Shown in pieces: positions 1 to 40,912 of a stretch of DNA of 40,912 nucleotides. Below the pieces are notes generated by a model. That model had not been told where the DNA came from. It did not search any database and was given only the letters and a program-made list of their open reading frames with translations. Position 1 is the stretch's first letter; each line of letters begins with the position of its first letter. The stretch is taken from positions 68,734 to 109,645 of the forward strand of contig JAGUZX010000135.1 in assembly GCA_020060545.1 (NCBI GenBank), given 5' to 3'. Position numbers and translations under genes: made by a program. Source of the stretch: Desulfovibrio sp. GTDB taxonomy: Bacteria; Bacillota; Dethiobacteria; DTU022.

Positions 1-655
1 CGTTGTTGGCCAGGGTGGCCCTGGCGTTGTCGTCATGCGGTTCGAGCACCACCCCCAGGCCGCGCTCCATGATCGTGCGGCGCACTTCTTCGCGCGCCAG
101 GTTCATGAAGTGGATGTTTTCGACAAACAGGTTGGGTCCCTCGAAATGGATCTCGCCGGGCCGGACGGTGGCGATATCCCCAATCACCCGGCCCCGCATC
201 AGGCTGTAACTAATCCATAAGGCGGCGGCACCAACAGGCATACTGACCGCAAAAGAAGTAAAATAGTGAGTCCCGCTTACAATAAGCGCCGTCAACATAA
301 CCAAGTAGTTGCGCGATTCAAAAACCCTGGCAATCCCTTCGATATAATCCGGCCCGCGCGGCACCAGATTGGTTTGATCAAGGTTAATTAACGTCTTTCG
401 CTCAATCTCCCTGATATCCCTGAATTGGGTCGCCGCCAAAGACATAAAAGCGATCGCCGGAAGCTCTTTTTCCACCAGGATGGGGACCGCAAGTCCACCC
501 AGGACAGACGCGATAAATCCCAATGAGAGGTGAGTGATGTATCCATGCGGATAACCGGGGTACTGGCGGTAATCGGAACGCAGCATAATAAACCTGGTTG
601 TTACGCCGAAAATCACCCCGAGGACAGTCGAAATAAGATAGCGCTCAGCTATCAT
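1..655 (-). CDS. YIEGIA-family membrane protein, C-terminus cut by the window edge
   Basis: The frame runs from an ATG at 655 to the window edge without a stop (218 codons). The residues YIEGIA, which name this family of spore-former membrane proteins, are visible near residue 105. The N-terminus MIAERYLISTVLGVIF is hydrophobic, and further hydrophobic stretches follow at about residues 44-60 and 117-150. The last part seen is soluble and rich in charged residues. It lies directly downstream of spoIIP in the same direction, with a 33-bp gap. I recall the Bacillus relative as YphB, linked to the spore envelope, but that assignment is from memory. The biochemical role is unknown, and the true C-terminus is outside the window. 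Confidence 0.85.
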   Translation of the reverse strand, partial: MIAERYLISTVLGVIFGVTTRFIMLRSDYRQYPGYPHGYITHLSLGFIASVLGGLAVPILVEKELPAIAFMSLAATQFRDIREIERKTLINLDQTNLVPRGPDYIEGIARVFESRNYLVMLTALIVSGTHYFTSFAVSMPVGAAALWISYSLMRGRVIGDIATVRPGEIHFEGPNLFVENIHFMNLAREEVRRTIMERGLGVVLEPHDDNARATLANN

Positions 656-688
656 CGCTTCAGATTTCCGTGATGAGATAAATATAAT

Positions 689-1837
689 TTAACGATGGTC
701 ATCATCACCTCTGATCCTTTTGAAGCCACGCTGCACGTCCGCAAACTCGCGCCGGAAAAAGGAGACCGCTTTGTGTTTGAACTCCTCCCAACTACCCGCG
801 GCAATCAGCAGGTAGATAAACAGCGCCGCCGCCAGCGCAAGCAAGACGATTAAAACGCTGCTGAAAGCGATGCGGCTGGCGCGGGGGGCCCGCTCAGGCG
901 CAGCTTCCCCGGTCATATATTCGTTGACCACGTCGGCGAACAGGGTTACCGCCCGCTCGGCATCTTCCTTCTTGTTTTCATGCGCCCCCACTTCAATCAG
1001 GAGCGACTGGGGCGAAAGGTCCTGGTTGTAGCTGCCGGGGGCGGCAAGAATGCCTTTGACCAGGCCCGGGTGGCGCTCATCGGCGATCGCTTTCAACTCT
1101 TGGGCCAACTGCCAGTTGTTGCCTGAGTTCTGGTTTTGCTCCCCTACCACCAGCAGGATTTGGGTAACCCTTTCGCCGTTCACTTCCGTTTCGTATGTTT
1201 CCGGGGGAACGGCGTCGCGGTGCACGTCAAAGAGCAGGTCGACATTCTCCGCCGCAAGCAGCTCTTCCGCGGTACGGCGGGAACGGTGGTAAGCACCCGC
1301 GTCATGAGGGACATGGGGTTCTTTGGAATGAACGGTTTCGACACCCTGCTCTTCCAGCGTCCGGCTGAAAGCCTCGCCGACATCGAGAATGCCTCCCCCC
1401 TCATCGATACTGCCGGTACCGTCAGTGGGGACATACGACTCCGCCCCGTGGGAGTGATAGATCCCGATTTTGGGGCGGTTCCCCTCCACCTGGGCCGGCA
1501 CCCTGATAGCGGCGGGCAGGGTGTTTTCGCGGCGGAGCCCGTCGTCTTTTCCTGCCTTACCGTTATATTCAGCCCAGGCGGTGTCTTCTTCGATCGCGGT
1601 AACACGGTATAAATTGTTCTCCCGGTCAATAAACTTGTTTCCGGCGTGCAAGATGCGGGCGGTAACCAAGAGGACCGATCCATCCGCCCGGTTGCGCATG
1701 GTGAAATAGCCATCGGTACGCTCGGTCAGGTTTGACAGATCGAAATAATCCTCCAACCGGGGTGTCGCACCGGCCGCCGGTAAAGCAAGCGAGATAATCA
1801 ATAGAGCTGCTGTGGTCCAGATTAACGCCGCTCTCAT
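689..1837 (-). CDS. spoIIP: Stage II sporulation protein P (SpoIIP), peptidoglycan amidase/endopeptidase
   Basis: SpoIIP is the cell-wall hydrolase of the SpoIID-SpoIIM-SpoIIP engulfment machine, anchored in the mother-cell membrane. The N-terminus has a hydrophobic signal/anchor (residues 5-23). The catalytic domain starts around residue 124 with HSHGAESY at 128-135, the family's metal-binding H-x-H-x-x-E signature. It continues with a second histidine in FDVHRDAVP and a conserved glutamate in LLIEVGAHEN. Unlike Bacillus SpoIIP, a second strongly hydrophobic helix (about residues 322-348) follows the catalytic domain, then a basic tail. Length is 382 aa, normal for the family. It is preceded by AAAGGAGG with long spacing and by the DUF1614 gene, so the two are probably co-transcribed. 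Confidence 0.93.
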   Translation of the reverse strand: MRAALIWTTAALLIISLALPAAGATPRLEDYFDLSNLTERTDGYFTMRNRADGSVLLVTARILHAGNKFIDRENNLYRVTAIEEDTAWAEYNGKAGKDDGLRRENTLPAAIRVPAQVEGNRPKIGIYHSHGAESYVPTDGTGSIDEGGGILDVGEAFSRTLEEQGVETVHSKEPHVPHDAGAYHRSRRTAEELLAAENVDLLFDVHRDAVPPETYETEVNGERVTQILLVVGEQNQNSGNNWQLAQELKAIADERHPGLVKGILAAPGSYNQDLSPQSLLIEVGAHENKKEDAERAVTLFADVVNEYMTGEAAPERAPRASRIAFSSVLIVLLALAAALFIYLLIAAGSWEEFKHKAVSFFRREFADVQRGFKRIRGDDDHR

Positions 1838-1884
1838 CTTAAATTCAATTCCTCCTTTAAGAATTTAAAGATGGCTCAAAAACT

Positions 1885-2595
1885 TTATTCTTTGTCATGG
1901 CCGTGTTCATCTTCTTCATGATCAGGCCCGGCTTCAAAGCCCGGTTCCGTTAAGCCCTCCACCAGCTCTTCCGGGTAGCCGCGCCCGGGCTCCCCACCGG
2001 CCAGCCGCTCGCGGATCTCCCCCACCAGTTCTGCCAGGCCCAAAGCGATTAACCCGGAAATAATCGTGGCGTCAAAAATACCGGCGCCGCCGATCACCAG
2101 CTCGCTGGAGGCGCCGCGGTAAAAAAGCTCTATCCGCGTAAAAATATCGTTCAAAAGAATCGCCCCCACGCCGGCGATAAATGCGGAACGGCGGGAGCGC
2201 CCGGCCAGGTAGCCGGCGACGCCGGCAATCAGCGCCACCAGGTAGAGCGGATCCATCAGAAAGGCATAAGTCGGCTCCAGGGGAATGATCTTCAGCACCA
2301 GGTAAACTACCACCGCCGTAACCAGCAGGGCGATGGCGGCGCGGATCCGCTCTCTGGCTGTGCCCGCCTTGACAAAAAGATAGGCCACCAGGATCAGCGG
2401 GATAATCCCGCCCCCGATATTGATCGCGAGAGTTCTGCTCAAGGGAATATGGGGCAAGAAACCGCCGACCAGCATCGCGCCGATAAAAACGAGCGCGGCC
2501 CGGTCGCTCAAGCGCAGCCGGTCGAGAACCCGCTCCGCCAGGCCGAGAAAGACTAAAATAGAAATAACCAGCAGGACAAACATCCCTACGGGCAT
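1885..2595 (-). CDS. DUF1614 family multi-pass membrane protein
   Basis: This 236-aa hydrophobic protein has about seven membrane segments, an inner glycine-rich part (INIGGGIIP, IGGAGIFDATI) and an acidic, histidine-containing tail (DHEEDEHGHDKE). The pattern fits the DUF1614 family, which I know mainly from spore-forming Firmicutes and archaea and which has no proven activity. The ATG at 2595 is preferred over the GTG one codon upstream because AAGGAGG lies at better spacing from it. It begins a unit with spoIIP and the YIEGIA gene. The preceding fni transcript ends at its own terminator just upstream, so this unit should have its own promoter, which I could not identify. The His/Asp/Glu tail could bind metal, but that is only a guess. 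Confidence 0.8.
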   Translation of the reverse strand: MPVGMFVLLVISILVFLGLAERVLDRLRLSDRAALVFIGAMLVGGFLPHIPLSRTLAINIGGGIIPLILVAYLFVKAGTARERIRAAIALLVTAVVVYLVLKIIPLEPTYAFLMDPLYLVALIAGVAGYLAGRSRRSAFIAGVGAILLNDIFTRIELFYRGASSELVIGGAGIFDATIISGLIALGLAELVGEIRERLAGGEPGRGYPEELVEGLTEPGFEAGPDHEEDEHGHDKE

Positions 2596-2661
2596 CACCA
2601 GGCCTCCTTAGATCGTGTTCAGCTCTTTCCCATATCCTCCCCGCGGATACCGTATTTATAC

Positions 2662-2693
2662 AAAAAAACACCCCTTAAACGACCGTAGGGGTG
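2662..2693 (-). terminator. Rho-independent terminator after fni
   Basis: On the minus strand CACCCCT and AGGGGTG form a 7-bp stem around an 11-nt loop, followed by seven T residues (2668-2662). It closes the ispH-rpsA/fni transcript before the DUF1614-spoIIP unit. Confidence 0.75.
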
Positions 2694-2703
2694 ACCCAAA
2701 AAA

Positions 2704-2811
2704 GGTGTCAGGCACTGACTTTGACATAAGAGAATGCTTGGGAAACTAGAAAAAACTCAGCTTCTTATGTCAAAGTCGGTGCCTGACACCCATATGCCTG
2801 ACACCCATATG
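2704..2811. repeat. Long imperfect palindrome with GGTGTCAGGCAC ends
   Basis: The arms at 2704-2730 and 2764-2790 are 27 bp long and complementary at 26 positions, around a 33-bp loop. The right end is followed by a partial extra copy of TGCCTGACACCCATATG (2791-2811). It lies in the 230-bp gap between fni and DUF1614 and has no reading frame of note. An element with the same kind of ends occurs after spo0A. Confidence 0.85.
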
Positions 2812-2827
2812 TCCCTAACTTCTAATC

Positions 2828-3889
2828 TCAAACCTCCAATTTGCGGCGGGCAAATGCGGCCGTGTCGATGCCGCGCTGGCCCAGCCAGCGGGCGGTAAAG
2901 CCGGTTATGACCAGGGGGACCCGCCGAAACTGTTCAAGGTTGGAGGCGCCGGTCATGAGCATAATCAGGCGCAGTTCGCGTTCGATCCTCCGGATCTCCC
3001 TGATTAAAGCGGTGCGCCCTTTTTTCAGCAGCAGGTAAACCGGCCGGCCCGCCAACCCCACCGCGCCGGCCCCCAAGGCCAGGGCTTTGGCAATATTGAG
3101 GCTGGAAAACATCCCTCCGGCCGCGATAACATCGGTTTTTCCGCCGACGGCATCCAGGACCTCGATTAAACTGATTGCGGTGGGAATGCCCCAGTTGAGG
3201 ATATCGGGCGAGATGTTCGTGCGGGAGCGGCGGTTCTCAATGGCCAGAAAATTGGTGCCTCCCTTGCCGCCCACGTCAATGGCCGACACACCGAGCTCAG
3301 CCAGCGCCCGGGCTTGCTCACGGGCGATACCAAACCCTACTTCTTTAACGATAACCGGCACATTCACCGCCCGGACGATCTCCTTGATCCGCTCCAGGTT
3401 CCCCCGGAAGCGGCAATCCCCCTCGTGCATGGCCAGTTCCTGGGGAACATTGAGATGAATCTGAACCGCGGCGGCGTTAACCATGCGCACCGCTTCACAG
3501 GCCATGGCAGGGGTGGCATAGGAACCGAGGTTCGCCCAAATCACCCCGTCCGGGTTTTCGCGGCGCACGACCTGGAAAGTCGATTCCACCCCGGGGTGCT
3601 CCAGGGCTGCCTTTTGGGAGCCGATCGCCATGGGCAGGCCGCACTCCCTGGCCACGGCGGCCAGGGCGGCGTTAACCCGCATGGCCAGGCTCGTCCCTCC
3701 CGTAATGGCGTTGATAAAAAGAGGCGACTGCAAGGTCAAACCGCAGAGGCCGGCCTTTAAAGTCACCTCTTGCCAATCATATTCGGGCAGGCAGTTATGC
3801 ACAAAGTGGACACCGGAAAAATCCGCCAGGCTCTGCTTTTGCTGCAAGCTTAAAAGAATGTGTTCGTCTTTGCGGCGCAGCCTGAGCAT
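2828..3889 (-). CDS. fni: Type 2 isopentenyl-diphosphate delta-isomerase (FMN/NADPH dependent)
   Basis: The enzyme interconverts isopentenyl and dimethylallyl diphosphate, the end products of the IspH step encoded next door. It has the TIM-barrel layout of the type 2 (Idi-2/Fni) family: RKDEHI near the N-terminus (about residues 5-10), INAITGG at about 60 for FMN/substrate binding, QIHLNVPQE at about 143-151, VIVKEVGFG at about 175-183, the glycine-rich DVGGKGGTNF, and AAGGMFSS for the flavin phosphate. At 353 aa it is a full-length member. The start codon directly follows the TAA of the ispH-rpsA gene, so translation is probably coupled. Membership of the type 2 family, unlike the Nudix type 1 enzyme, is clear. 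Confidence 0.95.
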   Translation of the reverse strand: MLRLRRKDEHILLSLQQKQSLADFSGVHFVHNCLPEYDWQEVTLKAGLCGLTLQSPLFINAITGGTSLAMRVNAALAAVARECGLPMAIGSQKAALEHPGVESTFQVVRRENPDGVIWANLGSYATPAMACEAVRMVNAAAVQIHLNVPQELAMHEGDCRFRGNLERIKEIVRAVNVPVIVKEVGFGIAREQARALAELGVSAIDVGGKGGTNFLAIENRRSRTNISPDILNWGIPTAISLIEVLDAVGGKTDVIAAGGMFSSLNIAKALALGAGAVGLAGRPVYLLLKKGRTALIREIRRIERELRLIMLMTGASNLEQFRRVPLVITGFTARWLGQRGIDTAAFARRKLEV

Positions 3890-5956
3890 TTACTCCCGGT
3901 CATCCTCTTCCAAGACCCCGGGTTCTTGCGGTGCGGAGGATCCGTCTTCTCGTTCTTCTTTCTCCGGAGCGTTAGTTTCAAACATATCCCCGAAAAGATC
4001 CCCCAGGGTAAGGTTGCCGTTGTCGGTGTTGCCCGGCGTTTGGCCGCCCTCGGGCGCCTCTTTTCCCACGGCGTCCTTGATGCTCAGGCTAATTCGTTTG
4101 GCTTCGGGCTTGACATCCAGGATCTTGACGTCGACTTTCTCTCCTTCGCGCAAGACTTCCGAAGGGTGCTTGACATGGTAATCGGCGATTTGGGAAACAT
4201 GGACCAGGCCTTCCACCCCTGGTTTAAGCTCGACAAAAGCGCCGAAGTTTACGATCCTTGTTACCTTGCCTTTGATCAGCTGTCCTTTCTTGAACTCTTG
4301 CAGCGCTTTCACCCAGGGGCCGGCCTGGGTCTGGCGCAGGCTCAGGCTGATCCGCCCTTTTTCCGGGATTATATCCAGCACTTTGACCTGAACCTCTTCG
4401 CCTACTTTTAGTACCGCCTGGGGATGAGTGACCCGCTCCCAGGCAATTTCAGAGACATGAACGAGTCCGTCGATACCGCCGATATCGACGAAAGCGCCAA
4501 AATCGGTCAACCTTTTCACCACGCCCGGCACAACGGAACCTATTTTCAACGTTTGCAGGGTTTCTTCTTTCTTCCGGGATGAATCCTCTTCCAGCACCTT
4601 TTTACGTGACAGGATCACCTTGTCTTTTTCCCGGTTATATTCAATTATTTTGAACGGCAGCCGTTCGCCGAGAAAAGTCTTGAAATCGGGGACAAACCGG
4701 ATGTCGACGAGCGAACCGGGCATGAACCCCTCGATCCCCCCCCCCAGATCCACGACGATACCGGCAGGGACAACCTGCTTAACCGGCCCCTCTTCGATCG
4801 CCCCGCTGAGATGGGCCTGCTCCAGTTCCTGCCACCGTTTCTCGCGGGCCAGCCTTTTGTGTGAGACAACAATTTTGCCGTCCTGCTCGTCAACATCGAT
4901 TACAGTTACTTCAATCTCGGTATCCACTGCGAAGCGCTCCGGCAAAGTCTCTCCTTCCCCAAGGTATACTTCCGATACCGGCAGCAGCGCTTCAGTTTTA
5001 TAACCGATATCCACAAATGCTTCATCCGGTGTAACCCGGACCACTTTGCCGGTCACCTGTTCACCGATTTGCACAGCTTTAAACCCGCTTTCATAGGTGA
5101 ACTGTTCTTCGTTGCCGGCAACAAACCCTTCGTTCTCCATTCTTTCCACAACCTCCTTTATCGTCCAGTGGGGAGTTGATGCACCGGCTGTAACCGCAAC
5201 CACTCTGCATCCCTGCCAAAACTGCTCCGCCAACTCCCCTGCGTCAAGTACCAGGCAGGTAGGTTTTAATTGCTTGCATATTTCAACCATGGCCCTTGTG
5301 TTGGCGCTATGAGCGCTTCCCACAACCACCACGGCATCAGCTTTCCGCGCCAGCGCGGCGGCTTCCCGCTGCCTTAATTTCGTTTCAGGGCAAAGGGTAT
5401 CGTAAGCAGCTCCGCCGGGTACCCGGTCCAGAAAAGCCGCTTTCACCTGCTCGAAACCGGCGCTGTCAGCCGTAGTCTGTGCCAGCAGGGCTGCCGGGGC
5501 TTCAATGTCGAGGCGGTTTAGCTCTTCCGCCGAAGATACCGCCACGGCTCTCTCCCCGGCCCATTCGAGCACACCTCTAACCTCAGGGTGGCGGGCGTCC
5601 CCGTAAACAATAACCTGAACCCCTTTGGCCGCAAGCTCAGAGGCCAGCCTTTGAATCTTTTCGACCCTGGGGCAAGTCACATCCAACAAGGTCAAGCCAT
5701 CCTGGCGCCGGGCCCGTTCCAGGACGGCCGGGCCTACCCCATGCGTGCGGATAATCAAGACAGCTCCCGCCGCTTGCTCCGGCTCGGCAACAGCGGTTAC
5801 GCCGTGCCGGGCCAGGTAGTCGCCGACTGCCTCGTTATGGACCAGCGGGCCCAGGGTATGGACGCGCCGGCCCCGTGCCGCTTCCTTGAGAGCGGCATCC
5901 AGGGCGCGCCGGACTCCCGAGCAAAAACCGGCGTGTCCAGCCAGCAGGATCTGCAA
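3890..5956 (-). CDS. ispH-rpsA: Bifunctional HMB-PP reductase (IspH) fused to ribosomal protein S1 repeats
   Basis: The N-terminal 280 residues are IspH, the [4Fe-4S] enzyme that makes IPP and DMAPP in the last step of the MEP pathway. The three cluster cysteines are Cys12 (HAGFCSGV), Cys95 (VTCPRV) and Cys189 (TLCPET). HNEAV and RHPEVRG supply the active-site histidines and glutamate. The remainder holds four S1 RNA-binding domains (about 297-367, 382-452, 467-537, 552-622), the last two closest to canonical (DFGAFVDIGG, NFGAFVELKPG), and an acidic tail. A TTG start at 5956 is chosen because GGAGTG lies just upstream and the protein then begins MQILLAGHAGFC, like other IspH proteins; a GTG three codons earlier sits inside that ribosome site. 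This fusion is known in Clostridia. It lies between plsC and fni. Confidence 0.96.
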   Translation of the reverse strand: MQILLAGHAGFCSGVRRALDAALKEAARGRRVHTLGPLVHNEAVGDYLARHGVTAVAEPEQAAGAVLIIRTHGVGPAVLERARRQDGLTLLDVTCPRVEKIQRLASELAAKGVQVIVYGDARHPEVRGVLEWAGERAVAVSSAEELNRLDIEAPAALLAQTTADSAGFEQVKAAFLDRVPGGAAYDTLCPETKLRQREAAALARKADAVVVVGSAHSANTRAMVEICKQLKPTCLVLDAGELAEQFWQGCRVVAVTAGASTPHWTIKEVVERMENEGFVAGNEEQFTYESGFKAVQIGEQVTGKVVRVTPDEAFVDIGYKTEALLPVSEVYLGEGETLPERFAVDTEIEVTVIDVDEQDGKIVVSHKRLAREKRWQELEQAHLSGAIEEGPVKQVVPAGIVVDLGGGIEGFMPGSLVDIRFVPDFKTFLGERLPFKIIEYNREKDKVILSRKKVLEEDSSRKKEETLQTLKIGSVVPGVVKRLTDFGAFVDIGGIDGLVHVSEIAWERVTHPQAVLKVGEEVQVKVLDIIPEKGRISLSLRQTQAGPWVKALQEFKKGQLIKGKVTRIVNFGAFVELKPGVEGLVHVSQIADYHVKHPSEVLREGEKVDVKILDVKPEAKRISLSIKDAVGKEAPEGGQTPGNTDNGNLTLGDLFGDMFETNAPEKEEREDGSSAPQEPGVLEEDDRE

Positions 5957-6018
5957 ACAACTCACTCCAGGTTAAAAACCCTTTTCGGGAATAGCTTAAT
6001 CATTCCTGGCCGCTGTTA

Positions 6019-6615
6019 TCACTCGGATGGCAGCAGCTTTTTAATATTGTCCATGATCATGTTGCTCATCTGTTCAAGCTTTTCTTTCTTTTCACCCCGC
6101 TGACTGTAAGTCAGCGGGGGCAGCACAAAGGCGGGCCCAATAGAGACGTGCAGCGGGCGGCCGATCCGGTAAGGACCGTTCAAGGCAACGGGCAGTACAG
6201 GCACGCAGCTTTGCCCGGCGATCAAGGCCGATCCGTGCTGCGGTTTCTGCAGTTTACCGGTTTTACTGCGGGTGCCTTCGGGAAAGAGGCCCAGCACGTT
6301 GCCCTCGTTTAAGATTTTAAACGCCCGGCGGATCGCGCCGTAATCGGCGCTGCTCCTGTTGACGGGAAAGGCGCCGACTTTTCTCAAAATATACCCGGTA
6401 AAACCGTTGCGAAAAAGCTCATGCTTCGCCATAAAATGCACCTTCAACCTGGTCGGCACAGCGCTGCCGACGACCAGGGGGTCAATCCAGCTGATGTGAT
6501 TGGCGCAGATAATAAACGGCCCTTTTTTAGGCAAAAATTCCCTGCCGCTAATCCGCCACCGGTAAAATAACTTGAAAAAGACGGCAAATACGAAATGACC
6601 GAACCGGTATAACAA
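6019..6615 (-). CDS. plsC: 1-acyl-sn-glycerol-3-phosphate acyltransferase (PlsC)
   Basis: PlsC adds the second acyl chain to lysophosphatidic acid to give phosphatidic acid at the cytoplasmic membrane. The acyltransferase motif NHxxxxD is seen as ANHISWIDP (about residues 38-46), and the phosphate-binding block as FPEGTRSKTG (about 113-122). Another conserved block, CVPVLPVALNG, follows. The N-terminus FGHFVFAVFFKLFY is a membrane-associating hydrophobic stretch. At 198 aa it is a typical minimal PlsC. The start is a TTG behind AAAGGGGGAT; 12 bp separate it from the cmk stop, so the two genes are surely one transcript. This cmk-plsC-ispH/rpsA order recurs in Clostridia. Confidence 0.94.
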   Translation of the reverse strand: MLYRFGHFVFAVFFKLFYRWRISGREFLPKKGPFIICANHISWIDPLVVGSAVPTRLKVHFMAKHELFRNGFTGYILRKVGAFPVNRSSADYGAIRRAFKILNEGNVLGLFPEGTRSKTGKLQKPQHGSALIAGQSCVPVLPVALNGPYRIGRPLHVSIGPAFVLPPLTYSQRGEKKEKLEQMSNMIMDNIKKLLPSE

Positions 6616-6627
6616 AAAGATCCCCCT

Positions 6628-7332
6628 TTACTGCAACGGTATATTGGGCCCGGCGCGGACAATCTCCAGGATCCGCTCCACAACCGCTTCAAAAGACATC
6701 GCGGTAGTATCGATTACAATCGCTTCGGGGTCGACAACCAGGGGCGAATCGCTCCTTTGTGAGTCGATCCGGTCGCGCTCCGTAATCTCAGCGATCACAC
6801 TTTCCAGGGACAGCTCCAACCCCCGTTCAAGCTGCTCTTTTCGGCGCCGCCGGGCCCTTTCGGGCAGGGCGGCAGCGAGAAAAAATTTATAGTCGGCGTT
6901 GGGCATTACACGGGAGGCGATATCCCTGCCGTCCATGACTATGCCTGATGAATTTGCCGCGATCGCCTGCTGCATCTTCACCATCATGCTCCTGACCAGG
7001 GGGATCGCCGCTACCTGAGAAACAAGATTGTTTACATAAGGTTGACGGATCTCATCCGAAACATCGACTCCGTCCAGGAAAACCTTCTGCCCGTTTTTCA
7101 CCTCCAGGACGGTTTGCTGGAGGATCCGCTCGATTTGCGGCAGAGCGGACGGCGCAATCCCCTTTTGGAGTAGTTTCAGGGTGACAGCCCGGTACATGGC
7201 TCCGGTATCCAGGTATTTCACGTTCAAGCGGCGCGCGACCTCGCGTGCCACGGTGCTTTTCCCGGCCCCGGCCGGCCCGTCAATGGCAATCCTTAGGCTT
7301 CGATCCAGATCAGGCAACATATTATTTTTCAT
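6628..7332 (-). CDS. cmk: Cytidylate kinase
   Basis: Cytidylate kinase phosphorylates CMP and dCMP with ATP in the cytosol. The P-loop GPAGAGKST sits near the N-terminus, followed by LDTGAMYRAV (CMP-binding region), VMDGRDIASRVMPNA, and the RRRRKEQLERG lid. DRIDSQRSDSPL and the C-terminal VIDTT are also characteristic. No clear ribosome site precedes any candidate start. The ATG at 7332 is chosen because it lies 4 nt after the stop of a small upstream frame, suggesting coupled translation; ATGs at 7368 and 7320 are alternatives. Length from 7332 is 234 aa, slightly above the usual 220-230. Confidence 0.93.
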   Translation of the reverse strand: MKNNMLPDLDRSLRIAIDGPAGAGKSTVAREVARRLNVKYLDTGAMYRAVTLKLLQKGIAPSALPQIERILQQTVLEVKNGQKVFLDGVDVSDEIRQPYVNNLVSQVAAIPLVRSMMVKMQQAIAANSSGIVMDGRDIASRVMPNADYKFFLAAALPERARRRRKEQLERGLELSLESVIAEITERDRIDSQRSDSPLVVDPEAIVIDTTAMSFEAVVERILEIVRAGPNIPLQ

Positions 7333-7336
7333 TTCG

Positions 7337-7540
7337 CTATCGATACTTAAATCCCTTTTTTTCAGCATAAAACTGAAAGCCGGTAGGGGTCCTAAAGGTC
7401 AAGATCCCTTGCCCGGCGGGTTTGCCACGGAAAAACTGCTCGTTTGTGTACAACACCGCTCCGGTGTTAACCGGCCTAAGGCCTGAGGATGCCCTGTCTC
7501 CCCTTTGTTTCCATCCGCTTCCCCGAAGCGATAACATCAT
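7337..7540 (-). CDS. Small hypothetical protein (67 aa) overlapping the start region of cmk
   Basis: This frame fills most of the 184-bp gap between cmk and the upstream 65-aa gene. Its TAG stop lies 4 nt before the favoured cmk ATG. A GGGAG precedes the ATG, though almost in contact with it. The protein is basic with no membrane segment and no motif I recognise (ending FQFYAEKKGFKYR). It could be a genuine leader-type gene that couples cmk translation, or simply an open stretch of 5' leader. The third-position GC bias is weaker than in the neighbouring genes. Confidence 0.25.
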   Translation of the reverse strand: MMLSLRGSGWKQRGDRASSGLRPVNTGAVLYTNEQFFRGKPAGQGILTFRTPTGFQFYAEKKGFKYR

Positions 7541-7552
7541 CTCCCGGCTTCC

Positions 7553-7750
7553 CTAATCGGGCCAGCGGTAGGGAACCCCTTCATTAAATTCCACCGGGCT
7601 TAAATGGTAGCGGATTCGATCATGGGTCATGGCCAGCTGGACGGCAATCAGCAGCAACAATAAAAAAAGGAGCAGTCCGAACAAATACCTTTCCAATCGC
7701 CGGGACCAGCGGTAGTACCATCGCTGCAGGGGGTTCACGATGATTGACAT
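7553..7750 (-). CDS. Small single-pass membrane protein (65 aa), YpfB/DUF5359-like position
   Basis: The protein has a basic N-terminus (YYRWSRRLERY), one membrane helix (about residues 24-42, rich in Leu) and a short outer tail ending EGVPYRWPD. GGAGGG lies almost next to the ATG; a GTG four codons in has spacing of about 14, so the start is uncertain. Bacillus carries a comparable short one-helix gene (ypfB) just before cmk, with a similar EGV-containing C-terminus as I remember it. Assignment to that family is therefore by position and shape only. Function unknown. Confidence 0.55.
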   Translation of the reverse strand: MSIIVNPLQRWYYRWSRRLERYLFGLLLFLLLLLIAVQLAMTHDRIRYHLSPVEFNEGVPYRWPD

Positions 7751-7811
7751 TCCCTCCTTGACGTAAGTCTAGGTTAAGAAAAGGAATTTATACCCACCCG
7801 CAGAAAGGTAC

Positions 7812-7920
7812 TTAAGCTCTTGCCTCCTTCAGTTTCTGTGACAAGTGGGGACGGGGCAATTTTGTCACATTTCCGTATTGTCTCATTCAGTTCCATTAAG
7901 CCCTTGCCTCCTTCAGTTTC
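7812..7920. repeat. REP-like element copy 1 flanked by 25-bp direct repeats
   Basis: A 59-bp core (7837-7895) begins GTGACAAGTGGGGACGGGG and contains CAATTTTGTCAC, so its first 33 bp are bounded by GTGACAA and TTGTCAC. The core lies between two 25-bp direct repeats (7812-7836 and 7896-7920) that differ at one base. The second repeat is the coding end of the neighbouring 163-aa gene. Related copies lie at 8514-8577 (same orientation) and 8632-8664 (inverted). Confidence 0.8.
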
Positions 7921-8387
7921 CTTTGCAGTGACTCGCCAAAGCGGTAAAGAATGCGCTCCAGATCGCGGCCGCGCAAGGTTAACTGGGGGGGATCAAGGAT
8001 CTCCACCCGGCGGAATTCGTCCTTCGTGACAAAGCGGAGGCAGTCTTCCAAAGAATCGATGAGCACCTTGAGTTCCATGGGGGCATAGGTGATCAGCTCT
8101 TCCTCCGCTTCGTCGTAAACCGTGTACAGATCCATAAACTCCACCTCTTCGACGCTTACCCCCTGCAGCGGAACGTTGCGCCACATGGCCGCCTGCTGCT
8201 GGCGCAGCTCTTCCGCCACCTCGCGGGAACCTTTGCCCCCGAAAAAAAACCGGGCCGGGCGGGGCAAACCCCTGTAATCAAAACGCACTTTAATCTTTAT
8301 TTTGGAAGCTGTTTCGGCAGGTTCGATACTTTTGGGATATTCCGGGATCGTCTCTTTACGCTCTGATTCCAGCTGTGAGCGAAGCAT
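7896..8387 (-). CDS. Unrecognised soluble protein (163 aa)
   Basis: I do not recognise this gene. It encodes a charged, soluble protein with no signal peptide or membrane helix. The first 28 residues are probably disordered and rich in Glu, Lys and Pro. A basic stretch RFDYRGLPRPARFFFGG (about 35-51) follows, then an acidic middle with VEEVEFMDLYTVYDEAEEEL, and a helical C-terminus ending RKLKEARA. AAAGGGAG precedes the ATG by 11 nt. Strand and spacing suggest it belongs with the cmk operon or is its first gene. Its 3' end is duplicated beyond the stop (7812-7836) around a REP-like element, so the repeat entered exactly at the end of the gene. Confidence 0.7.
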   Translation of the reverse strand: MLRSQLESERKETIPEYPKSIEPAETASKIKIKVRFDYRGLPRPARFFFGGKGSREVAEELRQQQAAMWRNVPLQGVSVEEVEFMDLYTVYDEAEEELITYAPMELKVLIDSLEDCLRFVTKDEFRRVEILDPPQLTLRGRDLERILYRFGESLQRKLKEARA

Positions 8388-8513
8388 GCTTCATAATTCT
8401 CCCTTTGGTTTATGGGCCCAGCCCATCTCTATATTTTGCAACTTTCTCCGGCAAGATACCCTCCATTATATTTGCTCATTAATTTTCCGATACTGCAAGA
8501 GGCGCAAGAAGCA

Positions 8514-8577
8514 GGGACAAGTGGGAACGGGGCAATTTTGTCACATTCCCGTTTGTATCATCCAGTTCCTCAAGAAA
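8514..8577. repeat. REP-like element copy 2
   Basis: The core GGGACAAGTGGGAACGGGGC and what follows match copy 1 closely. The similarity continues past TTGTCACATT into a TATCATCCAGTTCC region that parallels the end of copy 1. It lies in the 239-bp gap between the orphan gene and btuD, where I see no gene. With copy 3 it forms an inverted pair around about 80 bp. Confidence 0.75.
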
Positions 8578-8626
8578 TGAGAGAATATAATTTCCCCGTC
8601 CGGCTTCAAGATATCAAGATATGGCG

Positions 8627-9913
8627 TCAAGAATGTGACAAAATTGCCCCGTCCCCATTGTCACGTTTCATCAACTGCAGCAAGTCCAACCGGGAGACAA
8701 ACACCGCCCCTTTTTCTTTCAATTCGGCATAGAGCAGGCTCGCCCTGCCGCCGGTAAAATCCCTTGCGGCAATGGACGGTTCGTCGATCACGAAGACCGG
8801 CAAGCCCTGCTTCAGTGCGTGGCCGGCCGCCTCCACGTTCAGCAGGTTGCCTGGCCCTACGAAAAGCGGTGCGAGCACCACCGCGCTGGAGCGTTCAATC
8901 AGTCCCAGGTTATCCCGGTGGCGGTCTTCCCGGATCGGAGAAAAAGGCGCTTCTTCCACCATCGACAGCCCCAGGCGGCGCGCGGCGGCCCAGTCGCTGT
9001 CCCCGGCGCTTAGGACCCCTGCGGAAAGAGGAAAACCTTTGATAAAGAGTTCATTCATAACGGGAGTGGCGCTGCCGCCCCCGCCGATCAGATGCACCGG
9101 GCCGCTGTAGGCGGTTTTCCCCGGAAGGTTTTTTGCGGAAATGGGGATAACTTGCGGGCTTCCGCCCAGAGGGTGAGGTTCGATCAAGACCTCGGTCCGG
9201 TAAACCGCGAGGATGTTTTCCCGGTTCAGCACCCCGGCGGGGTCCCCGCAGGCATGAATTTTGCCCTGATGCAGCAGAAAAAGCTTGCGGCAGTAACGCG
9301 AAGCCAGGTTAAGGTCGTGCATGACCATCACAACGGTCAGCTTCTCCCTGTTGTTCAGGCTCTGCAGCAGCTCCAGCAATTCGACCTGGTAGCCGATATC
9401 CAGAAAAGAGGTTGGCTCATCGAGCAGAAGGCACGGCGTTTCCTGGGCCAGGGCCCGGGCCAGGATGACCCGCTGCCGCTCGCCGCCGCTGAGAGAAAAA
9501 AGCTCCCTTTCACGCAGCTGGTAGCACCCCGTCAGGTGCATTGCCCTTTCCACAGCCCGGCGGTCCGCCTCCCCCATCGCGCTGAAGCGGCCCTGGTAGG
9601 GGTAGCGGCCCATGGCCACCACTTCTTCAACCAGGAAATTGAAACCCGCGCCCCGCTCCTGGGCGACCAAGGCAATCCGGCGGGCCAGATCCAGGCGCGA
9701 CCAGCGCCTCAACTCCCGGCCGTCCAGGATCACGCTCCCCTGAGCGGGTTTCAAGAGGGCCGCCAGGATCTTTAACAGCGTTGATTTACCGCTGCCATTC
9801 GGCCCGATGATTCCGACAAAATCACCCTCCGCGATGGTTAGGGCAACCCCCTCCAGGACAAGCGCCGACCCGTAACTGAAGCTAAGACCGTTTACAATCA
9901 TCTTTAATCCCAT
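8627..9913 (-). CDS. btuD: Cobalamin/iron-complex ABC transporter ATPase with an extra C-terminal domain
   Basis: Residues 1-255 form a FecE/BtuD-type ABC ATPase: Walker A GPNGSGKST, Q-loop VAQER, signature LSGGERQ, Walker B CLLLDEPTS and the switch histidine in VMHDLN. It should drive import through the permease encoded upstream. About 165 further residues follow, beginning HLIGGGGSATPVMNEL, with alternating strands and helices like a Rossmann-type fold. Ordinary BtuD proteins (about 250-270 aa) lack this part. The last residues NGDGAILSHS come from an inverted copy of a REP-like repeat, which also leads into the stop. The ATG at 9913 has AGGTGAT just upstream. The substrate is inferred from the cobalamin riboswitch that heads the operon. 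Confidence 0.9.
   Translation of the reverse strand: MGLKMIVNGLSFSYGSALVLEGVALTIAEGDFVGIIGPNGSGKSTLLKILAALLKPAQGSVILDGRELRRWSRLDLARRIALVAQERGAGFNFLVEEVVAMGRYPYQGRFSAMGEADRRAVERAMHLTGCYQLRERELFSLSGGERQRVILARALAQETPCLLLDEPTSFLDIGYQVELLELLQSLNNREKLTVVMVMHDLNLASRYCRKLFLLHQGKIHACGDPAGVLNRENILAVYRTEVLIEPHPLGGSPQVIPISAKNLPGKTAYSGPVHLIGGGGSATPVMNELFIKGFPLSAGVLSAGDSDWAAARRLGLSMVEEAPFSPIREDRHRDNLGLIERSSAVVLAPLFVGPGNLLNVEAAGHALKQGLPVFVIDEPSIAARDFTGGRASLLYAELKEKGAVFVSRLDLLQLMKRDNGDGAILSHS
8632..8664. repeat. REP-like element copy 3, inside the btuD 3' end
   Basis: The minus strand reads GTGACAATGGGGACGGGG and then CAATTTTGTCACATT, differing from copy 1 by one missing base in this core. It lies within the btuD reading frame and encodes its final residues. 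Confidence 0.8.
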
Positions 9914-9985
9914 CAGATCACCTGCCGTCATTAAGCAATGGTGCCTCGCACTGTCACTTAATCAATGCTCGTCCTTGACGGTAGA

Positions 9986-11014
9986 TCAGAAACGATATTT
10001 CTCGCGGTGGCGGCGCAGGAGGAAAATGAAGAAAGGCGCCCCCAAAAAGGCGGTAACGATGCCGACGGGCAACTCCACCGGCGCAAGCACGCTCCGGGCG
10101 AAGGTATCGGTAATGGTGAGGAAAATTCCACCGCCCAACACCGATGCAGGAAATAAGAACCGGTGATCGGGCCCGATCAGGATACGCACGGCATGAGGGA
10201 CGATTAAACCGACGAACCCGATCATTCCGCTGATCGATACGGCCCCGGCGGTAACCAGGGAAGCGGCGACCAGGACAATCTTTTTCGTCCGTTCCACCTC
10301 TACACCCAGGCTCAGCGCTTCTTCCTCACCCAGGAGAATCAGGTTAAGGTCGCGGGACTTGTAGAGCAGCAACGCCAGCCCCGGGGAAAAACAGAGCGAG
10401 ATCAAGGTTACATACGGCCACCCTTTGAAGCCCAGCCCCCCCACCAGCCAGAAGAAGATATTGCGCATCTGTTCCCCGGCGGCGATCATACTCAACGAAA
10501 TCAAGGCTGAAAAAAAAGAGCTGATTACCACGCCGGCCAGCAGGACGGTCACCACCGGCAGGCGGCCGCCGACCCGCCCCAACTGGTAAACGGTGAAGAG
10601 GGCGATTAAGGCGCCGGCAAATCCAAACAGGGGAACGGCATAGAACGACCCGATCCCGGCTGCAGGCAGCAGCAGCATTGACGCCGTCGCTCCCAGGGCC
10701 GCACCGCTGGATACGCCGATGGTATAGGGATCGGCCAGGGGGTTTTGCAAAAGCCCCTGAAACGCCACCCCCGCCACCGCCAGTGAGGCGCCGACAAAAA
10801 AGCCGAGGATGACGCGGGGCAGGCGGATTTGCGCGATGATGACCTCCATGGTTGGGTCGGTGTTCGCAGCCGGGATCGAAAACAGCCGGTTCAGCAGCAC
10901 CGCCAGGACGGTCTTGAAAGGGATATCAACCGCACCTGTAGCCATGGCAAAGATCAATACAACCACCGCCAGGAAGAGTAAAGCCGTAAAGAAAAACAGG
11001 CGCCTGCCCCGCAT
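9986..11014 (-). CDS. btuC: FecCD/BtuC-family ABC transporter permease
   Basis: This 342-aa membrane protein has about ten helices, as in BtuC. Family blocks include RLPRVILGFFVGASLAVAG (residues 64-82), GLLQNPLADPYTIGVSSGAA (about 86-105), and near the C-terminus GFVGLIVPH and the DTFARSV-PVELPVGIVTAF-GAPFF region. It forms the translocation channel, as a dimer, with the neighbouring ATPase. GGGGGGAGCTCAGG precedes the ATG. It is 18 bp from btuF upstream and 72 bp from btuD downstream, in one transcript. Sequence alone does not separate cobalamin from ferric siderophore or heme permeases; the riboswitch supports cobalamin. Confidence 0.93.
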   Translation of the reverse strand: MRGRRLFFFTALLFLAVVVLIFAMATGAVDIPFKTVLAVLLNRLFSIPAANTDPTMEVIIAQIRLPRVILGFFVGASLAVAGVAFQGLLQNPLADPYTIGVSSGAALGATASMLLLPAAGIGSFYAVPLFGFAGALIALFTVYQLGRVGGRLPVVTVLLAGVVISSFFSALISLSMIAAGEQMRNIFFWLVGGLGFKGWPYVTLISLCFSPGLALLLYKSRDLNLILLGEEEALSLGVEVERTKKIVLVAASLVTAGAVSISGMIGFVGLIVPHAVRILIGPDHRFLFPASVLGGGIFLTITDTFARSVLAPVELPVGIVTAFLGAPFFIFLLRRHREKYRF

Positions 11015-11032
11015 CCTGAGCTCCCCCCTTAA

Positions 11033-11929
11033 TCAGCGACCCGGATATAAAAACGAAAAGATTTGCTCCAAACCCTGAGTAATCCGGGGACCCGGCCGGG
11101 AAGCGAGCGATTCGTCGAGTTTGTAAATCCTGCCTTCGCGAACGCATGGCAGTACTTGCCACTGCGGGTCGGCCAGGAACTCTGCGCCTCCGGGAAAGGT
11201 ATACAGGATTACATCCGGATTGCAAGCCAGGAAAGCTTCTTTGTTGAGCTGCTGCCAAAAGCCGGATTCAACTACATTGATCCCTCCGGCCAGGGTTAAC
11301 AGGTCGTCCTGCAGGGTGCCCTTGCCCGCGGTCCAGAGAAATTCATCCAGGAGATACAGCACCCGTACTTTTTCCGCGCCGCCGATCTTGGCCACACGGC
11401 CGGCTATCGCGTCAAGCTCGCCTTTTAATTGCGCCACAACCTGCTGTGCCGCCTCCTGCCGCCCGGTAAGCTTACCCAGGCGGCTGATCCCCTCCAGCAC
11501 CTCCGCCACACTGGCCGGATCGTATAGAAATACGGCAATGCCCAGGTCCGCCAGCTGCCGGTCCATCCCTTCCGGGAGCCAGTTGGCTGCAACCAGGTCC
11601 GGCTGCAAGGCGACGATATGTTCTACGCTTAAATTCCACGCATCACCCACCCTTGCTATCTCCCGATTTTTTAATTCTTCGGGATAATCACACATGTTTG
11701 TCACGCCGACTATTTTGTCGCCAAGACCCAGGGCAAAGAGCTTTTCCGTTTTACTGGGCATCAGCGATACGATCCGCTCCGGCGGCTTTTCCAGGAAAAC
11801 AGTCCTGCCCAGGGAGTCCTGCACCGCTTCAGGTTTGGACGGCGGTTTTTCGGCGGACGGCGCCGTGCAACCGGCAGCCAGCAAAACTAATACGCACAGC
11901 GCTATTAATACGGCGATTATTTTTTTCAC
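11033..11929 (-). CDS. btuF: Cobalamin-binding lipoprotein (BtuF-like periplasmic-binding protein)
   Basis: This is the extracellular substrate-binding lipoprotein of the importer. The signal peptide MKKIIAVLIALCVLVLLAAG ends in a lipobox, LAAGC, so the mature protein is anchored through Cys21. The rest is a class III binding fold: ERIVSLMPSKTEKLFALG and VGVTNMCDYP in the first lobe, PDLVAANW before the linker helix, and VLYLLDEFLWTAGKGTLQDDL in the second lobe. The GTG start has GGAGGTG 7 nt upstream. At 298 aa it is of normal length. It is the first gene after the riboswitch and terminator. Confidence 0.9.
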   Translation of the reverse strand: MKKIIAVLIALCVLVLLAAGCTAPSAEKPPSKPEAVQDSLGRTVFLEKPPERIVSLMPSKTEKLFALGLGDKIVGVTNMCDYPEELKNREIARVGDAWNLSVEHIVALQPDLVAANWLPEGMDRQLADLGIAVFLYDPASVAEVLEGISRLGKLTGRQEAAQQVVAQLKGELDAIAGRVAKIGGAEKVRVLYLLDEFLWTAGKGTLQDDLLTLAGGINVVESGFWQQLNKEAFLACNPDVILYTFPGGAEFLADPQWQVLPCVREGRIYKLDESLASRPGPRITQGLEQIFSFLYPGR

Positions 11930-12076
11930 TTATTACACCTCCGCTTATAATCGAATTGGCTGGCCGGCGAGGAAGCCGCCTATCGTGGACGAACGGTCGC
12001 GGCCGGACTTTATTTGAGCACATACACCATGCCGCCGCCGCTCAAGGCGGCCTCTACCCGCCTCTCACCTCTCACC

Positions 12077-12113
12077 TTAAATAAAACAGCCCGGCCTTAA
12101 GGGGGCCGAGCCT
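12077..12113 (-). terminator. Intrinsic terminator of the cobalamin leader
   Basis: On the minus strand GGCTCGGCC and GGCCGGGCT pair (9 bp including G-T pairs) around CCCTTAA, followed by GTTTTATTT. It stands between the riboswitch and btuF, so it is the probable expression platform: cobalamin binding would favour termination. Confidence 0.75.
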
Positions 12114-12129
12114 GGTTTACTGCATCCAT
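12097..12129 (-). CDS. Possible 10-residue leader peptide between riboswitch and terminator
   Basis: The ATG at 12129 is preceded by AGGGAGGTGCGTCTTT, a strong ribosome site with good spacing. The frame reads MDAVNQARPP and ends in TAA. Its last codons form the left arm of the terminator. A ribosome translating it would cover that arm. The purine-rich ribosome site could instead simply be part of an antiterminator pairing. No amino-acid bias suggests classical attenuation. Confidence 0.3.
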   Translation of the reverse strand: MDAVNQARPP

Positions 12130-12175
12130 AAAGACGCACCTCCCTTTCTCCGCGAAGGCCTAGTACGTGCGAACT

Positions 12176-12330
12176 TTACAGGCAGGTTTCCTGGCTTCCT
12201 TTCATCCCCTGCAGCATCCTTCCCCCGCTTCGGCGGAGTGGTTATGCATCTGCAGAGTCCCGGTTACAGTGGCGGGACCGCGCAGGCCTTGCACCTGCTT
12301 CCCTTTTAACCGCTCATGGGCACCTGTAAA
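12176..12330 (-). ncRNA. Cobalamin (AdoCbl) riboswitch
   Basis: The minus strand carries the conserved cobalamin aptamer. P1 is TTTACAGG paired with CCTGTAAA (8 bp, at the two ends). GGTGCC, AAAAGGGAAGC, GCGGTCCCGCCACTGTAA and the B12 box AAGCCAGGAAACCTGCC occur in the proper order. It precedes btuF-btuC-btuD and ties that importer to cobalamin or its precursors. Binding of adenosylcobalamin is known to lower expression of such operons. Confidence 0.96.
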
Positions 12331-12350
12331 TTAAAGATTCGATTGCCATT

Positions 12351-12379
12351 ATTTTATCCGATCGGGCCGGAAAAGGCAA
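12351..12379 (-). promoter_or_regulatory. Sigma-A promoter of the btu operon
   Basis: TTGCCT (-35) and TAAAAT (-10) are separated by exactly 17 bp, ending about 20 bp before the riboswitch aptamer. A start of transcription near 12345 would place the whole aptamer in the leader RNA. Confidence 0.65.
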
Positions 12380-12429
12380 GTATCTTATTAGACCATCATG
12401 CCACCGGGCGGCACCAGCAGAGGTTAAAT

Positions 12430-12470
12430 CCCCCCCCTCACCCTGACCCTCTCCCCCCGGGGGAGAGAGG
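12430..12470. repeat. CCCTCACCCTGACCCTCTCCC palindromic repeat
   Basis: The sequence runs CCCTCACCCTGACCCTCTC then CCCCCGGGGGAGAGAGG, giving a CTCTCCCCCCGGGGGAGAG hairpin. It resembles a widespread bacterial intergenic repeat. The gap 12380-12518 holds nothing else that I can recognise; the hairpin could help end the rluB transcript. Confidence 0.6.
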
Positions 12471-12518
12471 ATTTATAGGGTAGTCCAATGCAAGCTATCA
12501 GCAGTTGGCTTTTATCAG

Positions 12519-13244
12519 TTACAGTGGTTTCAGGCCGGCCAGGCGGTAGAGGCGCCGGACCTCGGAGGGGGTTAGCATGCGGTATTCCCCGGCGCGAAGC
12601 CCTTTTGCCGTCAGAAAAGCAAATTGGATCCGGCGCAGTTTATAGACAGGGTGTCCGACGGCGGAACACATCTGCTTGACCTGCCTCTTCCGCCCCTCGG
12701 TAAGGGTAATCTCCAGGACGGCGTGCCCGCTTTCGGATTTTCGGAGCAGCTTTACCGCCGCCGGAGCGGTAAGGCGCCCTTCCACCGCCACGCCGCGGGC
12801 CAGGCTGGCCAGCACCGCGCTGGAAGGAACCCCCCTGACCCAGGCCCGGTATGTTTTTTCGATCTGGTAGCGGGGGTGGGTTAAACGGTACGCCAGCTCG
12901 CCGTCATTGGTCAATATAAGCACCCCACTCGTATCGGCGTCCAACCGCCCTACCGGGTAGAGACGGGCCGGGACTTCCTTAATCAAGGCCATAACCGTGG
13001 GACGGCCGTGCGTATCGGCAACCGTCGAGAGAAAACCCGGGGGCTTGTCCAGGAGCAGGTAGTATTTTCGCTCCGCGCCGGCGACACTCTTCCCGTCCAC
13101 TTCAATTACGTCGGCGGCGGTTACGTCAGCCTGGGGCAGTAAAGTAACCGTTCCATTAACCTGAACCCTGCCCTCGCGGATAATCTGCTCCGCCCTCCGG
13201 CGGGAGGCGACGCCGGCGCCGGCCAGGTATTTAACCAAGCGCAT
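12519..13244 (-). CDS. rluB: 23S rRNA pseudouridine synthase RluB-type (RsuA/RluB/RluE/RluF family)
   Basis: The enzyme converts a uridine in 23S rRNA to pseudouridine. An S4 RNA-binding domain (residues 1-60: LVKYLAGAGVASRRRAEQII) is followed by the catalytic domain with the family motif GRLDADTSGVLILTNDG, whose Asp after the Leu is the nucleophile. The RLTHPRYQIEKTYRAWV and EGRKRQVKQM blocks complete the pattern. The ATG at 13244 lies after AAGGGA; an in-frame start six codons earlier is less likely. It is usually found beside scpA/scpB and spmAB in Firmicutes, as here. RluB against RsuA is decided by context and overall likeness, not by a unique residue. Confidence 0.92.
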   Translation of the reverse strand: MRLVKYLAGAGVASRRRAEQIIREGRVQVNGTVTLLPQADVTAADVIEVDGKSVAGAERKYYLLLDKPPGFLSTVADTHGRPTVMALIKEVPARLYPVGRLDADTSGVLILTNDGELAYRLTHPRYQIEKTYRAWVRGVPSSAVLASLARGVAVEGRLTAPAAVKLLRKSESGHAVLEITLTEGRKRQVKQMCSAVGHPVYKLRRIQFAFLTAKGLRAGEYRMLTPSEVRRLYRLAGLKPL

Positions 13245-13278
13245 TGTGTTCCCTTCTTTCATTTCCTGCCGAAAAGCT

Positions 13279-13647
13279 CTACGCTAGCATATTCCATAAC
13301 CGCCACTCTAATTCCTCCCAGGGGAATTTGAAGCCGGGGCAGTAGCGGTGGTGAAACAAAAGCTGCCGGAAGAAATCATCTCCCGGGCGTAGCAGCTGCC
13401 GCAAAAGCTCCGTCAGGGAGCTTAACTGGCGGGTGTCAATCGCACTGATGCGCTTATTGCTGTTGAAATAGCCGAGCAGGATAACATGGACGGCTTCCCC
13501 GGCACCCGGGGCAGGAAAGAAACCGTTGGCCGGTTTCACGATCGTTCCGTCGGCATGAACGAGGTAGCCGGCTCCTTTTTGGGACACCCCGCCGGCTTTG
13601 GCCGCCTCTCCGCAGCAGGAGTGATGGACGATAATTGTCGCTGCCAT
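13279..13647 (-). CDS. Very short N-acetylmuramoyl-L-alanine amidase-like protein
   Basis: The 122-aa protein has the skeleton of an Amidase_2/T7-lysozyme fold. IIVHHSCCG opens the domain and holds the first zinc-ligand histidine. GAGYLVHADGTIVKP resembles the usual substrate-strand block, and HVILLGYFN the central strand. QLSSLTELLRQLL is the helix, and FHHRYCPGFKFPWEEL ends it with the second histidine and a CPG cysteine as third ligand. There is no signal peptide and no wall-binding domain, and many residues usual for the family are missing. It might act inside the cell or forespore, or be inactive. AGAGG precedes the ATG. Only 66 bp separate it from the FAD gene upstream. Confidence 0.6.
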   Translation of the reverse strand: MAATIIVHHSCCGEAAKAGGVSQKGAGYLVHADGTIVKPANGFFPAPGAGEAVHVILLGYFNSNKRISAIDTRQLSSLTELLRQLLRPGDDFFRQLLFHHRYCPGFKFPWEELEWRLWNMLA

Positions 13648-13713
13648 CGCGGATACCTCTTAACTCCTCTTACTCTTACCACTAATAGTATGCCGCCGGC
13701 AAGAGAAGGTTCG

Positions 13714-14994
13714 CTAGGCAAACAGATTTAAAGCCCCCGCCGATTCCACACGCCGCCGGATCACTTCCCGGTCGGTGGTGTAAAAGCGGTGCCGCTGCAG
13801 ATGCTCCCAAAACTCACCGCCCGCTAGAGTATAAAGCGACCGCCTCCCCTCTGCGCTGCGTGCTTTCTGCCTGGCGTAAGCAATCAGCTGCCCGCCGGTT
13901 GTACTGCGCGGCAGCTCGACCGGTTCATCACCCCGGCTCAGGCGCCAGGCGTTATACCCGGCCAAGGTGCCGGTAATGATGGCCTCAGTATGCCCCAGGA
14001 CCAGGCCCGCCCTCTCCCCGGCCACCAGCAAATTTTCCAGCGGGGGAACCATCAACCGGTTATCCCTTCGCACCAGGCCGCTGAAGCGGATGGAATTACC
14101 CTTACTCCCGCCGAGAGGATCACGGAAAATAGCCCTTTCAAAGCCGTCCAACCGGCGCAGCAGCTGCAGTGGCAAGTAAGGCACCATCATTTTGATCGCC
14201 CCGGTATCAAGCAAGATTAGATTATCCTGGAATGCCGCGGAACTGTACTGGCGGCAGGCTTTCGCTTTAATCGCCTCGATAACTTTTGCCGCCCGCAGTT
14301 CGCCCGTCAGCGGGATTGTTACTACCCCCTTTGCCCTGATTTCTTCCAGCAGCCAACCGGCCAGGGAAGAAGGTTCGAGTTCACAGGAACCGCTGAAATA
14401 GCCCGGCAAGCCCTCGGCCCGCCGGATCGGCAGCTCTTCGGCACCCGCTTTGACCGCCATGCTGACCCTGGGGCCAAAGGCCGGGCAGCGATAGATGCAC
14501 ATGGCGCACCCGTTCCCATAGCGGCTGCAGTTCCCGATGGGGCCCGCGGTGCCGGTCGAATCAATAAAAACGGCGCCCTCGAGGATCAACCCTTCCTGGT
14601 TTAGCCGAACCGCCTTAACCGTATTTTCTTCTACTTCCACATCGACCGCCCGGTGTAAAAAAAGCAGCTTTACCCCCTGCCGGATTAACGCTTGCTGGAT
14701 CAACGCCTCCACCATATCCACATCATAAAGGGAGGCATGGCGGTGCCCGGGGAAATCAAGTTTGGCATGGCGGGAACAGGCGTCTGTAATATCGATCAGC
14801 TCTCCACCGCCCATACTGACCAGCTCTTCCGCGGCCGTGAAGCGCCCGTTGTTGCGCATAATCCCGCCGACCAACCCTGAAGCCAGGAGGCGGTCAGTCC
14901 TTTCAACCAGGGCAACCGCCATCCCTTTCTTGGCGGCAGTCAGGGCCGCCGCACAACCGGCCCAACCGCCGCCGACCACCACCAGTTGCTTCAT
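13714..14994 (-). CDS. FAD-dependent oxidoreductase with a cysteine cluster
   Basis: The N-terminus VVVGGGWAGCAAALTAAKKG is a dinucleotide-binding motif for FAD, ending in the ribose-binding VALVERTD. Near the C-terminus NLLVAGERAGLVLGHTEAI and TGTLAGYNAWRL close the FAD site in the way seen in GidA/TrmFO-type and PF12831 oxidoreductases. Midway lies CSRYGNGCAMCIYRC (about residues 155-169), four closely spaced cysteines that could hold an iron-sulfur cluster. GIMRNNGRFTAAEELVSMGGG after the first motif is also family-typical. Start ATG 14994 has GAGG 8 nt upstream. Substrate is unknown. The gene sits between spmB and the amidase-like gene, and the whole block may be mother-cell expressed. 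Confidence 0.75.
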   Translation of the reverse strand: MKQLVVVGGGWAGCAAALTAAKKGMAVALVERTDRLLASGLVGGIMRNNGRFTAAEELVSMGGGELIDITDACSRHAKLDFPGHRHASLYDVDMVEALIQQALIRQGVKLLFLHRAVDVEVEENTVKAVRLNQEGLILEGAVFIDSTGTAGPIGNCSRYGNGCAMCIYRCPAFGPRVSMAVKAGAEELPIRRAEGLPGYFSGSCELEPSSLAGWLLEEIRAKGVVTIPLTGELRAAKVIEAIKAKACRQYSSAAFQDNLILLDTGAIKMMVPYLPLQLLRRLDGFERAIFRDPLGGSKGNSIRFSGLVRRDNRLMVPPLENLLVAGERAGLVLGHTEAIITGTLAGYNAWRLSRGDEPVELPRSTTGGQLIAYARQKARSAEGRRSLYTLAGGEFWEHLQRHRFYTTDREVIRRRVESAGALNLFA

Positions 14995-15061
14995 CCGCAA
15001 AACCTCGCTAGGCAGAAGTCAGAGGTCGGAATCCAGAAGTCCGAAAAAAATCTGTCTCGTA

Positions 15062-15598
15062 TCAGGTGAAGACGATCCGGCAGATGATGATGGAGGCGAT
15101 AAAGCCGGCCAGGTCCGCCAGCAACCCTACCGGCAAGGCATGGCGTGTTTTGTAAATCCCGATCGTGCCGAAGTAAACGGTCAGGATATACAGGGTCGTT
15201 TCGGTACTGCCAAACATGGTCGAAGCCAGGCGCCCCAGCAGCGAATCGGGGCCGTCGCGCTTCAGGATATCCGCAGTTATGGCCAGGGCGGCGCTGCCTG
15301 AGATGGGACGCATAATCCCCAGGGGCAGGATTTCCACCGGAATGTTCAGTTTGCCCAGAAGCGGGGCTATCGTTTTAACCAGCAAATCCATTACCCCGGC
15401 ATCCCTGAACAATCCGATTGCAACCAGCATCCCGACGAGAAAAGGGATCAAGCGAATTGAGATTTGAAAACCTTCTCTGGCCCCTTCTACAAAAACATCA
15501 AAAACTTTGACCCGCCGCCACAGCGCCACCGCCAAGACAAAGGTGATAAACCCCGGGATGATCCAGACCGAGATGATGTTAATCAGTTTAATCAGCAT
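15062..15598 (-). CDS. spmB: Spore maturation protein B
   Basis: SpmB is a polytopic membrane protein of the nucleoside-recognition (Gate) domain family, needed in Bacillus with SpmA for proper dehydration of the spore core. Visible features are about five membrane segments and RLIPFLVGMLVAIGLFRDAG, LPLGIMRPISGSAAL, FGSTETTLYILTVYFG and the final GFIASIIICRIVF. Its 178 aa is the normal size. The ATG lies directly against the spmA stop, so the two are translationally coupled. Confidence 0.95.
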   Translation of the reverse strand: MLIKLINIISVWIIPGFITFVLAVALWRRVKVFDVFVEGAREGFQISIRLIPFLVGMLVAIGLFRDAGVMDLLVKTIAPLLGKLNIPVEILPLGIMRPISGSAALAITADILKRDGPDSLLGRLASTMFGSTETTLYILTVYFGTIGIYKTRHALPVGLLADLAGFIASIIICRIVFT

Positions 15599-16180
15599 TT
15601 AGCGCTCTCTCCTTCGCCGGAAAAGCCGGTCGGCAATCACAGCTACAGCAGTTGAACACAAAGTGGCGATCATAGTCGTCCCTACGATCTCGGCGGGGTT
15701 AAGCGAGCCGGCGGCAGCCCGCAGGGCGATTACCGTGGTCGGCAGAAGGGTTAGGCTGGATGTGTTCAACGCGAGAAATGTGCACATCTCGTTTGAAGCG
15801 GTGTCTTGGTGCGGATTAATTCTTTGCAGTTCTTCCATCGCTTTAATCCCGAACGGGGTCGCCGCGCTGCCCAGACCGAGCACATTTGCGCTCATATTCA
15901 TTAGAATTGCACTCATCGCGGGATGATCGCGGGGTATTGCCGGAAATAGAAATTGGGCCAGGGGACGGAGCAGCTTCTTGATTAAATCAATAATGCCGGA
16001 AGATTCGATCAATTTCATCATGCCCAGCCAAAAAGTCATAATGCTGATTAATCCAAAGGCTACCTTCACTCCCTGCTCCGCCGCCGCAAAGATGCTCGGG
16101 GTCACGGCGCCGATATTTCCCCCCAGGGCGGCCGTTAATACAGCCAGGCAGATCATCCCTGCCCACAGATAACCGATCAA
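15599..16180 (-). CDS. spmA: Spore maturation protein A
   Basis: SpmA is the partner of SpmB in the mother-cell or forespore membrane. EQGVKVAFGLISIMTFWLGM, DHPAMSAILMNMSANVLGLG and ATPFGIKAMEELQ match the family closely. A TTG at 16180 is taken as start: GGGGGAGG lies 8 nt upstream and the protein then begins MIGYLWAGMI, in register with Bacillus SpmA. An in-frame GTG six codons earlier overlaps the ribosome site. The preceding dacB-like gene ends 21 bp upstream, giving the same dacB-spmA-spmB order as in Bacillus. Confidence 0.95.
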   Translation of the reverse strand: MIGYLWAGMICLAVLTAALGGNIGAVTPSIFAAAEQGVKVAFGLISIMTFWLGMMKLIESSGIIDLIKKLLRPLAQFLFPAIPRDHPAMSAILMNMSANVLGLGSAATPFGIKAMEELQRINPHQDTASNEMCTFLALNTSSLTLLPTTVIALRAAAGSLNPAEIVGTTMIATLCSTAVAVIADRLFRRRRER

Positions 16181-16201
16181 TGAGAGCGCCTCCCCCACGC
16201 C

Positions 16202-17329
16202 TTATTGGCAGAAAGTTTCCCAGAGGAAGAAGAAATGGATGAGCACCGGTATTTTTTTAACCGCGCGCCCTGCATGCAGATCCACCTTCCCAATCAGTTG
16301 ATCCTGCAGGTATATCTCTACCTCTCCCACCTTACTGCCGGCGGAAAGGGGAGCCTTAATTTTTTGATTCAAAATAAAATGAAAGCGAATCTGCGAGCGC
16401 TCCCCCGGCAGCAAAGGAAAATAAAAGTCACGGCTAACCGCAACGTCTGCCGCGCTTTGCCCCTTCAAAACGGGTGCAGACAAAACCACCTGTCCCTGGT
16501 AGAGGACTTTTTCGCAGGTGAAAGTGTTGAAACCATAATCTAAAAGTTCAACGGCGTCTTCCCACATCTCAGGAGCGTTGAGCACCACGACAATCAGCTG
16601 CCAGCCTTCTCTGGTGGCTGAGCCGACAAAACAGCGGCCCGCCTTTTTCGTCCACCCCGTCTTAATGCCGTCGCCGCCCGGGTATATTTCCAGCAGGCGG
16701 TTTTGATTGCCCAGCGCCCGATCCCAGGGATGCCCCGGCCAGGAGATAGTATATTCGGGGGTGGCGATTATTTCCCGGAAACGGTCGTTATGCAGGGCGT
16801 AAGCGGAAATTATGGCGAGATCATACGCCGTACTGTAGTGGTGGTCGTGAGGCAGCCCGTGGGGGTTTGCGAAGCAGGTATTCAGCGCACCGAGTTCCCG
16901 GGCTTTTGAATTCATCAACACGCAGAAATTGTCCACCGAACCGGCCAGATGTTCGGCGATCGCTACCGCGGCATCGTTGCCTGAGCGGAGCAGCAGGCCA
17001 TAGATTAACTCGCGCAGCGTTTTTTCTTCGCCCGCTTCCAGCCAGATGGAGGAACCTTCGGTATCGGCCGCCGCTTTGCTGACAACGACAAGGTCATCTT
17101 CCCGGCCATACTCCAGCGCCAGGATCGCGGTCATAATCTTGGTCGTGCTGGCAATAGCAAGCTGCTGATGGGAATTTTTTGCCCAGAGGACCCTCCCGGT
17201 CCGGCGATCCATTAAAATCGCGGCCAAGGCGCTGGGATCCGGATCCTCCGCCGCCCTGCTCGCAGCCGGTAAAGAAAACAGCAAGATCAAGGCCAGCAGC
17301 AAGGCTAATCCCATATCCTTGCGCGCCAT
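16202..17329 (-). CDS. dacB: D-alanyl-D-alanine carboxypeptidase (DacB-like, spore cortex)
   Basis: This is a low-molecular-mass penicillin-binding protein that trims the terminal D-alanine of peptidoglycan peptides. A signal peptide (to about residue 28) precedes the active-site motifs STTK (SxxK), SGN (SGNDAAVAIAEH) and KTG (GIKTGWT), followed by the PBP5-type C-terminal beta domain. The order dacB-spmA-spmB matches Bacillus, where DacB controls cortex cross-linking. A final hydrophobic stretch (PVLIHFFFLWETF) could be a membrane anchor. ATG 17329 is chosen for its 8-nt spacing from GGGGAG; an ATG two codons earlier is too close. The ribosome site lies next to one arm of an inverted repeat. 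Confidence 0.92.
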   Translation of the reverse strand: MARKDMGLALLLALILLFSLPAASRAAEDPDPSALAAILMDRRTGRVLWAKNSHQQLAIASTTKIMTAILALEYGREDDLVVVSKAAADTEGSSIWLEAGEEKTLRELIYGLLLRSGNDAAVAIAEHLAGSVDNFCVLMNSKARELGALNTCFANPHGLPHDHHYSTAYDLAIISAYALHNDRFREIIATPEYTISWPGHPWDRALGNQNRLLEIYPGGDGIKTGWTKKAGRCFVGSATREGWQLIVVVLNAPEMWEDAVELLDYGFNTFTCEKVLYQGQVVLSAPVLKGQSAADVAVSRDFYFPLLPGERSQIRFHFILNQKIKAPLSAGSKVGEVEIYLQDQLIGKVDLHAGRAVKKIPVLIHFFFLWETFCQ

Positions 17330-17339
17330 CGGCATCGCT

Positions 17340-17386
17340 CCCCGGAAATATTGATGGACCGGCGTTGGTTAATAATATTCCCGGGG
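17340..17386. repeat. 13-bp inverted repeat before dacB
   Basis: CCCCGGAAATATT (17340-17352) and AATATTCCCGGGG (17374-17386) are complementary at 12 of 13 positions around a 21-bp loop. The arm nearest the gene adjoins its ribosome site, so the repeat could be an operator or an RNA hairpin that hides the site. It carries no T-run on either side of use to a dacB terminator. Confidence 0.6.
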
Positions 17387-17435
17387 AAACCTTTTTATGT
17401 TTGAGGTTAACAGGAAAGCCCGGGCGGAAGCCAGG

Positions 17436-17870
17436 CTAAAGCGCCCTCTCCGTAACCGGCTTTCTTTGGAAGCCCCTGTTATAAACCATTTCCTGGATTT
17501 GTCCGATCACCTGCGGCGCCAAATCGATCAGGCGGTCCAGCATGGCATGGCGGTCTACCGGCAGCAGGCGCACATTGCCCTGACCGACCACCAGGAATGC
17601 GACCGGCTGGACGGAAACGCCGCCCCCGCTGCCTCCTCCGAACGGAAGCTCACCGTTTGCCTGCCCGTTACCGGTATGACGATTTTTCCCCTCAACCTGT
17701 TCAAACTCCGTTCCACCGGCCGCAAACCCGAAGGTTACCCTTGAAATAGGGATAATCACACTGCCGTCCGGGGATTCCACCGCATCGCCGACAATCTTAT
17801 TTACGTCCACCATTTCCTTGAGGTTTTCCATAGCTGTTTTCATTAAACTTTCAATGGGATGATTTTCCAT
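17436..17870 (-). CDS. ytfJ: Sporulation protein YtfJ (GerW family)
   Basis: The 144-aa protein starts MENHPIESLMKTAMENLKEM, the standard beginning of YtfJ. It carries VGDAVESPDGSVIIPISRV (about 25-43), a glycine-rich loop PFGGGSGGGVSVQPVAFLVV and a C-terminal helix LIDLAPQVIGQIQEM. The GerW/YtfJ family acts in germination in Bacillus and Streptomyces, with unknown chemistry. ATG 17870 has GGAGGTG 7 nt upstream; a GTG three codons earlier lies within that ribosome site and is unlikely. It overlaps the DUF2953 gene by 20 bp, in keeping with coupled translation. Confidence 0.92.
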   Translation of the reverse strand: MENHPIESLMKTAMENLKEMVDVNKIVGDAVESPDGSVIIPISRVTFGFAAGGTEFEQVEGKNRHTGNGQANGELPFGGGSGGGVSVQPVAFLVVGQGNVRLLPVDRHAMLDRLIDLAPQVIGQIQEMVYNRGFQRKPVTERAL

Positions 17871-18519
17871 CGACTGCACCTCCGTATGTTTTAATCATAA
17901 ACCACAGCTTGAGCCACCGGAAGAGAGGCATCGCCATCTCCCCCTCCCAAAGCACCTGCAAAGAAGACCCGTAAAATTGAGGGAAAAACTTAATTTTCGG
18001 CACTGTTTCAAACCGGAAATACCGCTTCATCAAGCCGAGCAGCACTCCTCCCAACGCCCAACACCCACCCGCCGCCATCCCGGTCAATGCCGGGTCTTCC
18101 AACCCGAAAATCATTTCCAGGTTAAAGCTTTGCCAGGTCATTTTTTTAAAGATCGGTTTGACCCTCCTGAACAGCTCCGGCACCTTTTTCAGGTTCTCGG
18201 GATCGGGTGGAGGCAGCGCAATTTTCCACCGGCATACTTTCAGGGCAGCGGTTTTTCTCCCCATCCTTTCCGTCCTTGTAACCGGCACCCGAAAGGCAAG
18301 GCGGCCCACTTTCACGGCAAAGGTGGCGCTGGTTTGTCCGCCCTCACGCATGATTCTGGTTTGGAGCTCCAGGAAACTCAGGGTCACGGTAAGGGTCGCT
18401 TGATCTTTTTTATTTTTTCTTAGGTAACGTATAAATATGCGCAGCGGGAGAGACAACACCAGCGCTGAGAGCAGCCCTACAAGAAAGATTGAGGCCCCTA
18501 AGTAAAAATACCAGGGCAT
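17851..18519 (-). CDS. DUF2953 domain protein
   Basis: The N-terminus is a membrane anchor (LGASIFLVGLLSALVLSLPL, about residues 7-26). The remainder is a charged beta-rich part, with DPALTGMAAGGCWALGGVL as a second, weaker hydrophobic region. The fold and its location upstream of ytfJ match the DUF2953 family of spore formers, whose function is unknown. GGAG lies 7 nt before the ATG. Its 3' end overlaps ytfJ. The pair DUF2953-ytfJ is a stable unit in Clostridia and Bacilli, and suggests a shared role in the forespore. Confidence 0.85.
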   Translation of the reverse strand: MPWYFYLGASIFLVGLLSALVLSLPLRIFIRYLRKNKKDQATLTVTLSFLELQTRIMREGGQTSATFAVKVGRLAFRVPVTRTERMGRKTAALKVCRWKIALPPPDPENLKKVPELFRRVKPIFKKMTWQSFNLEMIFGLEDPALTGMAAGGCWALGGVLLGLMKRYFRFETVPKIKFFPQFYGSSLQVLWEGEMAMPLFRWLKLWFMIKTYGGAVDGKSSH

Positions 18520-18680
18520 CGATGCACTCCTTTACTTGGCGGCAAAACTGGCGATTATTTACTTTTTCTATAATTTACCCTTTACTGGTAAAATAAATCC
18601 TAGCTGGAGTGGTGTAGTGGAGAGACGGGAAACGGCGCATGCGGGGTTCGAGGGACAACTATTTCTGTCCCTCGGATGAT

Positions 18681-19205
18681 TCAGGCTTCTTTGCTTTCAT
18701 CCTCGAGGGGAGGAAGCTCACGAAGATCTTTCAGGCCGAAATATTTCAAGAAATCGATGGTGGTGCCGTAGAGAAGCGGCCGGCCGGGAGCTTCTTTACG
18801 CCCGCCGATACGGATTAACCTGCGCTTGAGCAGGTTTTCCAGCACATGGTCGCACTTCACGCCGCGCACCGATTCGATTTCAATCCTTGTCACCGGCTGC
18901 TTGTACGCGATGATGGCAAGCGTTTCCATAGCCGCCAATGTAAGGTTGCCCACGGTTTCTTCACCGAAAGCTCTCTCCAGCACCGGGGCAAGCTCCGGCA
19001 GGGTGCCCATCTGGTAGCCTCCCGCCACCTCGTAGATTTGGATCCCCCGCTTGGAAACGGCCAGTTCCTGGCGGAGTTCCTGGATCAAGGTTTTCACCTC
19101 CTCCGGCGATAAAGACAGAACAGCCGCTATCTTTTCCGCTTTGATCGGGTCTTCTTTTAAAAACAGGAATGCTTCGATGGCAGCCCTCTGCCTTTCACGT
19201 TCCAT
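18681..19205 (-). CDS. scpB: Segregation and condensation protein B
   Basis: ScpB is the winged-helix partner of the SMC-ScpA condensin complex. The protein has two wHTH domains. Blocks include AIEAFLFLKEDPIKAEKIAAV, YQMGTLPELAPVLERAF, and the strongly conserved LAAMETLAIIAYKQPVTRIEIESVRGV, followed by GRKEAPGRPLLYGTT and FLKYFGLKDLRELPPL. It overlaps the scpA 3' end by 11 bp. Its length, 174 aa, is normal. After the stop a GAGGGACA/TGTCCCTC hairpin (18648-18671) appears without a T-run. Confidence 0.96.
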   Translation of the reverse strand: MERERQRAAIEAFLFLKEDPIKAEKIAAVLSLSPEEVKTLIQELRQELAVSKRGIQIYEVAGGYQMGTLPELAPVLERAFGEETVGNLTLAAMETLAIIAYKQPVTRIEIESVRGVKCDHVLENLLKRRLIRIGGRKEAPGRPLLYGTTIDFLKYFGLKDLRELPPLEDESKEA

Positions 19206-19977
19206 TTAGATTCTCCTTTGCATCGGTGCGGTTTAAAGAAACCAGGATCGCGCCGAATGGACGCTCCTGGAGCAGCAGAATCCGGCGCTGCCGCGCCAAC
19301 TCTAGAAGGGCAATGAAGGTAACGATCAGCTCCCAGAGGCCCTTTTGACTGATAAAAGCCGACAGGGGCAGTGCGCGGGCGGAACACTCCAGGCGGGCGC
19401 AAATAAATTCGACCTTGTCCGTCACCAGGAAATCATCCACCGCTGTAATCACCGGTTTATTGTCGCCGGAGGCGGCCGCCTCGGCAAAAGAGCGCATAAT
19501 TTCACCCAGCAGGCGGGCCCCTTCCCAGAAAGTATAGTATGATTGCTGCTCCTGGACCAGCATCATTTTCTGCCCGCCGGTAGAGCGCAAGTATATCTTT
19601 TGCTGCTGCCTTTCTTTCTCCTTGAAGTAGAGTGCCGCTTCTTTAAAACGGCGGTACTCCTCCAGCCGGTTGAACAGCTCTTCAGGCGAATTGATTTCAA
19701 AAATCTCGTCCTCGTTGTCGCTGCTTTCAGGGCTGGGCGGCCTGGGCAAAAGCAGTTTTGATTTCAGGCGCAGCAGCGTCGCCGCCATGACCAGGAATTC
19801 GCTGGCGATGTCGAGGTTCAGCTCTTTCATGGTTTGCAGATAGGCCAGGTACTGCGCAGTGATCTCGGCGATGGATACGGTCCAGATATCGACCTCCGCC
19901 TTCTTGATCAGGTGAAACAGGAGGTCGAAGGGACCCTCAAAAACCGGGAGCTTGATTGTATAAGTGGCCTGCTTCAT
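19195..19977 (-). CDS. scpA: Segregation and condensation protein A
   Basis: ScpA is the kleisin that bridges the heads of SMC. The N-terminal block FEGPFDLLFHLIKKAEVDIWTV and ITAQYLAYL, then ASEFLVMAATLLRLKSKLLLP, are diagnostic. The C-terminal winged helix region contains VTFIALLELARQRRILLLQE. ATG 19977 is chosen because GGGGGAAAAC precedes it and the protein begins MKQATYTIKL; a longer frame adds ten unrelated residues. The 260-aa length is typical. It is the first gene of the scpA-scpB pair. A 170-bp gap to the M50 gene holds only a GGGGCCGTAAACCGGCCC hairpin. Confidence 0.95.
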   Translation of the reverse strand: MKQATYTIKLPVFEGPFDLLFHLIKKAEVDIWTVSIAEITAQYLAYLQTMKELNLDIASEFLVMAATLLRLKSKLLLPRPPSPESSDNEDEIFEINSPEELFNRLEEYRRFKEAALYFKEKERQQQKIYLRSTGGQKMMLVQEQQSYYTFWEGARLLGEIMRSFAEAAASGDNKPVITAVDDFLVTDKVEFICARLECSARALPLSAFISQKGLWELIVTFIALLELARQRRILLLQERPFGAILVSLNRTDAKENLNGT

Positions 19978-20147
19978 CCGTTTTCCCCCTCTAACCCCAC
20001 ACGCCATGCGGCGTTTCCAGGGTTGTCCAAACCCGCCGCCCCCGCCCGCCGGTTCCCGACTGCCAAGATCCGCGGCGGTCCGGGTGCAGCCGGCCTCCGA
20101 AGCTGCCGCTCATTATTGCTGATGGGCCGGTTTACGGCCCCACCGCT

Positions 20148-20780
20148 TTAGAATGAACCCGTGAAAAACAGGACAATCGAATTGAACAGGTTAAAAATAA
20201 TATTAAAGACAGGGATAATGATCAAATCAAAAACCCTGAACATGATCAAGAACAGCAACAGGATCGGCGCATAGGGTTCAATCTGCCGGAAAAAGCCTGC
20301 CATTGAACGGGGAGCCAGAGCGGTTAGAATCTTCGAGCCGTCCAGGGGAGGGATCGGGATCAGGTTGAAAACGCCGAGGAGAATATTTAGCTGCACCACG
20401 ATGCTGACCAGCTGGTAAACGATAGAAGCACCGACATTTAGTCCGGCCAACGCGTAAAATAAGAACAAACTGACAAAGGCCAGGAGAAAATTGGCCAGCG
20501 GCCCGGCAAAGGAGACCCAAAGCATCCCGGAACGGTAGCTGCGGAACCGGTACGGGTTAATGGGAACCGGCTTGGCCCATCCGAAACCGACAAGCAGGAT
20601 CATCAACGTCCCGATCGGATCCAGGTGCTTAAGCGGATTCAGGCTCATCCGGCCATAGTCTTTGGCGGTGGAGTCTCCGAAATGATAGGCCATCCGCGCA
20701 TGGGCAAATTCATGGAAAGTAATCGCAATCAGCAGGGCGGGGATTCGCAGTACGATGGTGATCAGGTCTGTGGTAAACAA
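20148..20780 (-). CDS. Site-2-type M50 metalloprotease (YwhC/rhomboid-like small form)
   Basis: This is an intramembrane zinc protease. [14 protein letters not shown] (residues 22-35) holds the HExxH motif, and [14 protein letters not shown] supplies the third ligand aspartate in the usual NPxxPxDG form. About five membrane helices surround them. The start is a TTG at 20780, preceded by AAAGGAGG at 6-nt spacing. It is 2 nt beyond the stop of the upstream nucleotidyltransferase gene, so both are translated together. Its substrate is unknown; members next to scpA are common in Clostridia, and the distant relative SpoIVFB processes pro-sigma-K. Confidence 0.9.
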
Positions 20781-20781
20781 A

Positions 20782-23442
20782 TTAATCCTCCTTTCGCCGC
20801 TCCAGCAAGGAGAGGACAAATTGCAGTTCTTCTTCCGGAGTGCGTATCTGACCGTCCAGAAGCGCTGCGCGGACCTTTTGCAGAATTTCCTGAAACTGAG
20901 GGCCGGGCTCCAGGCCCAGCTTCTTCAAATCGCCGCCTTTAAGCCTGGGACGGAGATGCTGCAGGCTGTCCAGGTAAAGCCTCAGGTACTCCTTTATTTT
21001 CCCGCTCCGGGAGAGGGCATGCAAAAGCAGGAGTGCTTCCACCGAAAAATCTTCTAGGCGTTTAACCAGCCGGCTCGGGCGCAGCTCTTCCTGGGACAGC
21101 TCATCTAAGGCGCCCGGGACCTCCCGGCATGCCCCCAGGAGCTTTTCCGTCCTTTCGCGTGAAAAGTGCAATCGTCTCATTATAACAAATCGTTTTTCAG
21201 GTTCCAAATCGTAAAGCAGGCCGCCCAGGTAAAGCAACTCCGGATCGGGTTCTGATTTCCATTCCCGCCGCCGGGCCCATTCCAGCGTATCGCCGATGCG
21301 GTTCAGGCGCTGCCATATGTTTGTGTCGGGGCGGATCGAGGGATAAAGGAATGAGAGCACCCCGATTTGATCCAGCCGCCGCAGGATCTGGACGGGCTCC
21401 CGCTCCTTGTAAATCAGGCTGACTTCATGGTTTAGCCGGTGGCGGCTCACTTTTTCCAGGACCTTGCTTTTGACCGCCCTCCCGATCAGCTCCATGGTAT
21501 TCTCATCAATGGTAAAACCAAAACGGTGCTCGAAACGGACCGCACGGAGTATGCGCAACGGATCGTCAGCGAAGCTCAGGTTATAAAGAGTCCGGATCAC
21601 GCCCCGGCTTAAGTCCTCCCGCCCGGCGAAAAAATCGTAGAGTTTGCCGAAAGAACCGGGCATCAGCGAACAGGCCAGGGTGTTGATGGTAAAGTCGCGC
21701 CGGAAAAGATCGCTTTTCAGGCTGGAGGTCTCTTCAACCCGCGGCAGCGCCGCCGGAGCGGCATAGAATTCTTGCCGCGCGGTCGCCAGGTCCAGGCGCA
21801 AACCCTCTTCCAAATATAGGGTAGCTGTGCCAAACTGTTCGTAAACGTGCAGCTTTCCACCCAAAAGCTTTTCCAAATCCCGGGCGAAAGCCACGGCATC
21901 GGGGAAAACAACTAAATCGAGGTCCTGGGGAAGCCGGTAACCGAGGAGAAGGTCCCTGATAAACCCGCCTACCAGGTAAACCCGGGTCTCCAGCCTTTCA
22001 GCCCGCTGTCCAATCATGAGCAGCAAGCCCTGCTGCCTGGGGGAAAGCTCCTTTTTGATCACCTCGTCCAGGTTATCTACTTCCACAACCGGCTTTTTCT
22101 CCCGGAATTTGATCAGGCAGCCTTTTTGTTCGGACGCCCCGCTTCGCCGGTCCAGCCGTTCCAGGGCGCGCAGGATATCGGAGCGGGTCACGATCCCTAC
22201 CGGTTCTATTCCGCCGCGGCCGGAACCAAGGACCGGAATACGCCCGATATTGTGCTCCACCATCATCCGGCGCAATGCGGTTATGGAGCAATCCGCCCCG
22301 GCAGTCATTACCTGACGCTTCATAAAACTTTTTACGGGGGCATGTCCGAGATTGCTGCGCAGCGCTTTCGCTAAATCCCGCCGTGCAATCATCCCGACCA
22401 TTCTTCCCTCTTCCATCACCGGGCAGCCGCCAAACCCTTTGTCGTACAAAAGATCCATCACCCGGGCCACGGTTTCTTCGCTTGGCACGGTTACCAAAGG
22501 GGCGGTAGCCACCTCTCCCGCCGTCAGCGCCGGAGGAATATATCCTTCCAGCAGCTCCAGGATGTTGTTCTTTACCGCGGCAAGATCATCGGTGGCAAGG
22601 AAAGCCGAAACCGCGCTCCGGTGCCCCCTGGCACCGACGGCGGAAAAAAGCCCGGGCAGATCCATTTCATCGCTCAGGGCTTTTACAGCCAGGTAAACCC
22701 CTTTTTCCATTCGCACCAGCGCAACGGCCAACTCAACATCTTCTATTTCCTGCAGGTGCCTGATTAACACTGCCACTCCCTCGACATATTCGTTCATCGC
22801 CGTGCTGCTGATCAGGATCCGCCTCCGGCGCAGCTCGTATAACTCGCTGCCCTCAACCAGCTTTTCCAGGAGCGCTTTTTGGGCGGCGCTCAGGGAGGGG
22901 CGCAGGTGCTCGTTGATAATCTCCATCTTTAAGCCCTCTTCCCACAAAAAAGCGGCGGCGGCGGCATCCCTGGCTGTAGTCATAATTCCGGAAAGTGAGC
23001 CGGTGTTCTCATAGATCCCAAGGGCCAGCAGGGAAGCCTCCAGCTGGGACAAGGCCACCCGGTGCTGCCGGATTGCCTCAACCAGGATTGTGGTTGTAGC
23101 CCCGACCGGTTCCACGATCACTTCATTACCTTCCAGGTCGTCTGCGGCGGGCGGATGGTGATCAATAATATGTACCTCCGCAGCGCGTTCCACCAGGGCC
23201 AGGGCCGGGCCCAGCCGGCTTTTCCGCCTGGTGTCCACCACTACCGCCAGCGGCAAAAGACCTTGCGGCTCTTCCTGTGTTTTCAGCGGCAGTAATTCGC
23301 GGTAAAGGTTGACAAAACGGCGCACATTGGCGTTTAGCAGCTCCGGCAAAACCGCCGCGCTGCCGGGATAAATTTTACTGGCCGCCACCAGGGCCGCCAG
23401 AGCATCGAAATCGGCATGACTATGAGTAACAATCAATACCAC
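20782..23442 (-). CDS. DHH phosphoesterase-CBS-tRNA nucleotidyltransferase three-part protein
   Basis: Three units can be read. Residues 1-300 are a DHH/DHHA1 phosphoesterase (THSHADFDALAALVAA, VVVDTR, HIIDHHPP, and GARGHRSAVSAF). Residues 310-430 are a pair of CBS domains (VARVMDLLYDKGFGGCPVM; IGRIPVLG, GIVTRSDILRAL). Residues 470-886 are a class II polymerase-beta nucleotidyltransferase: YLVGGFIRDLL, the metal-binding LDLVV aspartates, RRDFTINTLA and DPLRILRAVRFEHRFGF. Comparable fusions act as A-adding enzymes on tRNA in Aquifex-type systems, with a separate CC-adding enzyme. GTG starts the gene without a clear ribosome site. I leave the A- or CCA-adding choice open. Confidence 0.88.
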   Translation of the reverse strand: MVLIVTHSHADFDALAALVAASKIYPGSAAVLPELLNANVRRFVNLYRELLPLKTQEEPQGLLPLAVVVDTRRKSRLGPALALVERAAEVHIIDHHPPAADDLEGNEVIVEPVGATTTILVEAIRQHRVALSQLEASLLALGIYENTGSLSGIMTTARDAAAAAFLWEEGLKMEIINEHLRPSLSAAQKALLEKLVEGSELYELRRRRILISSTAMNEYVEGVAVLIRHLQEIEDVELAVALVRMEKGVYLAVKALSDEMDLPGLFSAVGARGHRSAVSAFLATDDLAAVKNNILELLEGYIPPALTAGEVATAPLVTVPSEETVARVMDLLYDKGFGGCPVMEEGRMVGMIARRDLAKALRSNLGHAPVKSFMKRQVMTAGADCSITALRRMMVEHNIGRIPVLGSGRGGIEPVGIVTRSDILRALERLDRRSGASEQKGCLIKFREKKPVVEVDNLDEVIKKELSPRQQGLLLMIGQRAERLETRVYLVGGFIRDLLLGYRLPQDLDLVVFPDAVAFARDLEKLLGGKLHVYEQFGTATLYLEEGLRLDLATARQEFYAAPAALPRVEETSSLKSDLFRRDFTINTLACSLMPGSFGKLYDFFAGREDLSRGVIRTLYNLSFADDPLRILRAVRFEHRFGFTIDENTMELIGRAVKSKVLEKVSRHRLNHEVSLIYKEREPVQILRRLDQIGVLSFLYPSIRPDTNIWQRLNRIGDTLEWARRREWKSEPDPELLYLGGLLYDLEPEKRFVIMRRLHFSRERTEKLLGACREVPGALDELSQEELRPSRLVKRLEDFSVEALLLLHALSRSGKIKEYLRLYLDSLQHLRPRLKGGDLKKLGLEPGPQFQEILQKVRAALLDGQIRTPEEELQFVLSLLERRKED

Positions 23443-23477
23443 TCTGATAACCCCATTTTAGATTACAGGCAATTTTG

Positions 23478-23486
23478 ATTATAACA
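23478..23486 (-). promoter_or_regulatory. Extended -10 promoter before the DHH-CBS-nucleotidyltransferase gene
   Basis: The minus strand reads TGTTATAAT, a full -10 with the TG extension, 36 bp before the GTG start. No good -35 is present at 17 bp, as is usual for extended -10 promoters. The rest of the gap 23487-23605 is purine-rich low-complexity sequence plus an AGCAGG/CCTGCT stem that may end the spoVAF transcript. Confidence 0.5.
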
Positions 23487-23605
23487 CAAAACAAGAGGCT
23501 AGAGGCGGGAAACAAGAAGCAAGAGGGAAGAAAAACAGATCCTGGAGCAGGTTGGACCAAATCCTGCTTCTACCTGTTTCATATTTTCGTTTTTGTTTTT
23601 CTTTT

Positions 23606-25084
23606 TTATTTTTTGCGGCGCTTGCTGCGGTCAGAATCACGCGTCCGGAGAAAATCGGGGCGGTAAAGGCTTACCGGCATGGGGCGACGGAGGACAATGC
23701 TGAGAAGGGCCTTTAAGTTTAAGGGGAAAAGAGGCCACATGTAAGGGAATCCAAAGGGCCGGAAAGTAACCATGCGCAGCAGGATCAACCCCATGCCCAG
23801 GAGCAAACCGGGCAGTTTCAGCAGCCCGGTGAGAAGGATCAACATTAAAAGGATCACCCGGTTGGCCATGCTCAGTTCCCAACTCGGCGTGGAAAAAATC
23901 CCGATCGCTACCAGGCCGGTATAAAGCAGGACCTCGGGCACAAAAAAACCGACTTCCACGGCAATTTGCCCGATCAACAGGGCGCCGACCAGGCCCAGGG
24001 CTGTGGCAAAGGGAGAAGGGGTATGGATGCTGGCCATCCGGATCAGGTCCAGTCCAAAATGGGCAAAGATAAATTGCAGATAGAGCGGAATATTTGCTTT
24101 TTCTTTCGGTCCAATAAATTTCAACGCTTCGGGTAGTAAGCGCGGCTCCGTGGCGAAGAGCAGCCATACCGGGATCAAGACAAAAGAGAGAAATATGCCC
24201 AGCATTCTTACCCAACGGATGTAAGTGCCGATCACCGGTGAATGACGGAATTCCTCGGCATGCTGCAAGTGGTGAAAAAAAGTTACCGGGACGATCATCA
24301 CCGAGGGCGATGTGTCGACGACAATAATCACGTGCCCCTCCAGCAGGTGGGTTGCCGCCACGTCGGGGCGCTCCGTATAGCGCACCGCGGGAAAAGGGTT
24401 CCAGAAATTCCCGGTTATAAATTCCTCAACCGATTTTTCCGCCATGGGCAGAGCGTCGATCTCGATCTTTTTGATCCGGGCGCGGATCTGCGCCACGATC
24501 TCCGGCCTGGCGATATCGTTGATATACATGATCGCCACGTCGCTCACCGAGCGCGTGCCGGCTTTGATCGCCTCCGCCCGCAGCTGGGGATCTCTGATCC
24601 TCCGCCGGATCAGGGTGATATTGAAAATCAGAGTTTCGACAAAACCGTCGCGCGAGCCGCGCGTAATTTTTTCGATATCCGGCTCCTCGGGTGAGCGGCC
24701 CGGGTATTGCCTGGTATCGATGATCAGCGCCTGCCGTTCCCCGTCCATGAAGAGAACCATCGGGCCGGCCAAGGCCTCCCTGATCGCCTCTTCCAGATCG
24801 TTGACCGGGGTAACCTCTACGTAAGGGATAATCTCCCGCAGCAGTTTATCTAAGGGCCCGGGAAGAAGCTCTTCTCGCTTCGTGTTCAGCAAAGTACGCA
24901 GAATGAACGTCGATATATCGTTGCTGGTAAACCCGTCGACAAAAAGCAGCGCCGCCTTCTTGCCGCCGATTATGATTTCTTTCAGGATTACATCGAAATT
25001 ATTTTCACCGAGGCCCAGGCGGTCTTTGACGTAAGCGTTATTGTCCTCCAGTTTCTTGCTGATTTTTACTTTTCCGCCTGTCAT
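23606..25084 (-). CDS. spoVAF: Stage V sporulation protein AF (GerA-family membrane protein)
   Basis: SpoVAF resembles the A subunit of germinant receptors and is linked to the SpoVA dipicolinate channel in the spore inner membrane. The soluble N-terminal domain (1-270) contains LLFVDGF, EVTPVNDLEEAI, and EEFITGNFWNPFPAVRYTERPDVAATHLLEGH. The characteristic VVDTSPSVMIVPVTFFHHLQHAEEF then leads into about five membrane helices, with HTPSPFATALGLVGALLIGQ and EVLLYTGLVAIGIFSTPSWEL. The ATG at 25084 follows AAAGGAG by 14 nt; a GTG 18 codons upstream is possible. In Bacillus spoVAF closes the spoVA operon after sigF. Here it follows sigF, but spoVAA-AE are absent. Confidence 0.93.
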   Translation of the reverse strand: MTGGKVKISKKLEDNNAYVKDRLGLGENNFDVILKEIIIGGKKAALLFVDGFTSNDISTFILRTLLNTKREELLPGPLDKLLREIIPYVEVTPVNDLEEAIREALAGPMVLFMDGERQALIIDTRQYPGRSPEEPDIEKITRGSRDGFVETLIFNITLIRRRIRDPQLRAEAIKAGTRSVSDVAIMYINDIARPEIVAQIRARIKKIEIDALPMAEKSVEEFITGNFWNPFPAVRYTERPDVAATHLLEGHVIIVVDTSPSVMIVPVTFFHHLQHAEEFRHSPVIGTYIRWVRMLGIFLSFVLIPVWLLFATEPRLLPEALKFIGPKEKANIPLYLQFIFAHFGLDLIRMASIHTPSPFATALGLVGALLIGQIAVEVGFFVPEVLLYTGLVAIGIFSTPSWELSMANRVILLMLILLTGLLKLPGLLLGMGLILLRMVTFRPFGFPYMWPLFPLNLKALLSIVLRRPMPVSLYRPDFLRTRDSDRSKRRKK

Positions 25085-25189
25085 AGCCGGCCGGATCGCT
25101 CCTTTCGATAACGGCTGCCGGTAGAAAAAAATGGGCACAAAAAAGAGGCCCGCAGTTCAACCGGGCCATTGCCGCCTTCGCTGCTCCTG

Positions 25190-25591
25190 TTAACGGTGCT
25201 CCCGCACGCCGAAAGCCAGTTTCAGGTTCACTTTATACTCCGTGATTTCACCATCATCCAGATCCGCGGTAAAGTTGACAACTTCGACCCCGGTAATGTT
25301 GTCCACTGTTTTGGCCGCTTCTCTTACCGCATTCCGCATGGCATCATCCCAGCTTGATTTAGACTCGCCGACCAGTTCGATTATTTTGGCTACCGTTGTC
25401 ATCTGAGCAAACCTCCTACTGTTTTTAATGATGAAACCGGCGGTTTCACGCCAGACGGGCCGTGAACGGCGGGGCGGTTCCTTGGGCGCGTGGAACCAGA
25501 GCATATAGATTAACAAGCCCGATACAAGTAAAAAGAGGGCCGACAAAAAAATAACCGCCGCATACCTCAGGGTATATTCTCGAAAGAGCAT
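25190..25591 (-). CDS. Dodecin-domain protein with an N-terminal membrane helix
   Basis: One frame of 133 codons encodes a 63-residue N-terminal part with a single membrane helix (RYAAVIFLSALFLLVSGLLI, about 9-28) and a basic linker (PPRRSRPVW). A 70-residue dodecin domain starts MTTVAKIIELVGESKSSWDD and ends EYKVNLKLAFGV. Dodecins form hollow 12-mers that store flavins; the Trp that stacks on flavin in archaeal dodecin is replaced here (NITGVEVV), as I recall for other Firmicutes. GGGGGAGG precedes the first ATG. A second strong site, AGGAGG, precedes the dodecin ATG at 25402, so a soluble 70-aa form may also be made. It lies between sigF and spoVAF behind a sigma-G-type promoter. Confidence 0.8.
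   Translation of the reverse strand: MLFREYTLRYAAVIFLSALFLLVSGLLIYMLWFHAPKEPPRRSRPVWRETAGFIIKNSRRFAQMTTVAKIIELVGESKSSWDDAMRNAVREAAKTVDNITGVEVVNFTADLDDGEITEYKVNLKLAFGVREHR
25411..25417 (-). promoter_or_regulatory. Internal ribosome site for a short dodecin
   Basis: AGGAGGT on the minus strand lies 8 nt before the in-frame ATG at 25402. It sits inside the coding frame of the membrane-anchored version, encoding part of NSRRFAQ. This would allow two products from one frame. Confidence 0.5.
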
Positions 25592-25624
25592 TTGCCCTCC
25601 CCCTTTAAGGGTTTACAGCGATTT

Positions 25625-25653
25625 TAGTATGTTTCAAAACGGCATTTATATAC
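25625..25653 (-). promoter_or_regulatory. Sigma-G-type promoter before dodecin-spoVAF
   Basis: GTATA (-35) and CATACTA (-10) on the minus strand are 17 bp apart, matching the Bacillus sigma-G consensus at every defined base. It begins immediately after the sigF stop, 34 bp before the ATG of the dodecin gene. The Bacillus spoVA operon is under sigma-G, so the location fits. Confidence 0.65.
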
Positions 25654-25655
25654 CG

Positions 25656-26351
25656 TTATTGCTGCAGATAACAGCGAAGTTGCCCCAAGATCCTTTTTTC
25701 CAGGCGGGATACCTGGCGCTGGGAAAGGGCAAGGCTCTGGGCAATTTCCGCCTGGGTCAGCTCTTTAAAGAACCTGAGTTCAATAATCTTACGTTCCAGG
25801 GGAGAAAGTTTGCTCATTGACTCATAAAGGGCAAGACGGTCCAACAACTCTTCTTCATGGCTGGCGGCGGCCCCGCCAAGGGGAAGTTCTTCTGCCAGCG
25901 AGCAAACCGGCAAGGCCGCTTCCATGGCCAGAACCACCTCTTCAGGGGAGATCCCCATCTTCACCGCCAGCTCCGAAACGGTCGGCTGGCGCTGAAGAAC
26001 CTGGGTTAGCCGTTCGCGTAAGGAACTCAACGCGCGTGACTGCTCCTGCAACGTCCGGCTCACTTTGAGCGGGTATTGATAGTTCCTGCGGTAAGTGCGT
26101 ATCTCTCCCTTGATCCAGGTCACGGCATAAGTGACAAACTTGACTGGAGCCTGCAGGTTAAACCGCCGCGCTGCTTTCAACAGGCCGATCATTCCCACCT
26201 GGAAACAGTCCTCCGTTTCCGAAGGTCCATAAGCGGCACGTCCGGCCATGGCGGAGACCAGCGGGCTCATCCGGGCCACCAGTTCTCCGCCGGCCTCCCC
26301 GTCCCCGTTTTGGAAGCGGCGCAGCAGGCCCCGCAGCAACTCTTCATTCAT
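25656..26351 (-). CDS. sigF: RNA polymerase sporulation sigma factor F
   Basis: SigF is the first forespore-specific sigma factor, held inactive by SpoIIAB. Region 2 is seen in LVSAMAGRAAYGPSETEDCFQVGMIGLLKA and FVTYAVTWIKGEIRTYRR. Region 3 has SELAVKMGISPEEVV, and region 4 ends with LSPLERKIIELRFFKELTQAEIAQSLALSQRQVSRLEKRIL, a full helix-turn-helix. The length of 231 aa is close to the Bacillus protein. It begins 3 bp after spoIIAB. Its identity as SigF, not SigG, follows from the spoIIA context. Confidence 0.96.
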   Translation of the reverse strand: MNEELLRGLLRRFQNGDGEAGGELVARMSPLVSAMAGRAAYGPSETEDCFQVGMIGLLKAARRFNLQAPVKFVTYAVTWIKGEIRTYRRNYQYPLKVSRTLQEQSRALSSLRERLTQVLQRQPTVSELAVKMGISPEEVVLAMEAALPVCSLAEELPLGGAAASHEEELLDRLALYESMSKLSPLERKIIELRFFKELTQAEIAQSLALSQRQVSRLEKRILGQLRCYLQQ

Positions 26352-26354
26352 AAA

Positions 26355-26801
26355 CTACTTCTCCCCGGAATCACCTTTGGACCGGATCTCTTTAATCAGC
26401 CGGACCGTGGTTCCCTGGCCCGGGGTTGAGCGTACCTCCATCTCATCCATGAAGTTCTCCATGATTGTAAAGCCCATTCCTGAGCGCTCCAGTTCAGGCT
26501 TACTGGTAAAAAGCGGCTGGCGTGCTTTCTCCAGGTCGGCAATACCCACTCCCCGGTCGGCGATCTCCACAAACAGCTTCTTCCCTTCCAGGTGAGCGTT
26601 AATCGTAATGATGCCCACCTCGTCTTCATAAGCATGAATAATGGCATTGGTGACCGCTTCGGAAACCGCTGTTTTGATGTCGCTGATTTCGTCCAGGGTG
26701 GGGTCCAGCCGCGAAACAAAAGCGGCGACAACAACCCGGGCAAAGGCTTCGTTTTCGGAACGGCTCGGTATTTCCAGTTTCATATACGAGCGATACAGCA
26801 A
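26355..26801 (-). CDS. spoIIAB: Anti-sigma-F factor and serine kinase
   Basis: SpoIIAB binds SigF and phosphorylates SpoIIAA. It is a GHKL kinase: N-box [15 protein letters not shown]1 box [11 protein letters not shown], and G2 [16 protein letters not shown]. The beginning [21 protein letters not shown] is typical. Two starts compete: the TTG at 26801, 10 nt after AAGGAGG, and an ATG six codons later that gives the more usual N-terminus MKLEIPSRS. The ribosome site overlaps the end of spoIIAA, so the genes are coupled. Confidence 0.95.
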
Positions 26802-26805
26802 GCGA

Positions 26806-27171
26806 TTACGACCTCCTTTTGGGCGTTCGGCCCATAATCATATGCTCCAGGGCTTCCTTTTCGCTCTCAAAAAAAGGGATAATCCTGGGCAAACCTGCGA
26901 TTTGCAGCACTTTCAATACCGCCTCCGAAGCGCTGCAAACAGCCATCAGCCCGCCCCGCTCCCGGATCCTCCGGTAGCGCCCCAACAGGACGCCCACCCC
27001 GGAGCTGTCGGTGAAGGTTAAGCCTTGCAGGTTGAAAATAACATTGTGCACCGGATCCCGCGCCAGTTCTCCATCCACCGCCTCCCGCAGGCGGCCGGTC
27101 CAGTGATGATCCAGTTCGCCCTGCAAGCGAACCAGCAGGTTGGCCTGGTGCAGTGCAAGCTCAATTTCCAT
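26806..27171 (-). CDS. spoIIAA: Anti-anti-sigma-F factor
   Basis: SpoIIAA frees SigF by binding SpoIIAB when unphosphorylated. The STAS domain contains [12 protein letters not shown] near the start and [19 protein letters not shown], in which the first or second Ser of DSSG is the site phosphorylated by SpoIIAB. ATG 27171 is chosen for GGGAGG 5 nt upstream; the open frame begins 17 codons earlier without a ribosome site. The 121-residue length fits. It heads the spoIIA operon behind a sigma-H-like promoter and an 0A box. Confidence 0.95.
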
Positions 27172-27211
27172 GGCAACCTCCCGTATTTTGAAATAGAATC
27201 GCTTTGGAAAA

Positions 27212-27240
27212 TAGTTCTGCACTTCTCAAAATTTCCCTGC
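27212..27240 (-). promoter_or_regulatory. Sigma-H-like promoter of the spoIIA operon
   Basis: GCAGGGAAA and GCAGAACTA on the minus strand are 11 bp apart, against RnAGGAwww-N11-12-RnnGAATww. Each half has one mismatch. It lies 41 bp before the spoIIAA start codon, as in Bacillus where the operon is transcribed by sigma-H RNA polymerase with Spo0A-P. Confidence 0.55.
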
Positions 27241-27256
27241 CACTCTTTAAAAAAAA

Positions 27257-27263
27257 TTCGACA
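27257..27263 (-). promoter_or_regulatory. Spo0A box upstream of spoIIAA
   Basis: TGTCGAA on the minus strand is an exact match to the 0A box TGnCGAA, placed 16 bp upstream of the -35 half of the candidate promoter. This is where Spo0A-P activates spoIIA in Bacillus. Confidence 0.6.
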
Positions 27264-27265
27264 AT

Positions 27266-27306
27266 AATAAAAAGAACAGGGACACCGTTACAGCCCCTGG
27301 TGTCCC
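27266..27306 (-). terminator. Rho-independent terminator after dacF
   Basis: On the minus strand GGGACACC and GGTGTCCC form an 8-bp stem with a 12-nt loop, followed by TGTTCTTTTTATTATT. It separates dacF from the spoIIA promoter. The remaining gap (27307-27518) contains no gene that I trust: a GGGGTCAGACC-type repeat at 27437-27449 and a GC-rich stretch at 27370-27430. Confidence 0.7.
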
Positions 27307-27518
27307 GTTTGCCAAGCAAGGGACAACTGTGATACCTCTTTACAGCCCTTTTAAATCTTTAAGTAAGCCGTGCCTCACGGATGCCGAAAGCAGGGGCGCG
27401 GCACACTGCGCCCTGCGGGGATGGCCTATGCTCCAGGTCTGACCCCTAATCTTATTTTTTAGGAGGGCTAGTGATAAATGATGTTCTTTTCTAACTTCCA
27501 ACTTCTTACTTCCAGGAG

Positions 27519-28697
27519 TTAGCGGCCGAATCTTACCCAGCGATCCAGCAGGCGCAGGAAGACCGCAACCTGTGATGCCCGGCAAACCGGTTCCGCCGCC
27601 ACCAGGTCTACCGAGGCTTCTTCGCCATCACCGTAGGTCACAACTAGCTCCCCTACTTTTTGTCCCTTCTGCAATGGGAACTTCACCGGCAAGATTTTTA
27701 CCTCCTGCAGGAAATCTTCGGCGTCCCCCCTGGCCATCAACAGGTTGAGCTTTTTTGCCGCGATCAGCTTTACCTGGGGCGGGGATCCCTTGTCTACAGG
27801 CAGCAGGGTAAACACTGCGCCTTTTTCGATTACCGGGACGCTTTTAAAGTGGCTGAACCCGTAGTCGAGGAGCAGCCGGGCCGCTTCGTAGCGGTCTTCC
27901 ACTGTCGGAGAACCGAGGACAACGGCCAAAAAGCGGGTTTCTCCCCGCTGCGCCGTGGCGGAGATGCCGTTGCCCGCCTCCCGCGTGAACCCTGTTTTGA
28001 GCCCGTCACACCCCTGGTAGTAGCGGACCATGCGGTTGGTGTTGCTCAAAAAAACCTCGCCGGAGCGAATCTTTCCCTGCAAGAAATGTTCATCCATCCA
28101 GATCGTGGCCCACCGGTGGATTTGCGGGTATTCCAGCAGCGCGCAGCTCATCAGCATTACGTCATGGACAGTGCTGTAATGTTCAGGATGGTGCAGCCCG
28201 TGCGGATTGCAAAAATTGGTGTTGATCATGCCCAACTCCCGCGCTTTTTCGTTCATCATCTCGACAAAAGCTTCCACAGACCCGCCCACATGTTCGGCCA
28301 CCGCCACGGCGGCATCATTCGCCGATCCTACCGCCATCCCGGTGAGCAGGTTTTCCAGGGAAACGACATCACCCTCGCTTAAAAACAGTTCGGAACCGCC
28401 CATGGCGGAAGCCCTGGCGCTGACACGAACCGGGTCTTCCAAGCCCGCTTTCCCAAGCTCCAGCTGCTCCATCACCACCAGCAGGCTCATGATCTTGGTA
28501 ATACTGGCCGGATACAACCTTTCATGGCTTTTTATTTCCCAAATCACCTTCCCGCTGTATACCTCCATCAGGAGAGCGGCTTCCGCTTTGAGATTAAAAA
28601 CCGGCTCCTGAGCCGCCTCGGTCACGGCGGGTTGCAGACAAAGGAAAAATAACAATAGGATCGTTATGGGCCACGGGCGAAATGTTTTCACCTTCAT
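27519..28697 (-). CDS. dacF: D-alanyl-D-alanine carboxypeptidase (DacF)
   Basis: DacF is a forespore D,D-carboxypeptidase that modifies cortex and germ-cell-wall peptides. A signal peptide (MKVKTFRPWPITILLLFF, cut near AVTEAA) precedes SITK (SxxK), SAN (GSANDAAVAVAEH) and KTG (CDGLKTGFT), then the PBP5_C beta domain and a C-terminal amphipathic segment (AVFLRLLDRWVRF) for membrane attachment. ATG 28697 has AAAGGGGA upstream; the open frame extends 37 codons further without similarity. The position before spoIIAA is the same as in Bacillus, where dacF is read from its own sigma-F promoter. The two carboxypeptidases in this window share the same layout. Confidence 0.94.
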   Translation of the reverse strand: MKVKTFRPWPITILLLFFLCLQPAVTEAAQEPVFNLKAEAALLMEVYSGKVIWEIKSHERLYPASITKIMSLLVVMEQLELGKAGLEDPVRVSARASAMGGSELFLSEGDVVSLENLLTGMAVGSANDAAVAVAEHVGGSVEAFVEMMNEKARELGMINTNFCNPHGLHHPEHYSTVHDVMLMSCALLEYPQIHRWATIWMDEHFLQGKIRSGEVFLSNTNRMVRYYQGCDGLKTGFTREAGNGISATAQRGETRFLAVVLGSPTVEDRYEAARLLLDYGFSHFKSVPVIEKGAVFTLLPVDKGSPPQVKLIAAKKLNLLMARGDAEDFLQEVKILPVKFPLQKGQKVGELVVTYGDGEEASVDLVAAEPVCRASQVAVFLRLLDRWVRFGR

Positions 28698-28718
28698 TAA
28701 TCCCCTTTCATTTTTTTC

Positions 28719-28748
28719 TATTTTCTCCAACAGGGATGGAAATAATAC
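28719..28748 (-). promoter_or_regulatory. Sigma-F-type promoter before dacF
   Basis: GTATT (-35) and GGAGAAAATA (-10) are 15 bp apart on the minus strand. The -10 fits the sigma-F pattern GGnnAnAnTA in full; the -35 has one mismatch to GyATA. Distance to the dacF ATG is 21 bp from the -10, giving a very short leader that includes the ribosome site. Confidence 0.55.
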
Positions 28749-28854
28749 CGCGCCAGGCGTGAGGGATTGGACGGCGCGACCAGGCGCAAACATCGCCTCC
28801 AGTTTCACGCCTGGGAATGTGGACTTGAACCGGATTGGTCTAGAGGAAGTTTGT

Positions 28855-30063
28855 TTAAAGAAAAGGGCGTCCGAATTCCAGGGGAGGCAGGTTTAACCAG
28901 GATGCCGCGGTGGCTCCGAGGTCGGCCAGGGAGCTGCGCTCCCCCAGGTTCACGCATTCCTGCTCGAAGCCGGGGCTCCATGCCATTAAGGGGACGTATT
29001 CCCTGGTATGATCGGTGCCCGGGTGGGTGGGATCACAGCCGTGATCGGCGGTGACGAAGAGCAGGTCGTCTTGCTCCAGCTCTGACAGGATCGCGCCCAG
29101 GAACAGGTCAAAATGCTTCAGGGCTGAAGCAAAACCGGCGCTGTCGTTGCGGTGCCCGTAAAGGGTGTCGAAATCCCCAAAGGTAGCCCAAAGGATACCG
29201 CGCGGGACGATTTTTAACAGCGCCAGGAGCGATTCCGCCGTCGCTTCGTTGCCCCCGCCGGGATAAGGCAGGGTAATCCCGCGGTGGTTGAAAATGTCCG
29301 CCACTTTCCCGATGGCGGCTACCGGGTAACCGGCGCCCGCCGCCTTGTCCAGCAGGGTCGCCCCCGGCGGGGAGAGGGAGAAATCCTTGCGTCCCCCGGT
29401 CCGCGTGAAGCTGCCCGCGGCGCCTGTAAAAGGGCGGGCAATCACCCGTCCCACGCCATGTTCCCCCTGCAAGATCTCCCGCGCTATCCTGCACCAGCGG
29501 TAGAGCTGCTCCGGAGGGATTAACGCTTCATGAGCCGCAACCTGAAAAACGCTGTCCGCCGAGGTATAGACGATCGGAAACCCGGTCCGCAGGTGCTCCT
29601 CACCCAGGGCGGCAATGATCTCCGTACCTGAAGCGGCGACATTGCCCAGAATTTTACGTTCAATGGCCTGTTCAAAAGGCTCAATGACAGCCGGCGGAAA
29701 ACCGCGGGGATAAACCGGAAAAGGCTTATTTAAGACCAGCCCGGCCAACTCCCAATGGCCGCTGGTGGTATCCTTGCCCGGAGAAAGGGGCGCCATACGG
29801 CCGTAAAACGAACGGTAACACGGCGGCCCGCTCCAACCGCGTTTACGGTGAGGGTAAAAGATCTCCATGAGGCCCAATCCGTTGAGGTGCGGCAGGTCGA
29901 GGGGACCATGCCTGGCGAGAACATGGCGAAGCGTATCGGCTCTTTCATCCCCGTAAGCCCCGGCGTCCGGGAGCGCTCCGGCTCCCGCCCCGTCCAGAAC
30001 CGCCAGGATCACTCTTTGTTTTCTTTCCGGATCCGGGCTAAGCCCTGGGGTGGGTTTTATCAT
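28855..30063 (-). CDS. deoB: Phosphopentomutase
   Basis: DeoB interconverts ribose 1-phosphate and ribose 5-phosphate (and the deoxy sugars) in nucleoside salvage. Family motifs: VILAVLDGAGAGALPDA (metal aspartate), GKDTTSGHWELAG with the phosphorylated threonine, TSADSVFQVAAHE, FGDFDTLYGHRNDSAGF, and VTADHGCDPTHPGTDHTREYVPL with metal-binding Asp and His. ATG 30063 overlaps the xerD end by 26 bp; no strong ribosome site is seen and a GTG at the RVILAVL block is a possible alternative. The order xerD-deoB-dacF matches Bacillus, except that the purine nucleoside phosphorylase gene is missing here. Confidence 0.94.
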   Translation of the reverse strand: MIKPTPGLSPDPERKQRVILAVLDGAGAGALPDAGAYGDERADTLRHVLARHGPLDLPHLNGLGLMEIFYPHRKRGWSGPPCYRSFYGRMAPLSPGKDTTSGHWELAGLVLNKPFPVYPRGFPPAVIEPFEQAIERKILGNVAASGTEIIAALGEEHLRTGFPIVYTSADSVFQVAAHEALIPPEQLYRWCRIAREILQGEHGVGRVIARPFTGAAGSFTRTGGRKDFSLSPPGATLLDKAAGAGYPVAAIGKVADIFNHRGITLPYPGGGNEATAESLLALLKIVPRGILWATFGDFDTLYGHRNDSAGFASALKHFDLFLGAILSELEQDDLLFVTADHGCDPTHPGTDHTREYVPLMAWSPGFEQECVNLGERSSLADLGATAASWLNLPPLEFGRPFL

Positions 30064-30949
30064 AGACTTCGCGAATTTTTCTTCTGGTGATCTGGGTATA
30101 GATCTGGGTGGTGGAAATGTCGGAATGGCCCAGCATCTCTTGTACCGAACGGAGATCGGCCCCGTTTTCAAGGAGATGGGTGGCAAAAGAATGCCGCAGC
30201 GTGTGCGGCGTAATTTCCCCCGAGATCTTCGACTTCTGGGCATATTTTTTGAGGATTTTCCAGAAACCTTGCCTGGTTAAGCGGCGGCCGTGGTGGTTGA
30301 CGAAGAGGGCTTTCTCATCGTTTTTTTTAATTAATTTGGACCGGCAAGTCTGGATATATTCCTGCACGAAATTGATCGAGACGGAGCCGATCGGGACAAT
30401 CCGCTCCTTCATCCCCTTCCCGCAACAGCGCAGGTATCCGACTTCGGGGTTAAAATCACCCACGTTGAGGAGTACAAGCTCCGAGACCCGGATCCCGGAT
30501 GCGTATAAAAGCTCCAGCATCGCCTTGTCCCGGAGGCCGTTATGGTCCCCTACTTTCGGCTGGCAAAGCAAACGGTCAACTTCTTTGGTTGATAAGACCC
30601 GGGGCAGTTTTTTTTCGATGCGCGGCGTCTCGAGCTGCTGGGCGGGGTTATCCTCCACCAGCCCGTCCTGCACCAAGAAGTTGTAAAAAGATCGGATGGA
30701 AGCGATGTTGCGGGAAATTGTTGAAGCGGCGTGGCCCGATTGTTTTAACTCCAGCAGGTAGCGGGAAATAACGTCACGGTTAATCGTGGAGGGATTGGTT
30801 TTTTTCTCTTTGTGAAGAAAAGAAAAAAATTTTTTCAGGTCACGGCGGTAAGATTCAAGCGTATTTTGAGCCAGGCCTTTTTCCACCGCGAGGTAGTGGG
30901 AAAAACTCTCCAACCAAGCTTCCAGCAAATTGAACTGACCCCGTTTCAT
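30038..30949 (-). CDS. xerD: Tyrosine recombinase XerD
   Basis: XerD with XerC resolves chromosome dimers at dif. The N-terminal SAM-like domain (1-100) includes YLAVEKGLAQNTLESYRRDL and HAASTISRNIASIRSFYNFL. The catalytic domain shows the expected set: Arg in ASGIRVSEL, Lys in the CCGKGMKER hairpin, HTLRH, GHSDISTTQIYTQI with His and the nucleophilic Tyr. At 303 aa it is normal. XerD, not XerC, is favoured by location with deoB and spoIIM. No ribosome site of strength is visible before the ATG. Confidence 0.94.
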   Translation of the reverse strand: MKRGQFNLLEAWLESFSHYLAVEKGLAQNTLESYRRDLKKFFSFLHKEKKTNPSTINRDVISRYLLELKQSGHAASTISRNIASIRSFYNFLVQDGLVEDNPAQQLETPRIEKKLPRVLSTKEVDRLLCQPKVGDHNGLRDKAMLELLYASGIRVSELVLLNVGDFNPEVGYLRCCGKGMKERIVPIGSVSINFVQEYIQTCRSKLIKKNDEKALFVNHHGRRLTRQGFWKILKKYAQKSKISGEITPHTLRHSFATHLLENGADLRSVQEMLGHSDISTTQIYTQITRRKIREVYDKTHPRA

Positions 30950-31013
30950 CGCAGAAAATATTGCTACCTATTCCACAACCAACAGTAAAAACCCTTTTTT
31001 TCGCAGGATTTAT

Positions 31014-31664
31014 TTATCGTATTACCGGGATCAACACCCGCACAAAAACCGGCGAAATATATGCTTCTACCAGTACCCCCAGGAACAACACCACGCCCAC
31101 CAGGAAAATGGCCAGTGTATAAGGGCCGATATGTCCCCGGGCAGCGCAGGGGCGCTTTTCCAGGTAACTGCGGAAGCGCAGCCAGGAAAAAGAAAATCCG
31201 GTGACCGCAATTACCACCACGGCGGGGGCAAGCACCAGGTTGTGGGGCAGGACGGAACCCAGGGCAAAAAGCAGCCCGCGGATCGAAGCCCGCTCCACCA
31301 GGAAACCGACCGTAAAACCAACCGAGAAGCCCCTTAAAGCCACTATCCCCGAGATAACCGGGAATCCGAACAAGAAAATGCCCAGCACCCAGGTTAGAAA
31401 CAGGTACTGGAAGTTCATCCGGAGCGAAGCACGGAAAATAGATACCTGGTCCAGCGCCCCGGTTTCACCAACATTGTTGATAAAAAAGCTGAAATACTGG
31501 TTCAGCGCCAGGCGGCAGTTTTCGTCCAGGCTGCGCACCGCCAGCGCGCCGGCCATGATCCCCAGGACAAAAATACCGGTGATGAAAATATATATCCCCA
31601 TGTTTTGCCGAAGATATTCCTTTATTTCCAGCTGGATCTCGTCCAACTTGCCGCCCCCCGGCAT
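31014..31664 (-). CDS. spoIIM: Stage II sporulation protein M
   Basis: SpoIIM holds SpoIID and SpoIIP at the septal membrane during engulfment. About five membrane helices are visible, with a cytoplasmic N-terminus (IQLEIKEYLRQNMGIYIF). Typical blocks are LALNQYFSFF, LVLAPAVVVIAV preceded by GSVLPHN, and GFSVGFTVGFL. Length 216 aa. The ATG at 31664 lacks a ribosome site; a TTG at 31646 after GGGGGGCGGC may be the true start. Its enzyme partner SpoIIP is also in this window, 30 kb away; SpoIID is not. Confidence 0.93.
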   Translation of the reverse strand: MPGGGKLDEIQLEIKEYLRQNMGIYIFITGIFVLGIMAGALAVRSLDENCRLALNQYFSFFINNVGETGALDQVSIFRASLRMNFQYLFLTWVLGIFLFGFPVISGIVALRGFSVGFTVGFLVERASIRGLLFALGSVLPHNLVLAPAVVVIAVTGFSFSWLRFRSYLEKRPCAARGHIGPYTLAIFLVGVVLFLGVLVEAYISPVFVRVLIPVIR

Positions 31665-31725
31665 TGCTTTCGCTTATCTTTATGCGCCGGAGGATTCCTT
31701 TATGCTTGACGCGATCCCCCCGGAA

Positions 31726-32286
31726 TTAAGTAAGGCGTCCCTCGAATTCCAAAGCGGCAAACTGGAGAGCGATTAAAGTTTTGGCATCCCGGATTTCGCC
31801 GCCGGCGGCCATCTTTCCGGCTTCCGCCAGCGGTATGGTAATCACCTCCACCGTTTCATCTTCATCGGCGGAGGCCTGTGGCGCCGGTTTTAACCCCCGG
31901 GCCAGGTAGAGATAGATCTTTTCGTCGCAAAACCCCGGTGAAGCATAAAACCAGGCCAGCTGTTCCCAATCTTTCGCCTGCAGCCCCGTTTCCTCAGCCA
32001 GTTCCCGCTGCGCGCACTGCAGCGGATCTTCCCCGGGAACGAGTTTACCGGCCGGCACTTCCAGCAGGACCGTCCCGGCGGGTTGGCGAAACTGGCGCAC
32101 CATCACCAGGCCGGCCCGTTCGTCTAAGGCCAGGACGGCCACGGCCCCCGGGTGTTCGACCACTTCCCGAAAGACTGTCCTGCCGTCTGGAAGCCGGACC
32201 CGATCCTGGCGTACGTTTACTATTTTTCCCCGGTAAAGATAGCTTGAAGTGAGAGTTTCTTCGACCAGCTTCTCCAAATTGGTCAC
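31726..32286 (-). CDS. nudF: ADP-ribose pyrophosphatase (Nudix hydrolase)
   Basis: The Nudix box GKLVPGEDPLQCAQRELAEETGL (about residues 88-110) has all metal-binding glutamates. YRGKIVNVRQDRVRLPDG before and FYASPGFCDEKIYLYLARGL after it are characteristic of the ADP-ribose pyrophosphatase branch. The start is uncertain: GTG 32286 lies just beyond AAAGGAGT, and a TTG at 32277 has better spacing. The 5' end is overlapped by an extended frame of the upstream DUF3866 gene, through an A-run. It precedes spoIIM as in other spore formers. Confidence 0.92.
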   Translation of the reverse strand: MTNLEKLVEETLTSSYLYRGKIVNVRQDRVRLPDGRTVFREVVEHPGAVAVLALDERAGLVMVRQFRQPAGTVLLEVPAGKLVPGEDPLQCAQRELAEETGLQAKDWEQLAWFYASPGFCDEKIYLYLARGLKPAPQASADEDETVEVITIPLAEAGKMAAGGEIRDAKTLIALQFAALEFEGRLT

Positions 32287-33394
32287 ACTCCTTTTTTTTT
32301 GTAAGGCCGCCGCGTACCGCGCCAATAAGATGCAACGCTATCTGCGCCGCCGCTGCGCCTGCGTCGAAAAAAACCGGATCCTCACGGTAGCGCCGGCCCA
32401 TGCTTTCGCAGGAGCTTAAACCCAGCCCGTTCATCGCCGTCTCCACGGGCGGCGGAGAGGTTACAACGACCCGGTGGCGGCGCAACAGGCCGGCGGAGGC
32501 CAGCTGCCCCAATAAAAACAGCAAACGGGTGCGGGGTAGGGCAGGCAGCGCCAACCAGGCCGGCGTAGACGCGGCAGCCGCCAGCGCCGTGAGGGTATGG
32601 TGGCTGACGCCGCGGTGGCGCCTCCGGCGGTCGGCAAAACTGAGCCTGGGAATTACCACCGGGATCCCGTCCATCGCATTGACCCGGTTAACGTTTTCAC
32701 CAAGTTCCATGCCGCTGAAACCGTACGCCGTTCCTGTACCGACGTTGCCCGGCCCCATGCTGATAATGGCCAGGTCAGCCTTCAGGATGGAGCGGCAGGC
32801 AACCAGGGCGGAATAAACATTAACCGCCTCAAGATCACCGCCAAAAGCATGGCCGCAGGTCACCGTGCCGCAGAGAACGCCTTTTTCTTTCAGTTCGGCC
32901 GCTGTCCGGCTGAAAGCCGCCGGCAGCGCCGCTCCATCGGTCATGACGTAGGCAATACGGCATTCCGGCAGGCTGTATTTCAATACAGCCGCAGCCGGCG
33001 CAACCATACTGTGCAGTTCACCGATCAACACCGGCATTTTTGCCAGCGTTTTGCACCGCCCCAGCACCTCCCGGTAGCCGGCTTCCTTTTCCTCGCAGCT
33101 GAGCACTTTTACCTGCCAGGGTGTGTAGCGCAGCTTGATTATGTGGCCGCCTTCGTTGAACGGGGGAATCGGACGGCTGAAATTGTGATAAATAAAATCA
33201 ACCCCCCCCGTTCCCAGACCCAGGTGCAGCGCTGTGCTGTTCAACAACACCAGATCGCCGGGGAAGACCGGGCCGGTGAGCGCGGGGTAGTTGATCGCGG
33301 TAACCTGCTTCCCGTCGGTCAAGACCCGCAGTTCATTCAAGTTTTCTCTGTCGGCCAGAACGGACTCGACTACGCCAACCCTGCGCAAGATCAC
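32045..33394 (-). CDS. DUF3866 family protein with an out-of-frame C-terminal extension
   Basis: Residues 1-365 match the DUF3866 family: LNSTALHLGLGTGGVDFIYHN, MPVLIGELHSMVAPAAA, GTVTCGHAFGGDLEAVN and SMGPGNVGTGTAYGFSGMELG. Function is unknown. The expected end lies near 32290. Just there a run of nine A residues (32300-32292) occurs, and the frame then continues about 80 residues into Arg/Gly/Pro-rich sequence that is the shadow of nudF. One extra A would give an immediate TGA; one fewer would fuse it to the Nudix frame. So the natural C-terminus is probably near 32285, with either a slippage site or a sequence error. GTG start with AGAGGATG upstream. Confidence 0.85.
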   Translation of the reverse strand: MILRRVGVVESVLADRENLNELRVLTDGKQVTAINYPALTGPVFPGDLVLLNSTALHLGLGTGGVDFIYHNFSRPIPPFNEGGHIIKLRYTPWQVKVLSCEEKEAGYREVLGRCKTLAKMPVLIGELHSMVAPAAAVLKYSLPECRIAYVMTDGAALPAAFSRTAAELKEKGVLCGTVTCGHAFGGDLEAVNVYSALVACRSILKADLAIISMGPGNVGTGTAYGFSGMELGENVNRVNAMDGIPVVIPRLSFADRRRRHRGVSHHTLTALAAAASTPAWLALPALPRTRLLFLLGQLASAGLLRRHRVVVTSPPPVETAMNGLGLSSCESMGRRYREDPVFFDAGAAAAQIALHLIGAVRGGLTKKKECDQFGEAGRRNSHFKLSLPGKNSKRTPGSGPASRRQDSLSGSGRTPGGRGRPGLRRTGRPGDGAPVSPTRRDGPAGSAGR

Positions 33395-33442
33395 TTTAAA
33401 AACATCCTCTTCTTCGCCGTGTGGCAGGTTTTTCCCTTTCCC

Positions 33443-34267
33443 TTAAGGCATTTTTTCCCCCGACCGGCCAAGGCGATCCAGGCAGCGCAAGAAACGATTG
33501 TGCTCAACCAGCCGGCTGATCGACCGGTATTCGGAAAAGAGGTGCAGCAACGTCCATAAGGCAACCAGGCCCGTTTGAACCGGCGGTGACAAAAACGAAA
33601 CAGCAGCCACCCCCAGGGCGGCGCCGAGCAGGTTTGCCCCGCAGTCTCCAAGCATTCCCTTGGCGCTCAAATCCAGCGGCGCAACAGCCAGGGTGACAAC
33701 AAGCAGGGGTAAAAGCAGCAACGCCGCCCGGGCGGCATGAGGCGCAAAAAAGATCAGCAGGACGGCACCAAGAAAAAAAAACTTGATCGCCCGCCCGGGA
33801 CGGCGATCGAGCAGGTTAAGAGCGTTCGCGCTGAGCGGGATCAGCAGGAGAGCCGGAAGCCGTTCCAGGTACGGCACCGGCAGCGTTCCGGCAAAAATGA
33901 AGGCCATCAGCCCCGCCGTAATCACCTTTAACAGTCCCGCGGTAATCCTCCCCCGCCGGGCGGCGCCGAAATGCCCTTTAAACCCCGCAGTATCGTCCTC
34001 CATCAGGTCATCCCAAAGCCCAAGGAAGGAAAAACCGAGCAGGACGGCAACGGTGGAGAGCACGGGTAAAATATCGCCGCCCCCCCAGAGCAACAGGGCA
34101 ACTGCCGCCAGGTAGCCCAGCAACAACGCCGGCCCGAGGGCGGTCGTAATTTGCTTGCCCCGATAATTAGTTTTCAGGGTACCGCGCCCCCGGTAAAACT
34201 CGATCAGTTTCATTCCGATCCAGTATGTCCAGACCGGTGCGCCCAGCAGGGCCAACGCCTCGCTCAA
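33443..34267 (-). CDS. MraY/WecA-family glycosyl-phosphate transferase, short form
   Basis: This 274-aa membrane enzyme should transfer a sugar phosphate to a polyprenyl phosphate. GFSFLGLWDDLMEDD holds the Asp-Asp catalytic pair, followed by GFKGHFGAA; NALNLLDRRPGRAIKF corresponds to the NLLDLRPGR block; KGMLGDCGANLLGAALG is the third conserved region. About eight membrane helices. The start is a TTG overlapping the GT2 stop (TTGA) with GGGGGGAG upstream. The frame is open further upstream, but that part lies antisense or out of frame within the GT2 gene. It pairs with the GT2 gene, suggesting a lipid-linked sugar pathway. Confidence 0.85.
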   Translation of the reverse strand: MSEALALLGAPVWTYWIGMKLIEFYRGRGTLKTNYRGKQITTALGPALLLGYLAAVALLLWGGGDILPVLSTVAVLLGFSFLGLWDDLMEDDTAGFKGHFGAARRGRITAGLLKVITAGLMAFIFAGTLPVPYLERLPALLLIPLSANALNLLDRRPGRAIKFFFLGAVLLIFFAPHAARAALLLLPLLVVTLAVAPLDLSAKGMLGDCGANLLGAALGVAAVSFLSPPVQTGLVALWTLLHLFSEYRSISRLVEHNRFLRCLDRLGRSGEKMP

Positions 34268-34950
34268 CCAATCTCCCCCCTGCCGAAGGTATCCCGCCGC
34301 AGCCACAGTTCTCGCAGTACGGCCAGGCCCTGGCGGACCCGGTGCAGCCAGGAACCGGGGTTTTTTCCTCTGTAACGGTGTGACATCTGGGTCGATACCT
34401 CCAGGACGGGGTAGCCCTGATTCAACAGGTCCATCGTCAGGGCCACTTCGAGCCCGAAACCGCGCGGCGGGAAGCGGAGCAGGGCCAACAGCTCCCGGCG
34501 CAGGATCCTCTGTCCGGAAAGCGGTTCCTGCATTAAAAGCCCGGTGCAGCGGCGGATGGACCAGGTGGCAAGGCGCTTGACCAGGCCGATCCCGCCGCGT
34601 CTCCGCTGCGGCGGGAAGCGCGCTATCGTCATGGCCGCCTTCCCTTCCCGGATCGGTCCGACCAAGCGGCGGATCTCCGCAGCGGAATCGCCCAGATCGG
34701 CATCGATCAAGGCCAGGTATGGAGCGCAAGCAAAACGGGCGCCAAAGAGAACAGCCTCCCCCTTGCCCCGGTTGCCGGCCATTCGGATAACTTTTGCCCC
34801 GGCCCGCCCCGCTTCGATTGCGGTACCGTCCGTGGAGCCGTCATCAATCACGATAATCTGGTTGACTTCGGGCAGGGTGCGCAATGCGGAAACGGTCCGG
34901 CCGATATAACCTGCTTCGTTGTAGGCGGGGATTAAAACATCGAGCTCCAT
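34264..34950 (-). CDS. Family 2 glycosyltransferase
   Basis: The GT-A fold is visible: MELDVLIPAYNEAGYIGRTV opens it, VIDDGSTDGTA binds the nucleotide sugar, and LIDADLGDSAAEI holds the DxD metal site. GRGKGEAVLFGARF-type and QRILRRELL blocks follow, like dolichyl-phosphate sugar synthases; no C-terminal membrane helices are present. ATG 34950 follows GGAGAGT. The gene overlaps the MraY-like gene by 4 bp. Probable role: transfer of a sugar to or from a polyprenyl carrier for a wall or spore-surface polymer; donor unknown. Confidence 0.9.
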   Translation of the reverse strand: MELDVLIPAYNEAGYIGRTVSALRTLPEVNQIIVIDDGSTDGTAIEAGRAGAKVIRMAGNRGKGEAVLFGARFACAPYLALIDADLGDSAAEIRRLVGPIREGKAAMTIARFPPQRRRGGIGLVKRLATWSIRRCTGLLMQEPLSGQRILRRELLALLRFPPRGFGLEVALTMDLLNQGYPVLEVSTQMSHRYRGKNPGSWLHRVRQGLAVLRELWLRRDTFGRGEIG

Positions 34951-34964
34951 AAAGTACTCTCCAT

Positions 34965-35732
34965 TCAGGGGTATATAACCGCCGGCAACAGGCCAACCCG
35001 CCCGCGGCCGTAACCGTAATGCCCGCACCGGTCATAGGCGGTCATTTCCAGAAGGGCGACTTTGCCCCAGAAGGTGTCGATATTGTCTACAAGGTTTACC
35101 GCCGTATCCCGGGGAAAAGATAGCGGAAAAGCCGGTATATCTTCTTGCCAGGGGAAACAGGCGATCACTCTGTTTCCGCCGAGGGCGAGCACCTGCCAGA
35201 GTTCATGCAAAAAAAAGCTCCCCGGGCTGCCGCCATCCCCGTCCGGAAGCAAAATAAAACTGTCGGGCGGCCAGGACATGGCCGCTTCTCCCTTCACCCC
35301 GAACCCCTGACCGGCCAGCGTTTCCAAAGGGGAGCCGCCGGCCAACAGCGCGAGAAATTGAGTCACACTTTCGGCCCCCGGCTGCTGCGGGCTGATCAGC
35401 ACCGCCACGCCGGCGCCGGCTTCCCGGAAAAGTGCCGCCACTTCTTTGGCTCTCTCTTCATCCCGGGAGAGGATGGCAATCCTTTTTCCGGCCATCACTC
35501 CCGCATAGCCGCGCCACAATAGCGGCTTTACCTGTTCCCATCGCTGCAGCTCGATTTCCTGAGAGAGGACTGTCCCTTTCTGGCGTTCCAACTCTTGCTC
35601 CATCAATCTGATGATTTCACGCTGATTGGCGACCAGGTAATCGTCACCAAAAGAGATCCCGATCAGGATTCCCAGGGCGAGGGCCAGAAAAATGGCGGCA
35701 ACGGCGATAAAATATTCCCGGTAATCGAACAT
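34965..35732 (-). CDS. MctB/SteB-like membrane-anchored protein (PF11382 type)
   Basis: The N-terminus MFDYREYFIAVAAIFLALALGILIG is one membrane helix, followed by a coiled-coil (NQREIIRLMEQELERQKGTVLSQEIELQRWEQ, about 38-70) and a soluble domain with RIAILSRDEE. This matches the family annotated as copper transport protein MctB in mycobacteria, also known as SteB. The neighbouring SteA-like gene makes the SteB reading more likely than copper transport. In Corynebacterium SteA and SteB act together in cell division. ATG 35732 is used; a GTG two codons upstream is possible. Confidence 0.82.
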   Translation of the reverse strand: MFDYREYFIAVAAIFLALALGILIGISFGDDYLVANQREIIRLMEQELERQKGTVLSQEIELQRWEQVKPLLWRGYAGVMAGKRIAILSRDEERAKEVAALFREAGAGVAVLISPQQPGAESVTQFLALLAGGSPLETLAGQGFGVKGEAAMSWPPDSFILLPDGDGGSPGSFFLHELWQVLALGGNRVIACFPWQEDIPAFPLSFPRDTAVNLVDNIDTFWGKVALLEMTAYDRCGHYGYGRGRVGLLPAVIYP

Positions 35733-35771
35733 CCGCACACCGGCTTCCTTAGTTTAATTTTGCTCCCCCTC

Positions 35772-36923
35772 TCAGGGAGCGAATTTAAAGCGGAAGATAA
35801 ACAACTGAAAAAGGTGCTGCACCAGCGGAGAAAATACCGCCAGGGTCAGCAGCGGCATCAACCCGGCGGCGATCACTACGGGCAGGAGAAATCCCAAGGC
35901 CCGGGAAGTATAAAGGCGGCTCACGCCCTTGGCGTCCACTAAACGGTCGCCGACTTTAAGGCGCACCAGAAATGTGCTGGACATCCCCTTTCTCCCTTTT
36001 TCGAGAAATTCGGTCACCGAAGTATGGGCCCCGATAGCTACGATCAGGGCGGCGCCGAGTTCGTAAGCCAGGAGCAGGGCGATATCTTCACTGGTTCCCG
36101 GGGCGGAAAAAATTTTATAATTAATGCCGAGCCTCTCCAGCCTTTCCCGCCCCGGTATGCCCCGCCCGTCGCAATACCCGTGGACGATTACTTCGCGCGA
36201 CCGGGAGAGGGCCTCGTCAGTCACGCTGTCCATGTCGCCGATAATCAAGTCCGGGCTGAAACCGCATTCCAGCAGGGCGTCGCCCCCCCCGTCGACCCCC
36301 ACCAGGATAGGCTTTTTTTCACGCAAATAGGTCTTAATCGCCCATAAATCCTCGCGGTATCCCTTCCCCCGGATGACCACCACCGCGTCGCGGTCCTTAA
36401 ATTTGGTGTAAAGTGAAGGCAAATTGATGCCTCCTGTTACCAGCGGCAGCTCACGGTAAGCGTAATCAAGGGTATTGCGAACAAAGTCGTCGACAATCGC
36501 CTTCCGGCTGCGCAGTGTCTCCCGCCGCAGGTTTTCGAACTCTTCACGCCCGACGACCTTGCCGCGGGCCACCTCCTGCCCGTTATAAAAAAGAGAACCT
36601 CCTTTTACGGTGACGATATCCCCCTCTTTGACCCGGTTAAAAACGTTTTCATCCACTTCTTCAATGAGATGTACTCCTTTCTGGAGCAGCAGCTGCAGGG
36701 CCGATGGCGGGAAAAGCCCGCTGCAGAAAGAACGGGTATTCAAAACCGCTTTGACGCCGCACCGCAATAGCGCTTCCGCGGCAACCCAGTCCAGATCCTG
36801 GTGATCCAAGAGGGCGATCTCCCCACAGCGCAAGCGTTGAACCAACCTTTTTGTCCGGCGATCCTGGCGCAGCCTGCCGCGAAAGAAAAATTCCCGTCCT
36901 GTTCGTCCAGCCCTACCGGGCAT
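35772..36923 (-). CDS. steA: SteA-like putative cytokinetic ring protein
   Basis: The N-terminal part DRRTKRLVQRLRCGEIALLDHQDLDWVAAEALL is diagnostic. VLNTRSFCSG and GDIVTVKGGSLFYNGQEVARG follow. The middle, LVGVDGGGDALLECGFSPDLIIGDMDSV, resembles a thiamin-pyrophosphokinase-like fold with an aspartate-rich motif, and ALIVAIGAHTSVTEFLEKGRKGMSSTFLVRL continues it. A C-terminal membrane helix (LGFLLPVVIAAGLMPLL) ends the protein. ATG 36923 follows AAGGGTGG; the open frame starts 33 codons earlier at a GTG with no ribosome site. It is paired with the SteB-like gene downstream and is divergent from spoIVB. Confidence 0.88.
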   Translation of the reverse strand: MPGRAGRTGREFFFRGRLRQDRRTKRLVQRLRCGEIALLDHQDLDWVAAEALLRCGVKAVLNTRSFCSGLFPPSALQLLLQKGVHLIEEVDENVFNRVKEGDIVTVKGGSLFYNGQEVARGKVVGREEFENLRRETLRSRKAIVDDFVRNTLDYAYRELPLVTGGINLPSLYTKFKDRDAVVVIRGKGYREDLWAIKTYLREKKPILVGVDGGGDALLECGFSPDLIIGDMDSVTDEALSRSREVIVHGYCDGRGIPGRERLERLGINYKIFSAPGTSEDIALLLAYELGAALIVAIGAHTSVTEFLEKGRKGMSSTFLVRLKVGDRLVDAKGVSRLYTSRALGFLLPVVIAAGLMPLLTLAVFSPLVQHLFQLFIFRFKFAP

Positions 36924-37040
36924 CCCGATCCACCCTTGCTTAGCTTGCCCCAATTGGCGTATGAAATTATTAAACAAATCCAACCAGCCCGTAATGGTTC
37001 TTCTGCCAAATATAAGTTTCACTTTATGTCAAGCAGCAGG

Positions 37041-37070
37041 GCATAAAAAATTTTTGATGAGGACAATTTA
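37041..37070 (+). promoter_or_regulatory. Possible forespore (sigma-F/G) promoter of spoIVB
   Basis: GCATA and GGACAATTTA are 15 bp apart, ending 61 bp before the GTG start. The -35 is a full match to GyATA; the -10 has one mismatch from the sigma-F pattern. spoIVB is forespore-transcribed in Bacillus, which fits, but the match is not decisive. Confidence 0.4.
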
Positions 37071-37131
37071 ACAAAAGCTTCGCGTGAGTTTTTATCTCTA
37101 GCAAAATTTGCATGTAAAGGTCGGTCCTGCG

Positions 37132-38427
37132 GTGAAAATATCAAGCCTGTTTAGACACCTGGTATTCTGGTTCTTGTTCACCACGGTCCTGTTGGGGGTT
37201 TTCACGACATGGCAGCTTCAGCTAAACGCGGTGGATAATATCCGCATCCTGGAAGGAAACTCGCACAAGGTTAACCTGAAGTTGCCGTTTCTCTACGTGC
37301 GGGGCGATCGCGACGATGTGATCCTCTTCAACGGTGTTGCCGTATCGAAAGAATCGAGCCGGGTCCGCGCTCCGATCAACCTGGAAGCCTTGGCGCTGGG
37401 ACAGGTAAAGCTGGAGTTCTCGCTTTTTGGACGAATCCCCTTGCGCCGGATCACCGTTAATGTTTTACCGGAAATTTCTCTGGTCCCGGGCGGCCATTCA
37501 ATCGGGATCAAGCTGTATTCCCAGGGTGTTTCCGTGGTCGGTTTTTATTATTTTGAGGCGGGAGGGCGCAGCATCTCGCCGGCCAGAGAGGCGGGAGTGA
37601 GAATCGGCGATACCCTGCTCAAGATTAACGGCGAGGCGGCGGACGATGTGCACCGCGCCGCGCAGCTGCTGGAAAAAGCGGGCGGCGCGCCGGTGACCCT
37701 GCTGATTAGCCGGGACGGCAAGGAGACGGCGATTACCCTCCGACCGCTTTACGCTCCATCTGACAGCGGTTACCGGATTGGCCTCTATATCCGCGATTCG
37801 GCGGCGGGAGTCGGCACCCTGAGCTTTTACGATCCGTCGACGGGACGTTACGGCGCTCTGGGGCATATCATTATGGATTCAGACACAAACAAGCCGATCA
37901 ACTTGAGCGAAGGGACAATCGTTAAAGCGAGCATCGTCAGTGTTAAAGCGGCCCAGCGCGGGCAGCCCGGTGAAAAAACAGGCGTTTTCATGGAACACAA
38001 CGGTTTTCACGGAAATATCCAAAAGAATACCCCTTACGGCATTTTCGGTAAAATCCAGGACTTCCCGCCGGCCCAAACCCCTTACCCAAACCCGCTCCCG
38101 ATGGCCCTGGCTACGCAGGTGGAAACCGGTCCGGCGGAGATGCTGACCGTAATCAATGGTGAAGTAATCGGCCGTTACAAGGTGGAAATCGAACGGATTG
38201 CCCACCAGACCAGGCCCTCGGATAAAGGAATTATTGTCAGGGTTGTCGACGAAGAGCTGCTCGGGAGCTGCGGCGGTATCGTTCAGGGCATGAGCGGCAG
38301 CCCGATTATCCAGAATGGAAAGCTGGCCGGGGCGATTACCCATGTGTTCGTCAATGATCCGACCCGGGGCTACGCCATTTTTATGGAATGGATGTACCAG
38401 GAAGCGGTAATTTTAACAAATAATTAA
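37132..38427 (+). CDS. spoIVB: SpoIVB serine peptidase
   Basis: SpoIVB is secreted from the forespore into the intermembrane space and signals activation of pro-sigma-K in the mother cell. An N-terminal membrane helix (LVFWFLFTTVLLGVF) anchors it. A PDZ domain covers about residues 130-210 (SPAREAGVRIGDTLLKINGE). The S55 peptidase domain has GALGHIIMD with the catalytic His and GIVQGMSGSPIIQNGKLAGAITHVF with the nucleophilic Ser. GTG 37132, 11 nt after AAAGG, is preferred to a TTG eight codons earlier. It is followed 90 bp on by spo0A, the usual spoIVB-spo0A order. Confidence 0.95.
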   Translation: MKISSLFRHLVFWFLFTTVLLGVFTTWQLQLNAVDNIRILEGNSHKVNLKLPFLYVRGDRDDVILFNGVAVSKESSRVRAPINLEALALGQVKLEFSLFGRIPLRRITVNVLPEISLVPGGHSIGIKLYSQGVSVVGFYYFEAGGRSISPAREAGVRIGDTLLKINGEAADDVHRAAQLLEKAGGAPVTLLISRDGKETAITLRPLYAPSDSGYRIGLYIRDSAAGVGTLSFYDPSTGRYGALGHIIMDSDTNKPINLSEGTIVKASIVSVKAAQRGQPGEKTGVFMEHNGFHGNIQKNTPYGIFGKIQDFPPAQTPYPNPLPMALATQVETGPAEMLTVINGEVIGRYKVEIERIAHQTRPSDKGIIVRVVDEELLGSCGGIVQGMSGSPIIQNGKLAGAITHVFVNDPTRGYAIFMEWMYQEAVILTNN

Positions 38428-38444
38428 TTAATTTTTAAAAACAA

Positions 38445-38473
38445 GCAGGAATATTAATCCAGATGTCGAATTT
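38445..38473 (+). promoter_or_regulatory. Sigma-H promoter of spo0A with an overlapping 0A box
   Basis: GCAGGAATA and GTCGAATTT are separated by 11 bp, a match at every defined position to RnAGGAwww-N11-RnnGAATww. The 0A box TGTCGAA (38464-38470) overlaps the -10. The spo0A ATG follows 44 bp after the -10, with AAGGGGG as ribosome site. Autoregulation by Spo0A-P is expected from Bacillus. Confidence 0.8.
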
Positions 38474-38517
38474 TTTTAGTAAATGGGCTTCCAATTAAGA
38501 AAAGGGGGTTGTTTTAT

Positions 38518-39297
38518 ATGCTTAGAATTTTAGTCGCCGATGACAACCGGGAGTTTAACGGCTTGCTCACTTCTTACTTATCCATGGAACCGGATCTGGA
38601 AATAATCGGTTCGGCTTATAATGGGAAAGAAGCACTGGATCTGATCAAGGAAAATTCGCCCGACGTCCTTCTCCTCGATATTATCATGCCGCACCTGGAC
38701 GGCATTGGAGTGCTGGAAGCGCTGGCGCGGATGGAGCTTGGGCAACGGCCCCATGTGATCATGCTGACCGCCTTCGGGCATGAAAACATCACCCGCCGGG
38801 CGGTGGAGCTTGGCGCCGCTTATTACATTTTAAAGCCTTTCAGCATGGAGACGCTGGTCGAAAGAATCAGGCAGTTAAACGGGGAAGCCTCGCCCCCGGC
38901 TTTCCCGGCGGCGGCCAAGAAGAGCGGGCGTAAATTTCCCCTGGAAGAAGAAGTTACCGAAATCCTCCACCAGATCGGGATCCCCGCCCACATCAAAGGT
39001 TATCTCTACTTGCGTGATGCCATTATCATGGTCGTCGAGGATATTGACCTGCTCGGTTCGGTCACCAAAATACTCTATCCCGGTATCGCTGAGCGCTTCG
39101 CCACCACCCCCAGCCGGGTGGAAAGAGCAATCCGCCATGCCATCGAAGTGGCCTGGTCACGCAATAATATTGACATTATTAAGAAATTTTTCGGCTACAC
39201 GATCAAAACCGAAAAAGGGAAACCGACCAACTCTGAATTTATCGCCATGATGGCCGACCGCTTGCGCCTGAACAACAAATCCTACTGTGTGAATTGA
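38518..39297 (+). CDS. spo0A: Sporulation master regulator Spo0A
   Basis: Spo0A is the response regulator that starts sporulation. The receiver domain has [10 protein letters not shown] (acidic pocket Asp8/Asp9), the phosphorylated Asp54 in [12 protein letters not shown], the conserved Thr in MLTAFGH and Lys in YILKPF. A linker (about 125-148) leads to the DNA-binding domain with [18 protein letters not shown], the Spo0A hallmark recognition helix, and [15 protein letters not shown] at the end. ATG 38518 is chosen for AAGGGGG 9 nt upstream, with a three-codon longer TTG frame rejected. At 259 aa it is normal. Promoter elements are given separately. Confidence 0.97.
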
Positions 39298-39374
39298 GCA
39301 TAAAAAGTTCATCCGGTGCCAGGCACCAAAATGAACTTTTCAGTTCAGGCGGTGCCTGGCGCCTAGGTATGCTC
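39296..39374. terminator. Palindromic element and bidirectional terminator between spo0A and the dehydrogenase
   Basis: GAGCATA (39296-39302, starting in the spo0A stop codon) and TATGCTC (39368-39374) form outer arms. Inside, AAAAGTTCAT (39303-39312) pairs with ATGAACTTTT (39331-39340) around the palindrome GGTGCCAGGCACC, with T-runs on both strands. A second unit GGTGCCTGGCGCC lies at 39351-39363. Its ends resemble the palindrome at 2704-2790. It can end both convergent transcripts. Confidence 0.75.
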
Positions 39375-39379
39375 TACGC

Positions 39380-40525
39380 TTAAATGTTTCCTTTTAAGAT
39401 GCCGTCGGCGATGATCAAGCGCTGGATCTGGTTGGTCCCTTCGTAGATCTGCATGATTTTGGCGTCCCGCATATATTTTTCGACGGGGTAGTCGCGGATG
39501 TAACCGTAACCGCCTAAAACCTGGACCGCATTCGTGGTAACCCGCATCGCCACATCCCCGGCAAAGGCCTTGGCCATGGCGGATAGGGCTGAATACCGCC
39601 CTTCCCGCTTGGCGACCGTAAAGGCGGCTTTCAGAACCAGGCAGCGGGCGGCTTCGATCTCCATGGCCATATCCGCCAGCATAAACTGGATCGCCTGCTG
39701 CTGGGCGATCGGCTTGCCGAACTGCACCCGCTCTTTGGCGTATTTCGCGGCCACCTCGAAAGCGGCGCGGGCCACGCCGACAGCCAGGGCGCCGATCATC
39801 GGGCGGGAGAGATCGAATGTTTCCATGGCCGCCCGGAAGCCCCCGCCCTCCTTACCCAGCCGGTTCTCCTCCGGCACCCTGACCTGGTCGAAAATCACTT
39901 CGCTGGTATTGCTGGCCCTGATCCCCATTTTTTTCTCTTTTTTGCCGGGTGAAAGGCCGGGCGTTCCCTTTTCAACAACGAAAGGGGTGAGGGTGCGGGC
40001 GCCCCGGCCCGGATCGGTAACGGCAAAGACAACGTAAATATCCGCGTAGCCGCCGTTGGTAATAAAGCACTTGGTCCCGTTGATCACGTAACCGTCCCCG
40101 TCCCTGGCGGCCGTCGTGGCGATGGCGCTGACATCGGAGCCGGCGTTCGGCTCGGTCAGGCAAAAGGAGGCCAGTTTTCCGGAAGCGATAGCGGAGAGAT
40201 AGCGCTTTTTCTGTTCCTCGCTGCCCGCCAGTAAAATCGGCAGTGAAGCCAGTGAATTGGCCCCGACGCTGGTGGCGATTCCGGCACAGCCGCGGCCCAT
40301 CTCCTCGGTGACCAGGCAAAGGGTTACTTCGTCCATCCCCGCGCCGCCGTACTCTTCGGGGATGTCGATCGAAGCGAAGCCCTGGGCCGTCATCTTCCGG
40401 ATCAGCTCCACCGGCATCTCCTCTTTTTCGTCGTATTCCAGGGCCACCGGGATCACTTCTTTTTCCACGTATTCGCGGGCCATTTTTTGCATGGCCAGCT
40501 GCTCCATGGTCAGATCAAAATTCAT
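39380..40525 (-). CDS. Acyl-CoA dehydrogenase
   Basis: The enzyme oxidises an acyl-CoA to the enoyl-CoA with FAD, passing electrons to an electron-transfer flavoprotein. Conserved blocks: FASIDIPEEYGGAGMD, FCLTEPNAGSDVSAI (FAD contact), FITNGGYADIYVVFAVTD, RVQFGKPIAQQQAIQF, and QVLGGYGYIRDYPVEKYMRDAKIMQIYEGTNQIQR, where the Glu of YEGTNQ is the catalytic base in short- and medium-chain enzymes. The 381-aa length is typical. Substrate chain length cannot be fixed from sequence; butyryl- and 2-methylacyl-CoA are possible. It follows a sigma-54 regulator gene, but no sigma-54 promoter was found upstream. Confidence 0.94.
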   Translation of the reverse strand: MNFDLTMEQLAMQKMAREYVEKEVIPVALEYDEKEEMPVELIRKMTAQGFASIDIPEEYGGAGMDEVTLCLVTEEMGRGCAGIATSVGANSLASLPILLAGSEEQKKRYLSAIASGKLASFCLTEPNAGSDVSAIATTAARDGDGYVINGTKCFITNGGYADIYVVFAVTDPGRGARTLTPFVVEKGTPGLSPGKKEKKMGIRASNTSEVIFDQVRVPEENRLGKEGGGFRAAMETFDLSRPMIGALAVGVARAAFEVAAKYAKERVQFGKPIAQQQAIQFMLADMAMEIEAARCLVLKAAFTVAKREGRYSALSAMAKAFAGDVAMRVTTNAVQVLGGYGYIRDYPVEKYMRDAKIMQIYEGTNQIQRLIIADGILKGNI

Positions 40526-40539
40526 GCTGCAGCCTCCTC

Positions 40540-40655
40540 TTTTCAGGTATTCAGAATTCAGGAGTCAGAATTCAGAATCCTGCGCGGGATTAACCGTTCT
40601 TTTACCGGGCGAAAGTTCTGCTTTCGCCCCGAACACTCTGACTTCTGAGTTCTGA
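40540..40655. repeat. TCAGAATTCAGAA-type low-complexity repeat with a hairpin
   Basis: Short degenerate tracts of TTCAGAATTCAGGAGTCAG and CTGACTTCTGAGTTCTGACT face each other around a GGGCGAAAG/CTTTCGCCC hairpin (40598-40621). No gene is seen in 40526-40731. Similar tracts lie at 15012-15045. Confidence 0.5.
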
Positions 40656-40731
40656 CTGCTCAGGTTAATACCCCAATATAATACCACTTTTTCGCCGCGC
40701 GGTAAAAGTAATATTTGGTCCGCCGCGGGGC

Positions 40732-40912
40732 TTAATTTTTAATGTTCAAGCGGGTCATTTTTTCATAAAGCCAGGATCGGCTCATCCCCAGGAGCCGGGC
40801 GGCTTTACTCTTATTGCCCCCGGCGCTATGCAGCGCTTTAAGGATCGCCTCCCGTTCCGATTCTTCCCGCCGGCGGCGGTAGGCATCCCCGGCGGGCGGT
40901 TCGGGCTGCGGC
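40732..40912 (-). CDS. Sigma-54-dependent regulator, C-terminal end only
   Basis: The frame enters from the window edge and stops at 40732. The last 45 residues are a Fis-type helix-turn-helix: EAILKALHSAGGNKSKAARLLGMSRSWLYEKM, with the GGNKSKAARLLGMSR turn found at the end of NtrC-type activators. The central AAA domain is outside the window, so the sensor and target are unknown. Together with the acyl-CoA dehydrogenase downstream it suggests a fatty- or amino-acid catabolic locus, in the manner of BkdR. A pure Fis-type protein cannot be excluded. Confidence 0.8.
   Translation of the reverse strand, partial: PQPEPPAGDAYRRRREESEREAILKALHSAGGNKSKAARLLGMSRSWLYEKMTRLNIKN

Follow-up and report, generated by a model that had tools for sequence, protein, structure and literature searches.

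A spoIIA-linked dodecin family of Bacillota with probable forespore expression and its run-on with a one-helix membrane protein gene in one genome

Genes and signals at the locus

The window, that is, the whole analyzed stretch of 40,912 nucleotides, contains a single uninterrupted frame that runs on the minus strand from an ATG at position 25591 to a stop at 25190 and encodes 133 aa in 133 codons. As originally predicted, each of the two parts of this frame is preceded by its own ribosome site, GGGGGAGG-N4-ATG(25591) and AGGAGGT-N8-ATG(25402). The C-terminal part is a dodecin. Residues 67 to 129 of the frame matched the Pfam Dodecin family PF07311 with an E value of 1.2e-26, and the last 70 residues scored 95.7 bits, well over the family cut-off of 22.5, which places them in the family. 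Modeled by itself with AlphaFold2, the 70-aa part took on the dodecin fold with confidence (pLDDT 89.6), with the β-α-β-β arrangement in the single-chain model (strand 6-14, helix 18-30, strands 36-49 and 52-64), and the best PDB matches of this model were solved dodecins with TM-scores of 0.78 to 0.86. The first 63 residues contain one hydrophobic helix, and no Pfam or NCBIfam family matched them. The model of the fused 133-aa chain, in which a single N-terminal helix spans residues 2 to 33, was of low confidence (pLDDT 54.6, three rows) and uninformative.

The features of the locus are collected in Table 1. Dodecin and helix gene lie behind a spoIIA cluster, and the original prediction placed spoVAF immediately downstream. 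The gene found there is of the GerA type and probably is spoVAF, since it occupies the spot at which spoVAF stands in relatives. At one such locus (L034), the GerA-type gene comes after spoVAC-AD-AEb. The window genome has spoVAC, spoVAD, and spoVAEb grouped on another contig (L175, G000 C28:49447-51251), away from spoIIA-dodecin-spoVAF, and for this reason the GerA gene directly follows the dodecin here. Next after the GerA gene, positions 20782 to 23442 encode a protein of the long A-adding tRNA nucleotidyltransferase type (NF041569, 534.6 bits, below the cut-off of 1440). The arrangement in the window resembles that of Bacillus subtilis, whose spoIIA and spoVA operons likewise bring dacF, spoIIAA, spoIIAB, sigF, and spoVA-type genes near each other. 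It differs from that of B. subtilis by the presence of a dodecin; a search of the B. subtilis control genome returned none.

Table 1. Positions and assignment of features on the minus strand of the window
Feature	Position	Strand	Basis or remark
Probable spoVAF, GerA-family germination gene	23606..25138	(-)	PF03323, 510 bits, E 5e-153
Free-standing dodecin, 70 aa, spoIIA-linked type	25190..25402	(-)	start ATG 25402; PF07311 E 2e-27; dodecin fold
One-helix membrane protein gene, RRSRPV family	25403..25591	(-)	separate ORF in relatives; own stop codon missing here
Nonconserved tail of helix gene	25403-25453	(-)	
Conserved core of helix gene (residues 1-46)	25454-25591	(-)	
Dodecin ribosome site AGGAGGT	25411..25417	(-)	sequence
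Helix-gene ribosome site GGGGGAGG	25596..25603	(-)	sequence
Sigma-G-like (forespore) promoter GTATA-N17-CATACTA	25625..25653	(-)	pattern match and recurrence in relatives; right behind sigF
Promoter -10 element CATACTA	25625-25631	(-)	
Promoter -35 element GTATA	25649-25653	(-)	
sigF (spoIIAC)	25656..26351	(-)	TIGR02885 180.8 bits, sigG 144.6, both under cut-off; spoIIAA and spoIIAB adjoin
spoIIAB, anti-sigma factor	26355..26801	(-)	HATPase_c_2 and position
spoIIAA, anti-anti-sigma factor	26806..27222	(-)	STAS domain and position
dacF-type D-Ala-D-Ala carboxypeptidase	27519..28808	(-)	Peptidase_S11 and PBP5_C

The helix part and the dodecin in related genomes

In the order to which the source genome belongs, the helix segment is a small stand-alone protein in which a P(R/K)RSRPV motif follows the helix and the tail varies; the RSRPV portion of the motif is nearly invariant. 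Strong matches to the helix gene were obtained in 30 of 150 genomes, all of them within this order, and comparison of coordinates placed the gene next to the dodecin in 28 of the 30. In G052, each of the two lies at the end of a contig, as would be expected if a break had separated neighbors. In G012 (C59, L158), a member of the family, the helix gene follows sigF and there is no dodecin; the helix protein may therefore have a role of its own. Over the first 46 residues, the codons of the window gene differ from those of the nearest relative, G001, by 16 synonymous and 14 nonsynonymous changes. On sequence grounds, the helix gene is a real gene. Comparison of the helix family with Pfam gave scattered weak matches, none common to two members, which rules out assignment to a known family. 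A general partnership with dodecins is likewise ruled out beyond the order of the source genome, where the dodecin occurs without the helix gene; in most of the phylum, it occupies the same place in this form. As a local variation, a DnaJ-like gene separates sigF from the helix gene in G046 (L032:2397-2849(-)).

The original prediction interpreted the open frame as a dodecin tethered to the membrane by fusion. We compared the loci, taken from whole genomes, of the 28 genomes that contain both the helix part and the dodecin. A single open frame was found in only two, the window genome (G000) and G018. In the other 26, the helix gene either ends before the dodecin begins or runs across the dodecin start in a different frame, and G029, although congeneric with G018, is among these unfused genomes. 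Summing over all linkers the probability that each is in frame and free of stops gave 1.62 fused frames expected by chance among 28 pairs. Two were observed. The linker showed no conservation, and the position of the dodecin start opens a separate gene in relatives, with a purine-rich ribosome site ahead of it. The frame is thus real, as predicted, whereas fusion beyond chance was not borne out: the alignment of relatives gave the very result that the prediction itself had named as refuting. On the strength of the unfused relatives and the chance estimate, we rejected an evolved tether as unlikely.

In G001, the stop of the helix gene lies 27 nt ahead of the dodecin start, within a stretch that is absent from G000 in the alignment. 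The frames of the window genome run together because this gap of about 27 nt removes the helix gene's own stop. Provided that the assembly is correct, G000 would nevertheless produce the fusion, since its helix gene lacks a stop, and the strain would make the helix protein in fused form only. The best interpretation is that a stop was lost from an unconstrained tail, or that the fusion is an assembly error. It looks like a local accident; nothing points to a conserved design.

Occurrence, neighborhood, and promoter across the phylum

A dodecin profile built from 18 sequences was run on a phylum-wide sample of 299 Bacillota genomes and matched in 172. Neighborhoods were read at 110 loci, about one per genus, with flanks of 1.5 to 3 kb. 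Directly upstream and on the same strand, sigF was present at 87 of the 110 loci, with four more having it nearby on the opposite strand, and spoVAC began no more than 400 nt downstream of the dodecin at 77. A spoIIA or spoVA/GerA gene lay within the flank at 105 loci; five had no sporulation gene nearby. Typically, the genes run spoIIAA-spoIIAB-sigF-dodecin-spoVAC, and spoVAD, spoVAEb, and a GerA gene come later (e.g., L034). Among cultured species, Thermoanaerobacterium butyriciformans DSM 101588 (L039) carries the dodecin.

Presence of the dodecin also followed that of the spore sigma factor. Of the 260 genomes that have spore sigF, 170 encode the dodecin; of the 39 that do not, one encodes it (Fisher P = 7e-15, kinship ignored). 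For this count, spore sigF was scored as present when the TIGR02885 match was clearly stronger than the values of other sigma factors (1e-44 or weaker), a cut that was set by eye, and a weak paralogue in G007 was left out. Judging by these genomes, the dodecin hardly ever occurs without spore sigF. At 92 loci, mean pairwise identity was 57% for the dodecin versus 47% for SigF, and the distance matrices of the two proteins correlated with an r of 0.29, the largest value in 1,000 permutations being 0.21. Such correlated distances are consistent with long joint descent. Similar dodecins also occur on a few contigs from outside Bacillota and, in some relatives, without spoIIA nearby (L040-L042, L169-L173). 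Five members of the window family (G005, G009, G015, G019, and G033; L169-L173) have such a dodecin away from the spoIIA genes searched.

The promoter had been predicted to be of the sigma-G type. Its two elements in the window recur in related genomes, and a stretch CATACTAAAA(C/T)CGC upstream of the helix gene is kept in six further family genomes (L006, L007, L009, L010, L011, and L029), with a variant, AATACTAAAACCGC, in L005. The phylum-wide comparison used 82 loci with sigF upstream and without the helix gene. A sigma-F- or sigma-G-type pattern was present in 27 of the 82 upstream regions, compared with 2.6 in shuffled sequences and 3 on the opposite strand; permuted motifs gave 2.2 matches (standard deviation, 1.8; maximum, 12 in 500 trials). 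The -10 element ended 26 to 67 nt ahead of the start codon. It should be noted that about two-thirds of the 82 loci had no match to the patterns used. By the window promoter, its conservation in relatives, and its enrichment in the phylum, the signal is of the forespore type, and expression of the dodecin in the forespore is well supported by sequence. Of the original prediction, forespore (sigma-F/G) control and the sporulation context extend across the phylum. By its neighborhoods, the dodecin represents a sporulation-linked branch that has been retained throughout Bacillota where spoIIA meets spoVA.

Pocket residues and possible roles

Known dodecins serve to store flavin. PDB titles name W38, R45, and R65 as residues mutated in the Thermus dodecin, and we take these residues to have a part in flavin or FMN binding. 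The flavin-stacking tryptophan had been noted as absent from the window protein, and position 38 is indeed Gly. Among 125 distinct spoIIA-linked sequences, it is Gly in 124. Position 45 is Thr in 124 sequences, in contrast to Arg in the bacterial flavin dodecins compared, and position 57, Gln in the latter, is Lys in 122, including the window protein. Asn43 is conserved in 122 sequences, as is Glu40, and all 125 have an aromatic residue (Y, F, or W) at position 56. The isoalloxazine rings bound by flavin dodecins are sandwiched between tryptophans related by symmetry (PMC7414021). The window protein has neither Trp38 nor Gln57. As the original prediction suggested, its ligand may not be flavin; with these pocket residues replaced, the protein probably is not a flavin binder. 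Because the replacements are nearly invariant, they argue for a different selected ligand or partner and not for decay.

The spoIIA-linked dodecin shares its fold, its length of about 70 aa, and PF07311 with the flavin-binding bacterial dodecins of Thermus thermophilus (TTHA1431), Mycobacterium tuberculosis (Rv1498A), and Streptomyces. It differs from them in sequence (28 to 35% identity), in the change of W38, R45, and Gln57 to Gly, Thr, and Lys, and in its spoIIA/spoVA neighborhood, and it falls under the NCBIfam cut-off for bacterial dodecin (NF043052). The calcium dodecin Rv0379 (SecE2; PDB 3onr) is, like the window protein, Trp-less and has an SW(D/E)xA motif in the helix, with 32 to 33% identity, whereas its residues 38, 40, 43, and 45 are V, R, E, and D, compared with G, E, N, and T in the spore-linked proteins. 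The window genome encodes, besides the spoIIA-linked dodecin, a separate Rv0379-like protein of the dodecin fold (L002/L177, G000 C44:17635-17838). This protein has RVAEV at the Trp position and lies away from spore genes of the families searched.

We consider it moderately probable that the locus comprises two genes, one for a one-helix membrane protein limited to the order and one for a free dodecin, which would form a forespore-made, non-flavin 12-mer holding a spore ligand. This reading rests on the separate genes in relatives, the neighborhood, the co-occurrence with sigF, the promoter enrichment, the fold, and the loss of the flavin residues, from which we infer forespore timing in vivo, 12-mer assembly, a ligand, and a role. 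Both genes would probably be transcribed in the forespore from the sigma-G-like promoter just behind sigF. Twelve copies of the free 70-aa dodecin would build the shell typical of the family inside the forespore core. The altered pocket, in which Gly replaces the stacking Trp, Thr replaces Arg45, and Lys replaces Gln, would hold a non-flavin ligand, probably a small molecule that is anionic or resembles a cofactor. Such a ligand may be kept through dormancy and freed on germination. More tentatively, and perhaps with about one chance in three, dedicated spore dodecins may fill the forespore with 12-mer shells in much of the spore-forming Bacillota and store in the remodeled pocket a non-flavin molecule for germination (e.g., CoA, a nucleotide-like cofactor, or dipicolinate/calcium); they would be an overlooked part of the forespore that the B. 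subtilis model lacks.

The main rival holds that the dodecin is no store at all. It would instead be a partner of the neighboring SpoVA or GerA/SpoVAF proteins, for example, a cytosolic one in DPA traffic or germination, with the RRSRPV helix protein serving, in the order of the source genome, as the membrane contact in trans. We regard this as unlikely. It draws on the spoVAC or GerA gene that comes next downstream at most loci, on the adjacency of helix gene and dodecin, and on the constancy of the RSRPV motif, but contact cannot be read from gene order alone. Moreover, spoVACDE is on another contig in the window genome, SpoVA runs without a dodecin in B. subtilis, and G012 lacks a dodecin despite having the helix gene. 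A spore flavin store that resembles known dodecins but binds flavin in another way would agree with the family, the fold, and the invariably aromatic position 56; it is quite improbable, and not favored, in view of the residues at positions 38, 45, and 57. That an ordinary housekeeping dodecin came to lie near spoIIA by chance, with no special role in the spore, is highly improbable: dodecins of the same type do occur without spoIIA nearby, in some relatives and outside Bacillota, but nearly all loci read are in sporulation neighborhoods, presence tracks spore sigF, and forespore-type promoters are enriched. Hardly credible is an evolved fusion that anchors the shell to the forespore inner membrane and leaves a free form to the internal start, for which the open frame and the two ribosome sites in G000 and G018 speak, as does the lack of a stop before the dodecin for ribosomes that start at 25591, since, apart from the unfused relatives and the unconserved linker, the shell is 23-symmetric with exposed termini (PMC7414021) that point outward in all directions, so that twelve anchors could presumably not all enter one membrane. 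Forespore control, the sporulation context, and a probably non-flavin dodecin are what stands of the original prediction; the evolved tether does not.

Literature searches combining dodecin with sporulation or spores yielded no paper that ties dodecins to bacterial endospores; subscription papers were largely outside these searches, and novelty is to that extent unproven. Dodecin is not mentioned in the main text of a 2012 survey of sporulation genes (PMC3533761) or in the main texts of a Clostridium perfringens sporulation transcriptome and a 2021 study of gut Firmicutes. Gene lists derived from B. subtilis could not include it, because that species has none, and for the same reason the B. 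subtilis model cannot reveal a spore dodecin. Returning to the two-gene reading, the spoIIA-linked dodecins appear to be a little-noticed family, probably made in the developing spore. Their position between spoIIA and spoVA in most carrier genera, together with a conservation higher than that of SigF, looks like that of a common forespore protein. If true, this would extend the dodecins from flavin storage to spore dormancy.
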